Assembly: GCA_010365115.1 (NCBI GenBank)
Contig: JAAFGX010000012.1
Coordinates: 1 to 64,000, forward strand
Direction: 5' to 3'
Source of the DNA: Paludibacter sp.
GTDB taxonomy: Bacteria > Bacteroidota > Bacteroidia > Bacteroidales > Paludibacteraceae
Length of the DNA stretch: 64,000 nt
In this document: piece by piece, positions 1 through 64,000 of the stretch
Layout: each line of letters starts with the position of its first letter
Numbering within the stretch: the stretch's first letter is position 1
The notes under the pieces: model-generated
Told to the model about the DNA's origin: nothing
Seen by the model: only the letters and a program-made list of their open reading frames with translations
The model's database searches: none
Program-made: the position numbers and the translations under genes

Positions 1-245
1 AGTTAGTAAAGTTAGTAAAGTTAGTAAAGTTAGTAAAGTTAGTAAAGTTAGTAAAGTTAGTAAAGTTAGTAAAGTTAGTAAAGTTTGTAAAGTTTGTAAA
101 GTTAGTAAAGTTAGTAAAGTTAGTAAAGTTAGTAAAGTTAGTAAAGTTAGTAAAGTTAGTAAAGTTTATAAAGTTTGTAAAGTTTATAAAGTTTGTAAAG
201 TTCATAAAGTTTGTAAAGTTTATAAAGTTTGTAAAGTTTATAAAG
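1..245. repeat. 9-bp tandem repeat array, about 27 copies
   Basis: The unit AGTTAGTAA is repeated head to tail from the window edge, so the array continues to the left. After about position 160 the copies drift to AGTTTGTAA and AGTTTATAA, with a single AGTTCATAA. The frame starting at position 2 reads Val-Ser-Lys repeats and stays open to a stop at 359-361, but a 9-bp period preserves any open frame, so this alone does not show coding. The array lies just downstream of the kduI stop codon. Confidence 0.95.
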
Positions 246-294
246 TATATGATATTGTGATTATTAAAAAAAATATGAAATATTTTTTTCTTTC

Positions 295-333
295 ACTTTA
301 TAAACTTTATAAACTTTATGAACTTTATAAACT
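295..333. repeat. Inverted copies of the 9-bp repeat
   Basis: Four units of CTTTATAAA type are the reverse complement of the array's right-hand variants (GTTTATAAA). Together with positions about 175-245 they can form a long AT-rich stem with a loop of about 50 nt. It sits 3 nt beyond the kduI stop and may act as a 3' end structure for that transcript. That role is inferred from position only. Confidence 0.8.
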
Positions 334-336
334 GTA

Positions 337-1179
337 TTATCTTAGTTCTGTATGTTTGTAAAAATTCTGATCGCTATAATCAAGATTTTCACCGGCCATA
401 CCCCAGATAAATGTATAGTTGCTGGTAGCAGCAGCTGAGTGAATTGACCATTCTGGAGAAATTACTGCCTGATCGCCATTCATCCAAATGTGACGAGTTT
501 CTGTTGGTTCGCCCATAAAATGACAAACGACTTGTCCTTCAGGAACTTCGAAATAGAAATATGCTTCCATTCGGCGACTGTGAGTATGAGCAGGCATGGT
601 ATTCCAAACACTTCCGGGAGCCAATTCAGTCATTCCCATTTGAAGCTGACAAGTTTCCAACACCTGACTAACAAGCATTTTGTTGATATTACGATGATTT
701 GCAGTTTCTAAGGAGCCAAGTTCCATTACCAATGCATCAGCTTTTGTTATTTTACGATCTGGAAAAGTTTTGTGAGCGGGTGCAGAATTAAAGTAAAATT
801 TTGCAGGATTGGAAGCATCATTGCTTTCAAAAGTAACTGTACGGTCACCGGCACCAAGATATAACGCTTCTTTATATCCCAATTCAAAAACCACTCCATC
901 AACAGTAATTTTTCCGGCACCACCTACATTGAAAGTGCCAAATTCGCGACGCGATAAGAAAAAATCAGATTTTAATGGATCTATAGTATCCAAAGTAAGT
1001 ATTTCTCCTACCGGCATTGCTCCACCTACTACCAATCGGTCGTACAAGGTATAAACCATGTTTACTTCATTCGTAGAAAATATTTTTTCAATTAAATGTT
1101 CTTTACGTAAACGTGCGGTGTCGTAATTCTTTGCATCCTCGGGATGCGAAGCATACCGAATTTCATAATTTGTTTTCAT
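337..1179 (-). CDS. kduI: 5-dehydro-4-deoxy-D-glucuronate isomerase (KduI)
   Basis: KduI is a cytosolic cupin-type enzyme. It converts 5-keto-4-deoxyuronate, released from unsaturated uronides of pectin or glycosaminoglycans, to 3-deoxy-D-glycero-2,5-hexodiulosonate. The 280 residues match the family length (278 in E. coli). The metal site is visible near residue 197 as PAHTHSRRMEAYFYFEV, giving the His-x-His and Glu ligands, with a later His in EWSIHSAAA. The gene appears monocistronic. No KduD, lyase or regulator gene is in the window, so the rest of the pathway is elsewhere. Two promoters, each with a palindrome upstream, precede it. Confidence 0.95.
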   Translation of the reverse strand: MKTNYEIRYASHPEDAKNYDTARLRKEHLIEKIFSTNEVNMVYTLYDRLVVGGAMPVGEILTLDTIDPLKSDFFLSRREFGTFNVGGAGKITVDGVVFELGYKEALYLGAGDRTVTFESNDASNPAKFYFNSAPAHKTFPDRKITKADALVMELGSLETANHRNINKMLVSQVLETCQLQMGMTELAPGSVWNTMPAHTHSRRMEAYFYFEVPEGQVVCHFMGEPTETRHIWMNGDQAVISPEWSIHSAAATSNYTFIWGMAGENLDYSDQNFYKHTELR

Positions 1180-1230
1180 AATATGAGTAATTATAGTTGT
1201 TATTTTTTAGTTACATTAATGAAATTGTTG

Positions 1231-1264
1231 CAAAGATAATAAAATATATAATTGGTCGACCAAT
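1231..1264 (-). promoter_or_regulatory. kduI proximal promoter with palindromic operator
   Basis: On the minus strand TATCTTTG (1231-1238) fits the Bacteroidota -7 box TAnnTTTG. A perfect 14-bp palindrome, ATTGGTCGACCAAT (1251-1264), lies where the -33 element should be and supplies a TTGG there, so a bound protein would block the promoter. The palindrome resembles the TTGGTATACCAA sites of the GntR-family hexuronate regulators UxuR and ExuR, which suits a uronate gene. Confidence 0.7.
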
Positions 1265-1390
1265 ATAAATGGATTTTATTATTGTTTTAAGGATAAATTA
1301 CAATACTTAAAATAAACTAAGGCTTTTACTTACGGATTCTTAAAATAAAAGCAAATATCTTTTAAATTGTAATGTATTAAGAAGGATTTA

Positions 1391-1428
1391 CAAAGATAAC
1401 AATTTCAACCAAATTGGCGCACCAATTT
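1391..1428 (-). promoter_or_regulatory. Distal promoter with second palindrome upstream of kduI
   Basis: A second TATCTTTG (minus strand, 1391-1398) is preceded by AAATTGGCGCACCAATTT (1411-1428), an 18-bp near-perfect inverted repeat with the same TTGG/CCAA half-sites as the proximal operator. Transcription from here would give kduI a leader of about 200 nt. Apart from the two promoter and operator units I see no gene or structure in 1180-1482. Confidence 0.55.
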
Positions 1429-1482
1429 AAACCAATAAATATTATATTATTGAAAAAAAAATATCAAATGTACAGGAGTTTG

Positions 1483-2109
1483 TTATTTCAGTTGAATTAA
1501 CCAGCCAAGATTTACTGAAACATTTAGATTGTTTGAAGTGTCGAAATAATCACGTTTATCGTTCGAAAAAATATCACTTAAACCAAAGTTGGCTCGTGTG
1601 TCCAATTGTAGAATATTTCCCCTTATATTAAACAAGACTCCTAAACCAGTGCAAAGTCCATAGTCAAATGGATTTTGTATGAATGTTGTATGTTGAATAT
1701 CAGTTGAATTTAAAGTTGAATTTTTTAATTCTTTCTCGGAAACCAAATAAGCAATCTTTGGTCCAAAATTGAGAAAAACACGATTTTTCTTTCCTACAAA
1801 AATATGCGTCATAAACGGAAGTTCAATATAATTTAGCTGTCGCTCGTATAAACCATTGCTTTCTGACCATCCGCGTTGCGAAAAGTTTAACTCAGCTTGC
1901 ATACCCACATTTTTTTCGGCTATATATCTAAAAACCAATCCTCCATTATATCCCGACAAATAGGTTTGTGAAACAGCAGGTTTAAACATTACCATTGAAC
2001 CAGAAACACCAAGAGAGGTTCCGATATAAATTTCAGGACGATCCAGACGTGCCTGTCCAAATAAACAGGTAGTAATTGCAAACAAAATGATTGACAGATA
2101 TTTACGCAT
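1483..2109 (-). CDS. PorT-family outer-membrane beta-barrel protein
   Basis: The protein has 208 residues with an N-terminal signal peptide (MRKYLSIILFAITTCLFGQA). The mature part alternates aromatic and glycine residues in the manner of small barrels of the OMP_b-brl_2 type, for example LSGYNGGLVFRYI and MQAELNFSQRGW, and ends in an amphipathic strand (LNVSVNLGWLIQL). It is predicted to sit in the outer membrane. The stop of the LysM gene upstream is just 7 bp before this start, so the two are probably co-transcribed. Genuine PorT is a T9SS component, but this family is broad and I do not claim that role. Confidence 0.75.
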   Translation of the reverse strand: MRKYLSIILFAITTCLFGQARLDRPEIYIGTSLGVSGSMVMFKPAVSQTYLSGYNGGLVFRYIAEKNVGMQAELNFSQRGWSESNGLYERQLNYIELPFMTHIFVGKKNRVFLNFGPKIAYLVSEKELKNSTLNSTDIQHTTFIQNPFDYGLCTGLGVLFNIRGNILQLDTRANFGLSDIFSNDKRDYFDTSNNLNVSVNLGWLIQLK

Positions 2110-2116
2110 AAGATAA

Positions 2117-3922
2117 TTACTTGTTCTTAACTTCGGTTAAGTAAAGTTGCTGATTTACAAATCCTGATTTTGGAGAAAAACGCTCAAACTGTGGTTGTGA
2201 TTGAATGAAATTAGCATTGACCTTAGCACTCATTTTTATAGGAAATTTTGTTCCGTACTGATTTAATAGTGCAATAAAATAATTTGCGATATCATATCCG
2301 AGCAAATCAAATCTGGGAGTATCGGTACTGCTGTTCCAATTGAAACTTTTTGAAAATTTTCTATTGAATATATCAAGTTCAGCTGGATTAAAAGAAGAAA
2401 TAAAAGGTGAAATATAAATTCTTTGTGCTACATTTTCCGGCTGATCTTTCCAGGTGTATTGTTCGAAAAGTGTAATATCAAAAGAATTTGAATAGTTTTT
2501 AATTGTAGTAATATATGGAGTTATATATGCAAATTTATCGGTATTGAAAATAATAATATTCTTACTTCCTTTCTTTAGAACTGTAGTAAAATCAACATAT
2601 TCAGAGGACGATAATTCTAAAGTTGTAGAAACTCTTTTGATAGAATTTAAATTTTTTCTCAACATATCCGATCCTATTTTACCGTCATCAAAAATGCTAA
2701 TATCTGGTATATTAGCAAAAATTATATTCATATTTTTATATTTGCCTGTAAATAATTCTGTCGCAAAATTCATTTCACTATCAGCACCGGGATTGAATTG
2801 GTATAGAAATGGATTATTATCAATATCAGGAACTTTTGAAGTGAAAGGTATTAAAGTATTGATACTATTTTTTTTGGAAAATTCACCCATTGCTGAAACC
2901 TGATTGCTAAATGCAGGACCAATTATAAAATCCATAGATTTTAATTCAGGATTATTCAAAACCTCTATTAGTTTTTCTTCAGTTTTATCGGTATCATAAG
3001 TGAAAATCTCCAATGAAACTCCCTTTTTCTTGGCTTCATTTGCAGCCAAAAGAGCTCCTGCATAAAAATTCACGAACCTTTCAGCACTTGCATCACTTTT
3101 CGACTGTTCTAGCATAAAAGGTAAAAGAAAAGCAATGCGAATTACTTTTTTAGTATCGATCGAAACAACAGGCTCTTTTTTATTAAATATGCTCTCGAGG
3201 TCAATTGGGTTTGCCGTGCTTTTTCGGGTAAAGTCTTCCTTTGCATTTTTTGTATTAATTGCATCTGATGGCAATGGAATTTTTAGTTCAGAACCAATTG
3301 AAATGTTGATTTCAGAACCTGGATTTAAAGCTTTAATGCTTTCAATTTCAACTTTGTATAATTTACTAATAGAATAAAGCGTTTCTTTTGCCTTTACAGT
3401 ATGTGTTATGTAATTAATGGATTGATTTTGTGACTTATTAATTTCATTTTCTTCTTTTCTTTTCTTCTTGTCTTTTTCAACAATCGGAATTTGTAATATT
3501 ACACCTTCGTGTAATCCACTTTCTATCTGAGGATTGAGTTTTTTTATCTCTTCCTGACTGACATTGTATTTCCTGCTGATAGCAAAAAGCGTTTGTTTCC
3601 GTTCAACTTTATGTTGAATAAAATCTTGTGACGTTTTATTTTCAGTTTTTATGTTGCCTCGATTTTTTTTATTAATTGGAATAAGGATTTTTTGTCCTAT
3701 CTGAAGTCCTTCTTTTACTTCAGGATTTACTTTGGCAATATCATCAGGTGAAACATTAAATTTTCTGCCTATTGCATTCAACCCTTCACTTACTTCAACT
3801 GTATAAACATAATAATCTTTACCCTGTTTTTTTTCTATCGGAAGATTTGAATTTTGTGCAATAGTAAAAGTGGTGATCAGAAAAAATCCTGCAAGCATAA
3901 AGCGAAATAATTGCTTTTCCAT
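2117..3922 (-). CDS. Three-LysM protein with periplasmic-binding-protein-like domain
   Basis: The protein has 601 residues. A signal peptide is followed by three LysM repeats at about residues 40-83, 104-148 and 172-217, each with the SKLYKVEIESIKALNP pattern, which should hold it on peptidoglycan. From about residue 260 the sequence (VIRIAFLLPFMLEQS, FYAGALLAANEAKKKGVSLEIFTYDTD, DFIIGPAFSNQVSAMGEFS) is that of a type I periplasmic binding fold as in branched-chain amino-acid receptors. No transporter genes are adjacent, so a structural or sensing role at the cell wall is more likely than uptake. It precedes the barrel gene by 7 bp. Confidence 0.85.
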   Translation of the reverse strand: MEKQLFRFMLAGFFLITTFTIAQNSNLPIEKKQGKDYYVYTVEVSEGLNAIGRKFNVSPDDIAKVNPEVKEGLQIGQKILIPINKKNRGNIKTENKTSQDFIQHKVERKQTLFAISRKYNVSQEEIKKLNPQIESGLHEGVILQIPIVEKDKKKRKEENEINKSQNQSINYITHTVKAKETLYSISKLYKVEIESIKALNPGSEINISIGSELKIPLPSDAINTKNAKEDFTRKSTANPIDLESIFNKKEPVVSIDTKKVIRIAFLLPFMLEQSKSDASAERFVNFYAGALLAANEAKKKGVSLEIFTYDTDKTEEKLIEVLNNPELKSMDFIIGPAFSNQVSAMGEFSKKNSINTLIPFTSKVPDIDNNPFLYQFNPGADSEMNFATELFTGKYKNMNIIFANIPDISIFDDGKIGSDMLRKNLNSIKRVSTTLELSSSEYVDFTTVLKKGSKNIIIFNTDKFAYITPYITTIKNYSNSFDITLFEQYTWKDQPENVAQRIYISPFISSFNPAELDIFNRKFSKSFNWNSSTDTPRFDLLGYDIANYFIALLNQYGTKFPIKMSAKVNANFIQSQPQFERFSPKSGFVNQQLYLTEVKNK

Positions 3923-3960
3923 ATGTCGACTATTCTAATTGATTGTTTTAGTAACGATAG

Positions 3961-3968
3961 CAAAAGTA
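3961..3968 (-). promoter_or_regulatory. Promoter -7 box for the LysM-barrel operon
   Basis: TACTTTTG on the minus strand, 39 bp ahead of the LysM gene start, fits TAnnTTTG. It is divergent from the promoter at 4018-4047. Confidence 0.5.
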
Positions 3969-4017
3969 CAAAAAATATACCTTATCGTGTTCGTTAGAGT
4001 AATAAATCAGTATTTTT

Positions 4018-4047
4018 TTTGTTATTGATAAGAAAGATGTACATTTG
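4018..4047 (+). promoter_or_regulatory. Promoter of the T9SS cargo gene
   Basis: TTTG (4018-4021), an 18-nt spacer and TACATTTG (4040-4047) give an almost ideal Bacteroidota -33/-7 promoter. The start codon is at 4090. Confidence 0.7.
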
Positions 4048-4089
4048 CAAACGATAAATTAAAGTCAATATTTTTTCACTCTTTAATCC

Positions 4090-5379
4090 ATGAAAAAAAC
4101 CTTTATTATTATATTCTTATCTTTTATAGCTTTTACTGCTAATTCTCAGCTTTCTATTATAGGAAACCATTTATTAATTGAAAAAAAACTGGGTACTGAA
4201 TCCGTTAAAGTAATTGTATTTGACAGTATTAATTCAAATACAATCATTAACTATACTGGTACAAATGTTCAATTTTATAAATATGCCGAAGCAAACACCA
4301 ACACTAATCCTATTCACCCGTCGTTAAGTCCCGATGATGCTACTGGATATATAATTAAAGTAGATGGAATTGCAACTGATACTATTTGGGTGATTGAATA
4401 CAAGAATTACTTGCCGGTTTTTAATTCAATTGCAGCAGAATTTAATCCTGCTGTACAGTGCGATAATCTGAATATATTATTGGATATCAAGCCTTTTACT
4501 TTTCAAGCTCCTTCGGGTACTCCTCAAAACCTTCCACGAAATTTTAAAGTAAGTTATCAAACACTCGAATGGACTGAGTCGTGGAAAACAATTGATTTGG
4601 ATACTACAATTACTTTAACTTTGCCTATTTCACAGCTATCTTTGGCTGCTCCACTTTGCGATACATATTACACAATTTCAGAAGACCAAATAGCGGCAGA
4701 ATTAGGATTAACTGATGTTCCGTTAAAAAGTCAGCTTTATCAAGCCGTTGCAATAAAGAACAACCTTACATCAGTTGTAACAACGCGTGATGAGAAAAAT
4801 GAAGACGAAAGACCTTCTGTAGCAACAGATATAAGTGGATCAGCTCCAATGGAAATGCAGTTTTTGAGTAATGCAAATGAACCGGTTGCAAAGTATTACA
4901 ATTGGACAATCTATAAGGATGGACAACTGGTGATTAATCGAACGGATAAAGATCATCGTTATACTTTTTCGGAAACAGGCACATTCAAAGTAAAGTTAAT
5001 TACTACCAATCAGTATTGTACAGACGTCGATTCAATTACAATAACTGTTTCAGAATCAAGACTAGAGGTTCCTAATGTTTTTACACCTAATGGTGATGGT
5101 TATAACGATGAATTTCGTGTTGCTTTCAAATCGATCGTTAAGTTTGATTGTTGGGTGTACCATCCCTGGGGACGATTGATGTATCATTGGACAGATCCGA
5201 CTAAAGGCTGGGATGGAAAAATAGGTGGAAAAAATGCAGTTCCCGGACCCTATTTTTATGTTATAAAAGCGTATGGTTCTGATTATGATCCAAAATCAAA
5301 ACCTGACAGATTGACAAAACGAAGAATAGGAGAGTTTTTATTGAAAGGCGATATTAATTTGCTGAGAGGAGTCAGGTAA
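4090..5379 (+). CDS. Secreted protein with PKD-like and gliding-motility C-terminal (T9SS type B) domain
   Basis: The protein has 429 residues with a signal peptide (MKKTFIIIFLSFIAFTANSQ). Residues about 250-330 resemble a PKD/Ig-like fold (YNWTIYKDGQLVINRT, FSETGTFKVKLITTNQYC). The C-terminus from LEVPNVFTPNGDGYNDEF is the CHU_C domain that directs export by the type IX secretion system and surface attachment. The final part (PGPYFYVIKAYG, RRIGEFLLKGDINLLR) matches the Bacteroidales version. The middle of the protein is not recognised, so its activity is unknown. Its own promoter and the divergent LysM-barrel pair suggest an envelope locus. Confidence 0.85.
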   Translation: MKKTFIIIFLSFIAFTANSQLSIIGNHLLIEKKLGTESVKVIVFDSINSNTIINYTGTNVQFYKYAEANTNTNPIHPSLSPDDATGYIIKVDGIATDTIWVIEYKNYLPVFNSIAAEFNPAVQCDNLNILLDIKPFTFQAPSGTPQNLPRNFKVSYQTLEWTESWKTIDLDTTITLTLPISQLSLAAPLCDTYYTISEDQIAAELGLTDVPLKSQLYQAVAIKNNLTSVVTTRDEKNEDERPSVATDISGSAPMEMQFLSNANEPVAKYYNWTIYKDGQLVINRTDKDHRYTFSETGTFKVKLITTNQYCTDVDSITITVSESRLEVPNVFTPNGDGYNDEFRVAFKSIVKFDCWVYHPWGRLMYHWTDPTKGWDGKIGGKNAVPGPYFYVIKAYGSDYDPKSKPDRLTKRRIGEFLLKGDINLLRGVR

Positions 5380-5607
5380 ATATAAGCTGATTTCATTTGT
5401 CTTATTGCTTCTAACATTTTATATTCACTTTTTTCATTTATTAGGCATTTTATAAGTTGTATATATCTGATTTTTTGGATAATATATTTTAAAACAAAGA
5501 AATGGAATCAGCGTGCTATTATCAACTCTATTATGTATAAATATTATACAGAAAACCGTCAGTTTAGTTTAAGAAAATATTGTTCAGAGCTTAAAAATAA
5601 TTAGTTT

Positions 5608-6072
5608 ATGAGAAGACTAGATAAAGAAATTACGGATAAAAATGTGATTGAAGATATATTGACCAAATCGAGAATATGCCGGTTTGGTTTTGTTGAAAAT
5701 GATGAGGCCTATATTGTTCCATTGAATTTTGCTTATTCCGAGGGTTTTATTTATGTTCATTCTGCACATTCGGGAAAAAAAATGGATTTAATAAAGCAAA
5801 ATAACCGTACAAGTTTTGAGATTGAGTATTACAGCGAAATAGTTGAGGGCGAAAAATCTTGTGACTGGACAGCTAAATATCGGTCGGCTATGGGAAAGGG
5901 AGTAATTACAATTGAGAATGATATTACTGCTAAAACTAACGGACTCAATCTAATAATGCGAAAATACGGTGCGAAAGGGGATTTAGTGTATGATGAAGCA
6001 TCGCTTTCGCGCATGACTTTGTTAAAAATGGAAATAGAATCTGTAACTGGAAAACAATCTGGAGATTGGTAA
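5608..6072 (+). CDS. Pyridoxamine 5'-phosphate oxidase-family flavin-binding protein (NimA-like)
   Basis: The 154 residues fit small split-barrel flavoproteins of the PNPOx/NimA group: ILTKSRICRFGFVENDEAYIVPLNFAY followed by IYVHSAHSGKKMDLIKQN, then the conserved YRSAMGKGVITI strand. Members bind FMN or F420 and some reduce nitroimidazoles; the substrate here cannot be told. The gene is preceded by 228 bp without other features and converges on ubiE, whose stop is 21 bp away. Confidence 0.8.
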   Translation: MRRLDKEITDKNVIEDILTKSRICRFGFVENDEAYIVPLNFAYSEGFIYVHSAHSGKKMDLIKQNNRTSFEIEYYSEIVEGEKSCDWTAKYRSAMGKGVITIENDITAKTNGLNLIMRKYGAKGDLVYDEASLSRMTLLKMEIESVTGKQSGDW

Positions 6073-6093
6073 ATAATAACAATTGAAGTTTTC

Positions 6094-6852
6094 TTAGGCT
6101 TTTTCCACCAAATACATACTGCAAACACCAAAAGTAAATTTGCTGTATTTATTTAATTTAAAACCATTTTCAGAAAGTATATTGATGAGTCGTTCACCAT
6201 TTGGGAAAGCATGCATGGATTTTTGCAGGTAATCGTAAGCTACTTTATCACTGGAAAGTAATTTGGCGGTAAGTTTCACAAAAACCTTAGTGTACAGTTG
6301 GTAGCCATTGAATAATAAGCCCTTTTCGGGTTCATTCATTTCTAAAATAAGCAAATGTCCACCTGGACGCAACACTCTGTATATTTGTTGCAAACTCAGA
6401 TCCAGTTTTTCAAAATTTCGAATACCAAATGCAATGGTTGCAGCATCAAAACTGGCATCAGCAAAAGTCATGGATGAAACATCCTGAACCTCCAATGTAA
6501 TTTTATCGCTCAAATTAGCCTTGGCTACTTTTGCCCGTCCCATTTCCAACATCTGATCTGAAATATCTACTCCTGTAACATGTTCAGGATTCAAATATTC
6601 GTAGGATTTGATACACATGTCTGCAGTTCCGGCTGCAATATCAAGTATCAGTTTTGGTTCGAATTTTTTCAAAGCCAATAACGAACTTTTACGCCAAATT
6701 CTAGCCATTCCCCAAGTCATAATGTCGTTAAACTTATCGTATTTATCAGAAATGGTATTGAACATTCGAGCAAGTTGTGCCGTCTTTTCTTCGTTTTGGT
6801 TGTATGGTTTTACTTTCGTAAAGTCAATATCTGTAGGTTTATTTTTGCTCAT
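6094..6852 (-). CDS. ubiE: Demethylmenaquinone methyltransferase (UbiE/MenG)
   Basis: This is the SAM-dependent C-methyltransferase for the last step of menaquinone synthesis, and in a Bacteroidota cell that is its expected role. In 252 residues it shows the SAM motif LILDIAAGTADMCI near residue 70, the acidic VTGVDISDQML strand, and the family signatures ATIAFGIRNFEKLD and LRPGGHLLILEM. It lies 37 bp after lgt on the same strand and may share its transcript. Confidence 0.95.
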   Translation of the reverse strand: MSKNKPTDIDFTKVKPYNQNEEKTAQLARMFNTISDKYDKFNDIMTWGMARIWRKSSLLALKKFEPKLILDIAAGTADMCIKSYEYLNPEHVTGVDISDQMLEMGRAKVAKANLSDKITLEVQDVSSMTFADASFDAATIAFGIRNFEKLDLSLQQIYRVLRPGGHLLILEMNEPEKGLLFNGYQLYTKVFVKLTAKLLSSDKVAYDYLQKSMHAFPNGERLINILSENGFKLNKYSKFTFGVCSMYLVEKA

Positions 6853-6889
6853 TCGGTTGTTTATACATTTTTATATGCACACTATAACA

Positions 6890-7738
6890 CTATGATACCT
6901 CTTTCTGTTTTCTGGCACTACGAATTAGCAACCCAATTCCCCAAATAATAAGTGGCAGACTGAGTATCTGGCCCATATTCAAAAATAAATTTGATTCGAA
7001 ATCTTCCTGATTGAGTTTGATAAATTCCAACAAAAAGCGTGATCCCCAAATACCAATTAGAAAAATGCCAAAAAGTAATCCATTATTCTTATATGCTTCT
7101 TTTTTCCAATACATCCACCACATTATGGCAAAGGTAATCAGGCAATATAGCATTTCGTAGATTTGAGTTGGGTGCATAGGTAGCGTTTCGCCTGTGCGGA
7201 CAAAAATAAAACCCCAAGGTAAGGAAGTAACACTTCCATAAATTTCAGAATTCATTAAATTTCCAAATCGAATTGAAGCACCACATAAACAAACACCAAT
7301 TAATAAACGATCAAAAATCCAGTTAATTCCTTTTTTTGATACATTTTTATTGAATAAAATCATCGCTACCAAAATTCCAATAGCTCCACCATGACTGGCT
7401 AAACCACCACGCCAAATATACAATAATTCCCATGGATGTGAAAGATAATGATTGCCGTATTTGAAAGTAATGCCCAGGATATTTACTGGTTCGGATAGCA
7501 GATGCCATTCATAAAAAAAGCAATGACCCAAACGTGCACCAGCTATGGCACCAATTACAGTGTACATAAATAATTTGTCAACCCATGCTTCCGGTAATTT
7601 TTCGTGTTTGAAAATTTTTTGAGTTACAAACAGTGTTGCATAAATACCCAACGCCCAAAACAATCCGTACCAACGAATGGTGAGCGGTCCTAAGTGTAAA
7701 AATACAGGATCAGCAGTCCAGGTAATAAAATTTAGCAT
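6890..7738 (-). CDS. lgt: Prolipoprotein diacylglyceryl transferase
   Basis: Lgt moves diacylglycerol from phosphatidylglycerol to the lipobox Cys of prolipoproteins in the inner membrane. The protein is multi-spanning and has the signature regions IRWYGLFWALGIY, GARLGHCFFYEW and FGNLMNSEIYG, plus the C-terminal GSRFLLEFIKLNQEDFE. I start it at ATG 7738 (MLNFITWTADP), giving 282 residues. An in-frame TTG at 7753 would place the start inside the G-rich repeat. It follows secA after 153 bp that carry two copies of that repeat. Confidence 0.93.
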   Translation of the reverse strand: MLNFITWTADPVFLHLGPLTIRWYGLFWALGIYATLFVTQKIFKHEKLPEAWVDKLFMYTVIGAIAGARLGHCFFYEWHLLSEPVNILGITFKYGNHYLSHPWELLYIWRGGLASHGGAIGILVAMILFNKNVSKKGINWIFDRLLIGVCLCGASIRFGNLMNSEIYGSVTSLPWGFIFVRTGETLPMHPTQIYEMLYCLITFAIMWWMYWKKEAYKNNGLLFGIFLIGIWGSRFLLEFIKLNQEDFESNLFLNMGQILSLPLIIWGIGLLIRSARKQKEVS

Positions 7739-7745
7739 AAGTATG

Positions 7746-7767
7746 AACCCCAAGCCCCTAAAGGGGT
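7746..7767. repeat. G/C-rich palindromic dispersed repeat, copy 1
   Basis: AACCCCAAGCCCCTAAAGGGGT contains the palindromic core CCCCTAAAGGGG-like element, in a genome otherwise very AT-rich. A second copy lies in the same secA-lgt gap in opposite orientation (7867-7886) and a divergent third after fabG (14973-14993). Confidence 0.75.
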
Positions 7768-7866
7768 ACTGAGATTAGTATTAGTTAATATATTTATTAT
7801 TTAGTCTCATTTATTCTTAATCTACCAGATGGAATTTTATGAAACATATACAAATTGCGTCTTTTT

Positions 7867-7886
7867 CCCCTTTAGGGGTTAGGGGT
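7867..7886. repeat. G/C-rich palindromic dispersed repeat, copy 2
   Basis: Its reverse complement, ACCCCTAACCCCTAAAGGGG, matches copy 1 closely. The two copies face each other across the 150-bp gap and could pair to form a long stem in a secA-lgt transcript. This copy starts 5 bp downstream of the secA stop codon, so it may serve as the 3' end structure of secA. Confidence 0.75.
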
Positions 7887-7891
7887 CATTT

Positions 7892-10800
7892 TTAGTTTGC
7901 TCCGTGACAGTTTTTGAATTTCTTGCCACTACCGCATGGACAAGGATCGTTGCGTCCAACTTTTTTCTCCACATGAATAGGTTGTGGTTTTTGAATCTCA
8001 CGCGTATCTTGTTTTGTGGGATCACCACCGCCAACTTCATCTTTTTGAGTACGGAATTTACTCATATCCATACGCTGAGTTGGTCGGGCTTCACGCACTT
8101 GTTCAGGCTCACGTACCGGAATTTGACCACGCATTAAAATGGCAAGGATTTTACGGTTAATTGAATCAACCATTTCTTTGAATAATCCGTAAGATTCTAG
8201 TTTGTAAATTAAAAGCGGATCTTTTTGTTCGTAGCTTGCATTTTGAACCGAATTACGTAATTCGTCTAGTTGACGTAAATGCTCTTTCCATTCATCGTCA
8301 ATTACATATAATAATGTTTGTTTTTCAAAAGCTTTTACAACTTCGCGTGCTTCAGTTTTATAAGCAGTTTCCAAATGGGTGGTAATATTGAAAACTCGTT
8401 TTCCATCTGTTACAGGAATTAATATGTTTTCGTATTGTTTTCCACGTTCTTCATACACTTGTTTAATAACAGGAAAAGCAACAGTTGCAAGCTTATCCAT
8501 TTTTCGTTTGAAAGTTTCAACAGCTGAAATTGTTACTTTATCGGCTAACGTGTTTGCTTTTGATGAATTGAATTCTTCTTCTGCGAATGGGACATCCATT
8601 GCAAAAGTTTTCAATAATGATTCTTCTAGTTCATAAAAATCGCCATTGTTTTTTGCAGAATCCACAATATTGTCAGACGAATCATAAATCATATTGCTGA
8701 TATCTACTCCAATACGTTCGCCCATTAATGCATGGCGGCGTTTAGAATAAACTACTTCACGTTGCGAGTTCATAACATCATCATATTCAAGCAAACGTTT
8801 ACGTATTCCGAAGTTATTTTCTTCCACTTTCTTTTGTGCACGTTCTATGGATTTCGAAATCATCGAATGTTCAATCATTTCGCCTTCTTCAAAACCGAGT
8901 TTGTCCATAATACCCGAAATACGTTCTGAACCAAACAAGCGCATCAAATCATCTTCCAATGAAACATAAAAGATAGAAGATCCGGGATCGCCCTGACGGC
9001 CGGCACGACCACGTAATTGGCGGTCGACACGACGGCTTTCGTGACGTTCTGTACCAATAATTGCTAAACCGCCTGCATCTTTAACTTCTGTAGTCAATTT
9101 AATATCTGTACCACGCCCAGCCATGTTGGTGGCAATGGTTACAGTTCCTTTTTGACCGGCTTCTGCCACAATATCCGCCTCGCGCTGGTGAAGCTTGGCA
9201 TTCAATACATTGTGTTTAATTTTACGACCAGTCAACATACGACTTAGTAATTCCGAAATTTCTACTGATGTTGTTCCGACCAAAACCGGACGTCCAGCTG
9301 CCACTAAACGATCAATTTCTTCTATTACTGCTGTATATTTTTCACGTTTTGTTTTATAAACGCGGTCTTCCATATCTTTACGCGCGATGGGGCGATTAGT
9401 TGGAATCACTACCACATCTAATTTGTAGATATCCCATAATTCACCAGCTTCTGTTTCTGCAGTACCAGTCATACCCGAAAGTTTGTGGTACATACGGAAG
9501 TAATTCTGCAATGTAATAGTAGCAAATGTTTGTGTTGCAGCCTCAACCTGAACTCGTTCTTTAGCTTCTATGGCCTGATGCAAACCGTCGGAATAACGGC
9601 GACCATCCATTATACGTCCTGTTTGTTCATCTACAATTTTTACTTTGTTATCCATTAAAACATATTCTACATCTTTCTCAAATAATGTGTATGCTTTCAA
9701 TAACTGGTTTATAGTATGAACACGTTCTGATTTTACAGAATAGTTTTGAAGAATTTCGTCTTTTTTAGATTGTCGTTCTTCTGGTGTAATAGATTTATCT
9801 TTTTCAAGATCTGCAATTTCACTTCCAACGTCAGGCAATACAAAGAAAAGCGAATCATCCGAATCATCAGTAATTAAATCAATACCTTTATCAGTAAGTT
9901 CTATTGAATTGTTTTTTTCATCGATAACAAAATATAACGGATCAGTAGCAATGTGCATGTTCCGGTTATTTTCCTGCATATAAAACTCTTCGGTTTTAAG
10001 CAACAAAGCTTTTATTCCTTGTTCGCTCAGGTATTTAATCAACGGTTTGTTTTTAGGCATTCCTTTGTATGAGCGGAACAATGTTAATGCGCCTTCTTCC
10101 TGTATTTTTTTATCTTCTGATTTCAACAGGTTGCGGGCATCAGCTAAGTATTTAGTTGCTAGCGTTTTTTGGGTGTTTACCAGGCGTTCTACTTTGGGAC
10201 GTAAATCTTCAAATAGTTGATCTTCGCCTTTTGGAACCGGACCCGAAATAATCAATGGTGTACGTGCATCGTCAATCAAAACGGAGTCAACCTCATCCAC
10301 AATAGCATAATTATGTTTGCGTTGTACCAGATCTTCGGCACTGGTTGCCATATTATCGCGTAAATAATCGAAACCGAATTCGTTATTTGTTCCAAAAGTA
10401 ATATCTGCCAAATAAGCCTGACGTCGTTCTTCTGAATTTGGACGGTGCCTGTCAATACAATCCACGCTTAATCCATGGAACATATACAATGGTCCCATCC
10501 ATTCCGAGTCACGTTTTGATAAATAATCGTTTACAGTAACCAAATGTACACCTCTGCGGGTCAATGCATTTAGAAATACTGGTAATGTTGCTACCAATGT
10601 TTTTCCTTCACCGGTACCCATTTCCGATATTTTTCCTTTGTGCAAAACCACTCCACCAAACAGTTGTACATCGTAATGTACCATTTCCCATTTAATGAGG
10701 TTTCCGCCGGCTGTCCATTGGTTTTTATAATGTGCTTTATCACCTTCAATAGTTACAAAATCATGTTTAGCGGCCAAATCACGATCAAATTCTGTAGCTG

Positions 10801-11188
10801 TAACAACTATTTCAGAGTTCTCTGTCAAACGGCGGGCAGTATCTTTTATAATACTGAAAGCTTCCGGTAGTACTTCATCTAAAATAACTTCATATTTGTC
10901 AGTGACTTCTTTTTCAAGTTTGTCAATTTCTGCATAATTTTTTTCACGAAGATCAATTTCCGTTTCAACTATATCGGCTTTCAATTCAGCAATACGACTC
11001 ACCTCAATTGCCACATACTCCTGAATCTTTACTTTAAGTTCTTCTGTACGTGCACGCAATTCATCATTTGATAATCTGCTAATTTCATCATAAACCGCTT
11101 TTATTTTTTCAACAAAAGGAGTCATTTCTTTTAGGTCGCGTTGGGCTTTGTTGCCTAAAATTTTTCTTAAAAAGTCATTAAAAGCCAT
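7892..11188 (-). CDS. secA: Protein translocase ATPase SecA
   Basis: This is the motor that pushes preproteins through SecYEG. The 1098 residues exceed the E. coli length (901), as is usual in Bacteroidota; extra sequence lies around residues 330-480 between the nucleotide-binding and preprotein-binding parts. The Walker A motif ([10 protein letters not shown]), DEAD-type [10 protein letters not shown], helicase motifs ([32 protein letters not shown]) and the C-terminal zinc site [14 protein letters not shown] are all present. The gene has its own promoter and is divergent from ppc. Confidence 0.98.
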
Positions 11189-11256
11189 ATAATTCTATGT
11201 TTTTATATTTGTATTGTCGTGTATAAAATATTTATAATTTTCAGCAAAAAGAGAGA

Positions 11257-11264
11257 CAAAGGTA
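11257..11264 (-). promoter_or_regulatory. secA promoter -7 box
   Basis: TACCTTTG on the minus strand, about 70 bp ahead of secA, fits TAnnTTTG. The rest of the 302-bp secA-ppc gap is AT-rich. On the ppc side I see only TTTGTAAACAAA-like near-palindromic sequence at 11438-11449 and no clean promoter. Confidence 0.6.
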
Positions 11265-11490
11265 CTCTTTTTTTTTGTTTTCCGAAATACTAAATTTTAC
11301 TTATTTTTAATGTACTTTTGATTGATTATTGAATGTTACTTAGACCTCCAAAATTTAGAATGTTATTTAGGGTTATTCATCATTTTAAATTTTTTATTTT
11401 AAAAAAAATAGGTCATTTTCAAGTGGAAATATAAATTTTTGTAAACAAATAAATCTTGTAAACTGTTTAATCTAAAAATGTTTAAAAAGT

Positions 11491-14250
11491 ATGGATACAT
11501 TAAAAATAGTACAAAATAAATTACCAAAAGTATATGATGATCTAGAATTTTTGCTGATTTGCTTAAAAGAGGTGATGATAGAATCGGACGAAACTGAATT
11601 GGCAAATGATATTCCTTGGATTTCTTCCACTAAAGACTTTGATCTTAATACTTTTACCGAAAAACAACTCCATTTATATTCTACTTGTTTTCAACTACTT
11701 AATATAGCTGAAGTTAATGGTGCTGTACAAAATAGACGCAAAAGGGAGAATGAAAAATCGATGGCCGACATTAATGGTTTATGGTCATATAACCTCGAAT
11801 TGCTGAAGCAAAATGGATTTACTGCTGATGAAATTGTATCTCAACTGCCAAAAATACACGTTGAGCCTGTACTGACTGCACACCCTACTGAAGCAAAACG
11901 CACTGTGATGCTGGAACATTTGCGTGAACTTTACTTATTGGTAGTAAAACGCGAAAACAAGATGTATAGTAAAATGGAGCAAGAGCAGATACGAAAGAAT
12001 ATAAAAATTACATTGCACCGCATCTGGCGAACCTCAGATATTTATACCGAAAAACCGGATGTGAGTTCTGAACTCGACAATATTACACATTACCTCTCAC
12101 AAGTATTCCCCGAAGTTATAAAGCTTCATGACAGGCATTTGATTCAGGCTTGGGAAGCGGCAGGATTCAAAAGGAACTTGATTCAAAAAGCGAATAGTTT
12201 TCCGAAAATTACTTTTGGCAATTGGGTCGGCGGCGACAGAGATGGACACCCTTTGGTTACTGCTTCTGTAACCCGTAACACTTTATTTAAATTGCGTGAG
12301 AAAGCTTTTGAAGTCATTCGCAAGGAATTATTAGGCCTTCAGAAAAACCTCAGTTTCAGTTTTACCATTCACCAGCTATCTCCCGAATTACGAAAAAGAT
12401 ATTCGTTTATTTACCAAGATCTTAAAAAAATACATGGCAGTTATACATTGGAGTACAAAAATGAAGTTTTTAAGCAATTTGTTGAATTTATTATTGTTAA
12501 AATGCCTATTGTTGTTTCGAATAACAAGTTCAATGAAGGTGAACTAACTTATCGCTTACCTTCAGAGCTAATTGACGATTTATACTTGTTGAAGAAAGAC
12601 CTAATTGCTTTAGGGGCTTCAGAAATAGCATATACTGATATGAATGATGCCATTAGAGTGGTCAGCACATTCGGATTTCATCTGGCCAAACTGGATATTC
12701 GTCAAAATAGCCAATTCAATGAATTAGCATTGTCGCAGCTAATGAATGCTGCACAATTAGATGGTGACGGCTTTTTTCCATTGGAACTAAATGATAAGAT
12801 TGAATTTGTGAATAAAGAATTAAATTCAAGTCGTCCATTTACACTCCCAGCTACACAGTTGGAAACTGAGGCAAAAGCATCAATCGATTGCTACCGAATT
12901 GTATGTGAGCATATTAACAAGTATGGTCAAGAAGCAATCGGATCTCTTATTGTGAGTATGACCCGAAACGTTTACGATTTATTGGTGGTGTATCTTTTGG
13001 AACGTGAGGCTGGATTATTGGTTAATACGCCCGATGGTTTGGCTTCTCAAATTCCGTTGGTACCACTTTTCGAAACCATTGATGATTTGGTAAATAGTTC
13101 ACAAATCTTGGATGATTTCTTATCACACCCGATTACCAAAAATAGCCTCAAATGGCAGCAGAAAAGTAATGGTGCAGATTATATGTTACAACAAGTAATG
13201 ATAGGATACAGCGACAGCAACAAAGATGGAGGCATTTTTGCCAGTCAGTGGTATTTGCATCAGGCGCAATCGCAGTTGGTCGAAATTGGTCGTAAGCATA
13301 ACGTAAAAATTCGCTTTTTCCATGGAAAAGGAGGATCTATCAGTCGAGGCGCGGGACCTACGCACTGGTTTTTGAGAGCACTTCCACCTGGCTCTATAAA
13401 TGGGGATCTCCGCTTGACCGAGCAAGGTGAAACTATTGAAAGAAAGTATGCAAACAAGAACAATGCGTTGTATAACATTGAGTTACTTACTGCCGGCACC
13501 CTTGCAGCCAGTTTGTTGAGTAGAAATAATGAAAAATATGAACATGCGCTAGCACCTGAATTAAATTACCTTGCCAACCAAAGCATGTTTGTTTATAAGG
13601 AATTGACTCAAGATCCAAATTTTATTAAGTTTTATGAGAAAGCTACTCCTATAGATGCCATTGAGCAAAGCAAAATTGGTAGCCGTCCTTCAAGAAGGAC
13701 TGGTACACGGAGCCTTTCAGACTTGCGGGCTATTCCATGGGTTTTCAGCTGGAGTCAATGCCGGTTTAATATTACAAGTTGGTACGGCGTAGGCACTACT
13801 CTGGAGAAAATGAGTCAAGAAGAGCCTCAAAAATTTGAACGCTTGCGTAAATCTGTTCAAATCGATCCATTTATCCGGTATGTGTTGACCAATGTGGATT
13901 CTAGCATTGCATCGTCCGATGAAAAAATTTTTAGAAAATATGCTGAATTAGCTTCTGATGTTCCAGGCAGTATTGTTATTTTCAATAAATTATCTGAAGA
14001 ATTGAACAGAACCAGGCGCATGATAGATGTGTTGTTGAATATAGCACTTGTTGATAGACGCACCAACCACTATTATTCAACCCTGCTCAGATCGGAAGCA
14101 ATGGAACCACTTCATGAGCAACAGATTTTCTTGCTGAAAAAATGGCGTTTGCTAACTGCAGAAGGAAAAACGGAGGAAGCTGATCCAATTTTGGTCGAGC
14201 TTTTACGTTGTATAAATGCCATTGCAGGGGCCATAGGTTTTACGGGTTAA
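11491..14250 (+). CDS. ppc: Phosphoenolpyruvate carboxylase
   Basis: This cytosolic enzyme joins bicarbonate to PEP to make oxaloacetate, an anaplerotic step. The 919 residues are full length. The catalytic His lies in VLTAHPTEAKRTVML near residue 130; GNWVGGDRDGHPLVT, MIGYSDSNKDGGIFAS, FFHGKGGSISRGAGPTH and the allosteric and catalytic region RPSRRTGTRSLSDLRAIPWV follow in order. It ends in the typical -TG. A carbonic anhydrase gene follows 54 bp later, which would supply the bicarbonate substrate. Confidence 0.97.
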   Translation: MDTLKIVQNKLPKVYDDLEFLLICLKEVMIESDETELANDIPWISSTKDFDLNTFTEKQLHLYSTCFQLLNIAEVNGAVQNRRKRENEKSMADINGLWSYNLELLKQNGFTADEIVSQLPKIHVEPVLTAHPTEAKRTVMLEHLRELYLLVVKRENKMYSKMEQEQIRKNIKITLHRIWRTSDIYTEKPDVSSELDNITHYLSQVFPEVIKLHDRHLIQAWEAAGFKRNLIQKANSFPKITFGNWVGGDRDGHPLVTASVTRNTLFKLREKAFEVIRKELLGLQKNLSFSFTIHQLSPELRKRYSFIYQDLKKIHGSYTLEYKNEVFKQFVEFIIVKMPIVVSNNKFNEGELTYRLPSELIDDLYLLKKDLIALGASEIAYTDMNDAIRVVSTFGFHLAKLDIRQNSQFNELALSQLMNAAQLDGDGFFPLELNDKIEFVNKELNSSRPFTLPATQLETEAKASIDCYRIVCEHINKYGQEAIGSLIVSMTRNVYDLLVVYLLEREAGLLVNTPDGLASQIPLVPLFETIDDLVNSSQILDDFLSHPITKNSLKWQQKSNGADYMLQQVMIGYSDSNKDGGIFASQWYLHQAQSQLVEIGRKHNVKIRFFHGKGGSISRGAGPTHWFLRALPPGSINGDLRLTEQGETIERKYANKNNALYNIELLTAGTLAASLLSRNNEKYEHALAPELNYLANQSMFVYKELTQDPNFIKFYEKATPIDAIEQSKIGSRPSRRTGTRSLSDLRAIPWVFSWSQCRFNITSWYGVGTTLEKMSQEEPQKFERLRKSVQIDPFIRYVLTNVDSSIASSDEKIFRKYAELASDVPGSIVIFNKLSEELNRTRRMIDVLLNIALVDRRTNHYYSTLLRSEAMEPLHEQQIFLLKKWRLLTAEGKTEEADPILVELLRCINAIAGAIGFTG

Positions 14251-14304
14251 GTTACAACAGATCAAAGACTAAATGAAGATTATAGGCTATAAAAAATTGA
14301 TACA

Positions 14305-14931
14305 ATGAATATTAAACAAATTTTTAAGAACAATGATGAATGGATCAGTGAAAAACTCAAAACTGATAAAAAATACTTCGAGAACTTATATCTTGGACAA
14401 AGTCCTGAAATACTTTACATTGGATGTTCAGATAGTCGTGTATCAGCAGAAGAACTAATGGGAGTAAAGCCTGGTGAAGTTTTTGTTCATAGGAATATTG
14501 CGAATATGGTCTCAAATATTGACCTAAGTGCCATGTCGGTAGTTACTTACGCAGTTACACATTTGAAGGTAAAACACATAATTGTTTGCGGGCATTACTA
14601 CTGTGGTGGGGTCAAGGCAGCCATGCAGTCATCTGATTTAGGAATTCTAAATCCCTGGCTGCGAAATATAAGGGATGTGTATCGCCTTCACAAGGATGAA
14701 CTGAACTTTATTGTAAACGAAGAGGAAAAATACAAAAGATTAGTAGAACTGAACGTACAAGAACAATGTGTGAACGTGATTAAAACCTCCGATGTTCAAA
14801 AAGCTTATTCTGAAAGACAATTGACTGTTCACGGCTGGGTTTTTGATATTAAAACCGGTAAATTAATTGACCTTAAAATTGATTTTGATAATATTCTAAA
14901 GCATATCATGGAAATTTACCGAATTATTTAA
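14305..14931 (+). CDS. can: Beta-class carbonic anhydrase
   Basis: The enzyme interconverts CO2 and bicarbonate. Its 208 residues carry the zinc ligands and catalytic dyad of the beta class: Cys-Asp-Ser-Arg in YIGCSDSRVSAEE near residue 41, and His and Cys in VCGHYYCGGVKAA near residues 98-101. It lies 54 bp after ppc on the same strand and is followed by a terminator, so ppc-can looks like one bicarbonate-fixing transcript. Confidence 0.95.
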   Translation: MNIKQIFKNNDEWISEKLKTDKKYFENLYLGQSPEILYIGCSDSRVSAEELMGVKPGEVFVHRNIANMVSNIDLSAMSVVTYAVTHLKVKHIIVCGHYYCGGVKAAMQSSDLGILNPWLRNIRDVYRLHKDELNFIVNEEEKYKRLVELNVQEQCVNVIKTSDVQKAYSERQLTVHGWVFDIKTGKLIDLKIDFDNILKHIMEIYRII

Positions 14932-14932
14932 A

Positions 14933-14966
14933 AAAAGACGCTCCGAAATGTTCCGAAACGTCTTTT
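14933..14966 (+). terminator. Terminator of ppc-can
   Basis: AAAAGACG pairs with CGTCTTTT across an 18-nt loop, and a T-rich tail follows. It begins 2 nt after the can stop codon. Confidence 0.75.
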
Positions 14967-14972
14967 CTTAAT

Positions 14973-14993
14973 CCCCCTTCGGAGGTTGGGGGC
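14973..14993. repeat. G/C-rich palindromic dispersed repeat, copy 3
   Basis: CCCCC and GGGGG flank TTCGGAGGTT. On the minus strand this reads as a divergent form of the CCCCTAACCCCTAAAGGGG element near lgt. It starts 5 nt beyond the fabG stop codon, the same relation copy 2 has to secA. Confidence 0.6.
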
Positions 14994-14997
14994 TATA

Positions 14998-15744
14998 TTA
15001 GGTATTCATTCCACCACAAACGGCAATTACCTGTCCGCTTACGTAGCTAGATAAATCAGAAGCTAGGAAAAGAGTAACTTTTGCTACTTCATCTGGACTT
15101 CCACCACGACGCAAAGGAATTACTTCATTCCATTTTGCACGTTGTTCATCAGTTAATGCATGTGTCATTTCTGTTTCGATAAAGCCTGGAGCAATTGCAT
15201 TTGCACGAATTCCACGAGATCCCAATTCTTTGGCTACCGATTTTGCCAAACCAATCATGCCAGCTTTGGAAGCTGAATAGTTAGATTGACCTGCATTACC
15301 GGAAACACCAACTACCGAACTCATATTAATGATACTTCCTGATTTTTGTTTCATCATTACCGGAGTACAAGCGTGTATAAAGTTAAAAGCAGATTTTAGG
15401 TTTACATTGATGACTGCATCCCATTGCATTTCGCTCATGCGCATCATCAATCCGTCTTTTGTAATACCTGCATTGTTTACCAACACATCCACACGACCGA
15501 ATTCTTTTACAATAGCATCAACCACAGTATGTGTTTCTTCAAAATTGGCTGCATTGGATGCATATCCTTTTGCTCTTACACCGTAAGCTTCAATTTCTTT
15601 TTGAGTGTTTAACGCATTTTCATCGATAACTAAATCGGTGAATGCAATATCAGCACCTTCGCTGGCTAATTTCAAAGCAATAGCTTTTCCAATTCCACGT
15701 GCAGCACCGGTTACGATAGCTACTTTTCCTTCCAATAATTTCAT
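14998..15744 (-). CDS. fabG: 3-oxoacyl-[acyl-carrier-protein] reductase
   Basis: This NADPH-dependent reductase acts in fatty-acid elongation. The 248 residues give a classical short-chain dehydrogenase: TGAARGIGKAIA cofactor motif near residue 12, NNAG near 90, catalytic Ser (MSSVVGVSGNAGQ), and YSASK with Tyr and Lys near 156-160, ending VSGQVIAVCGGMNT. The length and GMNT-type end are typical of FabG. It has its own promoter at 15790-15797. Confidence 0.93.
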   Translation of the reverse strand: MKLLEGKVAIVTGAARGIGKAIALKLASEGADIAFTDLVIDENALNTQKEIEAYGVRAKGYASNAANFEETHTVVDAIVKEFGRVDVLVNNAGITKDGLMMRMSEMQWDAVINVNLKSAFNFIHACTPVMMKQKSGSIINMSSVVGVSGNAGQSNYSASKAGMIGLAKSVAKELGSRGIRANAIAPGFIETEMTHALTDEQRAKWNEVIPLRRGGSPDEVAKVTLFLASDLSSYVSGQVIAVCGGMNT

Positions 15745-15789
15745 GTTTATTCTATGTTTTTAAAATGAAGATTTTTAAAATTTCGGGGG

Positions 15790-15797
15790 CAAAGATA
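15790..15797 (-). promoter_or_regulatory. fabG promoter -7 box
   Basis: TATCTTTG on the minus strand, 46 bp ahead of fabG. Confidence 0.6.
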
Positions 15798-15873
15798 GTT
15801 CTTTTTTCATTAAATTGACAAAAAACTGCATAGTTTGTTTGTTTTTGTGCAGAAATAGAACCCTATTAAACGA

Positions 15874-15905
15874 AAAGAATTGCCTAATTTCTCAGGCAAT
15901 TCTTT
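15874..15905 (-). terminator. Terminator of rho
   Basis: AAAGAATTGCC pairs with GGCAATTCTTT across about 10 nt. On the minus strand a short T-run follows. It lies about 40 bp beyond the rho stop. A TATAAACTATATACTATTTAC-type repeat lies between the two (15906-15943). Confidence 0.7.
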
Positions 15906-15942
15906 CTATAAACTATATACTATTTACTATAAACTACTGCTA

Positions 15943-17820
15943 TTATCCGTTCATTGAAACCAAAAACTCATCGTTGTTTTCGGTACGCTCCATCCTCTCT
16001 TTCAAAAATTCCATAGCTTCAAAAGAGTTCATATCGGACAAATGACGACGAAGAATCCACATGCGGTTCAATGTATCTTTATCCAATAATAAATCGTCAC
16101 GACGAGTACTTGAAGCCATAATATCTACAGCAGGGAAAATTCGTTTATTTGACAATTTACGATCTAGTTGAAGCTCCATATTGCCGGTTCCTTTGAATTC
16201 TTCAAAAATTACTTCGTCCATTTTCGAACCTGTTTCTGTTAATGCAGTTGCGATAATAGTTAAACTACCACCATTTTCAATATTACGTGCAGCTCCAAAG
16301 AAACGTTTTGGTTTGTGTAATGCATTGGCATCCACACCACCCGAAAGAATTTTACCTGAGGCAGGAGAAACTGTATTGTAAGCACGAGCCAAACGAGTTA
16401 TGGAGTCAAGCAGAATAACCACATCCTGACCACATTCTACCATGCGTTTTGCTTTTTCGTGAACCATGCTGGCTACTTTTACGTGACGTTCAGCCGGTTC
16501 GTCGAAAGTAGACGAAACCACTTCGGCGCGTACGCTTCGTGCCATATCTGTTACTTCTTCTGGGCGTTCATCTATCAGTAATACAATCATGTATACTTCC
16601 GGATGATTAGCAGCAATAGCGTTTGCAATATCTTTTAGTAAAACCGTTTTACCTGTTTTTGGTTGTGCAACAATTAAACCACGTTGACCTTTTCCAATTG
16701 GTGAGAATAAATCGACGATGCGGGCAGAAAGTGTGTCGTTTTTGCCACTGCAAAGATTGAATTTTGTATCTGGGAAAAGAGGAGTGAGGTGCTCAAACGG
16801 AACACGGTCACGAACATATTCAGGTGAACGACCATTAATTTGAGCTACTTTGATTAGCGGGAAGTATTTTTCACCCTCTTTTGGAGGTCGAATAGCTCCT
16901 TTTACCGTATCACCGGTTTTTAATCCAAAAAGTTTTATTTGTGATTGAGAAACATAAATATCATCCGGAGATGCAAGGTAGTTATAATCAGCTGAACGAA
17001 GGAATCCATAACCGTCAGCCATCATTTCTAATGTTCCCGTACCTTCAAGTATTCCGTCGAAATCAAACTGTTTTTCGCTTTTGTCCGGACGACTCGTGAA
17101 TTTATTTCTGTTATTATTATTGGTATTGCTGTTATTTGGATTAATATTCTGTTTTGGCTTTAACTCTGGTATTTCTACTTTCACTTTAGCATTTTCCAAA
17201 ACACCTTCTACCAATTGTTCCAAAGCCACTTCAGGCACAAATATCGACTCTTCCGATTCAACATCAATTTCTGGTTTATCTTCCAATACAAATACCTTAA
17301 CTGGGGCTGCAATAGTATGTGGTTCTTTAGTTTCCACTTTTTCTACAGGTTGTTTTTGGATAATTGGTTTGGCAGGTTTTGGTTTAGCTTTGTTTGGTTT
17401 TTTAGCTGGTTTTACTTCTGGCTTAGCAACAACATTATCAATAGGTTTCACTTCTAAAAGTGGAGCAACTTCTGCTTTTACCGTTTCTTTTTTTACTATT
17501 TCCGACACTTCTTTTTTTACTACTTTTTGGGTAGGTTTTTCAATAATCGGTTTTGCAGCAAGAGTTCTTTCAACTGTTGCAACTTTTTGATCCGAAGTTT
17601 TCTTTATCGGCACACGTAGTCTTTTTTTACGATCGGCCGATTGAATTTCGTTTGAGATGGTTTTACGTTGCGCATTTACTACGGCTTGTTGGTCTAAAAT
17701 ATCATAGACCAAAGTTTCTTTTTTAGCTGAATTAGTGACTTTTAGTCCTAACTCTGTTGCGATGTCCTTTAGTTCGGACAGTTCTTTCGCATTCAATTGC
17801 AAAATGGTGTAATTACTCAT
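15943..17820 (-). CDS. rho: Transcription termination factor Rho with long N-terminal insert
   Basis: Rho is a hexameric RNA-dependent ATPase. The 625 residues exceed the usual 420 or so. An N-terminal Rho_N domain (residues 1-45) is followed by about 200 low-complexity residues rich in Lys, Pro, Val, Glu and Ala (for example [16 protein letters not shown]) and an Asn-rich run, then the RNA-binding cold-shock fold ([15 protein letters not shown] near residue 262) and the ATPase core with Walker A ([19 protein letters not shown]), Walker B ([15 protein letters not shown]) and the Q/R loops. Long inserts here are common in Bacteroidota. Confidence 0.97.
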
Positions 17821-17834
17821 AAAGATGATGAATA

Positions 17835-17930
17835 AACGTTTTTTTGTGGAGATTTTCCTTCCGGAAAAATAACGTTAAATTGTGAATGTATTTTTTTAGA
17901 TTGTTTGACAAAAGCAGGAATGCTTTTGCG
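17835..17930 (-). promoter_or_regulatory. Structured 5' leader of rho
   Basis: In the minus-strand transcript a CAAAAGC/GCTTTTG hairpin (17911-17930) comes first. Then an AACGTT/AACGTT pair (17871-17876 with 17835-17840) encloses a UUUUCC-GGAA-GGAAAA hairpin (17851-17870) with a GNRA-type loop. The start codon follows about 15 nt later. Rho is autoregulated in E. coli, so control through this leader is plausible but unproven. Confidence 0.5.
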
Positions 17931-17944
17931 ATTTGAAAACTTTG

Positions 17945-17952
17945 CAAATTTA
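17945..17952 (-). promoter_or_regulatory. rho promoter -7 box
   Basis: TAAATTTG on the minus strand fits TAnnTTTG and gives a leader of about 120 nt. Confidence 0.5.
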
Positions 17953-18019
17953 CGATTTTATTTTGATAACACAAATATTTAATGTATTTTTATTTAATTT
18001 TAATCAAAAATGAACCTAA

Positions 18020-18324
18020 TTATATTCTATCGATTTTTTTAAAATCTTTTGCTTCAGAAACTACATATTTTATAATCATTTCTCTTTGATCATTTGAAAT
18101 TTTGCACGTTTTTGCATTTTATTTACCAATTTAGGCCACTTTTCGCTGGTAAATTTCGCTGGTTCTTTTAGTTTATGACATCTAATACAAGAGTTCTCAT
18201 ATTCGACTTTACCTAATTTTAGTGAATCGGTTGATGAATTAATTGAATATTTAGGATTCTGTGTATAAATTTAAATTCTACAACTTACAAATAATATAAT
18301 CAAAATCGTATAAAACCTTTTCAT
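18020..18324 (-). pseudogene. Decayed c-type cytochrome lipoprotein
   Basis: From ATG 18324 the minus strand reads a lipoprotein signal (MKRFYTILIILFVSCRI) and then a TAA. The same frame continues past the stop with SLKLGKVEYENSCIRCHKLK, which holds a CxxCH haem site, and then FTSEKWPKLVNKMQKRAKF. A frameshift near 18080 moves the rest, EMIIKYVVSEAKDFKK, to another frame ending at 18020. The order signal, CxxCH, Trp and C-terminal helix is that of small single-haem cytochromes. One nonsense and one frameshift change make it a likely pseudogene. Confidence 0.75.
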
Positions 18325-18364
18325 AATTATTTTCAAATTTAAAAATAATCAAAGAATATAATTG

Positions 18365-18742
18365 CTATTCACTTTTTATTCCCTCGTTACCACTATCAAG
18401 AACTGCTTTCCATTCGCCCTTTTTGTTCTTTTCCCAAATAGTAACATATGTGCCATCGCTGGTTATAGTTTTATTAGCTTTATCAGTAATAGTATAAGTA
18501 CCATACGTATAGCCTAAATCAGCCGAATCTGCCATTTTTTCGAACAAAGGCTCCCACGTTATTATAAAAGTGCTGTTGTTTCTTTTTGATAATAATTGAC
18601 TTATTGCGTTTTGGCCTACAACTGGTAAATGATTTGCAGTTAACATCACACCAGTTGTATCGAACATTGCGATAAATGCAACATTCATACCTTCTTTTGA
18701 AGATAAAGCGGAATAATACCTGTCGGTTTCCGAAATGGTCAT
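18365..18742 (-). CDS. DUF4440/SnoaL-like (NTF2-fold) protein lacking its signal peptide
   Basis: The 125 residues match small NTF2-fold proteins of the DUF4440 type (YYSALSSKEGMNVAFIAMFD, then LPVVGQNAISQLLS, TITWEPLFEKMADSADLGYTYG and GTYVTIWEKNKKGEWKAVLD). Homologues are usually exported. Here the lipoprotein signal lies directly upstream but one base out of frame, at a 9-A tract (see 18743-18843). Whether the protein is made as a lipoprotein therefore depends on slippage or on a sequence error. The function of the family is not defined. Confidence 0.75.
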   Translation of the reverse strand: MTISETDRYYSALSSKEGMNVAFIAMFDTTGVMLTANHLPVVGQNAISQLLSKRNNSTFIITWEPLFEKMADSADLGYTYGTYTITDKANKTITSDGTYVTIWEKNKKGEWKAVLDSGNEGIKSE

Positions 18743-18843
18743 AGATTTTTTTTTGATGTTTTACTGCACGAAATGACAGTCAGACTAAATAACACAAAAA
18801 ATATAGAAATGGTTCGAATATATTGTATTTTACTTTTTTTCAT
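18743..18843 (-). pseudogene. Frame-separated lipoprotein signal of the DUF4440-like gene
   Basis: From ATG 18843 the minus strand encodes MKKSKIQYIRTISIFFVLFS, then LTVISCSKTS with a clear lipobox Cys, then Lys codons made of a run of nine A. With nine A the frame ends at once in TGA; with ten it would run into the downstream 125-residue frame. This is a single-base indel at a homopolymer. Confidence 0.75.
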
Positions 18844-19028
18844 TTCAAAATAATCATTTGTTGTTTTTAAAACAATATTGCATTTGTATTGTTTAAAATT
18901 ATTAATAGAATTTTTATAACCTTTTCTAAAAATGAGATATTGATAATAAAATATCGTAATTTTGAATTTTATTTTGATTGTAGAATAAATAGGACAGGTT
19001 AAATAATTTAAAATACAAATGCAATTAT

Positions 19029-20294
19029 ATGTTTAGACTTTTCAAGAATATTGATCGAAAAAACTACCGTCCGATAATGGGCGGATTGGATATTTTCAAA
19101 TTTATAGGACCAGGACTGTTAGTTACAGTTGGATTTATCGATCCCGGAAACTGGGCTTCCAATCTGGCAGCTGGTGCAGAGTTTGGTTATGCATTGTTAT
19201 GGATGGTTACTCTTTCGACAATCATGTTGATTTTTCTTCAGCACAATGTAGCTCACTTAGGAATTGCTACAGGACTTTGTCTTTCAGAAGCAACCACTAT
19301 TTACCTTAAACCAAAATATTCTAAGTTTCTTCTTTCGACAGCTATGCTGGCATCCATTTCTACTTCGCTGGCGGAGATATTAGGTGGTGCCATTGCGTTA
19401 AATATGTTGTTTAATATTCCGTTGCAAGCAGGTGCTTTGCTGGTTACCATTTTTGTGATGATAATGCTTTTTACCAATTCTTATATCATCATTGAAAAAT
19501 GGATTATAGCTTTTGTATCAGTAATTGGATTGTCATTTTTATATGAGCTTTCTCTTGTAAATATCGATTGGAACAGTGCCATCACCGGTTGGGTTACGCC
19601 TTCGTTTCCAAAAGGTTCAATGCTGATTATCATGAGTGTACTGGGTGCAGTGGTAATGCCGCATAATTTGTTTCTTCATTCAGAAATTATTCAAAGCCGT
19701 CAATGGAATTTGAAAGACGAAAAGGTGATTAAAAAACAGTTGCGATATGAATTTATGGACACATTGGTTTCAATGTTAATAGGTTGGGCCATTAATAGTG
19801 CCATGATTTTATTGGCTGCTGCCACTTTTTTTTATTCTAAAACTCCAGTTTCCGAACTTCAACAAGCAAATCAACTATTAGCACCGTTGCTTGGAAATAA
19901 TGCTGCAGTTGTTTTTGCAGTTGCGCTATTATTTGCAGGGATTGCTTCCACCATAACATCTGGAATGGCAGCTGGAACTATTTTTGCAGGAATGTACAAG
20001 GAACCTTATGATATTAAAGACAATCATTCACGAGTAGGTGTTGCCATTTCATTAATAATTGCATTTGGCATTATATTGCTGATTACTAATCCATTTCAAG
20101 GTTTAATTATTTCTCAAATGATATTGAGTATTCAACTTCCTTTCACCATTTTTTTACAGGTATATCTTACATCATCGGAAAAAGTAATGGGCAAATATAA
20201 AAATTCAAAGCATTCCAAAATATTACTTTATTCTCTCGGAGTAATTGTTGCAGTGTTAAATATTGCTCTGTTTATTAGTTTATTTGTTGGTTAA
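19029..20294 (+). CDS. mntH: Nramp-family divalent metal transporter (MntH-like)
   Basis: This is a proton-coupled importer of Mn2+ or Fe2+ in the inner membrane. The 421 residues with about 11 membrane helices show the helix-1 metal motif VGFIDPGNWASN near residue 37 (the DPGN signature) and the helix-6 GAVVMPHNLFLHSE (MPH signature), both intact. I see no metal-regulator gene nearby. An inverted repeat, AAACAATA-N9-TATTGTTT (18870-18894), lies upstream. A CDF-like gene follows after 62 bp. Confidence 0.9.
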   Translation: MFRLFKNIDRKNYRPIMGGLDIFKFIGPGLLVTVGFIDPGNWASNLAAGAEFGYALLWMVTLSTIMLIFLQHNVAHLGIATGLCLSEATTIYLKPKYSKFLLSTAMLASISTSLAEILGGAIALNMLFNIPLQAGALLVTIFVMIMLFTNSYIIIEKWIIAFVSVIGLSFLYELSLVNIDWNSAITGWVTPSFPKGSMLIIMSVLGAVVMPHNLFLHSEIIQSRQWNLKDEKVIKKQLRYEFMDTLVSMLIGWAINSAMILLAAATFFYSKTPVSELQQANQLLAPLLGNNAAVVFAVALLFAGIASTITSGMAAGTIFAGMYKEPYDIKDNHSRVGVAISLIIAFGIILLITNPFQGLIISQMILSIQLPFTIFLQVYLTSSEKVMGKYKNSKHSKILLYSLGVIVAVLNIALFISLFVG

Positions 20295-20356
20295 ATAAAT
20301 GTATTATTGTATAATTAAGCCGGAAAATAATATATTCATTTTTTAAAATTATTCAA

Positions 20357-20986
20357 ATGATTGCCTCAGAAGTCAAATTATATAAAAAAGCATTATATTT
20401 AAGTCTGTTTACCATTATTTACAATGTATTAGAAGGAATTGCTTCAATGATACTTGGATATGAGGATGAGACACTTACATTGTTTGGATTTGGTGCAGAC
20501 AGCTTTATTGAAGTTATTTCTGGTATTGGAATAACTATTATGATACTACGAATGCGTCAAAACCCTGAAAGCCGAAAAAGTACTTTTGAAATTCAAGCTT
20601 TGAAAGTAACGGGAACAGCTTTTTATCTTCTTTCAGTAGGATTAATTGTTGGAATTATTTTCAGTATATTGAATAATCATAAACCTGAAACGACAATATG
20701 GGGCGTAATTATTTCTTTAATTTCAATATTTGTAATGGTTTGGCTGATGTTGGCAAAGAAAAATGTGGGTAAAAAACTAAAATCAGATCCAATAATTGCA
20801 GACAGCAACTGTACTAAAATCTGTGTTTATATGTCTCTGGTATTGCTTGTTTCAAGTCTTATTTATGAATTTACAGGTTTTGCTTATGCCGATATTATTG
20901 GAGCTGCCGGACTTACTTATTTCTCTATTTCTGAGGGAAAAGAAGCATTTGAAAAAGCCAAAGGGAAAGAATGTGATTGTTGTTAG
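20357..20986 (+). CDS. CDF-like cation transporter, membrane domain only
   Basis: The 209 residues give five or six membrane helices resembling the transmembrane part of cation diffusion facilitators: SLFTIIYNVLEGIASM, then FGFGADSFIEVISG with the acidic metal-site helix, and FAYADIIGAAGLTYFSISEG. The cytoplasmic dimerisation domain of standard CDF proteins is missing. The C-terminus ends in KGKECDCC, a plausible metal ligand cluster. It lies 62 bp after mntH, suggesting joint metal homeostasis. The direction and ion are not known. Confidence 0.75.
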   Translation: MIASEVKLYKKALYLSLFTIIYNVLEGIASMILGYEDETLTLFGFGADSFIEVISGIGITIMILRMRQNPESRKSTFEIQALKVTGTAFYLLSVGLIVGIIFSILNNHKPETTIWGVIISLISIFVMVWLMLAKKNVGKKLKSDPIIADSNCTKICVYMSLVLLVSSLIYEFTGFAYADIIGAAGLTYFSISEGKEAFEKAKGKECDCC

Positions 20987-21004
20987 TTTTTATTCTGAAA
21001 TCTC

Positions 21005-21592
21005 TCAGTATTTATCCCAGTTTTTTAATTCGGTGTACAACCGTTGTATTGGCAATCCCATGACATTGAAATACGACCCTTCTATAAACTCAACGCCAAT
21101 AAAACCAATCCATTCCTGAACGCCATAACTTCCGGCTTTATCATAGGGTTTATAGTTTTCTATATAAAATTCAATCTCTTTTGGATTTAATTTTGCAAAA
21201 CGGACATCTGAAATTACTGAAAATACTTTACGTTTCTTTAGAGTGGTAATGCAAACGCCTGTAATAACCTGATGCGTTTTTCCAGACAATGCATTTAGCA
21301 TAGAAGTTGCATTTGCTTTATTTATTGGCTTCCCGAAAACTTGACCTTCATGCCATACAATGGTGTCAGCTGTAATAAGCATTGTATTATCAGTCATTAA
21401 GTGTTTAAAGGCATTCGCTTTTTTTTCGGCCAAAAACATCGGAATATCAACGCCAACAATCCATTGTGGATAGGTTTCTTCCACTTCAATAACTTTAACT
21501 TCAAAAGGTATATTTAAACCACGTAACAGTTCCTCTCTTCGGGGAGATTGCGACGCCAGAATGATATTAAATTTGTCTAGATTAGTGAGCAT
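21005..21592 (-). CDS. maf: Maf-family nucleoside triphosphate pyrophosphatase
   Basis: The enzyme hydrolyses dTTP, UTP and modified nucleotides as house-cleaning. The 195 residues start with the family's SQSPRREELLRGL loop near residue 14 and carry LITADTIVWHEGQVFGKP, SGKTHQVITGVCI and YKPYDKAGSYGVQEW, the last typical of the YhdE subgroup. It is the third gene of a run on the minus strand with the UbiA-family and DUF2520 genes. Confidence 0.93.
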   Translation of the reverse strand: MLTNLDKFNIILASQSPRREELLRGLNIPFEVKVIEVEETYPQWIVGVDIPMFLAEKKANAFKHLMTDNTMLITADTIVWHEGQVFGKPINKANATSMLNALSGKTHQVITGVCITTLKKRKVFSVISDVRFAKLNPKEIEFYIENYKPYDKAGSYGVQEWIGFIGVEFIEGSYFNVMGLPIQRLYTELKNWDKY

Positions 21593-21625
21593 GGTTTTAA
21601 ATTTACGACGTAGATTTCAATACTA

Positions 21626-22606
21626 TTATTTTACTAAAAAAAGATTGAATAAACTTATTCCAAAGGTTTTTGCCTGTAAATAATAGAATACAAAACCATA
21701 CATAACACCAATAAGCATAATCATCTTTGACAGATTTGCAGCATTATGATAATCCAATGGATTTTTAGATGTATAAATTAAATAGGCTAAAATAATAAAT
21801 GGAAGTATCAATCCAAATATTATATAACGAATGGTGAGAGTACCTTCAAAATGTATATACAAATGGTTAAATAGCAACAGCCCAAAAACCGTAACTATAA
21901 TGAGAACATAAAGAAATAATTTCGTTTTATTTGTTCCCCAAACTATCGGCAAAGTTCTGCATTCCATTTCTTTGTCGCCATTTTCATCTTCAATATCTTT
22001 TATTATCTCTCTAATAAGAGTACAAATAAATGCAAATAATGCAAAGCCACCCATCCAACCATAGAAATTGGAAGGAATAGGGGTTTCGAATATTAATTTT
22101 CCATATTCTTTTTGTAAAAAGGCTAATTCGGTAATGCCTACAGTGAGTACAGTAATGGCAGTAATAAACGCAACCACCAGATTTCCAATCAGAAACTGAC
22201 GTTTATAACTTGCCGAATAAAACCAAAGCAATCCCGGAACAACAATAAAGATAAATGCAATTGTAAAACTTCGGGCAAAATAAGCCAATAATAATCCTAA
22301 AAAAACACCAAGTCCTGTAAGAATCTGATGAATAAGCATAGCACTTCGTTTAGTGATATATTTCCCAACAACTTGTTTATCAGGTCTGTTTATGGTATCA
22401 ATTTTTACATCGAAATAATCATTCAGAACATAACCGGCTGCAGCAATCAAAATTGTAGCAGAAATTAACAAACCCAACATGCCAAACGTAGAATCGAATC
22501 CGTAGGTTTGTAAAATAGGTGCAATAACAACCTGATCCATTACTATTTGTATGAATGCAATGAAAATCAAATTCTGAAAACGGACTAGTCTGAGGTATGC
22601 CGACAT
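21626..22606 (-). CDS. UbiA-family prenyltransferase
   Basis: This integral-membrane aromatic or glycerol-phosphate prenyltransferase has 326 residues and about nine helices. Both Asp-rich motifs are present: NDYFDVKIDTINRPDKQV near residue 62 and REIIKDIEDENGDKE near 200. Bacteroidota relatives in the same setting are named geranylgeranylglycerol-phosphate geranylgeranyltransferase by similarity; the substrate is not established. It lies 33 bp before maf and is followed upstream by DUF2520. Confidence 0.85.
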   Translation of the reverse strand: MSAYLRLVRFQNLIFIAFIQIVMDQVVIAPILQTYGFDSTFGMLGLLISATILIAAAGYVLNDYFDVKIDTINRPDKQVVGKYITKRSAMLIHQILTGLGVFLGLLLAYFARSFTIAFIFIVVPGLLWFYSASYKRQFLIGNLVVAFITAITVLTVGITELAFLQKEYGKLIFETPIPSNFYGWMGGFALFAFICTLIREIIKDIEDENGDKEMECRTLPIVWGTNKTKLFLYVLIIVTVFGLLLFNHLYIHFEGTLTIRYIIFGLILPFIILAYLIYTSKNPLDYHNAANLSKMIMLIGVMYGFVFYYLQAKTFGISLFNLFLVK

Positions 22607-22673
22607 TTATTATGGAAATATGAATTATTGTATAATAAATTCAAAAAAAAAATGTTTAATTTAAACAGAAGTG

Positions 22674-23444
22674 CTATATTTTCTTGTGGCGTTTATGAAT
22701 ATCTTTACTTATCAATTTATATATTTTCTTTAAATCTCTTCTGTTTTTCAACATGTTAAGATGATTTTTAATGATTTTGTCATCGAATCGTACTGCCGGA
22801 CCTGTTTGCGCTTTAAAAGGAGTTACCGATTGTACTTTAAGAGCAGTTTCCAGTATGAGAGGATGTAAAATTTCAAATCCAACACCAATATCTTCGAGTA
22901 TTAGCGATGATATGTCGTACATGTAATTGCTAAAATTACACGCAAATACAGCTGCTAAATGTAGCTTTTTACGTTGTTCGGATGAAATAAGAAATGTTTT
23001 TGAATTAAGCAGATTGGCTAAATCAAAAAGTATTCGTTGAGTTTCTGAATCTACTGCTTCTATACAAATAGGAATTTGGCTGAAATCAACTTCCTTCTCT
23101 TTCGAAAAAGTTTGAAGCGGATAAAAAACTCCATATTTCCTAGCAATTCCATCAAACTCGCTCATGGGTATACTTCCACCAGTATGAACATGAATGGCAT
23201 CAGGCAAATCAAAACTTTTCAATGTTTTATGAAAAGCACTATCTTTTAATGCATAAAAATAAATGTCAGCCTTATCATAAATTTCAGATAAATCAGTAGT
23301 ATAAGAACAATCTAATTTCTCAGCTAATTTTGCTGCATTTGATTTTGTTCGACTAAAAACTTGTTTAACAGTGACGCCCTTTTCCTTTAAAGCCAATGCT
23401 AAATGCGTAGCCAAACTTCCCGAACCGATAAAAACAATTTCCAT
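22674..23444 (-). CDS. Rossmann-fold DUF2520 protein
   Basis: The 256 residues have an N-terminal NAD(P) motif (IVFIGSGSLATHLALALKEKG) like coenzyme F420 or pyrroline-5-carboxylate reductases. A helical DUF2520 C-terminal half follows (LHLAAVFACNFSNYMYDISS, then TGPAVRFDDKIIKNHLNML). The reaction is unknown. Genes of this family are regularly linked to Maf and the UbiA homologue in Bacteroidales, as here. Confidence 0.85.
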   Translation of the reverse strand: MEIVFIGSGSLATHLALALKEKGVTVKQVFSRTKSNAAKLAEKLDCSYTTDLSEIYDKADIYFYALKDSAFHKTLKSFDLPDAIHVHTGGSIPMSEFDGIARKYGVFYPLQTFSKEKEVDFSQIPICIEAVDSETQRILFDLANLLNSKTFLISSEQRKKLHLAAVFACNFSNYMYDISSLILEDIGVGFEILHPLILETALKVQSVTPFKAQTGPAVRFDDKIIKNHLNMLKNRRDLKKIYKLISKDIHKRHKKI

Positions 23445-23464
23445 AAGTAAGATTTTTCAACTAA

Positions 23465-23797
23465 TTATTTCCTTTTCACTCCAAATATCAAAATACCTCC
23501 TGCAATTATCAATAATACTGGCCAAATATAATCAGATATATGCCTAGTTAATAGTATTATATCGGATAATCTAAACAGTAATCCTACTACAATTAAAACA
23601 ATACCAATATTTTTGTTAGAATGAGTTAGTAGAAAGATAATCCCCATTAAAAGGGGATAATTCTTAAAGTCAAAAACTATAGCCGAAATTTCTGGCGATA
23701 ACACAGCAAGTTGTCGTAATAAAAATAAGCAACCGAAAACAAGTAGCGTAACTCCCCAAGCTAAACGATTGTCTTTTTTAGCAGCCATATTAATCAA
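23465..23797 (-). CDS. Small membrane protein, LiaF-TM/DUF5668-like
   Basis: The 110 residues (or 107 from the Met at 23788) form four hydrophobic segments with the pattern WGVTLLVFGCLFLLRQL and YIWPVLLIIAGGILIFG seen in LiaF-type membrane domains. The DNA-binding or envelope-stress domain that often follows is absent. It ends 20 bp before DUF2520 and probably shares that transcript. The function is unknown. Confidence 0.7.
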   Translation of the reverse strand: MINMAAKKDNRLAWGVTLLVFGCLFLLRQLAVLSPEISAIVFDFKNYPLLMGIIFLLTHSNKNIGIVLIVVGLLFRLSDIILLTRHISDYIWPVLLIIAGGILIFGVKRK

Positions 23798-23862
23798 ATT
23801 TATAGGTTTATATTTATGTAATCGAATTTGAATTTAGAGAATATCAAGTGAAATATAATTAT

Positions 23863-23878
23863 CCCGATAGCTATCGGG
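23863..23878. repeat. Perfect 16-bp palindrome CCCGATAGCTATCGGG
   Basis: This GC-rich perfect palindrome sits alone in the AT-rich gap between the nitroreductase and the LiaF-like gene. It resembles short palindromic repeats that I have seen scattered in Bacteroidota genomes. There is only one copy in this window. Confidence 0.7.
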
Positions 23879-23948
23879 AGCATAATTTAAAATTAAATAT
23901 ACGGCTGATAATCAAACGTATAACAACTTAATAATATGACTTTATATT

Positions 23949-24476
23949 TTAAAAAATTTCATAATGGATTTTTTGAATTTGTAATTTTTCTTCATCATGA
24001 CTGTTTCGTTCCTCATTAGGGTAACCTATTGAAATGATATTTAATATTGCGAACTGTGCAGGAATGTTCAAAAGACTTCTTATGTATTCTTCTGCTGTGG
24101 TTTTTTCATCCTTTTCGCGTTTAAATACTTGCACCCAACAACTTCCTAAACCTAAATCCTGTGCTTGCAATTGCATTATAATACCGGCTATCGACGCATC
24201 TTCTATCCAAACATCACTTTTAGTTGTATCAGCAATTATTACTATTCCCAACGGCGAATCAGACAGAAGCTGCGAACCATGAGGACGACAATTGGCAAGT
24301 TTTTTCAACATTTCAGGATTTTGTATCACTATAAACTCCCAGGAATTAGATCGTTTGGAAGCCGGTGACATCAACACAGCTTTTGTAATACAGTGTATTT
24401 TTTCTTGTTCCACAGGCTTCGGCAAATACTTGCGTATGCTGCGTCTGTTTTTTAGTAATTCGAAAAATGAATTCAT
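23949..24476 (-). CDS. Nitroreductase-family FMN oxidoreductase
   Basis: The 175 residues start with FFELLKNRRSIRKYLPKPVE, the FMN-phosphate binding RRSIR motif, and later have SPASKRSNSWEFIVIQN and LGSCWVQVFKREKDE, as in small NADH-dependent nitroreductases. These are homodimers in the cytosol that reduce nitroaromatics or quinones. The natural substrate is not known. The gene lies 31 bp after the DUF3298 gene on the same strand. Confidence 0.88.
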   Translation of the reverse strand: MNSFFELLKNRRSIRKYLPKPVEQEKIHCITKAVLMSPASKRSNSWEFIVIQNPEMLKKLANCRPHGSQLLSDSPLGIVIIADTTKSDVWIEDASIAGIIMQLQAQDLGLGSCWVQVFKREKDEKTTAEEYIRSLLNIPAQFAILNIISIGYPNEERNSHDEEKLQIQKIHYEIF

Positions 24477-24507
24477 TTAGCAGTTTTTGATATATAATCA
24501 ATCATTT

Positions 24508-25347
24508 TTATTGCTGTTTTTCTACTAAATAGGCAATAGGAGAATTCGGCTTAAGTAAATTCGTAAGTCGACTAAACGGTATTGTTACTTCTGTTTCTCC
24601 CAAATAATAAGGTGCAATTTCGTAAGGATTGAACACATAATTAATGCCTTCATCTGTAATGTAAAAATTACCATTAGGCTTTATGGAATCGGTCCAAAAA
24701 TCAGTATCTTCTAAACTAATTATGGGTTCTGAGTTTTTAGTGTTTTTGGTTTCTTTACTTTCTTCAATAATTCTACGTTTAATCAACTCGGCCAGTTCGT
24801 TTTTATAATTATTAACAAATAAATCACTCTCATTAATCACGTTTCCAGTTTTGAGATTAAAATTAATATAATTTCTGGTCTCAAGTCCATGAGCACCACC
24901 CATATACACATATCGTTCAATGCCGTATACATAAATATTTTTATCAGACAACAAACTAAAGCCTGATAAAACATGCTCATTATTAAATGAATACATGCTT
25001 CCGCTATCCAGTAAATTAATCATTGGTGCATTATTTAACCTATAATCTACTGCCAACTCATTTGAGAATATTTCTACTAACGAATCGTTAGAATGAGAAA
25101 TATAATTTTCTCTGAATAAATTAGTTATAATCGTTTTTCTGATTGAATCCAAAATGATTTTATTGGTAAATGCAACTGGAACTTCAATGTGAATTTCTAC
25201 TTTTAACGAACCCTTATTGGTGTCAGAAACTAGAAAATACCTTTTTGCATAGTCTTTTGCATCTGTTTTTATCGTTTTTTGTTTGCATGAGAAAAAAATA
25301 AGTGAGGTTAAAATGCTAAATAACAAGATGATAAAATGCCTTTTCAT
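24508..25347 (-). CDS. DUF3298/RsiV-like lipoprotein
   Basis: The 279 residues begin with a lipoprotein signal (MKRHFIILLFSILTSLIFFS then C). The C-terminal part (YVYMGGAHGLETRNYINFN, NFYITDEGINYVFNPYEIAPYYLG, VTIPFSRLTNLL) is the DUF3298 domain also found in RsiV, the lysozyme-binding anti-sigma factor of Bacillus. The YMGGAHG signature is clear. No sigma factor is nearby, so a role in envelope sensing is only a family hint. A -7-like TAAATTTG lies at 25375-25382. Confidence 0.8.
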   Translation of the reverse strand: MKRHFIILLFSILTSLIFFSCKQKTIKTDAKDYAKRYFLVSDTNKGSLKVEIHIEVPVAFTNKIILDSIRKTIITNLFRENYISHSNDSLVEIFSNELAVDYRLNNAPMINLLDSGSMYSFNNEHVLSGFSLLSDKNIYVYGIERYVYMGGAHGLETRNYINFNLKTGNVINESDLFVNNYKNELAELIKRRIIEESKETKNTKNSEPIISLEDTDFWTDSIKPNGNFYITDEGINYVFNPYEIAPYYLGETEVTIPFSRLTNLLKPNSPIAYLVEKQQ

Positions 25348-25447
25348 AACTTTTTTGCTTAATTAAATTTTGGTACAAATTTACAATATAAAAAACAGAT
25401 AATGTCTAAAATTTATAAAAAAAATTTTTACGTTTTAATATTCATTC

Positions 25448-25455
25448 TATCTTTG
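25448..25455 (+). promoter_or_regulatory. Promoter -7 box of the decayed metal-efflux operon
   Basis: TATCTTTG, in the context ATTCTATCTTTGT, stands 8 bp before the first dead ORF. The same 12-13 bases recur at 26390-26401 before the Cys-rich gene. Confidence 0.55.
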
Positions 25456-25462
25456 TAGCGTT

Positions 25463-25914
25463 ATGAAGACAAATTTTCCAGAAAATATTCTTATTCTCTT
25501 ATCTGCTGCCTATTTTCTATTTGCAGGGTTAGGCGTTAATTTTGTGAATTATTGTTGTCAAACATTTGCTAATGAATGAATTGAGTCGGTAGCACAACAC
25601 TCATGTTCAACTCTTCATCATTATACAAAGTCAATTGAAAATCATGAAAATGAAAATGACATCATTTGTGAAAATACTAATCATCATCCAATTGGTTGCC
25701 ATTTAATAAGATTAAAAGTTGATACGCCTTCGATTCTTTCAATAAGCAGTTTAATAATTAATACATTTTTTTAACTTATTTGTTTTCAATTTATGATAAT
25801 AAATATGTCTCAAGTTCAGTTAAAACGCAATTAAACTATCATCAACCCCCAGATAATCTTGTTCATCACTCTGAACGAGATATAATTACTCTTCAAGCTG
25901 TTCTATTAATTTGA
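25463..25914 (+). pseudogene. Decayed small His/Cys-containing exported protein of a metal-efflux operon
   Basis: From ATG 25463 a hydrophobic start (NILILLSAAYFLFAGLGVNF) leads to an in-frame TGA, then continues in frame with CSTLHHYTKSIENHENENDI and NHHPIGCHLIRLKVD. A frameshift near 25770 moves the end, HQPPDNLVHHSERDIITLQA, to another frame stopping at 25914. His and Cys content and its place before czcA remnants suggest the small protein that precedes CzcA-type operons in Bacteroidota. It carries at least two disabling changes. Confidence 0.7.
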
Positions 25915-26033
25915 AATTTATGAATTTTACAAACAGATAATTTAAACTGTTTGTGAATTATGTTTACATAGATTTTGATCTTTGTGAACTAAAACTTTTG
26001 TATTCATAATTTTAATGTTAATACTATTCATTT

Positions 26034-26195
26034 ATGATAGAACGTATTATCCAATTTTCAATAAAAAATAAATTTCTGATTAGTTTATTTGTAATTTCAC
26101 TAATTGCATGGTGAAGTTATTCTTTAACTCAATTGCCAATTGATGCCATACCCGATTCTACTAATAATCAGGTTCAGGTTATTTCGTTACTAATT
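26034..26195 (+). pseudogene. CzcA/CusA RND efflux pump, N-terminal remnant
   Basis: ATG 26034 starts IERIIQFSIKNKFLISLFVI, then an in-frame TGA at 26112, then SYSLTQLPIDAIPDSTNNQV QV, the signature start of heavy-metal RND pumps (LPIDAVPDITNNQVQV). Homology ends after about 50 residues at 26186, where a full pump would have over 1000. A 26-bp inverted repeat, ACAAACAG...CTGTTTGT (25929-25954), lies upstream. Confidence 0.8.
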
Positions 26196-26314
26196 TAAAA
26201 ATGACTGAAGTGAAACTCCCTGAAGGATTTGATATTAAAACAAATAAAATTGTGATAAAAGGTGCATATAGCTTATTATCGGCCAAAAAAAATGCAGGTG
26301 AAATGAGTTGTTGA
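26184..26314 (+). pseudogene. CzcB/CusB membrane-fusion adaptor, C-terminal remnant
   Basis: Directly after the CzcA fragment, in another frame, the sequence reads TEVKLPEGFDIKTNKIVIKG and AYSLLSAKKNAGEMSC then TGA at 26312. This is the last 40 or so residues of a heavy-metal RND adaptor, with the normal stop position. A single deletion of the end of czcA, all of czcC and most of czcB from an A-C-B operon would produce this joint. Confidence 0.75.
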
Positions 26315-26392
26315 TTTTAATTAAAGAAAAAACATCATTCCTTAAAAAAAATGAATGTGGTAAAATTCTCTTGTTTATTCATTTAAGCATTC

Positions 26393-26400
26393 TATCTTTG
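26393..26400 (+). promoter_or_regulatory. Promoter of the Cys-rich protein gene
   Basis: TATCTTTG with a TTG 19 bp upstream (26371-26373) fits the Bacteroidota promoter. The start codon is 62 bp further on. Confidence 0.6.
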
Positions 26401-26462
26401 TGCTAGAAATTTATTTCTAAATCATTAAAAACTATATTTTTTACTAATAAACCAATAAGAAA

Positions 26463-26759
26463 ATGAGAAAAAGAATTGCAATTTTATCGCTTGTTGCGAT
26501 ATTTATTTCTGTTTCAGCTGTAACGGCTCAAACAACTGTAAAAAAAGAAGCTGTGAAATCAGAAGTTAAATGCGAGAAAAAAGCTGATGCTACTGCAACT
26601 AAATGTTGTTCGGGTAAATCGGACGCTGATTGCTGCAAAAATAAAAAAGCTGGTGATAAAACAGCATGTGCTACACCTTGCAAAAAAGAAACAGCTAAAA
26701 CTGATAAGGCTTGTGAAAAAAAATGTGAAACCAAAACAGTAGAGACGAAAAAGATTTAA
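26463..26759 (+). CDS. Small secreted Cys- and Lys-rich protein
   Basis: The 98 residues begin with a signal peptide (MRKRIAILSLVAIFISVSAV, cleavage near TAQ). The mature 75 residues hold nine Cys, two as CC pairs (KCCSGKS, DCCKNKK), and about 20 Lys, with little else. I do not recognise a family. Its position right after a wrecked heavy-metal efflux operon, with a matching promoter, suggests a periplasmic metal-binding protein. That is inference. Unlike its neighbours it is intact, with a good promoter and terminator. Confidence 0.75.
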   Translation: MRKRIAILSLVAIFISVSAVTAQTTVKKEAVKSEVKCEKKADATATKCCSGKSDADCCKNKKAGDKTACATPCKKETAKTDKACEKKCETKTVETKKI

Positions 26760-26780
26760 GCATTCGTTTCATTATAAAAG

Positions 26781-26816
26781 AAAATCTGTTCCGAAATACC
26801 GGAGCAGATTTTTTTT
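26781..26816 (+). terminator. Terminator of the Cys-rich protein gene
   Basis: AAAATCTG and CAGATTTT enclose an inner TCCG/CGGA pair and are followed by eight T. Confidence 0.85.
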
Positions 26817-26862
26817 ATGATTTACAAATCATTTATAAAAGGCAATCAAATGATATTATTTT

Positions 26863-28188
26863 CTAAATATCTTTTATCAATAATGTTTCAGCGTATTCTT
26901 CTGAATTCTTCTTTATTTCGAGCGTTCTTTGCCAAAAATTATCCAGTTGTTCATTTCTTGTGCTTAGAAATTCCTCTGAGCCGTATTTCTCTAATTTAGA
27001 ATTAAATAGACTTAAAGTAAGTTGGTTTATATCAAATGCCGGTAAAAAGGTTTTTAACTTTGATTTTTCACTATACACTTCAATCAAAACTGACGTTTCT
27101 ACAAGTCTTGTTAAAATCTGATTGACCAATCGTATTGGTAATTTATATTCTTCTGAAATCTTTTCGGAAGACAATGGAGGTTTTTGTTCCTCAAATTGCT
27201 TAACTACTAGGTGAGTAATAAAAAGTGTCAGAAAATTCTTATATCGATTACTAATATTCCTTGTATCAATATCGTAATCAAAATTTTTGATGTTTTGTGA
27301 AGCATACGATATTTCTGCACCTAAAAGCACGATTAAACAGGATATCTGAAGCCATAACAGCAACAATGGGATGGCTGCAAAACTTCCATAAATTACATTA
27401 TAACGTGATAAATATACCTGACCATTAATGTATAGCATTTGAAATAATTGAAATGCCGAGCCTGCAATTATGCCTGCCAATAATGCATTAAAAAATTTCA
27501 CCCGTGTATTTGGGATAACCATATACAAAATAGTGAACATTATCCAGTTTAAAAAATACGGAACCAGTTTCACGCCAAAACGTAGAAAAGGGGTAAGAAT
27601 CTGATAAAAGTACGACTGAGAAAGTGCTGAACTAACAAAAATTGAGAATCCACTTGAAAAAACAATTAATAACGGAATAATAAGGATGGTAGAAAAATAA
27701 GTTGTGAACTGACGAATGGGTGAACGTGACTTTTTTACTTGCCAGATTTCATTAAATGATTTTTCCACTTGCATGAAAAAGTTCATTACAGACCAAAACA
27801 AAATAATAAGACCTATACCAATAAATATCCCCCCAGATGTAGTTTCAAGATACCTTTCAACAAATCCCATTACAGTAGGAATCATATTAGCCTGAGCAAT
27901 GTAAGTACCTTTTAATGAGTCTTCTATCAACTTTTCAACTCCAAAACCTTTTGCAATGGCAATAATTAATGCAAAAAGTGGAACAATGGCAAATAAAATG
28001 GAGTAGGTAAGCGCTGAAGCCCTGATATCTAAATCATCATCAATAAATCCCCTCACAGCTACAACCATTGTTTTGATTATCCGATATGAAAACCGACGAG
28101 AACGTGATAATTCATTTTCAGTAATCCGCCAAATGTCATATCGAATAAAATTATAGATTTGCTTAAAAAAAGCTATAAGTTTAGACAT
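26863..28188 (-). CDS. YihY/BrkB-family inner-membrane protein
   Basis: I place the start at ATG 28188 (MSKLIAFFKQIYNFI), giving 441 residues. A longer frame to 28299 would run into the RNase P RNA gene. Six membrane helices of the YihY (formerly ribonuclease BN) type are present, with the signatures IRASALTYSILFAIVPLFALI near residue 60 and YGSFAAIPLLLLWLQISCLIVLLGAEI. A C-terminal extension of about 130 residues looks like a winged helix (EEYKLPIRLVNQILTRLVET). The function is not settled. Confidence 0.88.
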   Translation of the reverse strand: MSKLIAFFKQIYNFIRYDIWRITENELSRSRRFSYRIIKTMVVAVRGFIDDDLDIRASALTYSILFAIVPLFALIIAIAKGFGVEKLIEDSLKGTYIAQANMIPTVMGFVERYLETTSGGIFIGIGLIILFWSVMNFFMQVEKSFNEIWQVKKSRSPIRQFTTYFSTILIIPLLIVFSSGFSIFVSSALSQSYFYQILTPFLRFGVKLVPYFLNWIMFTILYMVIPNTRVKFFNALLAGIIAGSAFQLFQMLYINGQVYLSRYNVIYGSFAAIPLLLLWLQISCLIVLLGAEISYASQNIKNFDYDIDTRNISNRYKNFLTLFITHLVVKQFEEQKPPLSSEKISEEYKLPIRLVNQILTRLVETSVLIEVYSEKSKLKTFLPAFDINQLTLSLFNSKLEKYGSEEFLSTRNEQLDNFWQRTLEIKKNSEEYAETLLIKDI

Positions 28189-28232
28189 AAAAATAAATTT
28201 ATAGTGTATTAAAAATGAGGTTTTTAAAAAAA

Positions 28233-28592
28233 ATAGCAGGTCTGTAAGCCGGGTTCTGTACTTTGTTTGCACAAAGCGTCTGTCATTTATCTCGAACAAA
28301 TGTTGCCATTTGTCTCTAGCGATCTACCCCCCGACATCGGGCGAGAAACCCTACATGCGTCGGTGTACATGATCTTGCAACCCATAAGGCGTACGGCATC
28401 CGATGTTACCACCAAATCCGGTGAGCTCTTACCTCACCTTTTCACCCTTTCCAAACCCGAAGGAATGGTGGTTTTTTTCTGTTACGCTACTCTACTCTTG
28501 CAAACAGCTTCCCGTTAGGAAATATGGTTCTCTGCGTTGCCCGGACTTTCCTCCATTCCAAAATGGAAAAGCGACAAACCGACCTACTATTT
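28233..28592 (-). ncRNA. rnpB: RNase P RNA, bacterial type A
   Basis: On the minus strand the conserved 5' block GGAAAGTCCGGGCAACGCAG lies about 30 nt in. The P15 tRNA-CCA binding region (GGGTGAAAAGGTGAGGTAAG) and the CR-IV/V segment AGAGCTCACCGG follow, and the 3' end has ACAGAACCCGGCTTACAGAC, which pairs back with the 5' part. The RNA ends in a T-run before the brkB start. It processes the 5' ends of tRNA precursors. The ends are placed to within about 5 nt. Confidence 0.95.
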
Positions 28593-28596
28593 TTTG

Positions 28597-28604
28597 CAAA
28601 GATA
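28597..28604 (-). promoter_or_regulatory. rnpB promoter -7 box
   Basis: TATCTTTG on the minus strand, 5-7 nt ahead of the predicted RNA 5' end. Confidence 0.65.
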
Positions 28605-28765
28605 AAGATAATATTCTAATTTATAGTTTTCATTTGTAACTACCTGATAATAAGTTTTTTTTAATAATATCGAGAGAATTAAAGAAAAAAATCCTTATTA
28701 ATAAACAATTGTCAAATTCTATTGTTTATAAGTATTGCATTTCAATTTATAAAATTAATAAATAA

Positions 28766-30061
28766 ATGAGTGAATTTGGAATTAAAAATGGCGATAAGGT
28801 AGTCATAATCGGTGGTGGATTTGCAGGTTTGCAGCTAGCAAGAAATTTAATGAAAGCTGATTTAAAAATTGTGTTGGTTGATAAACAAAATCACCATCAA
28901 TTTCAACCTCTGTTTTATCAGGTGGCAAGTGGTAGACTCGAACCATCAAGCATCTCATTCCCTTTTCGTAAAATATTTCAAAAAAGTAAAAATGTTGATT
29001 TCAGAATGGCAGATATTATTGGCATTAATCCCATTGAAAAAAAAATTATGACTACTTATGACAGAACCATAACGTACGATCATTTAATAATTGCAACCGG
29101 TTGTAAAACCAACTTTTTTGGAAATAAGCAAATGAGTGAAAATACATTTTCGATGAAAACCACTCAGGAATCCATTGATATACGAAATAAAATCCTATTT
29201 AGTTTTGAGAAAGAAATATTTGCCAGACCCGAAGAAAAACAAGCGTGGATGAATATTGTCATAGTGGGTGCGGGACCAACCGGCGTTGAACTTTCAGGTG
29301 CATTTGCAGAATTAAAAAGAGATGTATTACCAAAAGATTATCACAATATAGATTTTTCAAAGTTCAATATAATACTTTTGGAAGGCAGTAAATATACGCT
29401 TAATAATATGAGCGATGAATCAAAAAATGCTTCGCGAAAATACCTCGAAGAGATGGGTGTCATAGTAAAAACAGAAACAATGATTGAATCCTACGATGGA
29501 AATGTGGCAATTTTAAGTACCGGAGAAAAAATTCCTTCTAAAAACGTAATTTGGGCAGCAGGAGTTACAGGAAATATTATTGAAGGAATGGAAACAAAAG
29601 ACATTTTCAAAAACAGGTATGTGGTTGATCGGTTGAACAAGCTTAAACGTTTCGACAATATTTACGCATTAGGCGATGTTGCTTATATGGAAACTCCCAA
29701 CTATCCGAATGGTCACCCGCAAGTTGCAAATGTGGCCATTAATCAAGCTAAGAATCTAGGTAAAAACATACTTAAATCGTTGAAAAACGAAAATTCTAAT
29801 AAAAAGGAATATGAATACAATGATTTAGGAATGATGGCAACTATTGGAAAACACAAAGCGGTGGTTGAGTTGCCTTTCATCAAATTTAAAGGCGTTTTGG
29901 CATGGTATATTTGGATGTTTTTACACTTGATGCTGATATTAAGTGTTCGAAATAAAATCGTAATTTTCTTTAACTGGGCGTGGAGCTATCTGACAAGGGA
30001 TACTTCCTTACGAATTATTACAAATATCAATTATAAAAAGGAGAAAGTGACTGATATTTAA
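28766..30061 (+). CDS. ndh: Type II NADH dehydrogenase-like FAD oxidoreductase
   Basis: This peripheral membrane flavoprotein passes electrons from NADH to quinone without proton pumping. The 431 residues show an FAD motif (VVIIGGGFAGLQLARNLM near residue 12), PLFYQVASGRLEPS, an NADH motif (NIVIVGAGPTGVELSGAFAE near residue 170) and the second FAD contact YALGDVAYMETPNYPNGHPQ. The C-terminal amphipathic or membrane part (FKGVLAWYIWMFLHLMLIL) is typical of the NDH-2 family. It is followed directly by a terminator. Confidence 0.9.
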   Translation: MSEFGIKNGDKVVIIGGGFAGLQLARNLMKADLKIVLVDKQNHHQFQPLFYQVASGRLEPSSISFPFRKIFQKSKNVDFRMADIIGINPIEKKIMTTYDRTITYDHLIIATGCKTNFFGNKQMSENTFSMKTTQESIDIRNKILFSFEKEIFARPEEKQAWMNIVIVGAGPTGVELSGAFAELKRDVLPKDYHNIDFSKFNIILLEGSKYTLNNMSDESKNASRKYLEEMGVIVKTETMIESYDGNVAILSTGEKIPSKNVIWAAGVTGNIIEGMETKDIFKNRYVVDRLNKLKRFDNIYALGDVAYMETPNYPNGHPQVANVAINQAKNLGKNILKSLKNENSNKKEYEYNDLGMMATIGKHKAVVELPFIKFKGVLAWYIWMFLHLMLILSVRNKIVIFFNWAWSYLTRDTSLRIITNINYKKEKVTDI

Positions 30062-30067
30062 TTAAAT

Positions 30068-30099
30068 AAAAAAGGCTTCCAATTTTGGAAGCCTTTTTA
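30068..30099. terminator. Bidirectional terminator between ndh and trpB2
   Basis: AAAAAAGGCTTCC and GGAAGCCTTTTT flank a 6-nt loop. A on one side and T on the other let it serve both converging genes. Confidence 0.9.
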
Positions 30100-30115
30100 A
30101 AACTGATTTATTATA

Positions 30116-31480
30116 CTAAACCAAGTTTTCCAATTTGCTAACATTTTTAGCAATATCTTCATCAGACAAAGCATAATTAACCAGATCACCTGCCAAATAT
30201 TGATCGTATGCTGCCATGTCAACTAATCCATGTCCAGATAGATTAAACAAGATAGTTTTAGTTGTGCCTTCTTCTTTGCATTTCAAGGCTTCGTTGATAG
30301 CTGAAGCTATTGCATGAGCCGATTCGGGGGCAGGAACAATTCCTTCGGTTTGAGCGAATAAAACACCGGCTTTAAATGAATCTAGTTGATTAATATCCAC
30401 AGCTTCCATCATTTTATCTTTCATTAGCTGGCTTACAATTGTTCCGGCACCATGATAACGAAGTCCACCTGCATGAATATGTGCAGGAGCAAAATTATGA
30501 CCCAACGTGAACATTGGCAGAAGCGGGGTGTAACCGGCTTCATCTCCAAAGTCATATTCAAATTTGCCACGGGTCAATTTTGGACAAGAAGCTGGTTCAG
30601 CAGCAATAAAACGGGTTTTTTTACCTTCCTTGATGGAATGGCGCATAAATGGAAAAGCCAAACCAGAGAAATTGGAACCACCACCAAAACATCCGATTAC
30701 TATATCAGGATATTCACCAGCCATTTCCATTTGTTTTTCTGCTTCCAAACCTATAACTGTTTGATGCAATGAAACATGATTCAATACGCTTCCCAACGTG
30801 TATTTACAATTTGGCGTACTCATGGCCAATTCTATAGCCTCAGAAATAGCTGTTCCAAGACTTCCCTGATAATTTGGGTTCTTAGTAATTATTTCGCGAC
30901 CCGCTTTGGTTGACATACTTGGTGAAGGAATTACTGTAGCTCCCCATGTTTGCATTAACGAACGACGATATGGTTTTTGTTCGTAACTTATTTTCACCAT
31001 ATAAACTGCCAATTCCAGTCCAAATGCTTTGGCAGCAAACGATAATGCTGTTCCCCATTGTCCTGCACCCGTTTCGGTGGTAATATTAGTTGTACCTTCT
31101 TTTTTACAATAATATGCTTGGGCTAATGCTGAATTTAATTTGTGAGATCCAACCGGACTTACACTTTCGTTTTTGAAATAAATATGTGCCGGAGTGTCCA
31201 ATGCTTTTTCCAAATTATAAGCACGAACAAGTGGAGTAGGGCGGTAGATTTTTAATTTTTCACGAACTTCTTCGGGAATATCAATCCATGCATCAGTCTG
31301 ATTCATTTCTTGATGCGCTAAATCTTTCGCAAATAAAGGATATAAATCTTCTTCTTTTATTGGTTGTTTTGTTCCCGGATGCAACATTGGCAAGGGTTTG
31401 TTTTGCATGTCGGCAACAATATTATACCATTTAGTCGGCAATTCTTTTTCTGCCAGTAGAAATTTCTTTGTTTTTTCCAT
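30116..31480 (-). CDS. trpB2: Tryptophan synthase beta chain, TrpB2 type
   Basis: TrpB makes L-tryptophan from indole and serine with PLP. The 454 residues and the N-terminal extension (KWYNIVADMQNKPLPMLHPG) mark the TrpB2 subgroup, longer than TrpB1 (about 400). The PLP lysine lies in SVSPVGSHKLNSALAQAYY near residue 112, ETGAGQWGTALS follows, and the phosphate loop is CFGGGSNFSG. There is no trpA nearby, so it probably works alone to salvage indole. The 200-nt leader carries a Trp leader peptide and terminator (31534-31695). Confidence 0.95.
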   Translation of the reverse strand: MEKTKKFLLAEKELPTKWYNIVADMQNKPLPMLHPGTKQPIKEEDLYPLFAKDLAHQEMNQTDAWIDIPEEVREKLKIYRPTPLVRAYNLEKALDTPAHIYFKNESVSPVGSHKLNSALAQAYYCKKEGTTNITTETGAGQWGTALSFAAKAFGLELAVYMVKISYEQKPYRRSLMQTWGATVIPSPSMSTKAGREIITKNPNYQGSLGTAISEAIELAMSTPNCKYTLGSVLNHVSLHQTVIGLEAEKQMEMAGEYPDIVIGCFGGGSNFSGLAFPFMRHSIKEGKKTRFIAAEPASCPKLTRGKFEYDFGDEAGYTPLLPMFTLGHNFAPAHIHAGGLRYHGAGTIVSQLMKDKMMEAVDINQLDSFKAGVLFAQTEGIVPAPESAHAIASAINEALKCKEEGTTKTILFNLSGHGLVDMAAYDQYLAGDLVNYALSDEDIAKNVSKLENLV

Positions 31481-31533
31481 GTTCTTGTAATTTAAATCTT
31501 TAAGTATTGTATTTATTTAATTTTTAAAAGAAA

Positions 31534-31563
31534 AGCCTGTCGTTATATTCTAAACAACAGGCT
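31534..31563 (-). terminator. Attenuator terminator in the trpB2 leader
   Basis: In the minus-strand RNA, AGCCUGUUGUU (31563-31553) pairs with AACGACAGGCU (31544-31534) over 11 bp with one G-U, an 8-nt loop, and the tail UUUUCUUUU. It lies 54 bp before the trpB2 start with no gene upstream for it to end, so it must act on the trpB2 transcript itself. Confidence 0.8.
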
Positions 31564-31603
31564 GTTATCATTGTATTTTCTAATAATTTATATCACAAAA
31601 CTG

Positions 31604-31623
31604 AACCTCATTGTTTTCAATGA
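31604..31623 (-). promoter_or_regulatory. Pause hairpin and antiterminator segment of the trp attenuator
   Basis: UCAUUG-AAAA-CAAUGA (31623-31608) forms a 6-bp hairpin over the leader stop codon. Its 3' side lies in AACAAUGAGGUU (31615-31604), which can instead pair with AGCCUGUUGUU, the 5' arm of the terminator, as AACAA/UUGUU plus AGGUU/AGCCU around a small internal loop. These are the 1:2 and 2:3 pairings of a classical attenuator. Confidence 0.65.
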
Positions 31624-31667
31624 TTACTATGCCAACACCAGAGAAATATCGAATGAATGCAGTTCAT
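31617..31667 (-). CDS. Trp leader peptide (MNCIHSIFLWCWHSNH)
   Basis: This 16-codon ORF lies in the trpB2 leader, starting about 14 nt after the predicted transcription start. It has Trp at positions 10 and 12, and its stop codon lies in the pause hairpin. Two Trp in 16 residues is far above the usual share of about 1%. A ribosome stalled at TGG-TGT-TGG would cover the 5' arm of the pause hairpin and free the antiterminator segment. It has no strong Shine-Dalgarno sequence, as is normal in this phylum. Confidence 0.7.
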   Translation of the reverse strand: MNCIHSIFLWCWHSNH

Positions 31668-31687
31668 GAAAATTTGATTTATGCAGG

Positions 31688-31695
31688 CAAAGGTA
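31688..31695 (-). promoter_or_regulatory. trpB2 promoter -7 box
   Basis: TACCTTTG on the minus strand fits TAnnTTTG; the -33 region is only T-rich. Transcription would start near 31681, giving a 200-nt leader. The rest of the 31481-31920 gap holds the divergent yicC promoter and an imperfect inverted repeat TTTTGACACA...TGTGCCAAAA (31740-31770). Confidence 0.6.
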
Positions 31696-31817
31696 TAAAC
31701 ATTTTTGAAAAAGTAAAATAAAACGATTGGTTTTTTGATAGTTTTGACACATTTTTTCCTCTTTTGTGCCAAAATTGATAGATTATATCTTAATTCGATA
31801 CTTTAAAATAAAAATTG

Positions 31818-31825
31818 TACTTTTG
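31818..31825 (+). promoter_or_regulatory. yicC promoter -7 box
   Basis: TACTTTTG, about 95 bp before yicC. Confidence 0.55.
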
Positions 31826-31920
31826 CAATTGTAATCAAAGTTAGTCTGTTTATGGGCTAAGTGCTTCTATAATTCACCAATTCGGAGTTTTTTTGCATCC
31901 GAAAACATATAAAAAATATT

Positions 31921-32796
31921 ATGATACAATCTATGACCGGCTTTGGAAAGGCCACTTGCGAATACGGAAATAAAAAAATCGTGGTTGAAATAAAGTCTTT
32001 GAATAGCAAACAATTAGATGTGTCAACACGCATATCTGGATTGTATCGCGAAAAGGATATTGAAATTCGCAACGAACTTTCTCAAAAATTGGAACGAGGC
32101 AAAATTGACTTATCTCTGTATGTCGATAATTCCGGTAAAGAATCGGTAACTCAAATAAATCAATCTGTGATCGAGTCTTACTATCAGCAAATCAAAACAT
32201 TGTCTGATAAGCTTGGCATTGATGTACCTGCAAATTGGTTTGATGTATTGCTACGTTTGCCCGATACAATGAAAACTGAAACTGTAGAATTGGATGAAAA
32301 TGAATGGATTGAGATTAAAAAGACCATTGCATTGGCTATAGAGCAGCTAACTGTTTTTAGAATTCAGGAAGGAAAATCGTTGGAAACAGTATTTGACAAT
32401 AAAATTGCTCATATCGGTCAGTTGCTAGAGGAAACAGCACCTTTTGAAGCCGAACGTGTAGAAAAGATTAAAGCTCGTTTGGAAGAGAATTTACAAGCTT
32501 TATCCGATAAAATCGACTATGATAAAAACCGATTGGAGCAAGAATTGATCTTTTATATTGAAAAACTCGATGTGAACGAAGAAAAAGTGCGCTTACGCAA
32601 TCATTTAGAGTACTTTGTGGAAACAATGCAACACGAAAAATCACCTGGTAAAAAACTAGGATTTATTGCACAAGAAATTGGCAGAGAGGTGAATACGCTT
32701 GGTTCAAAATCGAACAATAGTGAAATGCAGAAAATTGTAGTGCTTATGAAAGACGATTTGGAACAAATAAAAGAACAAGTGTTGAATGTATTGTAA
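31921..32796 (+). CDS. yicC: YicC-family endoribonuclease
   Basis: The 291 residues have the family start MIQSMTGFGKATCEYGNKKI and the C-terminal DUF1732 block GKKLGFIAQEIGREVNTLGSKSNN, which carries the conserved Glu residues. E. coli YicC is an RNase acting on small RNAs. It begins a run yicC-gmk-nadD, a common order in Bacteroidota. Confidence 0.93.
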   Translation: MIQSMTGFGKATCEYGNKKIVVEIKSLNSKQLDVSTRISGLYREKDIEIRNELSQKLERGKIDLSLYVDNSGKESVTQINQSVIESYYQQIKTLSDKLGIDVPANWFDVLLRLPDTMKTETVELDENEWIEIKKTIALAIEQLTVFRIQEGKSLETVFDNKIAHIGQLLEETAPFEAERVEKIKARLEENLQALSDKIDYDKNRLEQELIFYIEKLDVNEEKVRLRNHLEYFVETMQHEKSPGKKLGFIAQEIGREVNTLGSKSNNSEMQKIVVLMKDDLEQIKEQVLNVL

Positions 32797-32830
32797 TTCT
32801 TAGATTCAAGAACCAAGAGCAAAGTTAAAA

Positions 32831-32929
32831 GATAGTTTATAGTTTATAGTTGGTATTAAATAGTAAAAAAAAAATACCAACTATAAACTACCAATTATAA
32901 ACTACCAATTATAAACAAAAAACTACCGC
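32831..32929. repeat. TA-rich repeat with 17-bp inverted arms
   Basis: AGTTTATAGTTGGTATT (32841-32857) and its exact reverse complement (32873-32889) flank a poly-A loop. Two further ACCAATTATAAACT-type copies follow up to gmk. The same TAGTTTATAGT/ACTATAAACTA words occur at 15906-15943, 51601-51635 and 51706-51729. Confidence 0.8.
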
Positions 32930-32937
32930 CTAAAAAT

Positions 32938-33504
32938 ATGTGTGGCAAATTAATTATATTTTCAGCACCATCGGGAGCAGGAAAAAGTACACTGGTTCAT
33001 CATTTATTGAACTGTAATTTCAATATGGAGTTTTCCATTTCGGCAACAAGTCGTGCACCGCGTGGTGCTGAAAAACATGGAGTGGACTATTATTTTCTAT
33101 CACCTGATGAATTTCGTTATAAAATTGATAATCAAGAGTTTTTAGAGTACGAAGAAGTCTATGAGAATTGTTATTATGGTACACTTCGCAGTGAGATTGA
33201 ACGCATTACAAGCAAAGGAAATAATATAGTTTTTGATGTAGATGTTGTCGGCGGGCTAAATATAAAAGAAAATTATTCCGGAAGCGCGCTTGCACTTTTC
33301 ATAGCACCTCCAAGTATTGAAATTCTACATCAGCGTCTAAAAAACAGAGGAACTGATTCACCAGAAATGATAGAAAAACGAATTTCAAAAGCAGATTATG
33401 AGATGACTTTTTCAACAAAATTCGACAAGGTGATTGTTAATGATGATTTGGAAGTGGCAAAAATTGAAGCCGAAAATACCATTCGTGATTTTCTGAATAA
33501 ATAA
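32938..33504 (+). CDS. gmk: Guanylate kinase
   Basis: The enzyme phosphorylates GMP to GDP. The 188 residues show the P-loop IFSAPSGAGKSTLVHHLL near residue 8, the GMP-binding SATSRAPRGAEKHGVDYYF and the lid-region RGTDSPEMIEKRISKA. It lies 12 bp before nadD in the same transcript. Confidence 0.97.
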   Translation: MCGKLIIFSAPSGAGKSTLVHHLLNCNFNMEFSISATSRAPRGAEKHGVDYYFLSPDEFRYKIDNQEFLEYEEVYENCYYGTLRSEIERITSKGNNIVFDVDVVGGLNIKENYSGSALALFIAPPSIEILHQRLKNRGTDSPEMIEKRISKADYEMTFSTKFDKVIVNDDLEVAKIEAENTIRDFLNK

Positions 33505-33516
33505 ATTTAATTCAAA

Positions 33517-34128
33517 ATGTTGGAATCTGACTTGAATATTTCTACCAACCAGAAAAGAATTGGAATTTATTCCGGTTCTTTCAATCCTGTTCATTTAGGT
33601 CATCTTAAACTTGCTGAATATCTAACTGTAAATGAATTAGTTGATGAGGTTTGGTTTGTTGTTTCACCATGTAATCCATTAAAAAATCATTCGGATTTGC
33701 TCGATGAATACATTCGCTTGGAGATGTTGGTTTTCGCAATACAGAACGAGCCAAAATTCAAAGCTTCTGATGTAGAATTTACCATGCCCATACCATCCTA
33801 TTCTATTGATACTTTATACCTTCTAAGATTACAACATCTTGATTGCCAATTCAGTTTAATAATTGGAAGCGATAATGCACTCGTTTTCGATCAATGGAAA
33901 AACTATGAGCAAATACTGAAAGAGTTTCCAATTCTTGTTTATCCCAGAAAAGGATACGATTTCGGTAAAGTTGCAGAAAAATACACTCAAATGCAATTAC
34001 TTCCCACACCATATTACGATATCTCATCAACTCAAATCCGGGATTTCATTAAACAAAAACAGGATGTAAGCCAATGGTTACATCCTGTTGTAAATGAATT
34101 TATTACATATAACAATCTATACTGTTAG
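33517..34128 (+). CDS. nadD: Nicotinate-nucleotide adenylyltransferase
   Basis: NadD makes deamido-NAD from nicotinate mononucleotide and ATP. The 203 residues have GIYSGSFNPVHLGHLKLAEY (the GxFxPxHxGH nucleotidyltransferase motif) near residue 17, LIIGSDNALVFDQWKNYE, and the C-terminal ISSTQIRDFI. The first 14 residues are a short extension; the ATG at 33517 is 12 bp after gmk. Confidence 0.95.
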   Translation: MLESDLNISTNQKRIGIYSGSFNPVHLGHLKLAEYLTVNELVDEVWFVVSPCNPLKNHSDLLDEYIRLEMLVFAIQNEPKFKASDVEFTMPIPSYSIDTLYLLRLQHLDCQFSLIIGSDNALVFDQWKNYEQILKEFPILVYPRKGYDFGKVAEKYTQMQLLPTPYYDISSTQIRDFIKQKQDVSQWLHPVVNEFITYNNLYC

Positions 34129-34129
34129 T

Positions 34130-34765
34130 TTATAGAAATGGATTATCTTCTTTCTCCTTTTTAATAGTTGTAGTCGGACCATGTCCACAATAAACTACGG
34201 TGGAATCGGGTAGGGGTAAGAGCTTTTTTGTTATCGAAAGAATCAACGTAGCATAATCGCCCCGCGGCAAATCAGTTCTTCCGATGGAACCCTGAAATAA
34301 TACATCACCTGAAATCAAAACATTATCTTTTTCTGAATAAAAAGCCATGCTTCCAGGAGAATGTCCTGGAACATGTAGTGCCATTAAACTTGAATTTCCG
34401 AATTTAATTTCTTGATTTTCAACAATGTAATCTCCTAGTGGTTGCGCTTCTTCATCTATTGGAAATCCAAACGTACGAGCCTGTTCAACTACAGTTTCAA
34501 GTAAAAATTCATCATCCTTACTTGCCTCGGGTTTGATACCATAAACCTCAACTAAAAACCGGTTTCCAAATTGATGATCCAAATGTAAATGCGTATTAAT
34601 AACTCGCTTTATAATCAAATTGTTATCTTCCACATACTTTTTAAGTTTTTGTTTTTCAGCATCAAGTATACATCCTGCATCAACGATGATAGCTTCATTT
34701 GTTTCATCGAAAAGTACATATGTGTTTTCCTGGAATGGATTGAAGGTAAATGTTTTAATAGTCAT
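34130..34765 (-). CDS. MBL-fold metallo-hydrolase (GloB-like)
   Basis: The 211 residues have the zinc motif INTHLHLDHQFGNRF near residue 57, HVPGHSPGSMAFYSE, LISGDVLFQGSIGRTDLPRGD and YCGHGPTT near 195, complete for a two-metal glyoxalase II-like hydrolase. It lacks the C-terminal HAGH domain of true GloB, so the substrate is unknown. It converges on nadD; the stops are 2 bp apart. Confidence 0.9.
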   Translation of the reverse strand: MTIKTFTFNPFQENTYVLFDETNEAIIVDAGCILDAEKQKLKKYVEDNNLIIKRVINTHLHLDHQFGNRFLVEVYGIKPEASKDDEFLLETVVEQARTFGFPIDEEAQPLGDYIVENQEIKFGNSSLMALHVPGHSPGSMAFYSEKDNVLISGDVLFQGSIGRTDLPRGDYATLILSITKKLLPLPDSTVVYCGHGPTTTIKKEKEDNPFL

Positions 34766-34879
34766 TTTTTTAAGGTTTAATGATAATACAACTAGAGAAT
34801 TAATTTCAATATTCTAACCTAAATATTAGTGTTTATTCATTTATTATCAGTTTAAAATAATCTGATTAGCCTCAAACAT

Positions 34880-35500
34880 TTACAACGGCACATATACTGC
34901 CTTTTTAGTTTTAAAGAATTCTTCATTAAAAAAATCACTCACTTCAAATAATTCAGCAACATTCTTGAAAGGCTGTATTTCATGATGTAATTCACCACCT
35001 TTCAGACAGATAAGTCCATTTGGAAGTGCATTTTTTTGTTTCTTACTAATATTCTTCTGTACAAGCTTCACCAAGTCGCCCAAGGGCATAACCGCACGGC
35101 TCAGAACAAAATCATATCTTTCTTTTTCATCCTGAACCCGTAAATGCTTCAATGTGACATTTTTTAAGCCAATAGCCGTTGAAACTTCAGTTCCTACCTT
35201 TATTTTTTTTCCGATGGAATCAATCAAAACAAATTTTACTTTAGGAAATAGAATAGCCAGGGGAATTCCTGGAAAACCGCCTCCGGTTCCTACATCTAAA
35301 ACCGTTGTGCCTGCTTGGAATTTGATAATCTCAGCTATTGCTAATGAATGTAACACATGATGTTCATATAAGTTCTCAATATCTTTACGAGAAATCACAT
35401 TTATTTTTGAATTCCAATCGAAATACAAATCATAAAGTGCCTCAAATTGCTTCTTCTGAGAATCAGTAAGATGAGGAAAGTATTTAGTAATCAGTTCCAT
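34880..35500 (-). CDS. rsmG: 16S rRNA (guanine-527-N7)-methyltransferase
   Basis: RsmG methylates G527 in 16S rRNA. The 206 residues include the SAM motif VLDVGTGGGFPGIPLAILFP near residue 70, the preceding NVISRKDIENLYEHHVLHSL and VLSRAVMPLGDLV. It is monocistronic with its own promoter, TAACTTTG at 35517-35524. Confidence 0.96.
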   Translation of the reverse strand: MELITKYFPHLTDSQKKQFEALYDLYFDWNSKINVISRKDIENLYEHHVLHSLAIAEIIKFQAGTTVLDVGTGGGFPGIPLAILFPKVKFVLIDSIGKKIKVGTEVSTAIGLKNVTLKHLRVQDEKERYDFVLSRAVMPLGDLVKLVQKNISKKQKNALPNGLICLKGGELHHEIQPFKNVAELFEVSDFFNEEFFKTKKAVYVPL

Positions 35501-35516
35501 TTCTTTAATTTTGGGA

Positions 35517-35524
35517 CAAAGTTA
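35517..35524 (-). promoter_or_regulatory. rsmG promoter -7 box
   Basis: TAACTTTG on the minus strand, 17 bp before the start codon, which implies a very short leader. Confidence 0.5.
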
Positions 35525-35659
35525 GTGGTTTTTTTCTATAAAATAACACGATTTGTTTCATGTTGATTTTAAATGATTGATAACATGAGATATATCTTAA
35601 TCAATCTGGTATAACTCAAACTTTGTTAGTATACGTTTAGATGTTTCCCTTCTTTTTAT

Positions 35660-35667
35660 TATCTTTG
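35660..35667 (+). promoter_or_regulatory. fabD promoter -7 box
   Basis: TATCTTTG followed by GCGC, about 105 bp before fabD. Confidence 0.6.
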
Positions 35668-35772
35668 CGCTCGGTTTTATAAAAAAAAGGAGCAAATTGA
35701 TATTTGTTTAATTATCAACAATATATTTCTCCATTTTTGGTAATAACGTTATAAAAAACTAAATATAAACAG

Positions 35773-36645
35773 ATGAAAGCTTACGTATTTCCCGGTCAAG
35801 GTGCTCAATTTGTAGGAATGGGCAAAGACCTGTACGATCAATCGCCATTGGCAAAAGATTATTTCGAAAAAGCAAACGATATTCTTGGTTTTCGGATCAC
35901 TGATTTAATGTTTGAAGGAACTCCCGAAGATTTAAAACAGACAAAAGTTACTCAACCAGCTGTATTTCTACATTCGGTAATTTCGGCCTTTGTGTTGGGA
36001 GATGATTTTAAACCAGAAATGGTTGCTGGTCACTCTTTAGGTGAATTTTCGGCACTGGTAGCTGCAAGTGCATTATCATTCGAAGATGGATTAAAGTTGG
36101 TTTATGCGCGTGCTATGGCCATGCAAAAAGCTTGTGAAGTCGAACCTTCAACAATGGCAGCTGTACTTGGTTTAGGCGATGAGGTTGTTGAAGAAGTGTG
36201 CGATTCGATTAAAGACGCTATTGTTGTTCCTGCAAACTATAATTGCCCCGGACAATTGGTAATCTCCGGTTCAATCGAAGGAATTGATAAGGCTTGCGAG
36301 TTATTGAAAGAAAAAGGAGCAAAGCGCGCATTGAAACTTCCTGTTGGAGGAGCGTTTCACTCACCACTAATGCAACCGGCCAGCGAAGAGTTACAAGCTG
36401 CTATAAATGCAACTACTTTCAAAACGCCTGTTTGTCCGGTTTATCAAAATGTAAACGCTTATCCTCAAACTGAAGCAGAAGCCATTAAGCAAAATTTAAT
36501 TGATCAACTTACAGCTCCAGTACGTTGGACTCAAACTGTAAAAAATATGGTAACCGATGGTGCCACCGAGTTTTTCGAACTTGGACCAGGTGACGTTTTG
36601 AAAGGACTTGTTAAGAAAATTTCTCCAGAGGTAACTCTTGGTTAA
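35773..36645 (+). CDS. fabD: Malonyl-CoA:ACP transacylase
   Basis: FabD loads malonate onto acyl carrier protein. In 290 residues the PGQGAQFVGMGKDL oxyanion region, the nucleophile Ser in VAGHSLGEFSALV near residue 88 and the catalytic His in GGAFHSPLMQPA near 196 are all intact. It is not next to other fab genes and has its own promoter and terminator. Confidence 0.96.
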   Translation: MKAYVFPGQGAQFVGMGKDLYDQSPLAKDYFEKANDILGFRITDLMFEGTPEDLKQTKVTQPAVFLHSVISAFVLGDDFKPEMVAGHSLGEFSALVAASALSFEDGLKLVYARAMAMQKACEVEPSTMAAVLGLGDEVVEEVCDSIKDAIVVPANYNCPGQLVISGSIEGIDKACELLKEKGAKRALKLPVGGAFHSPLMQPASEELQAAINATTFKTPVCPVYQNVNAYPQTEAEAIKQNLIDQLTAPVRWTQTVKNMVTDGATEFFELGPGDVLKGLVKKISPEVTLG

Positions 36646-36670
36646 TTCATAATTTAAAATTTATAATTAA

Positions 36671-36700
36671 GATGTAAAGATTTTTCTTTACATCTTTTTA
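36671..36700 (+). terminator. Terminator of fabD
   Basis: GATGTAAAGA and TCTTTACATC flank a TTTT loop and are followed by TTTTTATTTT. Confidence 0.9.
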
Positions 36701-36876
36701 TTTTGCGAATGTTGAATATTTATTCATTGAATTTTTTTTGTACTTTTACATCCCATTTCAATAAAATATTTCCAACAATAATTATCAATATAACTTCACT
36801 TTCCCTGTTTTTATCTGGTTGTTTTTTATTCAATCAATTATGAATTATGCATTGTGAATTATTAATTATATAGATT

Positions 36877-38637
36877 ATGTTTAGAACACACACTTGCGGC
36901 GAACTTCGCCAAGCTAATGTAGGACAACAAACGACCTTGGCCGGTTGGGTGCAGCGTACCAGAAGAATGGGCGGAATGACTTTTGTTGATTTACGTGACC
37001 GTTACGGAATTACACAACTAGTATTGAATCAAGATGTTAATGCAGATTTATTTGAAATTGCAAATAAACTTGGTCGTGAATTTGTAATACAAGTAATTGG
37101 TGAAATAGCCGAACGAAGCAATAAAAATGCCAATATGGAAACGGGCGACATTGAAATCCTTGTTTCTGAATTAATAATATTAAACGAGTCGAAAACACCG
37201 CCCTTTACTATCGAAGATAATACGGATGGTGGTGATGATATTCGGATGAAATATCGTTATCTGGATTTAAGACGTAACTCTGTGCGTGCAAATCTTGAAT
37301 TGCGTCATGCAATGGCATTTGAAACGCGTCGATATTTGGATCAAATGAACTTTTTGGAAGTAGAAACGCCAGTATTAATTGGCTCTACACCCGAAGGAGC
37401 ACGCGATTTCGTTGTTCCTTCGCGTATGAATCCCGGACAATTTTACGCTTTGCCACAATCGCCGCAATTGTTTAAGCAGTTGTTAATGGTATCGGGTTTC
37501 GACCGATATTTTCAAATCGTTAAATGTTTCCGTGACGAAGATTTACGTGCCGACCGCCAACCGGAATTTACACAAATTGACTGCGAGATGGCTTTTGTCG
37601 ATCAAGAAGACGTATTACAAATTTTCGAAGGAATGGTAAAACATTTATTTAAATTTGTAAAGAATATCGATTTCACAGATTCTTTTCCTCGTATGACTTG
37701 GGCCGATGGAATGAAATATTACGGTTCCGACAAGCCGGATATTCGCTTCGATATGAAGTTTGTAGAACTGAAAGAAATAGTTTCAGGGCATGATTTTGTT
37801 GTTTTCGATAGCGTTCCATTTGTGGCAGGTATTTGCGCTACTGGCTGTGCAGGTTATACTCGCAAACAATTGGATGAATTGACCGATTTTGTAAAACGCC
37901 CACAAATAGGAGCAAAGGGACTAGTTTATATTCGTTGCGAAGCAGATGGAACATTCAAATCATCTGTTGATAAATTTTATTCAAACGACGATTTAAAACA
38001 AATTGCTGCAAAATTCAATGCACTACCCGGCGATTTAATTCTGATGTTGGCCGGAGAAAAACGTAAAACTCAAAAAGCACTTTGTGAATTAAGACTAGAA
38101 ATGGGAGCAAGGCTTGGACTTCGCGATAAGAATATATTTGCACCTCTGTGGGTAATCGATTTCCCATTGTTTGAATACGATGAAGAGACTGACCGATATT
38201 ACGCTATGCATCACCCATTTACTTCGCCAATGCTCGAAGATATTCACTTATTAGAAACAAACAAAGGCGAGGTTCGTTCAAATGCTTACGATATGGTAGT
38301 GAATGGTGTTGAACTTGGTGGTGGGTCTATTCGTATCCACGATTCTGCTTTGCAACATGAAATGTTCAAACACCTTGGATTTACACCTGAAAAAGCTGAA
38401 GCACAATTTGGTTTCTTAATGAGTGCCTTCCAGTATGGTGCGCCACCTCACGGTGGATTGGCTTTTGGTTTGGATCGGTTTGTTTCTCTTTTTGCAGGAT
38501 TAGAGAGTATTCGCGACTGTATTGCATTCCCAAAAAACAATTCTGGTCGCGATGTGATGATTGATGCGCCTTCAATAATTGACCAATCTCAATTGGACGA
38601 ATTAAATTTGGTGATTGATTTAAAAGAAAAAATATAA
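36877..38637 (+). CDS. aspS: Aspartyl-tRNA synthetase
   Basis: A class II synthetase of 586 residues. The N-terminal OB fold ([25 protein letters not shown]) is followed by motif 1 ([20 protein letters not shown]), motif 2 ([21 protein letters not shown] split by a few residues), the bacterial GAD insert and motif 3 ([16 protein letters not shown]). The bacterial-type length suggests a discriminating or non-discriminating enzyme of the usual kind. The 230-bp gap before it carries AATTATGAATTATGCATTGT-type repeat words. Confidence 0.97.
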
Positions 38638-38703
38638 TGATAACATTCGTTTTTAGACGAGTATGTAAGTTGTACAATTCATAAATTAATTTTTATTGAT
38701 TTA

Positions 38704-38737
38704 AAAGACCACTAAACTGTACAGTTTAGTGGTCTTT
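38704..38737. terminator. Perfect 34-bp palindromic terminator
   Basis: AAAGACCACTAAACTGT is followed directly by its exact reverse complement, giving a 17-bp arm with A and T ends. It can end aspS on the plus strand and the PhnA remnant on the minus strand. Confidence 0.85.
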
Positions 38738-38738
38738 A

Positions 38739-39006
38739 TTATGTTAATTGTTTATTTAGAAAGAGTAGGATAGGGGTCTCAACTAGATGAATATTAACGA
38801 GATAGCCATTCTTCAAAAAACACGTTTTTAAAACCAAACTTGTGCCATCTATCTTACAATCAACTTCTTCGTGATTATCGGTCAGACGTATGCATTTAAC
38901 TTTAGTTCCACGTTTAAGTATAATACTCGAACCACGCACTTTCAATTTTTTTTATAAGTGTTACACTGTTGTAGTTTGAAAATTCTGAGCTATTACTATC
39001 GCAGGA
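38739..39006 (-). pseudogene. Decayed PhnA-like protein, C-terminal part
   Basis: The minus strand reads CDSNSSEFSNYNSVTLIKK from 39003, then a one-base shift at an 8-A run, then LKVRGSSIILKRGTKVKCIR and LTDNHEEVDCKIDG. This is the C-terminal domain of PhnA-type proteins (DSNGNxLxxGDSVTLIKDLKVRGSS is the usual form). After LKTCFLKN the normal stop is lost and unrelated residues follow. The N-terminal zinc-ribbon part is missing. The gene is probably dead. Confidence 0.75.
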
Positions 39007-39514
39007 GTGCTATCAATAATTTCTTAGCCAGAAACATTATTAAAATAGGGGTTATTGTCAATACTCTAAGAATTCTATTATACATAATATATATTATAGG
39101 AATTATTTGCTGCTTGTTTTTTAACTTTATAGAACTTCAGAGAAAGATAAATTTTCATTGAAATGAAATGGAATAGTACACGATTATAATTCACACTAAT
39201 GAATAGAAATTTCTTTTGTAAAATTATGATAGCCAGAATAAATTCGAAGTTATTGGATAATAATTTTTTGGAATAGTTTGTAACTTGAATGTTGTTTGTC
39301 TATTATTTTGGTATTGTAGAAATATTCAATTTTAAAAGATTGGTCAATTTATAACGATTGCAGAAATAAAAGTCCTCCTCACGCCCACTATACCAATCTG
39401 GTGAAGTTTTAAAAAATTATAAATTAAAACATAACTTTGTAGTTTCAGAAACGTTATTAATATTTACAAGCATTTTAATTTTATATTTAAAAAAATTATA
39501 GAACGTCTATTTTT
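39007..39514. other. Gap without a recognisable gene
   Basis: This is AT-rich sequence between the PhnA remnant and the metallophosphoesterase gene. I see no RNA gene or conserved protein segment. TAACTTTG at 39432-39439 is a candidate -7 box for the downstream gene. Confidence 0.6.
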
Positions 39515-40711
39515 ATGAAAATGTATACAGGGATATTGTTATTATTACTGGTGATGATTGCCATACCGGATATTTTTTTCTATCTGAAATTGAAAGATAG
39601 AAATGTGCGACCTATTTATATTTTCCTTCATTTAATACCTCCCATCTTTTTCACCGCTATATTTCTTTATATCAAATTTGGTCTCGAGATTTATCATAAT
39701 TTCCGGGTGGTGGCATGGATAATGTGGATGTATTTCGTTTTTCTACTCATTTATATCCCCAAACTAATCCATATTGTGTTCTTTTTCATGCATTTTTTGT
39801 ATCAGAAACTTTTCAAGCGGGATAGTGTATACTTTATCATTATCAGGATTGCACTGAGTGCGTTAGTTGTAGTGGTAATGATGATAAGCGCCTATATCAC
39901 TCCACGGAATTTTGATGTAACACATGTTCATGTATTAATACCCAACCTACCGAAAGCATTCAATGGTTATAAAATTGTACAGATATCAGATATCCACTTG
40001 GGCAGTTGGGGTAGAAAATACCGAAAACTGAAGAAGGTTATAAAGCTTGTAAATGCACAAAATGCAGATATCATCGTATTTACTGGTGATATGGTGAATA
40101 ATTTTGCCACTGAAACTGTTGGTTGGCAGTCATATTTCCTACAAATGAAAGCAAAAGGAGGAAAATATGCTATTCTGGGGAATCACGATTACGGTGATTA
40201 TACCGATTGGAAATCGCTTAATGATAGACTTGAAAACCGGAACCAAATAAAGCAATCTATCCGTAATTTTGGATTCAGGCTCTTGCTTAACGAACATCTC
40301 TTTCTGTATAAAGGAAAAGATAGTTTAATGCTAGTAGGCGTTGAGAACTGGGGAAAAACTGAAAAATTCCGCTACAGCAACCTTTCAGAAGCCTTGAGAG
40401 GTGGCTTGCCAAGTGCACCTAAAATCTTGCTGGCTCACGATCCCAATCAGTTTGATGCTGAAATAATCCGTAAACAAGATATTGTTTTGACGTTAGCAGG
40501 ACATACTCATGCTGGACAAATGGGCATTCGTATTGGTAACAAATTATTTTCTCCTGCTTCGTTTGTTTTTAAATACTGGGCGGGACTGTACAAGGTTGGA
40601 AGGCAGTATATCTATGTTAACCGGGGCATCGGATATATCGGATTGCCCATGTTTATAGGAGTTAGACCAGAAATAACGGTTATTGAATTACATATTTCCC
40701 CAAAACAATAA
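39515..40711 (+). CDS. Membrane-anchored metallophosphoesterase (YkuE-like)
   Basis: In 398 residues four N-terminal membrane helices (to about residue 135) lead to a calcineurin-like domain facing out of the cytosol. Its metal motifs are complete: QISDIHLGSWG (D-x-H), IVFTGDMVNN (GD), ILGNHDYGDY (GNHD), and HDPNQF with LAGHTHAGQMG (GHTH). Relatives act on UDP-diacylglucosamine, phospholipids or other phosphoesters. The substrate here is unknown. Confidence 0.92.
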   Translation: MKMYTGILLLLLVMIAIPDIFFYLKLKDRNVRPIYIFLHLIPPIFFTAIFLYIKFGLEIYHNFRVVAWIMWMYFVFLLIYIPKLIHIVFFFMHFLYQKLFKRDSVYFIIIRIALSALVVVVMMISAYITPRNFDVTHVHVLIPNLPKAFNGYKIVQISDIHLGSWGRKYRKLKKVIKLVNAQNADIIVFTGDMVNNFATETVGWQSYFLQMKAKGGKYAILGNHDYGDYTDWKSLNDRLENRNQIKQSIRNFGFRLLLNEHLFLYKGKDSLMLVGVENWGKTEKFRYSNLSEALRGGLPSAPKILLAHDPNQFDAEIIRKQDIVLTLAGHTHAGQMGIRIGNKLFSPASFVFKYWAGLYKVGRQYIYVNRGIGYIGLPMFIGVRPEITVIELHISPKQ

Positions 40712-40750
40712 ATGAACTCTATATCATTCTAGTTAAAAATCAGAATATTA

Positions 40751-42031
40751 CTAATTTCCCAATGCTTCTCCCACTACAAAATTACTTCCGCCGATAAATA
40801 CAAAATCATCTGTATCCGATTCACTTATAGCTTTATTAACCGCTTGTTTTACTGTTATATAGGCGTCACCTATTAAATCAAAGGTTCTGGCCATTTCTTG
40901 AAGTTCTATAGCCGGTAAAGCTCTTTCAATGTTAGCTTGCGTAAAGTAATAAACGGCATGTAAGGGCAATAATTTCAATACGCTTGATATGTCTTTATCG
41001 TTGACCATGCCAATAATAATACGCAAAGTTTTGAAGGTTTGTTGTTCCAGTTGCTCCACCACATAACTAATTCCTGCCACATTATGCCCTGTGTCGGCAA
41101 TTATGGTAGGATGGTTCTGTAAAAACTGCCAGCGTCCTTGTAATCCTGTGATTTCAACGACATTTTTGAGTCCTAAATACAACTGTTGTTCGCTAATAAT
41201 GAAATTCAGGCGGCTCAATTGTTGCACAACTGTCAACACGGTAGAAATATTTTTTAATTGATAAATGCCATTTAAACCAATAGTTAGTTTTTTACCATTA
41301 TTTATTTTCACAATCATTTTTCCTTCTTCATAGCCTTGAAAATCAGCTTTTTCAATTTCTTCGGCAAAACTAATAGGTGCATTCATTTCCTGAGCTTTCA
41401 ATTCGAAAACAGGACGGGTTTCTAGTAGAAATTCTCCAATTATAACTGGAGTATTTGATTTGATTATTCCGGCTTTTTCAAAAGCAATTTTTGCAAGGCT
41501 ATCACCCAGAAAGCCAACATGATCGAAACTAATATTGGTGATTACCGACAATACCGGATTTATGATATTGGTACTGTCCAGCCTCCCTCCTAACCCCACT
41601 TCAATTATGGCAACATCCACTTTTTTATCGGCAAAATACTGAAATGCCATGGCCATAGTTGCTTCAAAGAAAGAAGGTTCAATATTTGAAAACAGTGGTT
41701 TATGTTGTTCTACAAAATCAACAACATATTGTTGATCAATCATTTGACCATTCACACGAATTCGCTCGCCAAAATCAACTAAATGTGGAGATGTGTACAA
41801 TCCTACTTTATAGCCAGCTTCCTGTAGAATAGCTGAAAGAAAATGGGAAACAGAACCTTTTCCGTTTGTTCCCGCAATATGAATAGTTTTGTACTTAGTG
41901 TGGGGATTGTCCAACGCATTCATTAACTGAATAGTGTTGTCCAATCCCGGTTTATAAGCTGAACTTCCTACCTGATGAAACACAGGAAGACGGTCGTAAA
42001 GGTATTTGATGGTTTGGGAATATGAAGTCAT
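40751..42031 (-). CDS. folC: Folylpolyglutamate synthase / dihydrofolate synthase
   Basis: FolC adds glutamate to dihydropteroate and folates. The 426 residues show the Mur-ligase P-loop KTIHIAGTNGKGSVSHFL near residue 48, the YTSPHLVDFGERIRVNG loop, VDVAIIEVGLGGRLDSTN and ISFDHVGFLGDSLAKIA, with the C-terminal DTGHNVAG. It is followed 60 bp upstream by the nitroreductase gene on the same strand. Confidence 0.95.
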   Translation of the reverse strand: MTSYSQTIKYLYDRLPVFHQVGSSAYKPGLDNTIQLMNALDNPHTKYKTIHIAGTNGKGSVSHFLSAILQEAGYKVGLYTSPHLVDFGERIRVNGQMIDQQYVVDFVEQHKPLFSNIEPSFFEATMAMAFQYFADKKVDVAIIEVGLGGRLDSTNIINPVLSVITNISFDHVGFLGDSLAKIAFEKAGIIKSNTPVIIGEFLLETRPVFELKAQEMNAPISFAEEIEKADFQGYEEGKMIVKINNGKKLTIGLNGIYQLKNISTVLTVVQQLSRLNFIISEQQLYLGLKNVVEITGLQGRWQFLQNHPTIIADTGHNVAGISYVVEQLEQQTFKTLRIIIGMVNDKDISSVLKLLPLHAVYYFTQANIERALPAIELQEMARTFDLIGDAYITVKQAVNKAISESDTDDFVFIGGSNFVVGEALGN

Positions 42032-42090
42032 GAGTAATTAGCTTAAGAGATTATAAATGAGTACTTTTAGCATTAACCATTTATCTTAAT

Positions 42091-42633
42091 TTAGTATTTA
42101 TCAAACGAAATGATCTCTTCTTTTGTCTTCCTTTTCTTTTCGCGCAATGACTGTGTGGAATATCCAAGTAAAATAACGAGCATTACCCTTCTGTTTTTCG
42201 GAATTTCAAGTGCTTTACGCACTTTTTTTTCATCACACCAACCCAACATGCAACTTCCTAGCCCTTCGTCGGTGGCAGCGAGGCAAATATATGAGGCCAC
42301 AATTCCTAAATCGATATGCGGATAGTGTTTATTAGTTGCCCATCCGCCAACTGTGGATGTGAAATTTGAGCTTTCCTCTATCAAAACAAGTTGAACAGGT
42401 GCCTGTTTGCTGAAATGATTCATTGATAAGATTTTACTAGTTGAAGCATCAGCTACCAAATGTCGTTTTTCCGGATCGGTTACAACAATAAATTTCCAGG
42501 GTTGACCATTACAGGCCGATGGAGCAAGTCGAGCAGCTTCGAGAATGCGATCAATTTTCTCTTTTTCAATAGGTTTATCCTCATAAGCTCTGTCGCTTTG
42601 GCGGATTTGTGCTAATTCTAAAAATGTTTTCAT
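42091..42633 (-). CDS. Nitroreductase-family FMN oxidoreductase
   Basis: Started at ATG 42633 (MKTFLELAQIRQSDRAYED), 180 residues. The family marks are RQSDRAY (FMN contact), ARLAPSACNGQPWKFIVVTD and LGSCMLGWCDEKKVRKALEI. It is related to but distinct from the gene at 23949. The 15 codons upstream of this Met are open but do not match the family. The substrate is unknown. Confidence 0.88.
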   Translation of the reverse strand: MKTFLELAQIRQSDRAYEDKPIEKEKIDRILEAARLAPSACNGQPWKFIVVTDPEKRHLVADASTSKILSMNHFSKQAPVQLVLIEESSNFTSTVGGWATNKHYPHIDLGIVASYICLAATDEGLGSCMLGWCDEKKVRKALEIPKNRRVMLVILLGYSTQSLREKKRKTKEEIISFDKY

Positions 42634-42722
42634 ATTGTAAATAATGTTTTTAGCTCTATTAATGTAAAAATTAAACAATAGTTGAACGTTTTTTTGAGCT
42701 TTTTCGTTCTATAAAAAAACTC

Positions 42723-42730
42723 TATCTTTG
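42723..42730 (+). promoter_or_regulatory. tilS promoter -7 box
   Basis: TATCTTTG, giving a leader of about 120 nt before tilS. Confidence 0.55.
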
Positions 42731-42857
42731 CAAATAAGATAAAATGAATACACTCCGATGTTTATCAGAAAATATAATTGTTTAATCTTAAATAAATCGG
42801 TCACCAATTATCCATGACTAATATCAAGTACAAAGATACATCAAAAATGAACTTAGT

Positions 42858-44186
42858 ATGCAACAAAAAGTAGAAACATATATCCAAAAACATCAATTAT
42901 TGACTCGCAATAAGCCAATAATTATTGGTGTAAGTGGTGGTGCTGATTCAGTAGTTTTATTGCATATTTTACTTTCACTTGGTTATGATTGCATTGTAGC
43001 TCATTGCAATTTCCATTTGAGAATGGAAGAATCTAATCGGGATGAGAAGTTTGTTCGCAAACTAGCAATTGAGTCTAAAAAAACAATTCATTGCATTGAT
43101 TTTGAAACAATTAAATACGCTGACAAATACGGAATTTCAATAGAAATGGCAGCCCGTGACTTACGGTATAACTGGTTTTACGAATTGCTCGAAAAATTCA
43201 ATGCACAGGCCATTGTAGTTGCTCATCATGCTGATGATAACATAGAGACAATGTTAATTAATCTGGTACGTGGAACTGGACTTCGAGGCCTGAAAGGAAT
43301 TCCGAACCGGAATAATAAAGTGGTTCGTCCCCTACTTTGTTGTACACGTAATGAGATTGAGGATTACTTAATTCTTCATAATCTTGAACATGTGGAAGAC
43401 TCAACAAATGCAAAAGTTGATTACAATAGAAATAAAATCAGAAATGAAGTACTTCCACTTTTAAGTGAGATTAACCCATCGATTCGACAAACTTTATACA
43501 ATACTATACAACACATTGAAGGAAGTCTGACAATTTATCAACAAGCCATTGATAATATTGAAAAACAAGTTGTTCATAAATCTGGTGGATTGGTAAAAAT
43601 GGATATTAATCAAATTTTAAAACAAGTAGAAGTTCCGACAGTAATGTATGAATTATTGTATCCATATCATTTTAATCCAAGCGTTATTGAGCAAATAACA
43701 GAACAGTTGAATGCTGAGTCTGGTAAGGTTTTTTACTCAGATACTCATCGATTGATAAAAGACAGAAAACAGCTGATTATTAGCACGAAAGATGCATTTG
43801 AAAGTAATTCATACTTACTTTCGCAAGTTGATAAGATGATTGAACATCCATTTTCAATGGTAATCAGCAGACAATTTGTTGATGCTGGTTTTATTGTTTC
43901 AAAATTGAAAAACAAAATACACGTAGATGCAGCAAAAATTACTTTTCCAATGCAAATACGCAAGTGGGAAGAAGGGGATTCATTCTATCCATTTGGGATG
44001 AAACAACGAAAAAAAATCAGCGATTTCTTTATAAATAATAAATTCAGTTTGATTGACAAGGAGCAAACATGGCTATTAGTTTCTGGCAATGAAATTGTAT
44101 GGATTGTTGGCCATAGAATGGACAATCGATATAAAGTGACAGTAGAGACGAAAGAGGTTATTGTGTTCAATTATAAGCCAATATAA
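42858..44186 (+). CDS. tilS: tRNA(Ile)-lysidine synthase
   Basis: TilS converts C34 of the CAU-anticodon tRNA-Ile to lysidine so that it reads AUA. The 442 residues show the PP-loop IIIGVSGGADSVVLLHIL near residue 22, AHHADDNIETMLINLVRGTG, and the C-terminal TilS domain (IRKWEEGDSFYPFGMKQRKK, ISDFFIN). The next gene begins 6 bp after the stop. Confidence 0.96.
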   Translation: MQQKVETYIQKHQLLTRNKPIIIGVSGGADSVVLLHILLSLGYDCIVAHCNFHLRMEESNRDEKFVRKLAIESKKTIHCIDFETIKYADKYGISIEMAARDLRYNWFYELLEKFNAQAIVVAHHADDNIETMLINLVRGTGLRGLKGIPNRNNKVVRPLLCCTRNEIEDYLILHNLEHVEDSTNAKVDYNRNKIRNEVLPLLSEINPSIRQTLYNTIQHIEGSLTIYQQAIDNIEKQVVHKSGGLVKMDINQILKQVEVPTVMYELLYPYHFNPSVIEQITEQLNAESGKVFYSDTHRLIKDRKQLIISTKDAFESNSYLLSQVDKMIEHPFSMVISRQFVDAGFIVSKLKNKIHVDAAKITFPMQIRKWEEGDSFYPFGMKQRKKISDFFINNKFSLIDKEQTWLLVSGNEIVWIVGHRMDNRYKVTVETKEVIVFNYKPI

Positions 44187-44192
44187 ATCATT

Positions 44193-44675
44193 ATGGATAT
44201 AAATGATTCATCCGAAATGCTTTTGGTAAATAAATCTTATCTGCTTCAAAAGTTTCAGGGTAAAGGCGGTTGGACTTATGCAGAAATTCCCGAAATTACT
44301 GAAGATAAAAGTGCATGGTTTGGTTTAGTGAAAGTGAGTGGTAGCATTGATGGTTACGAAATCACGAATTACCACCTAATGCCAATGGGTAATGGTACAA
44401 TGTTTATTCCTGTAAAATCAGAAATACGCAAAAAGATAGGCAAACAAGAGGGTGACTGGGTTCATATTATTTTGTATTCGCAAGAATTGCCCCGTATTGT
44501 TCATGAAGATTTTCTAATTTGTTTGCAGGATGAACCCATTGCTTATCAGAATTTCCATAAATTAAATAATGCCGAGAAAACTGAAATTGTTGATTGGATA
44601 TATTCTGTAAAGAATGATGATACTAAAGTGGAACGAATTGCAAAAACTCTTGATAAATTATTAAAATCTATTTGA
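44193..44675 (+). CDS. DUF1905 / YdeI (OmpD-associated) family protein
   Basis: The 160 residues combine an N-terminal DUF1905 barrel (GGWTYAEIPEI, GSIDGYEITNYHLMPMGNGT, KKIGKQEGDWVHIILY) and a C-terminal YdeI-like helix pair (YQNFHKLNNAEKTEIVDWIY). The role is unknown; some relatives are called bacteriocin-protection proteins. It is 6 bp after tilS and probably co-transcribed. Confidence 0.82.
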   Translation: MDINDSSEMLLVNKSYLLQKFQGKGGWTYAEIPEITEDKSAWFGLVKVSGSIDGYEITNYHLMPMGNGTMFIPVKSEIRKKIGKQEGDWVHIILYSQELPRIVHEDFLICLQDEPIAYQNFHKLNNAEKTEIVDWIYSVKNDDTKVERIAKTLDKLLKSI

Positions 44676-44775
44676 AAATTCCTTATGAAAGTATGTAATT
44701 GCTGAACAATGTCGCAATTTTACTTGTTTAGAGTTGTATTTAAAAACATAAAATTTCAAAATAAAAACTTACCCA

Positions 44776-45435
44776 GTGTCATCAAAACATTATTTATTTA
44801 AAAAGCAAGTTCATACAGTACGATCTATCGCCAATGGTGTATTTGTACTTAGTTTCAAGCATGATTTCAAATTTACTGCTGGTCAAATTATTGCCATTGA
44901 TGTAGTTCCAGATGGAAAACCCCGATTATACAGCATTGCAAGTGGCGAAAATGATGAATTTATTGAAATCCTTTTCGATGAAAAACATGAAGGCAAACTC
45001 ACACCCTTCCTATCCAAACTCGTTCCCGGTGATGATATTTTTGCCTCGGAGCCATTCGGTACATTCCATACCGGATCTGAACCGGGATATTGGATTGCTG
45101 CAGGAACAGGTATTGCCCCTTTTGTTTCTATGGCTCGTTCGGGATTGGCAACTAACAAGATACTGATTCATGGAGGTAGAATCGACGAAAATTTTTATTA
45201 TTCCGATTATTTGGAAAAAACAATGCATCAGAGTTTTATTCGCTGTTGTTCTCAGCAAGATGACACCAAATACTTCAAAGGCAGATTAACCCAATGGCTT
45301 AGGGCTCAAACTGCTTTACCTGCAGATTATCGTTATTATCTGTGTGGAAGTGCCGAAATGGTTGTTCAGGTTCGAGATATTTTAATTAATAAGGGAATTC
45401 CTTTTCATAATATTATTTCGGAAACCTATTTTTAA
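44776..45435 (+). CDS. Ferredoxin/flavodoxin-NADP reductase-like flavoprotein
   Basis: The 219 residues from a GTG start (SSKHYLFKKQVHTVRSIANG) give an FAD domain with KPRLYSIASGEND (RxYS motif) and an NAD(P) domain with GYWIAAGTGIAPFVSMARSG, ending IISETYF, where the final aromatic residue stacks on FAD in this family. No in-frame ATG precedes the conserved region, so GTG is the best start. It should be a cytosolic electron-transfer enzyme; the partner is not evident from its neighbours. Confidence 0.88.
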   Translation: MSSKHYLFKKQVHTVRSIANGVFVLSFKHDFKFTAGQIIAIDVVPDGKPRLYSIASGENDEFIEILFDEKHEGKLTPFLSKLVPGDDIFASEPFGTFHTGSEPGYWIAAGTGIAPFVSMARSGLATNKILIHGGRIDENFYYSDYLEKTMHQSFIRCCSQQDDTKYFKGRLTQWLRAQTALPADYRYYLCGSAEMVVQVRDILINKGIPFHNIISETYF

Positions 45436-45472
45436 GACTGTTTCATGAGAGATAAAATCAAATACATTATTT

Positions 45473-45722
45473 TTAAAGGCGTAAATGACTAATCATGTCT
45501 GTTAAACGATTATGACTTTTCCAAGATTTCAATTCTAATTCACGTCTTACAGCCAAACTGAGGGTGTCAATTCTTCTGTCTAAACTAATTTCCAAGGTAT
45601 TCCTATTTTAGCTGCTTTACTTCTTCCTGAATTATTCGTAATAGCTTGTCATAAAAGTTTCCAGTTGAACCAATATAGTAATGGTTTGTTACTCCAGGGA
45701 ATAAAATATAAGTGTAAAACAT
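45473..45722 (-). pseudogene. Decayed GIY-YIG nuclease-family gene
   Basis: From ATG 45722 the minus strand reads MFYTYILFPGVTNHYYIGST with the GIY-YIG type start (YIL... YYIGST). A frameshift leads to NSGRSKAAKIGIPWKLV, then a TAG, then TEEL. Another shift leads to AVRRELELKSWKSHNRLTDM and a stop at 45473. These pieces in order match the small UPF0213/YhbQ-like proteins. At least two frameshifts and one stop codon mark a pseudogene. Confidence 0.82.
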
Positions 45723-45755
45723 ATTTATGTATAGAAAAATGTATAGAAAAGAAAA

Positions 45756-45783
45756 AACCACTTACAGCGAACTGTAAGTGGTT
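45756..45783 (-). terminator. Terminator of tRNA-Pro
   Basis: AACCACTTACAG and CTGTAAGTGGTT flank CGAA. On the minus strand the T-run follows, 11 nt after the tRNA 3' end. Confidence 0.85.
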
Positions 45784-45793
45784 GATTTTCAAG

Positions 45794-45868
45794 TCGGGGT
45801 AGCGGGATTCGAACCCACGACCCCCTGCTCCCAAAGCAGGTGCGCTAACCGGACTGCGCTACACCCCG
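45794..45868 (-). tRNA. tRNA-Pro (anticodon UGG)
   Basis: The minus strand folds as a cloverleaf: acceptor CGGGGTG with TACCCCG plus A73, T8-A9, anticodon stem CCTGC/GCAGG with loop TTTGGGA (anticodon TGG), and T-loop GTTCGAATC. The 3' CCA is not encoded, as is usual in this phylum. The sequence is close to E. coli tRNA-Pro in the D arm. Confidence 0.96.
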
Positions 45869-45932
45869 AAAAAATGTTTTTTTGAAATATAGTAGCGTTT
45901 GTAATGCTTGTAGTATTTCTCAAAAGCGAGTG

Positions 45933-45940
45933 CAAAGATA
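45933..45940 (-). promoter_or_regulatory. tRNA-Pro promoter -7 box
   Basis: TATCTTTG on the minus strand, giving a 5' leader of about 60 nt for RNase P to remove. Confidence 0.6.
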
Positions 45941-46043
45941 CGCTCTTTTTCGGATTATACAAACTATTTGTTGTATTTTTGTAAGAAAATTATTGAAAAC
46001 TTTTTTCAGCATTCTCAAATTGCTGTAATTTAAAAACTTAATA

Positions 46044-47171
46044 ATGGCAGGAATTTATATCCATATTCCATTTTGCAAAAAAAGATGCACCTATTGTGAC
46101 TTTTATACCGAGGTTGCAACACAATTTATACCCACACTTATCGATTCCATCGTAAAAGAACTTCATATTCGAAAAGATTATATTCAGAATGAAACAATAA
46201 AGACAATTTATTTTGGTGGTGGAACACCCAGTATTTTAAATAAGAGCGAATTCAAGATGATTTTCGATGCCATTTTCAGCTTGTTTGAAGTAGAATCTGA
46301 TGCAGAAATCACTTTCGAAGCCAATCCGGATGATTTGACAACTGATTATTTAAATACAATTTCGTTTTTACCTTTCAATAGGATAAGTATTGGCATTCAA
46401 TCTTTTGAGGATGAGGATTTAAAAAGAATCAATCGCCGTCATACTTCAAATGAAGCCATAAATGCCGTAAAAGATGCACAAATGGTTGGGTTCAAAAATA
46501 TTAGTATTGACCTGATTTATGGATTGCCTTTTCAAAGTGTTGATGCATGGAGGAATCAACTTGATGTGGCTTTTAGCCTTGGCATTCAGCATATTTCGGC
46601 CTATGGTTTGACTTATGAAGAAGGCACAGAGCTTTGGAAACAGCGTGAAGAAGGAATCATTGATACAATAGATGATGAAACCATGAATAAAATGTATGAA
46701 TTATTACTTGAAACAGTGAGTAAAAATGGATTTGAAGCATACGAAATATCCAATTTCGCACAACCAGGATTTCGTTCTAAACATAACACTTCCTATTGGA
46801 AAAATGAAATTTACATAGGTGTTGGACCTTCAGCTCACTCATTCAACTTAGAATCAAGACAATGGAATGTGAATTCCATTAATCAATACATTAAAGCAAT
46901 CAATGAAAATTCAAACTATTTTGAAAAAGAAGATTTATCTATCTTTGATAAATATAATGATTATATAATGGTTTCGCTGCGCACTTCCGATGGAATTGAC
47001 CTTGAATTTATCAAACTAAATTTTGGCGATGAATTTGTACATTATTGCTTACAAAATATAAAAACATTTATCGATAGTGAAAAAGTTGACTATAACAATG
47101 ATAAAATCCGCTTAACCTCAGCTGGTAACCAAATTTCAAACCTTATTATTATGCAATTAATGAAGGTTTAA
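46044..47171 (+). CDS. hemW: HemW-type radical SAM protein
   Basis: The 375 residues begin YIHIPFCKKRCTYCDFYTEV with the radical-SAM CxxxCxxC cluster site. TIYFGGGTPSILN, ISIGIQSFEDEDLKRINRRH and GFKNISIDLIYGLPFQ follow. It lacks the extra N-terminal segment and residues of HemN, so it is a HemW haem chaperone-like protein rather than coproporphyrinogen dehydrogenase. It lies 48 bp before the PBP1a gene. Confidence 0.92.
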   Translation: MAGIYIHIPFCKKRCTYCDFYTEVATQFIPTLIDSIVKELHIRKDYIQNETIKTIYFGGGTPSILNKSEFKMIFDAIFSLFEVESDAEITFEANPDDLTTDYLNTISFLPFNRISIGIQSFEDEDLKRINRRHTSNEAINAVKDAQMVGFKNISIDLIYGLPFQSVDAWRNQLDVAFSLGIQHISAYGLTYEEGTELWKQREEGIIDTIDDETMNKMYELLLETVSKNGFEAYEISNFAQPGFRSKHNTSYWKNEIYIGVGPSAHSFNLESRQWNVNSINQYIKAINENSNYFEKEDLSIFDKYNDYIMVSLRTSDGIDLEFIKLNFGDEFVHYCLQNIKTFIDSEKVDYNNDKIRLTSAGNQISNLIIMQLMKV

Positions 47172-47186
47172 TTGTAAAAAAAACAC

Positions 47187-47194
47187 TACTTTTG
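47187..47194 (+). promoter_or_regulatory. Promoter -7 box for the PBP1a-TPR pair
   Basis: TACTTTTG, 26 bp before the chosen ATG at 47220. Transcription would begin about 47201, which argues for that start over the TTG at 47214. Confidence 0.5.
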
Positions 47195-47219
47195 CAACTA
47201 TATTAAGTAATTATTGATT

Positions 47220-49535
47220 ATGGAAAAAATGAATCAAAAGAGTAATCTTCGCTCAAAATTTTCTCGTTATTTTTGGATGAGCTTTGGATTTGGACTGCTT
47301 TGTATTTGTTTAATGTTTTTATTCATCAACATTGGATGGATAGGCTATTTACCAAATATAGATGAATTGCAAAACCCAAAAAGCAAAAATGCAACTGAAA
47401 TTTATTCTTCTGATTTACAGCTTTTAGGTCGTTATTTTCTAACTAAAGAAAACCGTGTTGGTGTAAATTACAATGAAATTTCATCAAATGTTGTTAACGC
47501 ATTGGTTGCCACAGAGGACGTGCGATTTTATAATCATTCGGGAATTGATGGTTGGTCATTAACCCGTGCAGTAATTCTTACAGGAATATTACAACGCAAA
47601 AGTTCTGGAGGAGGCAGTACCATAACTCAACAATTAGCCAAACAATTATATTCTCCTCAAGCCGATAATTTTGTTGAGCGTGCTTTACAAAAACCAATAG
47701 AATGGGTCATTTCTGTAAAACTTGAGAAATTGTACACGAAAGAGGAAATCATGGCTATGTACCTCAACAAATTCGATTTTTTAAATAATGCAGTAGGTAT
47801 AAAATCTGCTGCTCAAATATATTTCAGTACTTCGCCGGCAAAATTAAAAATTGAAGAAGCAGCTACTTTGATTGGTATGTGTAAAAACCCATCCTTATTT
47901 AATCCTGTTCGATACAATGAAAGAACAATGGGACGTAGAAACGTGGTGTTGAATCAAATGCGAAAAGCCGATTTTATTACCGACGAACAATATGATTCAT
48001 TAAAAGTATTGCCATTAAAGCTTGCATATCAAAAGGTTGATCATAAATTGGGATTGGCAGCGTATTTCAGAGAATATCTGCGTATCTTCCTCATGGCAAA
48101 AGAACCATCAAGAAGTAATTATGCCAGCTGGCAACAGCAAAAATACGATGAAGACCGTCTAGCATGGGATACTAATCCACTTTACGGATTTTGCAATAAA
48201 AACGAAAAACCAAATGGAACACCTTATAATATTTATTCCGATGGACTTAAAGTTTATACTACAATTGATTCGCGCATGCAACGATTTGCCGAAGAGGCTG
48301 TAGATGAACACATTCAATCGCTCCAAAAAAGCTTTTTTAAAGAAAAGAAAGGTCGTTCGTATGCTCCATTCTCAAGAAGAATGAAACAAGAAGATATCAA
48401 TGTGATTTTAGAGAGATCGATGAAGCAATCGGATCGTTATTACCGATTGAAGGCTGAAGGAATTAGTGAATCCGAAATTAAAGCTATCTTTAGAAAACCT
48501 ATTGAAATGGATGTGTTTTCTTATAAAGGAAGAATTGATACAGTACTTAGTCCAATGGATTCAATCAGATATCAAAAACATTTTCTTCGTTGTGGATTTA
48601 TGTCGATGGATCCAAAAAGTGGACATGTAAAAGCTTATGTTGGTGGACCTGATTTTGGTGAATTTCAATACGATATGGTAAATGTAGGACGTCGTCAGGT
48701 GGGATCAACAGTAAAACCATATTTGTACACTCTGGCAATGGAAGAAGGCATGTGGCCCTGCGATAAAACAACTTGGCAACCTATTACATTAATGGATGGT
48801 AATGGAATACCATGGTCACCCAAAACAACCACTAAAAACAGAAAAGTGGGTGATATTGTATCCTTACGCTGGGGTCTATCTAATTCAGACAACTGGATTT
48901 CCGCTTATTTAATGAGTTTGTTTACACCAGATGCATTAGTAAAACTGATGCGTTCATTTGGTGTTCAGGGACAACTGGATCCTGTGGTGTCATTGTGTTT
49001 GGGACCTTGCGAAATTTCTGTTGCGGAAATGGTTGATGCGTACACAGCTTTCCCCAATAAAGGAATTCGCGTAGAACCACTTTATGTTACTCGAATAGAG
49101 GATAAAAATGGAAATGTAATTGGAACCTTTGCCCCACAAATGCATGAAATATTCAGTGAAACCACAGCATTCAAAATGATTTACATGATGCGTGCTGTTA
49201 TTGATGGTGGTACTGGTGGACGAATTCGCGCCCGTTACGGACTGAATATGCCTATGGGTGGTAAAACCGGAACAACTCAGAATAATTCGGACGGTTGGTT
49301 TATGGGCTATACACCTTCTTTGGTATCTGGTGTTTGGGTTGGAGGTGAAGATCGTTCTATTCACTTCGACAATATAGCCGAAGGACAAGGAGCAAGTATG
49401 GCACTGCCAATTTGGGCTTTGTATATGCAAAAAGTATTGCAAAGCAATGAATTAGGATATTCGGCAAATGAACAATTTGATGTTCCTAGTTCATTTAATG
49501 CCAACGATGGTTGTGAAGCAAATGCATTTGAATAA
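47220..49535 (+). CDS. Bifunctional class A penicillin-binding protein (PBP1a-like)
   Basis: Started at ATG 47220, 771 residues. One N-terminal membrane helix is followed by a GT51 glycosyltransferase (VATEDVRFYNHSGIDGWSL, GGGSTITQQLAKQLY, LYTKEEIMAMYLNKFDF) and a transpeptidase with SxxK in GRRQVGSTVKPYLY near residue 493, SxN in LSNSDNWISA and KTG in MGGKTGTTQNNSDGWFMGY. It polymerises and cross-links peptidoglycan. The TPR gene follows after 15 bp. Confidence 0.95.
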   Translation: MEKMNQKSNLRSKFSRYFWMSFGFGLLCICLMFLFINIGWIGYLPNIDELQNPKSKNATEIYSSDLQLLGRYFLTKENRVGVNYNEISSNVVNALVATEDVRFYNHSGIDGWSLTRAVILTGILQRKSSGGGSTITQQLAKQLYSPQADNFVERALQKPIEWVISVKLEKLYTKEEIMAMYLNKFDFLNNAVGIKSAAQIYFSTSPAKLKIEEAATLIGMCKNPSLFNPVRYNERTMGRRNVVLNQMRKADFITDEQYDSLKVLPLKLAYQKVDHKLGLAAYFREYLRIFLMAKEPSRSNYASWQQQKYDEDRLAWDTNPLYGFCNKNEKPNGTPYNIYSDGLKVYTTIDSRMQRFAEEAVDEHIQSLQKSFFKEKKGRSYAPFSRRMKQEDINVILERSMKQSDRYYRLKAEGISESEIKAIFRKPIEMDVFSYKGRIDTVLSPMDSIRYQKHFLRCGFMSMDPKSGHVKAYVGGPDFGEFQYDMVNVGRRQVGSTVKPYLYTLAMEEGMWPCDKTTWQPITLMDGNGIPWSPKTTTKNRKVGDIVSLRWGLSNSDNWISAYLMSLFTPDALVKLMRSFGVQGQLDPVVSLCLGPCEISVAEMVDAYTAFPNKGIRVEPLYVTRIEDKNGNVIGTFAPQMHEIFSETTAFKMIYMMRAVIDGGTGGRIRARYGLNMPMGGKTGTTQNNSDGWFMGYTPSLVSGVWVGGEDRSIHFDNIAEGQGASMALPIWALYMQKVLQSNELGYSANEQFDVPSSFNANDGCEANAFE

Positions 49536-49550
49536 TTAATATCTGTTTTT

Positions 49551-51602
49551 TTGAAAAAAATACTAATCATAGCGTTCTATTTTCTTTGTCAGTTTTCTGT
49601 TGTAGCACAATGGAACACTGATCGTATTCTTACGATTGGTCAAAATGCATTATATTTCGAAGATTATGTATTATCCATTCAATATTTCAATCAGGTTATT
49701 AAAATCAAACCTTATTTAGCTGAACCCTATATTTACAGAGCAATCGCCAAAATAGAACTAGGCGATTATCAGGGTGCTGATCAGGATTGTAGTATAGCAA
49801 TAGAACGAAACCCATTTATGCCTCAGGCTTACTATGCAAGGGGTTTTGCAAGAAGAAAAATGAGTTATTTTGCTGATGCAATTAGTGATTTTTCTAAAGC
49901 ATTAGAATTTAGCCCCAATAATCTAAATTTACTAACCAGCAGAATGGATGCTCGTGAAAGTAATAAAGACTATACCGGGGCAATGAACGATTTGGATTTA
50001 TATATGAAATTAAGTCCGAAAAACATCAATATGTTATATGAAAAAGGTCGATTGCAACTGTCATTAAAAGATACTACCGGAGCTGAAAACAGCTTTAATA
50101 AATATATCGGCCTTGACAGTACAAGCAGTATTGGCTGGAGCGCAAGAGCAATGCTCAGAATGCAGAAAGATGACTTAGATGGTGCTTTAAAAGATTATAA
50201 TCAGGCTATTAAAAGAAACTCCACTTACGTAGGTGATTATATTAACCGTGGAATTATAAATGTTCAAAAGAAAAACTACAATCAGGCATTAAGCGATTAT
50301 AACAAAGGAATAAAGTATGATGGTAAAAATGCATTAGCCTATTACAATCGCGGTCTGCTTCGTGCAAGTTTGGGCGACAATAATAATGCATTACTCGATT
50401 TGAGAACTGTTTTACAACTAGATACTGCAAATAATGAAGCATTGTTTCGCAAGGCTATGTTAGAGGCTACACTGGGAAATCACAAAAATGCAATAAGAGA
50501 TTATAAGAAAATAATTGATATATTTCAATATTTCATTCCTGCGTACATGGGAATAGCAGAATCAGAATCAGCTTTGGGAAATCAGAAAGAAGCTTACAGG
50601 TACAGACTAATGGCGAGTAATATTGAAAAAAACAAAGAGTATATCAATCGCAAAAACAAACAGGATATTCAGGCAGATAATAAAATGGTAGACACTGCTC
50701 AACAAGGCACTACCGGACGTAAATCCGAATTGTTTAACCGGTTTTTAGAACAAAATTCAGACGAAACTGAAACTGAATCAAAATACAGTGAAATTACACG
50801 TGGAAATGTACAGGACAAATATACCGATGTGGTAAATGAACGAAATTTTGTACTGACTTATTATGCCAAAAATGAAGAAATAAGACGAACAAATGTGTAC
50901 TATCCTGCTCTGGAACAATACAATAAACAAAGGAAAATCAGTACAATATTGAAGATTACCAATAATGAGATTCCACTTACTGCTGAGTTGATAAATGCAC
51001 ATTTTGAGGCCATTAATGAAATTTCCACTCGAATAGTTAGTGAAAATAATAATGCTGATATATATTTCAACAGGGCATTGGAATTTGCACTAGTACAAGA
51101 TTTTAATAGTGCGATTGAAGATCTTAACAAAGCCATAGCCATTCGACCCAATTTTATGCTGGCTTATTTTTGCAGAGCAACTATTCGATATAAGCTTGTG
51201 GATTATGTAAAAAGCACCTTAGATCCTTCAGCAAAGAATATGGTTGAGAATTCAATAAACCCTAAAGAAAAAACGAAGAAAACGATTTTCGAAAACCAAT
51301 CTGTGTTTGATGTGGAAATGATTATGCGCGATTTCGAAAAAGTAAATTTATTAAATCCCGATTTCACTTTCTCATATTACAATAAAGCGAACATTCTTTG
51401 CACACAAAAAGATTTCAGAACCGCTATAGCAAATTATTCAAAAGCTATTGAAATTGATCCTGATTTTGCAGAAGCCTTTTTCAACCGTGGACTTACGTAT
51501 CTGTTTATTGGTGAAGATGCAAAAGGGTTAGCCGATTTGAGTAAATCGGGTGAATTGGGAATTTATAAAGCATATAATTTAATTCAAAGATTTAAAAAAT
51601 AG
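49551..51602 (+). CDS. Exported TPR-repeat protein
   Basis: The 683 residues start at a TTG that opens directly into a signal peptide (MKKILIIAFYFLCQFSVVAQ). At least nine tetratricopeptide repeats follow, for example KPYLAEPYIYRAIAKIELGD, FMPQAYYARGFARRKMSYFA and NALAYYNRGLLRASLGDNNN, with a Lys/Glu-rich linker near 370-460 and more TPRs at the C-terminus. It is predicted to be a periplasmic scaffold. Its 15-bp gap from the PBP1a gene suggests a link to wall synthesis. Confidence 0.85.
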   Translation: MKKILIIAFYFLCQFSVVAQWNTDRILTIGQNALYFEDYVLSIQYFNQVIKIKPYLAEPYIYRAIAKIELGDYQGADQDCSIAIERNPFMPQAYYARGFARRKMSYFADAISDFSKALEFSPNNLNLLTSRMDARESNKDYTGAMNDLDLYMKLSPKNINMLYEKGRLQLSLKDTTGAENSFNKYIGLDSTSSIGWSARAMLRMQKDDLDGALKDYNQAIKRNSTYVGDYINRGIINVQKKNYNQALSDYNKGIKYDGKNALAYYNRGLLRASLGDNNNALLDLRTVLQLDTANNEALFRKAMLEATLGNHKNAIRDYKKIIDIFQYFIPAYMGIAESESALGNQKEAYRYRLMASNIEKNKEYINRKNKQDIQADNKMVDTAQQGTTGRKSELFNRFLEQNSDETETESKYSEITRGNVQDKYTDVVNERNFVLTYYAKNEEIRRTNVYYPALEQYNKQRKISTILKITNNEIPLTAELINAHFEAINEISTRIVSENNNADIYFNRALEFALVQDFNSAIEDLNKAIAIRPNFMLAYFCRATIRYKLVDYVKSTLDPSAKNMVENSINPKEKTKKTIFENQSVFDVEMIMRDFEKVNLLNPDFTFSYYNKANILCTQKDFRTAIANYSKAIEIDPDFAEAFFNRGLTYLFIGEDAKGLADLSKSGELGIYKAYNLIQRFKK

Positions 51603-51729
51603 TTTATAGTCAATAGTTTATAGTTTTTAGTCTGTAGTAAAATAGATGAAGATGTGTTTTTACTGAAAACAATAATCTGCTCAAAAGCAACAACTTAACA
51701 ACAGTATAAACTACTAACTATAAACTAGA
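51601..51729. repeat. TA-rich dispersed repeat words
   Basis: TAGTTTATAGTCAATAGTTT (51601-51620) and ACTACTAACTATAAACTA (51712-51729) are inverted copies of the words seen at 15906 and 32831. They bracket the 120-bp gap between the convergent TPR and oxyR genes and could pair as one stem. Confidence 0.65.
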
Positions 51730-52651
51730 GTTTTATAGCAAATTTCTTCAATCTCGCATCCAGCATATGTGCCGGAATAATCTCTTTAATGCATTCTGCC
51801 ACAGCATTCAACACTCCTTCACGAACAAAATCATGACGAATCACAACCGAAATTTCGCGGGTTGCTTCTGGTTTCACTATTTCACGTAAATTCAATTTCT
51901 GTTTTTCATTTAGCAGTTCGATGTGCAGTTCGGGAATAACTGTGTAACCACCATTTACATCTACAATTTTCACCAACGTATCAATACTTCCGGCTTCATA
52001 AGTCGAAGAATATTGTGGTTTTTCATTACAAAAATTGAAAACCTGATTACGCAAACAATGTCCATCTTCTAACACCCACAATCTATCTAACGGCATGTCA
52101 CTTGCCGACAATTCCATTCGTTCATAAATCGGTTCGTTTGGAGAAATATAAGCAATAAATTTTTCGTAATAAAGTGGAACTTCCAAAATTTTGGAATCTT
52201 CGAGAGGTGTGGAAAGAATGGCCATGTCAATCTCTGCAGTACGCAATTTTTCAATAATTGTGCTGGTATGCATTTCGCTTACTTTCAACGAAATGTTAGG
52301 ATAAGTTTTTTTAAAAGTGGATATGAATTGCGGCAGCAAATAGGGTGCAATGGTAGGAATTATTGCTAGAGTAAGTGAACCTGACAAATCATTTTTTTGA
52401 GCCTTTACAGATTCTTTTAGTTGATTTGCCTGATAAACAATTACTTGCGCTTGTTGGATAATTTGTTTTCCAATTTCTGTAGTTTCAATAGGTTGACGAG
52501 AGCGGTCGAATATTTTACAATCCAATTCATCTTCCAGTTTTTGAATCATTGCACTCAAAGTTGGCTGTGTAACACCACATAATTCGGCAGCCCGAACAAA
52601 ATGACGGGTTTTTTCAAGTGCCAACACATATTCCAGTTGTTGTAAAGTCAT
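51725..52651 (-). CDS. oxyR: Hydrogen-peroxide-sensing LysR-type regulator OxyR
   Basis: The 308 residues have a LysR winged helix (MTLQQLEYVLALEKTRHFVR, TQPTLSAMIQKLEDEL) and a regulatory domain with EDGHCLRNQVFNFC near residue 205. The two Cys are nine residues apart, as C199 and C208 of E. coli OxyR, and the EDGHCLR context is the same, so the peroxide switch is intact. MsrBA and a TraB protein lie next to it. Its own promoter (TATCTTTG, 52673-52680) is close to the start. Confidence 0.93.
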   Translation of the reverse strand: MTLQQLEYVLALEKTRHFVRAAELCGVTQPTLSAMIQKLEDELDCKIFDRSRQPIETTEIGKQIIQQAQVIVYQANQLKESVKAQKNDLSGSLTLAIIPTIAPYLLPQFISTFKKTYPNISLKVSEMHTSTIIEKLRTAEIDMAILSTPLEDSKILEVPLYYEKFIAYISPNEPIYERMELSASDMPLDRLWVLEDGHCLRNQVFNFCNEKPQYSSTYEAGSIDTLVKIVDVNGGYTVIPELHIELLNEKQKLNLREIVKPEATREISVVIRHDFVREGVLNAVAECIKEIIPAHMLDARLKKFAIKL

Positions 52652-52672
52652 GATTTATAGTTTTTATCTATG

Positions 52673-52680
52673 CAAAGATA
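52673..52680 (-). promoter_or_regulatory. oxyR promoter -7 box
   Basis: TATCTTTG on the minus strand, 22 bp ahead of oxyR. Confidence 0.55.
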
Positions 52681-52804
52681 CTGATTATATGTTTTATTCC
52701 GATTAAAAACAGTTTCAAAATTAAAAAATATAAAAACTATGCGATATCTTGCCAAAAAGTGCTATTTGTTAAACCTTAAATCAAATAAAATATAGCTTAT
52801 GCAT

Positions 52805-52812
52805 TATCTTTG
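52805..52812 (+). promoter_or_regulatory. TraB/GumN gene promoter -7 box
   Basis: TATCTTTG, 19 bp ahead of the start. It is divergent from the oxyR promoter, 125 bp away; sequence between them could hold an OxyR site, but I see no clear one. Confidence 0.55.
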
Positions 52813-52830
52813 TTGAAATAAAAAATCTGT

Positions 52831-53715
52831 ATGAAGAAAATATTTTTAAATTTTTGTCTAACCATAATTTGCATATCATCAACAAATGCGCAATTGCTTT
52901 GGAAAATAACCGGAAACGGATTGAAACACCCCTCCTACCTTTTTGGAACGCATCATTTAATTCCACTTCAGTTTTTAGACAGCGTTCCTGGACTTTACAA
53001 AGCATTTAATGAGTGCGAAATAGTAGTGGGTGAAATGGTAATGAGTAATATTGATGCTACAGCCAAAATTCAACAAGCCGCTATAATGCCCGATCACATT
53101 AAAATGAGTGATTTGCTAAGCGATGAAGAATACAAAAAAATTGATACTGAACTGAAATCAGTTCTTAAAATGGGATTAAAGGAATTGTCCATCATGAATC
53201 CATCCCTTATTTTAACTTTATATAAAATGGAATACTATAAAAAATTGACCGGATATTCTGATGAAACACAATCCGATTCATATTTTCAATTAGTTGCCAC
53301 CGAAAAAGAAAAGAAAGTGGTTGGCCTGGAAACCATAGATCAACAAATAAAAATTCTCTTTGGGAATGGAAATCTGGAACGTCAAGCTGATATTTTAGTG
53401 GAAACTATTCAAAAAAAAGATAGCTTTTTGAATGAAATAGATACATTAAACTCCCTTTACAAATCAGGTAAAATAGAAGAACTGATAAAAATATCGAAAC
53501 AAAAGGGAAACTTAGCGGACTTCACGCAGGAAGAATATTCTGTATTGGTAGATAATAGAAACAAAGACTGGGTAACAAAACTTCCTAGATTATTCGATGA
53601 AAATTCCTGCTTTGTTGCAGTTGGTGCATTGCATTTAGGTGGTGAAAACGGGTTGATAAAATTGCTCGGAAAAGCCGGATACAAAGTAAAAGCTGTAACT
53701 ATCTCCAACCCGTAA
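52831..53715 (+). CDS. TraB/GumN-family protein
   Basis: The 294 residues have a signal peptide (MKKIFLNFCLTIICISSTNA) and the TraB marks: LLWKITGNGLKHPSYLFGTH with the GTH motif near residue 45, and FVAVGALHLGGENGLIKLL near the end with the second His. Relatives are exported or membrane proteins, some acting as metalloproteases. The function here is unknown. It is divergent from oxyR. Confidence 0.88.
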   Translation: MKKIFLNFCLTIICISSTNAQLLWKITGNGLKHPSYLFGTHHLIPLQFLDSVPGLYKAFNECEIVVGEMVMSNIDATAKIQQAAIMPDHIKMSDLLSDEEYKKIDTELKSVLKMGLKELSIMNPSLILTLYKMEYYKKLTGYSDETQSDSYFQLVATEKEKKVVGLETIDQQIKILFGNGNLERQADILVETIQKKDSFLNEIDTLNSLYKSGKIEELIKISKQKGNLADFTQEEYSVLVDNRNKDWVTKLPRLFDENSCFVAVGALHLGGENGLIKLLGKAGYKVKAVTISNP

Positions 53716-53808
53716 ACGGAGTTGGAAACTAACACATTTTAATATTACATTAAAAAATGGAATATTAGAAATTTTCCAACATTCCATTTCGCTCATTGAG
53801 GTTATTTG

Positions 53809-54738
53809 TCAAAATATCTTTCGGTAGATATGGCAATAAGGTGAACCATTCTTCTTATCGTAATACTCCTGATGATAATCTTCCGCTTTCCAGAATTCCG
53901 GTGCAGATTCAATTTTTGTGGCTACTTTGTAGCCTTTATCTGTTAGAATTTTTATATATTTTTCAGCAATTAGCTTTTGTTCCTGTGAAGTATAAAAAAT
54001 CACTGAACGGTATTGATCGCCAATATCAGGCCCCTGCCCTCCTACTTGTGTAAAGTCATGTGTTTCAAAGAATAATTTCACCATGTCATCGTACGAAGTT
54101 TTAAGCGGTTCAAATTCCACTTCGGTAGTTTCAGCATGACCGGTTTCGCCTGTGCAAACTTCTTTGTAGGTAGGATTCATCGTTCTACCGCCCATATAAC
54201 CAACTGTAGTTTCCAATACGCCCTTTGCTTTCATAAAATGGTATTCAGTACCCCAAAAACATCCTGATGCAAAATATGCCTTTTCTATTTTCTTAGTTGT
54301 GGCAGGAATAAACTTCATAGATATGGAGTTCACACAAAAACGTGTGTTTTTCGGTGTAAGTCTTTCGCCAATAAATACATGTCCGAGATGTCCACCACAA
54401 TTTGCACAGATAATTTCAGTTCGACGGCCATCAGCATCATTCACCCTTCTTATTGCTCCGGGGATTTCATCATCGAAACTTGGCCATCCGCAATCCGATT
54501 CAAATTTATCTTCGGAATTATACAAAGGCGCATCACATTGTTTGCACACATACTTCCCTTTGTCATTTGTGTTTACAAATTTTCCTGTAAAAGGTCGTTC
54601 GGTGGCTTTATTCAAAATAACAGCTTGTTCTTCGGGGGTTAACGAATTATATTTCATTTTCTTTACTTGTTGATTGCATGCACTTTGACTAAATAGTAAA
54701 AGTAATACAATAATTGATAATGTTATGTTTGATTTCAT
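53809..54738 (-). CDS. msrBA: Fused methionine sulfoxide reductase MsrB-MsrA lipoprotein
   Basis: A single 309-residue chain begins with a lipoprotein signal (MKSNITLSIIVLLLLFSQSA then C). An MsrB domain (CKQCDAPLYNSEDKFESDCG, CANCGGHLGHVFIGE with the CxxC zinc pairs, RFCVNSISMKF with the catalytic Cys) is followed from about residue 155 by MsrA (AYFASGCFWGTEYHFM, GCFW catalytic Cys). The order B then A is the less common fusion order. Anchored outside the cytosol, it would repair oxidised Met in envelope proteins. Confidence 0.95.
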   Translation of the reverse strand: MKSNITLSIIVLLLLFSQSACNQQVKKMKYNSLTPEEQAVILNKATERPFTGKFVNTNDKGKYVCKQCDAPLYNSEDKFESDCGWPSFDDEIPGAIRRVNDADGRRTEIICANCGGHLGHVFIGERLTPKNTRFCVNSISMKFIPATTKKIEKAYFASGCFWGTEYHFMKAKGVLETTVGYMGGRTMNPTYKEVCTGETGHAETTEVEFEPLKTSYDDMVKLFFETHDFTQVGGQGPDIGDQYRSVIFYTSQEQKLIAEKYIKILTDKGYKVATKIESAPEFWKAEDYHQEYYDKKNGSPYCHIYRKIF

Positions 54739-54804
54739 TTGTGTCTCGTCTTTGCTGAATAAACATAAAACATCAAATCATTGTTCAACGGATTAGAAAT
54801 AATA

Positions 54805-54828
54805 AACGCCACTGTAATTAGTGGCGAT
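54805..54828 (-). terminator. Terminator of the DUF4293 gene
   Basis: CGCCACT and AGTGGCG flank a GTAATT loop. On the minus strand GTTTATT follows, a weak T-run, about 32 bp beyond the stop. Confidence 0.65.
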
Positions 54829-54859
54829 TATTGTATTTCAAAAAATTTCAATTGAATTT

Positions 54860-55327
54860 CTAACGCAAACGATTAAGTGACTTCACCAACGCTTCATCTT
54901 TTCCAATTGCTCTGATTGCCAAAATATTCAAAATTATATTTACTAATGGAAAAGCTGTTACAATGCGTAAACTCCAATCGGTATGCAAGTTCTGTCCGGC
55001 AAACCATAAATATATAAACAACAATCCATAATAACCGGCCATTAATACTATATTGAAAATTGAAAGTCGAATTTGAATAATTCTTCTTTTATATAAAAAA
55101 ATGGTAATAAATGAAATCACGGGTACCATTGCTGCAATTGCAGTTAATCCCCAAACACTTGATTGATATATATTTCCAGTCGGATTTATCAAAAATATAC
55201 CTTTATAATTTACAATGTACATTGATAAATCAATTTTGTTAAATAAATCGGCAACTGGCGAAAACAATGTAATGCCCGAAAGTATTACAATTGTAAGTAA
55301 ATAAATTGTTTGAATTCTTTGAATCAT
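54860..55327 (-). CDS. DUF4293 membrane protein
   Basis: The 155 residues form four membrane helices and start MIQRIQTIYLLTIVILSGIT, the standard start of the Bacteroidota DUF4293 family, ending in the RAIGKDEALVKSLNRLR tail. The function is unknown. It lies downstream of the sugar-nucleotide genes on the same strand but after a 111-bp gap. Confidence 0.88.
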   Translation of the reverse strand: MIQRIQTIYLLTIVILSGITLFSPVADLFNKIDLSMYIVNYKGIFLINPTGNIYQSSVWGLTAIAAMVPVISFITIFLYKRRIIQIRLSIFNIVLMAGYYGLLFIYLWFAGQNLHTDWSLRIVTAFPLVNIILNILAIRAIGKDEALVKSLNRLR

Positions 55328-55438
55328 AATTGATGATTTTTTCTTCTCGAAATGTCTTCTCCAAGAGTCAGTAACGAGTTTCTAATTGTTTAAAAATTTT
55401 CTATCCTTCTAAACCTTTTTAGAGAAATTCTTCGAAGA

Positions 55439-56458
55439 TTATTTTTTCCATTGAGCATCACGAACCGCATAAATGCGTTCAATAATATCCACAACTTTTA
55501 AACCTTCCAAAACATTTGTTGTAATATTTCCTTTGTCGGTAAGCTTTTCAATGACATTTTCAATTACATAATGATGATTTTGAGCAGAACCTTTATACAA
55601 ACCATAATCGTTAGGTGGATTTGAAGGAGCTAATTGTGGCATTACATAATCTTTTATATGACAGTAAGTTACTTCATTCATATATTGTCCTGCAACTTTT
55701 ACCGTTCCTTTCGAGCCAATAATTGTAATGCTACTTTCCAGGTTTGTATCCCAAATAGAAGTGGAGTAATTCAAACTGCCCATACCTCCGTTAATGAAAT
55801 CAAAAGTAACCACACCACTATCTTCAAAATCAGTTAGTTCTTTGTGATTAAAATCAGCAAAATTTCCTCTAATATTCTGAACATCACCAAAAAGCCAATA
55901 CATAATATCAATAAAGTGCGAAAACTGAGTGAATAATGTGCCACCATCGAGCTTTGCATCACCGTGCCAATTTCCCTTTTTATAATAACGATCGTCACGA
56001 TTCCAGTAACAATCCAATTTTACCATGAATATTTCACCAAGTGTATTATTATCAGCCAATTCTTTCAACCAAACCGATGGCGGTGAATAACGATTTTGCA
56101 TTACACTAAAAACATGTTTCGACATTTCAAGAGATTTGAATAATATCTTTTCAGCATCCACTTTCGTCAAAGCAATGGGTTTTTCGAGAACAACATGTTT
56201 TTTTGCTTGAAGTGCTTTTATGGCATATTCTGCATGAAATCCGTTTGGAGTACAGATATTTACAACATCAATATCTAAATCAGCTGCAATTAAATCCTCG
56301 AATTTTGTAAAGTAAGCTTCATCAATTTCTCCTAATCCAATTTCTTCTTTTGGTAACACATCGCAAACAGCAACTAATGTTGATTCTGGATTTCGTCGAA
56401 TCATTTCAGCATGGCGTTTTCCTATATGTCCTTGTCCAATTACTGCAAATTTTATCAT
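55439..56458 (-). CDS. wlbA: Gfo/Idh/MocA-family sugar-nucleotide dehydrogenase (WbpB/WlbA-like)
   Basis: The 339 residues have an NAD motif (FAVIGQGHIGKRHAEMIRRN), VVNICTPNGFHAEYAIKALQ and the EKPIAL catalytic Lys segment near residue 95, and then GGTLFTQFSHFIDIMYWLFG with the conserved Asp/His. With the acetyltransferase and aminotransferase beside it, it should oxidise C3 of UDP-N-acetylglucosaminuronate. The start lies 18 bp after the acetyltransferase stop. Confidence 0.85.
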   Translation of the reverse strand: MIKFAVIGQGHIGKRHAEMIRRNPESTLVAVCDVLPKEEIGLGEIDEAYFTKFEDLIAADLDIDVVNICTPNGFHAEYAIKALQAKKHVVLEKPIALTKVDAEKILFKSLEMSKHVFSVMQNRYSPPSVWLKELADNNTLGEIFMVKLDCYWNRDDRYYKKGNWHGDAKLDGGTLFTQFSHFIDIMYWLFGDVQNIRGNFADFNHKELTDFEDSGVVTFDFINGGMGSLNYSTSIWDTNLESSITIIGSKGTVKVAGQYMNEVTYCHIKDYVMPQLAPSNPPNDYGLYKGSAQNHHYVIENVIEKLTDKGNITTNVLEGLKVVDIIERIYAVRDAQWKK

Positions 56459-56476
56459 CTCTTTCTGATCTTTTAA

Positions 56477-57049
56477 TTATTTTATTCGTTTTACTAGTTC
56501 TTGTTGTAAAAGATATTCTTGTCCTGTTTCCGGACAAATAGCCTTTCCAGAATTATCAAAATGCAATTTGTGTCCATTTTCACTTACCCAACCTATTTGG
56601 TGAGCCGGATTTCCAACTACTAATGCATAGGGTTTTACTTCTTTGGTAATTACTGCCCCTGCTCCTATCAATGCATATTCTCCAATTTCATTTCCACAAA
56701 CAACAGTAGCATTTGCCCCAATGCTGGCTCCCTTTCGTACAATGGTTTCGGCATACTCATTTTTTCGATTCACATGGCTCCGTGGATTGATCACATTGGT
56801 AAAGACCATCGAAGGCCCCAAAAAAACATCATCCTCGCAAATAACTCCAGTATAGACAGATACATTGTTTTGTATCTTCACATTTCTCCCGAGTTTCACT
56901 TCAGGCGAAATTACTACATTTTGACCGATATTGCAACTTTCGCCAATATAGCAACCCGTCATAATATGGGAAAAATGCCAGATTTTAGTGCCGGCTCCTA
57001 TTTCACAATTTTGATCTATAATGGCTGTATCGTGAGCAAAAAAATTCAT
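56477..57049 (-). CDS. wlbB: Left-handed beta-helix N-acetyltransferase (WbpD/WlbB-like)
   Basis: The 190 residues form hexapeptide repeats (CEIGAGTKIWHFSHIMTGCY, IGESCNIGQNVVI, LGRNVKIQNNVSVYTGVICE). They include the family's VFTNVINPRSHVNRKNEY loop and GAGAVITKEVKPYALVVGNP. The expected role is acetylation of the 3-amino group of UDP-GlcNAc3NA in the cytosol, after the aminotransferase step. Confidence 0.88.
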   Translation of the reverse strand: MNFFAHDTAIIDQNCEIGAGTKIWHFSHIMTGCYIGESCNIGQNVVISPEVKLGRNVKIQNNVSVYTGVICEDDVFLGPSMVFTNVINPRSHVNRKNEYAETIVRKGASIGANATVVCGNEIGEYALIGAGAVITKEVKPYALVVGNPAHQIGWVSENGHKLHFDNSGKAICPETGQEYLLQQELVKRIK

Positions 57050-57109
57050 ATTTATTATTTTAATAATTATCTACTAATCAAATGTTTATAAATTAATGAA
57101 ACATTTATC

Positions 57110-58237
57110 TTATTTACAAAATTCCAATACAGCCTTTGTTATAAATTCCAGTTGATCTTCAGACAATTCGGTATGCATTGGCAATGACATCACACATTCA
57201 CTAAGTTTCTCTGCAACAGGAAAATCACCAGCTTTATAACGTTCATCCTGATATGCTTTTTGAAAATGAAGTGGAACAGGATAATAAATCATAGCTGGAA
57301 TCGCTTTTTCTGCTAAATACTTTTGTAATTCTGCACGATTCACTCCATTTAATTTCAATGTATATTGATGAAAAACATGATTTGAATTGGCTGAACGAGT
57401 TGGAGTTATTAATTTTTCAGTTTGACCAAATGCTTTGTCATAATAATCAGCTGCAGTTCGACGAGCATTACAGTATTCATCCAAATGTTTTAATTTTACA
57501 TCCAATACAGCAGCCTGTATACTATCTAATCTGGAATTAACCCCGATGATATCGTGATAATAACGTACCACCATGCCATGATTGGATATGGCCCGCATCT
57601 TAGCGGCCAATTCATCATTGTTAGTGAAGATGGCACCACCATCACCAAAACATCCTAAGTTTTTGGAAGGAAAAAACGATGTACAACCAATATCTCCCAT
57701 ACAGCCCGATTGAATTTGTTGACCGTCAGAAAAAGTATAGGCCGAACCTATGGATTGACATGCATCTTCTATCACAAACAAATTGCTTTCTTTGGCTATC
57801 GATAAAATGGCTTCCATATCAGCATTTTGTCCAAAAAGATGAACCGGAACTAACGCTTTTGTGCGTGAAGTGATGGCTTTTTTGAGTGAATCGATGGAAA
57901 TATTAAACGTATCAAAATCAACATCTACCAGCACTGGTTTAAGACCCAACAAAGCCACTACTTCGGCAGTTGCAATAAATGTAAAAGTTGGTATAATCAC
58001 TTCATCACCAGGTTTTAGGTCCAGAACCATCAATGCAATTTGTAGTGCATCGGTTCCATTTCCGACAGGAATAACATGCTTTACATTTAAATATGTTTCA
58101 AGATTATGCTGAAAATCTGTTACTTTTCCACCCTTAATAAAAGTTGCACTATCAATTACTTCATGAATTCCAGCATCGACTTCTGTTTTTATTTTTTTGT
58201 ATTGACTTTTTAAGTCAACCATTTGAATGTTTTTCAT
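57110..58237 (-). CDS. wlbC: DegT/DnrJ/EryC1-family sugar aminotransferase (WbpE/WlbC-like)
   Basis: This PLP enzyme has 375 residues: MVDLKSQYKKIKTEVDAGIH start, GNGTDALQIALMVLDLKPGD, IEDACQSIGSAY with the PLP-binding Asp, and the Lys in GCTSFFPSKNLGCFGDGGAI near residue 187. It should transaminate the 3-keto sugar nucleotide with glutamate. Its start is only 3 bp after the ybbR stop, so the sugar genes ride on the nusB-yajC-ybbR transcript. Confidence 0.9.
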   Translation of the reverse strand: MKNIQMVDLKSQYKKIKTEVDAGIHEVIDSATFIKGGKVTDFQHNLETYLNVKHVIPVGNGTDALQIALMVLDLKPGDEVIIPTFTFIATAEVVALLGLKPVLVDVDFDTFNISIDSLKKAITSRTKALVPVHLFGQNADMEAILSIAKESNLFVIEDACQSIGSAYTFSDGQQIQSGCMGDIGCTSFFPSKNLGCFGDGGAIFTNNDELAAKMRAISNHGMVVRYYHDIIGVNSRLDSIQAAVLDVKLKHLDEYCNARRTAADYYDKAFGQTEKLITPTRSANSNHVFHQYTLKLNGVNRAELQKYLAEKAIPAMIYYPVPLHFQKAYQDERYKAGDFPVAEKLSECVMSLPMHTELSEDQLEFITKAVLEFCK

Positions 58238-58240
58238 AGT

Positions 58241-59233
58241 TTATTTCTCTTCCAAAATAAATTCCACTTCCTGAGGTGAAATTCGAAGACTTGATATATG
58301 AGTTGTGTTATTTATTACTTTAAGTTTTATCTTACTTGTTTTATTATTTTTAATATCATTATAATCAAGAAGAACTTGAATATCATTAATTTTATATGAA
58401 TTAAAATGACTCAATCCAACTGAATATGTAGCATTTACAACTGCAGGAAAGGTACGGATAGAAAGATGATTTGGGCAATTGATTTCAGTTATTGGAATCT
58501 GAATTTTCTTCTCAGTAAATAATTCCACAAAAATACTAACTTTAATTTCTTTGGTTGAATACCGAACAGAACGTTCAGGTTTTAACCTACAAATTAATAT
58601 GCTCGTATCACTTAGGTTTTTGAGTTCTTTTAATTCAGTACGAATTGACTTTAATTTATCCAGAGCACGTTTTGGTCCAAAAACTGTTACAGTTGAAGGT
58701 TCCAATAGTATTTTATCGCTTAAAATATATTGATGAGCCAATTCAATTTTTGATACAAATACAATTGGTAAGGTTTTCATACTCAATTTCTCATATTGTA
58801 CCAAAATTGAATCCGGTTGCACCTCCAAAATACTGGTAGTAGGCTGCAACTTCATGTACCTTTTAATTCTACCATTTAATTGGTCAGAAGTAATTAATAT
58901 CTCACCTTTTTGATAGAAAACTCTGCTTAAATCTATTGCCAATGGAGTTAATTGTGTGTGTGAGTAGGACAGAAGATGAAGTCCCTGATCTTTTACACTC
59001 AATGAAATTTTAGTTGGGGGAGAATTGGTAATTGCAATATTCTGAGGAATGCCTACATAGCGAATGGGTATGGAAATAGTTGTTTCACGATCTTTCCCCA
59101 GTGAGTTTACAAACCAAAAAGAACCGGACATAACAAGAAAAAGCAAAAAGCTTAATATATCTTTTGATAAAAAGAATGATTTAAGCTTTTCAATTTTAAA
59201 AATGTGTAACCTATTGCCGTTTTTTTCAGCCAT
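58241..59233 (-). CDS. ybbR: YbbR/CdaR-like domain protein
   Basis: The 330 residues have one N-terminal membrane helix (ILSFLLFLVMSGSFWFVNSL) and an extracytoplasmic part with YbbR-like repeats (IPIRYVGIPQNIAITNSPPT, ILLEPSTVTVFGPKRALDKL). In Firmicutes CdaR regulates the c-di-AMP cyclase CdaA; in Bacteroidota the role is not known. It lies between yajC (10 bp) and the aminotransferase gene (3 bp). Confidence 0.85.
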   Translation of the reverse strand: MAEKNGNRLHIFKIEKLKSFFLSKDILSFLLFLVMSGSFWFVNSLGKDRETTISIPIRYVGIPQNIAITNSPPTKISLSVKDQGLHLLSYSHTQLTPLAIDLSRVFYQKGEILITSDQLNGRIKRYMKLQPTTSILEVQPDSILVQYEKLSMKTLPIVFVSKIELAHQYILSDKILLEPSTVTVFGPKRALDKLKSIRTELKELKNLSDTSILICRLKPERSVRYSTKEIKVSIFVELFTEKKIQIPITEINCPNHLSIRTFPAVVNATYSVGLSHFNSYKINDIQVLLDYNDIKNNKTSKIKLKVINNTTHISSLRISPQEVEFILEEK

Positions 59234-59243
59234 ATCACCGAAC

Positions 59244-59576
59244 TTATTTTGCCGGAGTTTGAATATCTTCTGCTGTTACAAAAACAGAGTTTTTGTCTAC
59301 TTTAATACGAACATTTTCAGCTATTTCTACGATTATAGTAGTTTCTTTTATTTCTTTTACTTTTCCGTAAATTCCTCCAGAAGTAACTACTTTATCACCA
59401 ACTTGCATAGCTTCGCGTTGTTTTTTTATTTCCTTTTGACGTTTGCTTTGTGGACGAATCATAAAGAAATAAAATACCACAAAAATTAACACCATCATCA
59501 ATATTCCTGAGTAATTGCTTGCACCGCCAGCATCTGGAGCAGCAGTTGCCTGTAATAAAATGCTTAATAGATTCAT
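59244..59576 (-). CDS. yajC: Preprotein translocase accessory subunit YajC
   Basis: The 110 residues have one membrane helix (GILMMVLIFVVFYFFMIRPQ) ending in the FFMIRPQSKRQKE signature, then the conserved MQVGDKVVTSGGIYGKVKEI. It associates with SecDF in the inner membrane. It lies 41 bp after nusB in the same direction. Confidence 0.96.
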   Translation of the reverse strand: MNLLSILLQATAAPDAGGASNYSGILMMVLIFVVFYFFMIRPQSKRQKEIKKQREAMQVGDKVVTSGGIYGKVKEIKETTIIVEIAENVRIKVDKNSVFVTAEDIQTPAK

Positions 59577-59617
59577 CTTTTTATTTTTTTAAATTTATAA
59601 TTGCAAATATAATAGAT

Positions 59618-60568
59618 TTATTTCTTATTATCAGTAAACATCACTACTTTAATCAATTTATTTTCCTTTTTCAGTTGAGTTACAATGTTATCGAGAACCC
59701 CGTTAATAAAAGTACCGCTTTTTTCGGTACTATATGTTTTGGCAATTTCAATGTATTCGTTCAAAGTAACGTTTACGGGGATGGTTGGAAAATCAAATAA
59801 TTCTGCTAACGCCACTTCCATAATGACAATATCCATAAAGGCTATACGATCAATTTCCCAGTTTTTGGTATTGGCATCAATCATTTCGCGATAAGAAGCC
59901 CCTTTAGTCAACACACTTCGTATCAATTTGGTAGCAAACTGAGCATCTTCTTCATCTTTAAACATCGGTAACAATGGTTGTTCATCGCCATTTAACTGAT
60001 CAAAACGTTTTATCGTTTTAATGATAAAACTCACCACCATTTCAATATCATCTGTCCAGTATATATTCTGGTCCTGAATTGAATCATCAAGGTCTTCGCT
60101 TTGTAAAATTATTTTCTTAAAAATTTTACGCCAAACATCTTTATCAGCAGCATAATCAACCGAAGGAGCATTCATATACTCCATATAAAAATCGGTTGAA
60201 ACAATTTCTTCAAATAATACTTTTATGATTTCCGAATCGTTTACCCATGAGAGTTTTCGAGCAGTCAAATATTCATTAAATTGCACATTTTTTGAAAGTT
60301 GTGCAATGAAAGAGTTGTCGATAAAACGTGTGTTGGGATTTAAATCTTCAGATGTTGGACGAAGTCTGTTTCGTTTTGTTTCAATCCTTTCTGCTGAGAA
60401 TCGGGTAATTTCGATTGACAATTTAAGGAGATGAAAATACAAATCGTAGGTTTTTTCAATACTGTGAAACAATTCTTTTTCGGCAACCGGCAACGATTTG
60501 CTGTCGCTTTTATAATAAGAATATAAGATTTGTACAATCTTAATGCGTAATAATGCTCGATTAATCAT
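59618..60568 (-). CDS. nusB: Transcription antitermination factor NusB, long form
   Basis: The 316 residues are twice the E. coli length (139). The last 130 residues hold the NusB core (FATKLIRSVLTKGASYREMI, NWEIDRIAFMDIVIMEVALA, VTLNEYIEIAKTYSTEKSGT, FINGVLDNIV). The first half, starting MINRALLRIKIVQILYSYYK, is an extra helical part typical of Bacteroidota. It binds boxA RNA with NusE in rRNA antitermination. It heads the nusB-yajC-ybbR-sugar operon. Confidence 0.95.
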   Translation of the reverse strand: MINRALLRIKIVQILYSYYKSDSKSLPVAEKELFHSIEKTYDLYFHLLKLSIEITRFSAERIETKRNRLRPTSEDLNPNTRFIDNSFIAQLSKNVQFNEYLTARKLSWVNDSEIIKVLFEEIVSTDFYMEYMNAPSVDYAADKDVWRKIFKKIILQSEDLDDSIQDQNIYWTDDIEMVVSFIIKTIKRFDQLNGDEQPLLPMFKDEEDAQFATKLIRSVLTKGASYREMIDANTKNWEIDRIAFMDIVIMEVALAELFDFPTIPVNVTLNEYIEIAKTYSTEKSGTFINGVLDNIVTQLKKENKLIKVVMFTDNKK

Positions 60569-60655
60569 AAAATACAGTGAACGCTTTTTTTAATGCATAA
60601 TTCTGAATGCACAATTCATATAGAATAAAATTGTAGCCAACTTCAAATTTGACTG

Positions 60656-60663
60656 CAAAGATA
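60656..60663 (-). promoter_or_regulatory. nusB operon promoter -7 box
   Basis: TATCTTTG on the minus strand, 88 bp ahead of nusB. AATGCATAATTCTGAATGCA-type repeat words lie in the leader (60590-60625). Confidence 0.6.
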
Positions 60664-60743
60664 CTACTTTTTCGGTGAATTTTTATATGAAAAACTACAG
60701 CCGAAATCTTAAATCTCAATAAAATATTTGAATTGTAAATTAT

Positions 60744-61139
60744 TCAAATTATCCATGGAAATCGGAAGCACGATTCATTGTATAAACAATAATCGGCTAT
60801 TCCATTCACAGCAAGTGTTTTTATCAATGCAGCATCAGAAAGTAATTCCTTCGCAAACGTAAGGGTTGTGCCTGTTTTCACTCTATCATCAACCAATAAA
60901 ATTCGTTTATTTTTAAAATCGAAATCAATTTCAGCTAATAATTTTGGCTTGTCATAAAGTTTGTTTTGCATTGCATCACGTAAATTTAACTTTAAAAGAT
61001 GATATTCACAGCCCAATCGTTGATTAATCATTGCTGCGGGAATAATACCACCATTTGCAATAGCCACCACCAAGTCAAATTTCTCGTGTATTTCTATTGC
61101 CCTAACACGCTCCAGCACATCTTCAAAAGTCTTCCCCAT
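60744..61139 (-). CDS. Phosphoribosyltransferase-family protein
   Basis: The 131 residues show the PRPP-binding loop ILLVDDRVKTGTTLTFAKEL near residue 80 and an N-terminal FDLVVAIANGGIIPAAMINQ, so the PRTase fold is complete. It is short and lacks a clear base-specificity hood. It follows the ECF S-component gene by 24 bp, which hints at salvage of an imported base or nucleoside-like compound. Confidence 0.8.
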   Translation of the reverse strand: MGKTFEDVLERVRAIEIHEKFDLVVAIANGGIIPAAMINQRLGCEYHLLKLNLRDAMQNKLYDKPKLLAEIDFDFKNKRILLVDDRVKTGTTLTFAKELLSDAALIKTLAVNGIADYCLYNESCFRFPWII

Positions 61140-61163
61140 TATAAATTTGAAATTTTCAACTAA

Positions 61164-61673
61164 TTACTTTTTCGAAATAGCTTTCAACAATAAAAATCCA
61201 CCCAGCAATTGAAGCAACATGCCCGGAAATCCTATTCTAATATCTTGCATAGCTGCTACAAAACTGCCGGTAATCAACAATTCTGCTATCATACCAACTC
61301 CCTGATAAAAAAGAATCACCAACAACAAACTTTGTAATTTTATTTCTTTGGTGCGTTGTGCCATATAACTAGCTGCAAAAGCTAATAATCCGGATTTAAT
61401 AAGAATGATTGGCAACATCTCGACAGCAGGCATACCAAAAAGTAAATGATTGATAATGGGAGAAGCTACAGCAGTTAGCAATCCGGTGAAGAAACCATAT
61501 TTATAGGCTGCAATCAAAGTGAAGAAATAGATAGGCAACAACATTTGTCCACCAGAAGGAAGTAAATGACAAAGTTGAGGTAGTATAATATTACCTGCCA
61601 CAAAAAGTGATGCAAACACATAAGACTTAACATCAATGGCTTTGAGCGAATAAAGTTTAATTGTAGATTCCAT
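61164..61673 (-). CDS. ECF transporter S-component
   Basis: The 169 residues have five or six membrane helices with the S-component pattern: FASLFVAGNIILPQLCHLLP, GQMLLPIYFFTLIAAYKYGF, LTAVASPIINHLLFGMP. Such proteins bind a vitamin or base and use shared EcfAA'T energy modules, which are not in this window. The substrate is unknown. The partner phosphoribosyltransferase suggests a nucleobase or pyrimidine-like ligand. Confidence 0.78.
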   Translation of the reverse strand: MESTIKLYSLKAIDVKSYVFASLFVAGNIILPQLCHLLPSGGQMLLPIYFFTLIAAYKYGFFTGLLTAVASPIINHLLFGMPAVEMLPIILIKSGLLAFAASYMAQRTKEIKLQSLLLVILFYQGVGMIAELLITGSFVAAMQDIRIGFPGMLLQLLGGFLLLKAISKK

Positions 61674-62184
61674 GATTTGATATTGTTTTAAATGATTTAT
61701 ATTGATATTAGTAAATAAATAAACGTTTTGTTAGTAAACTTGTTGGTTATAATAACAATTCTTATTAATATTAAATTGTGTGACAAAAATAAGATATTTT
61801 TTGCATTTTGGTTCAATTCAAAAGTGAAAAATCATTTAAATGGATGTACTACGAATTATTTTCAAGTTTGTATATAAAAATTAAAAAAGATAAGGTCTTC
61901 TATTGTATTGAATTATATGATTTTATAAAATTTATTTCATCTTACAAATACTTGATCGAACTGGGTAATATGCTTTTTTTGAAAACCAAATAGTTTAAAC
62001 TGATTGAAAATATCTGAATCCAATACTGTACAAATGAAAATTTAATATTTTATTTGACAATAAAATAACAAAAAACCTTTTTTTGTTTGATATATTCAAA
62101 AAAAATACAGAAATTTGAGGATTCAAAAGTAATTCATAAATCAAAGATTCAAAATTAACAATTATTTGAAATATCACTAGCATT
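61674..62184. other. AT-rich gap without a convincing gene
   Basis: This lies between the divergent ECF S-component and DUF3276 genes. TATTTTTG on the minus strand (61784-61791) may be the -7 box of the S-component gene. A 61-codon open frame at 61808-61993 has no recognisable features. I see no riboswitch fold. Confidence 0.55.
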
Positions 62185-62577
62185 ATGGAAGTAGAGAAAA
62201 GAAAAATTGAGATTGAGAAAAAAGACAACGAGATTATTTATTCAAAAGCCATTAAGGCCGGTAAACGAATCTATTATCTTGATGTAAAGAAAAGTAGAAA
62301 CGATGATTTGTTTTTGGCAATAACCGAAAGCAAAAAAAAAGTTGTTGGTTCAGATGAAGATGCTAAGGTAACCTACGAAAAACATAAGATATTCCTCTAT
62401 AAAGAAGACTTCGACAAGTTTATGGAAGGTATGGAAGATGTGGTTAGTTTTATCAAACGCGAACAAGGCGAAACTCCACAACGTGAGTATAAAACGTCAG
62501 AAACGACTGAGTCGAATGAAACTGAAGCAGTTGATGAGTCAAAATCAAAAAGTTTTTTTGATAAATTTAAATTCTAA
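62185..62577 (+). CDS. DUF3276 PUR-alpha-like nucleic-acid-binding protein
   Basis: The 130 residues contain the PUR-like repeat: NEIIYSKAIKAGKRIYYLDV, KKSRNDDLFLAITESKKKVV and KHKIFLYKEDFDKFMEGMED, preceded by a charged start and followed by an acidic tail ending FFDKFKF. Bacterial PUR proteins bind single-stranded DNA or RNA. The family is widespread in Bacteroidota and its cellular role is not settled. Confidence 0.9.
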   Translation: MEVEKRKIEIEKKDNEIIYSKAIKAGKRIYYLDVKKSRNDDLFLAITESKKKVVGSDEDAKVTYEKHKIFLYKEDFDKFMEGMEDVVSFIKREQGETPQREYKTSETTESNETEAVDESKSKSFFDKFKF

Positions 62578-62608
62578 TATCTTATCTGATTAAAGAACAG
62601 AGAATCAG

Positions 62609-62645
62609 GAACAAAGTCAATTTTAAACTTTGTTCTTTGTTCTTT
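62609..62645 (+). terminator. Hairpin after the DUF3276 gene
   Basis: GAACAAAGT and ACTTTGTTC flank a 9-nt loop, followed by TTTGTTCTTTGTTTTT made of TTCTTTG repeats. It is a probable terminator, directly ahead of the aldolase gene. Confidence 0.6.
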
Positions 62646-62670
62646 GTTTTTTTGTCTTTATTCAATTCAA

Positions 62671-63687
62671 ATGAAATCTTTTGCAAGCGATAATTATTCT
62701 GGAATTCATCCGGAAATCTTTGAAGCCATTCAACAGGCTAACAGTCAACACCAAATATCGTATGGTGATGATGATTTTACAACAGAAGCCAACCTGCTTT
62801 TTAAAAATTTATTTGGGAGTGTAGAAGTTCTTTATGCTTTTAATGGTACAGGGGCGAATATTATTTGCCTAAAATGTTGCACATTACCCTTTCAGGCAGT
62901 GATTTGTACTGAATATGCACACATTCATGTTGACGAATGTGGTGCGCCAACACAAAGCATAGGCTGCTCCCTCCTACCCGTTTCCACCATTGATGGTAAA
63001 TTAACACCAGAATTGATCAAACCTTTTTTAAACCGAATTGGAAACGTTCATAATACTCAACCTAAAGTAATTTCAATCAGTCAAAGTACCGAACTAGGAA
63101 CCGTATATTCTATTGAAGAGCTAAAAAGATTGTGCAATTTTGCACATTCAAACAATTTATATGTGCATCTGGATGGTGCACGTATTTCCAATGCTGTTGC
63201 TGCATTGGGAGTTAGCATGAAAGAAGCAACTGTAGATTGTGGTATTGACATTATGAGCTTCGGAGGAACAAAAAATGGTTTGATGTTGGGAGAAGCAGTG
63301 CTCATTTTCAACAATGAACTTAAAGCCAATGCACCTTACTTCCAGAAACAATCTGCACAACTTTATTCGAAAAACCGTTTTATTGCAGCACAATTCAAGT
63401 CTTTATTAAGCAATGACTTATGGTTTAGAATGGCAATGAATGCTAATAAAATGGCCAAATTATTAGCATCAGAAATTAGCAAACTTCCGAATGTGAAAAT
63501 TACAAGGCAAGTTGATGCTAATGCAGTTTTTGTAATAATACCAGTCAATGTAATAGAACCATTGCGCAAGTTGTACCCGTTTTACGAATGGGATGCACAA
63601 ACCCACGAACAACGTTGGATGTGTTCGTTTGATACCACCGAAGAAGATGTCAATGAATTTGTAGATAAACTGAAGGAATTGCTGTAA
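62671..63687 (+). CDS. ltaE: Low-specificity threonine aldolase
   Basis: Started at ATG 62671 (MKSFASDNYSGIHPEIFEAI), 338 residues. An in-frame TTG at 62644 lies in the terminator tail. This PLP enzyme cleaves threonine to glycine and acetaldehyde. Family marks: YGDDDFTTEANLLFKNLFG, the active-site His in EYAHIHVDECGAP, LYVHLDGARISNAVAALG and the PLP Lys in DIMSFGGTKNGLMLGEAV near residue 200. It converges on tRNA-Thr. Confidence 0.92.
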   Translation: MKSFASDNYSGIHPEIFEAIQQANSQHQISYGDDDFTTEANLLFKNLFGSVEVLYAFNGTGANIICLKCCTLPFQAVICTEYAHIHVDECGAPTQSIGCSLLPVSTIDGKLTPELIKPFLNRIGNVHNTQPKVISISQSTELGTVYSIEELKRLCNFAHSNNLYVHLDGARISNAVAALGVSMKEATVDCGIDIMSFGGTKNGLMLGEAVLIFNNELKANAPYFQKQSAQLYSKNRFIAAQFKSLLSNDLWFRMAMNANKMAKLLASEISKLPNVKITRQVDANAVFVIIPVNVIEPLRKLYPFYEWDAQTHEQRWMCSFDTTEEDVNEFVDKLKELL

Positions 63688-63692
63688 AAAAG

Positions 63693-63729
63693 AAAAAATC
63701 TGTTTCGATAAACGAAACAGATTTTTTTT
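63693..63729. terminator. Bidirectional terminator of ltaE and tRNA-Thr
   Basis: AAAAAATCTGTTTCG and CGAAACAGATTTTTT flank ATAAA. A and T runs on both sides serve both directions. Confidence 0.9.
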
Positions 63730-63730
63730 G

Positions 63731-63804
63731 AGCCTCTTGTCGGATTCGAACCAACGACCCCGAGATTACAAATCACGTGCTCTGGCCAACTGAGCTAAAG
63801 AGGC
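63731..63804 (-). tRNA. tRNA-Thr (anticodon UGU)
   Basis: Minus strand: acceptor GCCTCTT with AAGAGGC plus T73, T8-A9, D arm GCTCAGTTGGCCAGAGC, anticodon loop TTTGTAA (TGT), T-loop GTTCGAATC. The anticodon stem CGTGA/TCTCG has one T-T mismatch. CCA is not encoded. It is 3 nt downstream of the SRP RNA. Confidence 0.94.
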
Positions 63805-63807
63805 AAA

Positions 63808-63907
63808 CGGGTAAGCACCCTACATCGCACCGCTACGACCTTTTACCCTTGCTGCGGTCAAGCCCTGGGGGAGTTCAAAGGGAGCTGGTCGTGTAGGACT
63901 TACCCGG
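63808..63907 (-). ncRNA. ffs: Small signal recognition particle RNA (4.5S)
   Basis: The minus strand begins CCGGGTAAGTCCTACACGACC and its end, GGTCGTAGCGGTGCGATGTA plus GGGTGCTTACCCG, pairs with it as a rod. The central part CCCCCAGGGC...CGCAGCAAGGGTAA holds the Ffh-binding CAGG and AGCA internal loops. The RNA works with Ffh and FtsY in co-translational membrane targeting. It has a strong promoter just upstream and no terminator before tRNA-Thr. Confidence 0.93.
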
Positions 63908-63910
63908 GCA

Positions 63911-63941
63911 CAAAAGTACTGCTTTTTCGGGAATTTGCAAA
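63911..63941 (-). promoter_or_regulatory. Promoter of ffs-tRNA-Thr
   Basis: On the minus strand TTTG (63938-63941), exactly 19 nt, and TACTTTTG (63911-63918) give the full Bacteroidota consensus. The RNA would start about 6 nt later at the CCGGG of ffs. Confidence 0.8.
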
Positions 63942-64000
63942 CGAAAGTGTATATATTTTTTTTACAAAAAGGGTAGTCCATTCATTTTCAGAAATGTATT

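Follow-up and report, generated by a model that had tools for sequence, protein, structure and literature searches.

The trp leader of the Escherichia coli type is made up of clustered Trp codons, an antiterminator that is set against a terminator, and a U-tail. Within the Bacteroidota, a tryptophan peptide leader RNA is known as Rfam family RF01692 (Bacteroid-trp) and is contained in the motif table of PMC2864571; in Flavobacterium psychrophilum, Bacteroid-Trp has been reported upstream of the trp operon (PMC6414381), and clues for leader-peptide attenuation before amino-acid operons were reported for the same species (PMC9723704). In Corynebacterium diphtheriae, candidate attenuators were described before trpB1EDGC and before trpB2A (PMC1262725).

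Here, we describe a leader upstream of a stand-alone trpB2 in Paludibacter sp. (assembly GCA_010365115.1, contig JAAFGX010000012.1); the window, i.e. the whole stretch that was analysed, comprises positions 1-64,000 of this contig (64,000 nucleotides). From the comparative evidence presented below, this leader is very probably a transcription attenuator of the ribosome-mediated kind, which responds to charged tRNA-Trp and regulates trpB2. It has the architecture of the E. coli type (RF00513), but its target is trpB2 alone, and phylum and promoter type are different. Like RF01692 it is a Trp peptide leader in Bacteroidota, but the antiterminator/terminator sequence is another one, the window has WxW and not WWW, and the target gene differs. 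With F. psychrophilum it shares the phylum and the proposed mechanism, but the accessible text of the two reports (PMC9723704, PMC6414381) makes no mention of trpB2. C. diphtheriae, according to the accessible text of PMC1262725, resembles Paludibacter sp. in having two separate candidate Trp attenuators per genome, one of them before an operon that starts with the second trpB; however, it belongs to the Actinobacteria, its trpB2 lies in an operon with trpA and may belong to a family other than TrpB2 as defined here. The original prediction, made from the letters of this stretch, knew of no described case of attenuation for an isolated trpB2 in Bacteroidota. In the open literature we indeed found no trpB2 leader described for this phylum, with the proviso that such leaders may have been predicted before by Lopatovskaya et al. 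2010 (cited in PMC4833913); the novelty does not extend to Trp leaders of Bacteroidota as such, which are already known from RF01692 and also precede the trp operon of the same genome.

Parts of the leader and identity of the target gene

The elements of the leader and its surroundings are compiled in Table 1. The original prediction had named a promoter box, a leader ORF with two Trp codons, a hairpin over its stop codon, a segment able to pair with the terminator arm and the terminator with its tail, in the order of a trp leader before a tryptophan gene. All of these sequences were found at their places and in this order, and the same terminator stem was recovered by the terminator scan. The pairing of AAACAATGAGGTT with 31563-31552 comprises 12 base pairs and is interrupted by a single bulged A.

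Table 1 Features of the trpB2 leader region in the window, listed in the direction of transcription
Feature	Position	Strand	Basis
TAnnTTTG Bacteroidota -7 promoter box (TACCTTTG)	31688..31695	-	direct read
Leader ORF MNCIHSIFLWCWHSNH, 16 codons	31617..31667 (ATG 31667, TGA to 31617)	-	direct read
Trp codon 10, proposed first stall codon	31638..31640	-	TGG read directly
Trp codon 12, proposed second stall codon	31632..31634	-	TGG read directly
Small 6-bp hairpin TCATTG-AAAA-CAATGA over the stop codon	31608..31623	-	read directly; covariation gives no support
Antiterminator 5' strand AAACAATGAGGTT	31604..31616	-	pairing to 31563-31552
Antiterminator 3' strand AGCCTGTTGTTT, also terminator 5' arm and first loop base	31552..31563	-	pairing, covariation
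Intrinsic terminator AGCCTGTTGTT..AACGACAGGCT, 11-bp stem, 8-nt loop	31534..31563	-	direct read and terminator scan
U-rich tail TTTCTTTT	31526..31533	-	direct read
trpB2, TrpB-like PLP enzyme	30116..31480	-	profile matches; probably a single-gene transcription unit
13-bp terminator-like hairpin directly 3' of trpB2	30069..30098	-	terminator scan

In 8.5 kb scanned for terminators, 5 terminator-like sites were found and 5.5 in shuffles; since such sites are no commoner than in shuffles, the terminator of the window by itself is no evidence. The whole window leader folded with z = -3.07 relative to shuffles, 1 of 200 being equally good.

The protein encoded by the downstream gene reached 710 bits against NF009057 (cut-off 366) and 601 bits against TIGR01415 (cut-off 519), and 148 bits, below the cut-off of 392, against canonical TrpB (TIGR00263). 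By NCBIfam criteria, it is TrpB2 (trpB_rel). What TrpB2 does in genomes that are equipped with a canonical tryptophan synthase as well has been a matter of debate. In a cross-feeding assay, an E. coli trpA mutant is reported to have grown better with the Bacteroides homologue BT_RS23500, from which the authors suggest that Trp was made from indole (PMC11535334). The assembly of Paludibacter sp. also has a match to tryptophanase (L260, G000:C188:515-1876; NF009709, 570 bits), so that the organism might both produce and consume indole; this assembly is listed as 7.2% contaminated, and the tryptophanase contig could be contamination.

Recurrence of Trp leaders before trpB2

Upstream regions of trpB2 were taken from four sources: the best 80 of at least 594 matching stretches among contigs of related genomes; the best 30 places, taken as loci, from 200 genomes of the window's family, 139 of which have trpB2; 60 further upstreams from this list of 139 genomes; and 12 of the 17 non-own matches of a class search, in which trpB2 was matched at E <= 1e-80 in 18 of 295 genomes, own included. 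The pooled sample contained 182 upstream regions, 162 of them distinct. A terminator was found by rule in 55 of the 162, compared with 3.5 in shuffles. In 35 upstreams, compared with 0.10 in shuffles, the terminator was preceded by a short ORF with two or more Trp codons in a span of five codons, demonstrating that paired-Trp ORFs like that of the window recur before trpB2. The rule misses some leaders, such as L117 and L171, which were recognized by eye, and those with one Trp codon.

When the terminator was kept and the stretch in front of it was shuffled, Trp pairs stood at 35 of 55 observed against 1.77 expected (20-fold). The next amino acid was Glu with 13 against 6.97 (1.9-fold), and Trp was the only one of the 20 amino acids that was strongly over-represented in the 55 terminator-bearing upstreams. 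Because the shuffles ignore relatedness, these ratios are not probabilities, although the leaders belong to types of unlike sequence (see below); as far as sequence comparison goes, the leaders are specific for Trp.

The trpB2 leaders form types that share little sequence. Relatives of the window's type have the leader peptide ..YWRWQNY..KQ* together with AAACAATGAGG; compared with most of them, the window leader has an earlier stop codon and Cys, not Arg, as the middle codon. The TGG of Trp codon 10 is conserved in all 18 rows of the leader alignment, and Trp codon 12 is absent in five of them (L090, L092, L096, L006, L038). Other types are NNWWWRNF..KQWS*, SRRWWRWS* with TGGAGGATC against GGCCTCCAT, QQWWWHS and NWQGWRHLHSQRS*. 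The type SWWCTSWRQSCWW* was found at L199 in another family of the class, which is the only one of 12 class upstreams read outside the family that has a leader.

Covariation of antiterminator and terminator

Over 18 window-type leaders, 98.5% of the cells of the terminator were paired, a value equalled by 9 of 500 shuffles, and two of its pairs had changes in both partners. For the antiterminator, 95.8% of the cells were paired (equalled by 20 of 500 shuffles), and one pair had changed in both partners. As regards the hairpin over the stop codon, its sequence is present in the window, but over 18 relatives (own included) 79.6% of the cells were paired, and since 96 of 500 column shuffles reached this value the hairpin is not counted as supported.

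The strongest test concerned bases with which the terminator stem can dispense: in the antiterminator strand those preceding ACAA, and in the terminator loop those following TTGT. In 25 leaders (window type and near kin), 78 of 100 combinations at the first four flank positions were Watson-Crick pairs, while 5000 partner swaps, which keep relatedness in, averaged 62.4 and never exceeded 72; pairing at flank positions one to three had a part in the choice of sites for this set, which biases it toward the antiterminator reading, and L013, without the conserved antiterminator, was excluded. The fourth flank position alone comprised G-C in 6, T-A in 4, A-T in 3 and G-T in 1 leader, and was unpaired in 11. 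When sites were assigned by a rule blind to pairing, 68 of 92 combinations were Watson-Crick in 23 leaders at four positions (swaps: mean 54.9, maximum 66) and 82 of 115 at five positions (swap maximum 76); the blind rule gave no site in L096, L006 and L013 and a seemingly wrong one in L115 and L116. The blind test became weaker when G-U was counted, the observed value being reached by 11 of 5000 swaps at four positions and by 157 of 5000 at three. The window leader itself pairs only at the first two flank positions.

In a simple helix search, a leader's own pairing lay above the 95th percentile of between-type swaps in only 25 of 52 leaders. The helix search scans the terminator 5' arm and loop only and, therefore, mostly missed the UCGUGAG/CUCACGA pairing that was seen by eye in trpB1 leaders. 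The original prediction had put forward that Trp codons and alternative stems should be followed in the upstreams of related trpB2 genes: the Trp codons recur there, and the antiterminator covaries with the terminator loop. With Trp codons, terminator and covarying antiterminator all recurring before trpB2, comparison thus argues for its reading of the leader as a ribosome-mediated Trp attenuator.

Proposed mechanism and folding with a stalled ribosome

In the proposed mechanism, transcription would start just 3' of the TAnnTTTG box and a ribosome, following RNA polymerase, would translate the leader of 16 codons. When Trp is sufficient, the ribosome would reach the stop codon and cover most of AAACAATGAGGTT; the terminator (31563-31534) would then form and transcription would end before trpB2. 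If Trp-tRNA is short, the ribosome would stall at Trp codon 10 or 12 and leave AAACAATGAGGTT free, which could pair with AGCCTGTTGTTT before the 3' arm of the terminator is made, and trpB2 would be transcribed.

The two states were modelled for 38 of the 39 trpB2 leaders, L038 being dropped for want of a terminator by rule. The RNA that was folded was the free part before the terminator 3' arm exists, with the edge of the ribosome placed at the first clustered Trp or at the stop codon. The mean probability that the terminator 5' arm is paired upstream was 0.63 with the ribosome at Trp and 0.24 with the ribosome at the stop codon (n = 38); the difference was at least 0.2 in 28 leaders and smaller in 10. 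As a stalled ribosome leaves more RNA free, this contrast is partly trivial, and the intervening stretch was, therefore, shuffled as a control. The shuffled stretches had a mean of 0.42, and 34 of 38 leaders were above their own shuffled mean, but only 19 of 38 were at <=2 of 40 shuffles; L013, L039, L150 and L173 were no better than shuffles in the stalled folding. The window leader, with 0.62 stalled and 0.39 at stop (difference 0.23) and with 5 of 40 shuffles reaching 0.62, is among the weaker ones. For 14 trpB1 leaders, the corresponding figures were 0.55 and 0.41, with 5 of 14 at <=2 of 40 shuffles. Once the 3' arm was present, the terminator dominated in nearly every ribosome state, so that the switch would have to be kinetic, i.e. 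co-transcriptional. Classical attenuation is likewise co-transcriptional.

Distribution of the leader

Among 29 trpB2 upstreams of the window's genus (own included; one genome with trpB2 fragments only is left aside), 8 have a leader with paired Trp codons, 4 have a leader with one Trp codon (G001, G034, G130, G178) and 17 have none, two of the latter retaining a terminator remnant. The case that the original prediction had named as speaking against it, trpB2 kept and leader parts lost, thus occurs in part. In most of the 17, the whole element is gone and a TAnnTTTG box lies near trpB2, as judged by eye. This pattern would be more in line with an element that is gained or lost as a unit than with an error in the mechanism. 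As in the window, 33 of 39 leaders have the box at most 90 nt upstream of their start, compared with 2.3 expected from mononucleotide shuffles. A box no more than 120 nt away from trpB2 was present in 78 of 123 upstreams without a called leader, which include a few with a leader by eye (e.g. L006, L117, L171), compared with 1 of 39 upstreams with a leader. Presence of a leader, one-Trp leaders included, was scored for 22 of 99 trpB2 proteins; on a quick tree of these 99, the labels required 11 changes, gains and losses alike, and the mean of shuffled labels was about 20. The trpB2 loci of Bacteroides and Parabacteroides among the best 80 of at least 594 had no leader, neither by script nor by eye. 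Upstream of trpB2 in L015 and L106, a tRNA-gene-like sequence was seen by eye where relatives have the attenuator.

At E <= 0.01, a model of the window's leader type (R1) had matches in 51 of the 200 genomes of the family. Of its top 20 matches (E <= 1.3e-6; 200 family genomes plus own), 19 are located directly before trpB2; 12 of the 20 are members of the model or copies of them and, therefore, 7 of 8 new ones adjoin trpB2. Two weaker matches, G054:C28 and G088:C40, are located directly before trpB1. By eye, the match G094:C100 is an unrelated terminator, and the weak matches G056:C58, G010:C147, G172:C205 and G054:C49 have no Trp leader. Another one, L183 (G160:C416:83-204, minus strand), is a degenerate trpB2 leader at a contig end from which the Trp codons are gone; genome G160 belongs to the same genus and has no trpB2 match at E <= 1e-60.

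The presence of such a copy in the same genus raises the question of whether the window leader, too, is a remnant of a working attenuator that no longer regulates, its terminator just setting a constant lower expression of trpB2. The 21 of 29 genus upstreams in which the leader is absent or has one Trp codon would agree with this, as would the modest contrast between stalled and stop state in the window and the shuffles that equal its stalled value. However, the window copy retains two TGG codons, the 11-bp terminator, the U-tail, the antiterminator and the promoter box, and real decay is exemplified by G160, L099 and L012. We consider a relic improbable, and a working attenuator remains the preferred reading.

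Comparison with known RNA families

In a search of Rfam at E <= 5, the window leader matched only SpF11, IMES-4 and Thr_leader, each of which fell well short of its cut-off (Thr_leader with 14.1 bits of 55). Trp_leader (RF00513, cut-off 41) was not matched by the window leader at E <= 5; two trpB2 leaders from other lineages reached 33 bits (L199) and 27.1 bits (L144) and thus stayed under this cut-off. RF01692 matched neither the window nor L095 at E <= 5; it was found in none of 15 trpB2 loci at the gathering cut-off and in none of 16 at E <= 1, with 8 loci common to both sets.

Strong local base conservation and a folding that is better than in shuffles could also be features of an RNA that binds a ligand or tRNA directly, as a riboswitch or T-box does, the small ORF being incidental. 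This is very unlikely: neither a riboswitch nor a T-box was among the Rfam matches of the window leader at E <= 5, leader types of unlike sequence share Trp codons, a short ORF and complementarity to the terminator, and the enrichment of in-frame Trp codons points to translation. That an unrelated small ORF and a terminator stand before trpB2 by chance can practically be dismissed, given the recurrence in 35 of 162 upstreams, the covariation and the Trp enrichment, even if terminator-like sites in this stretch are no commoner than in shuffles.

A second leader before the trp operon

In the same genome, trpB1 is the first gene of a trp operon, whose contig also carries trpE and trpA. This trpB1 is preceded by a leader of its own, MNTILTINKFWWWHSQIS* (WWW), and a terminator (L003, G000:C95, minus strand, about 2896-2755). 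This leader scored 49.4 bits against RF01692 and is, just over the cut-off of 49, a member of the family. Of nine distinct trpB1 loci, five were over this cut-off and four under it (L215, L223, L224, L228). At E <= 0.01, RF01692 had matches in 25 of 101 genomes of the family, and in 12 of these the cut-off was exceeded. By eye, a Trp leader was found in 21 of 23 trpB1 upstreams of the family (330 nt each); L213 has no leader within 330 nt and an RF01692 match some 500 nt upstream. Seven of 30 trpB1 loci had no start by the first motif, and five of these seven have a leader. In other families of the order, a leader was present in all three trpB1 loci. In 26 further loci of the class, no leader was found directly before trpB, where another gene often seems to end (by eye).

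Because the trpB1 leader belongs to RF01692 and the trpB2 leader has no match to it, the latter would be a second, separate Trp attenuator of the genome, placed on a synthase of the indole-salvage type; the mechanism is already known, and its presence here is well supported by comparison. On an indole-using synthase, a Trp attenuator would make physiological sense. It would tie TrpB2 to the tryptophan supply through a regulator that reads charged tRNA-Trp, and would extend Trp attenuation in Bacteroidales beyond the leader family already in Rfam. WWW was present in 13 of 14 script-found trpB1 leaders and in 6 of 35 trpB2 leaders. A tentative extension, to which we give clearly less than even weight, is that the two attenuators have different set points and that the switch before trpB2 has been renewed repeatedly, by divergence or by fresh origin of unrelated sequences. 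If this is true, WWW on the de novo operon and the usually looser cluster on trpB2 would make synthesis and salvage switch at different degrees of Trp shortage. The divergent leaders on one gene may serve as a set for following attenuator turnover.

Elsewhere in the window, a class A RNase P RNA (28229-28590) and a Bacteroidales small SRP RNA (63805-63912), both on the minus strand, were found over their Rfam cut-offs.
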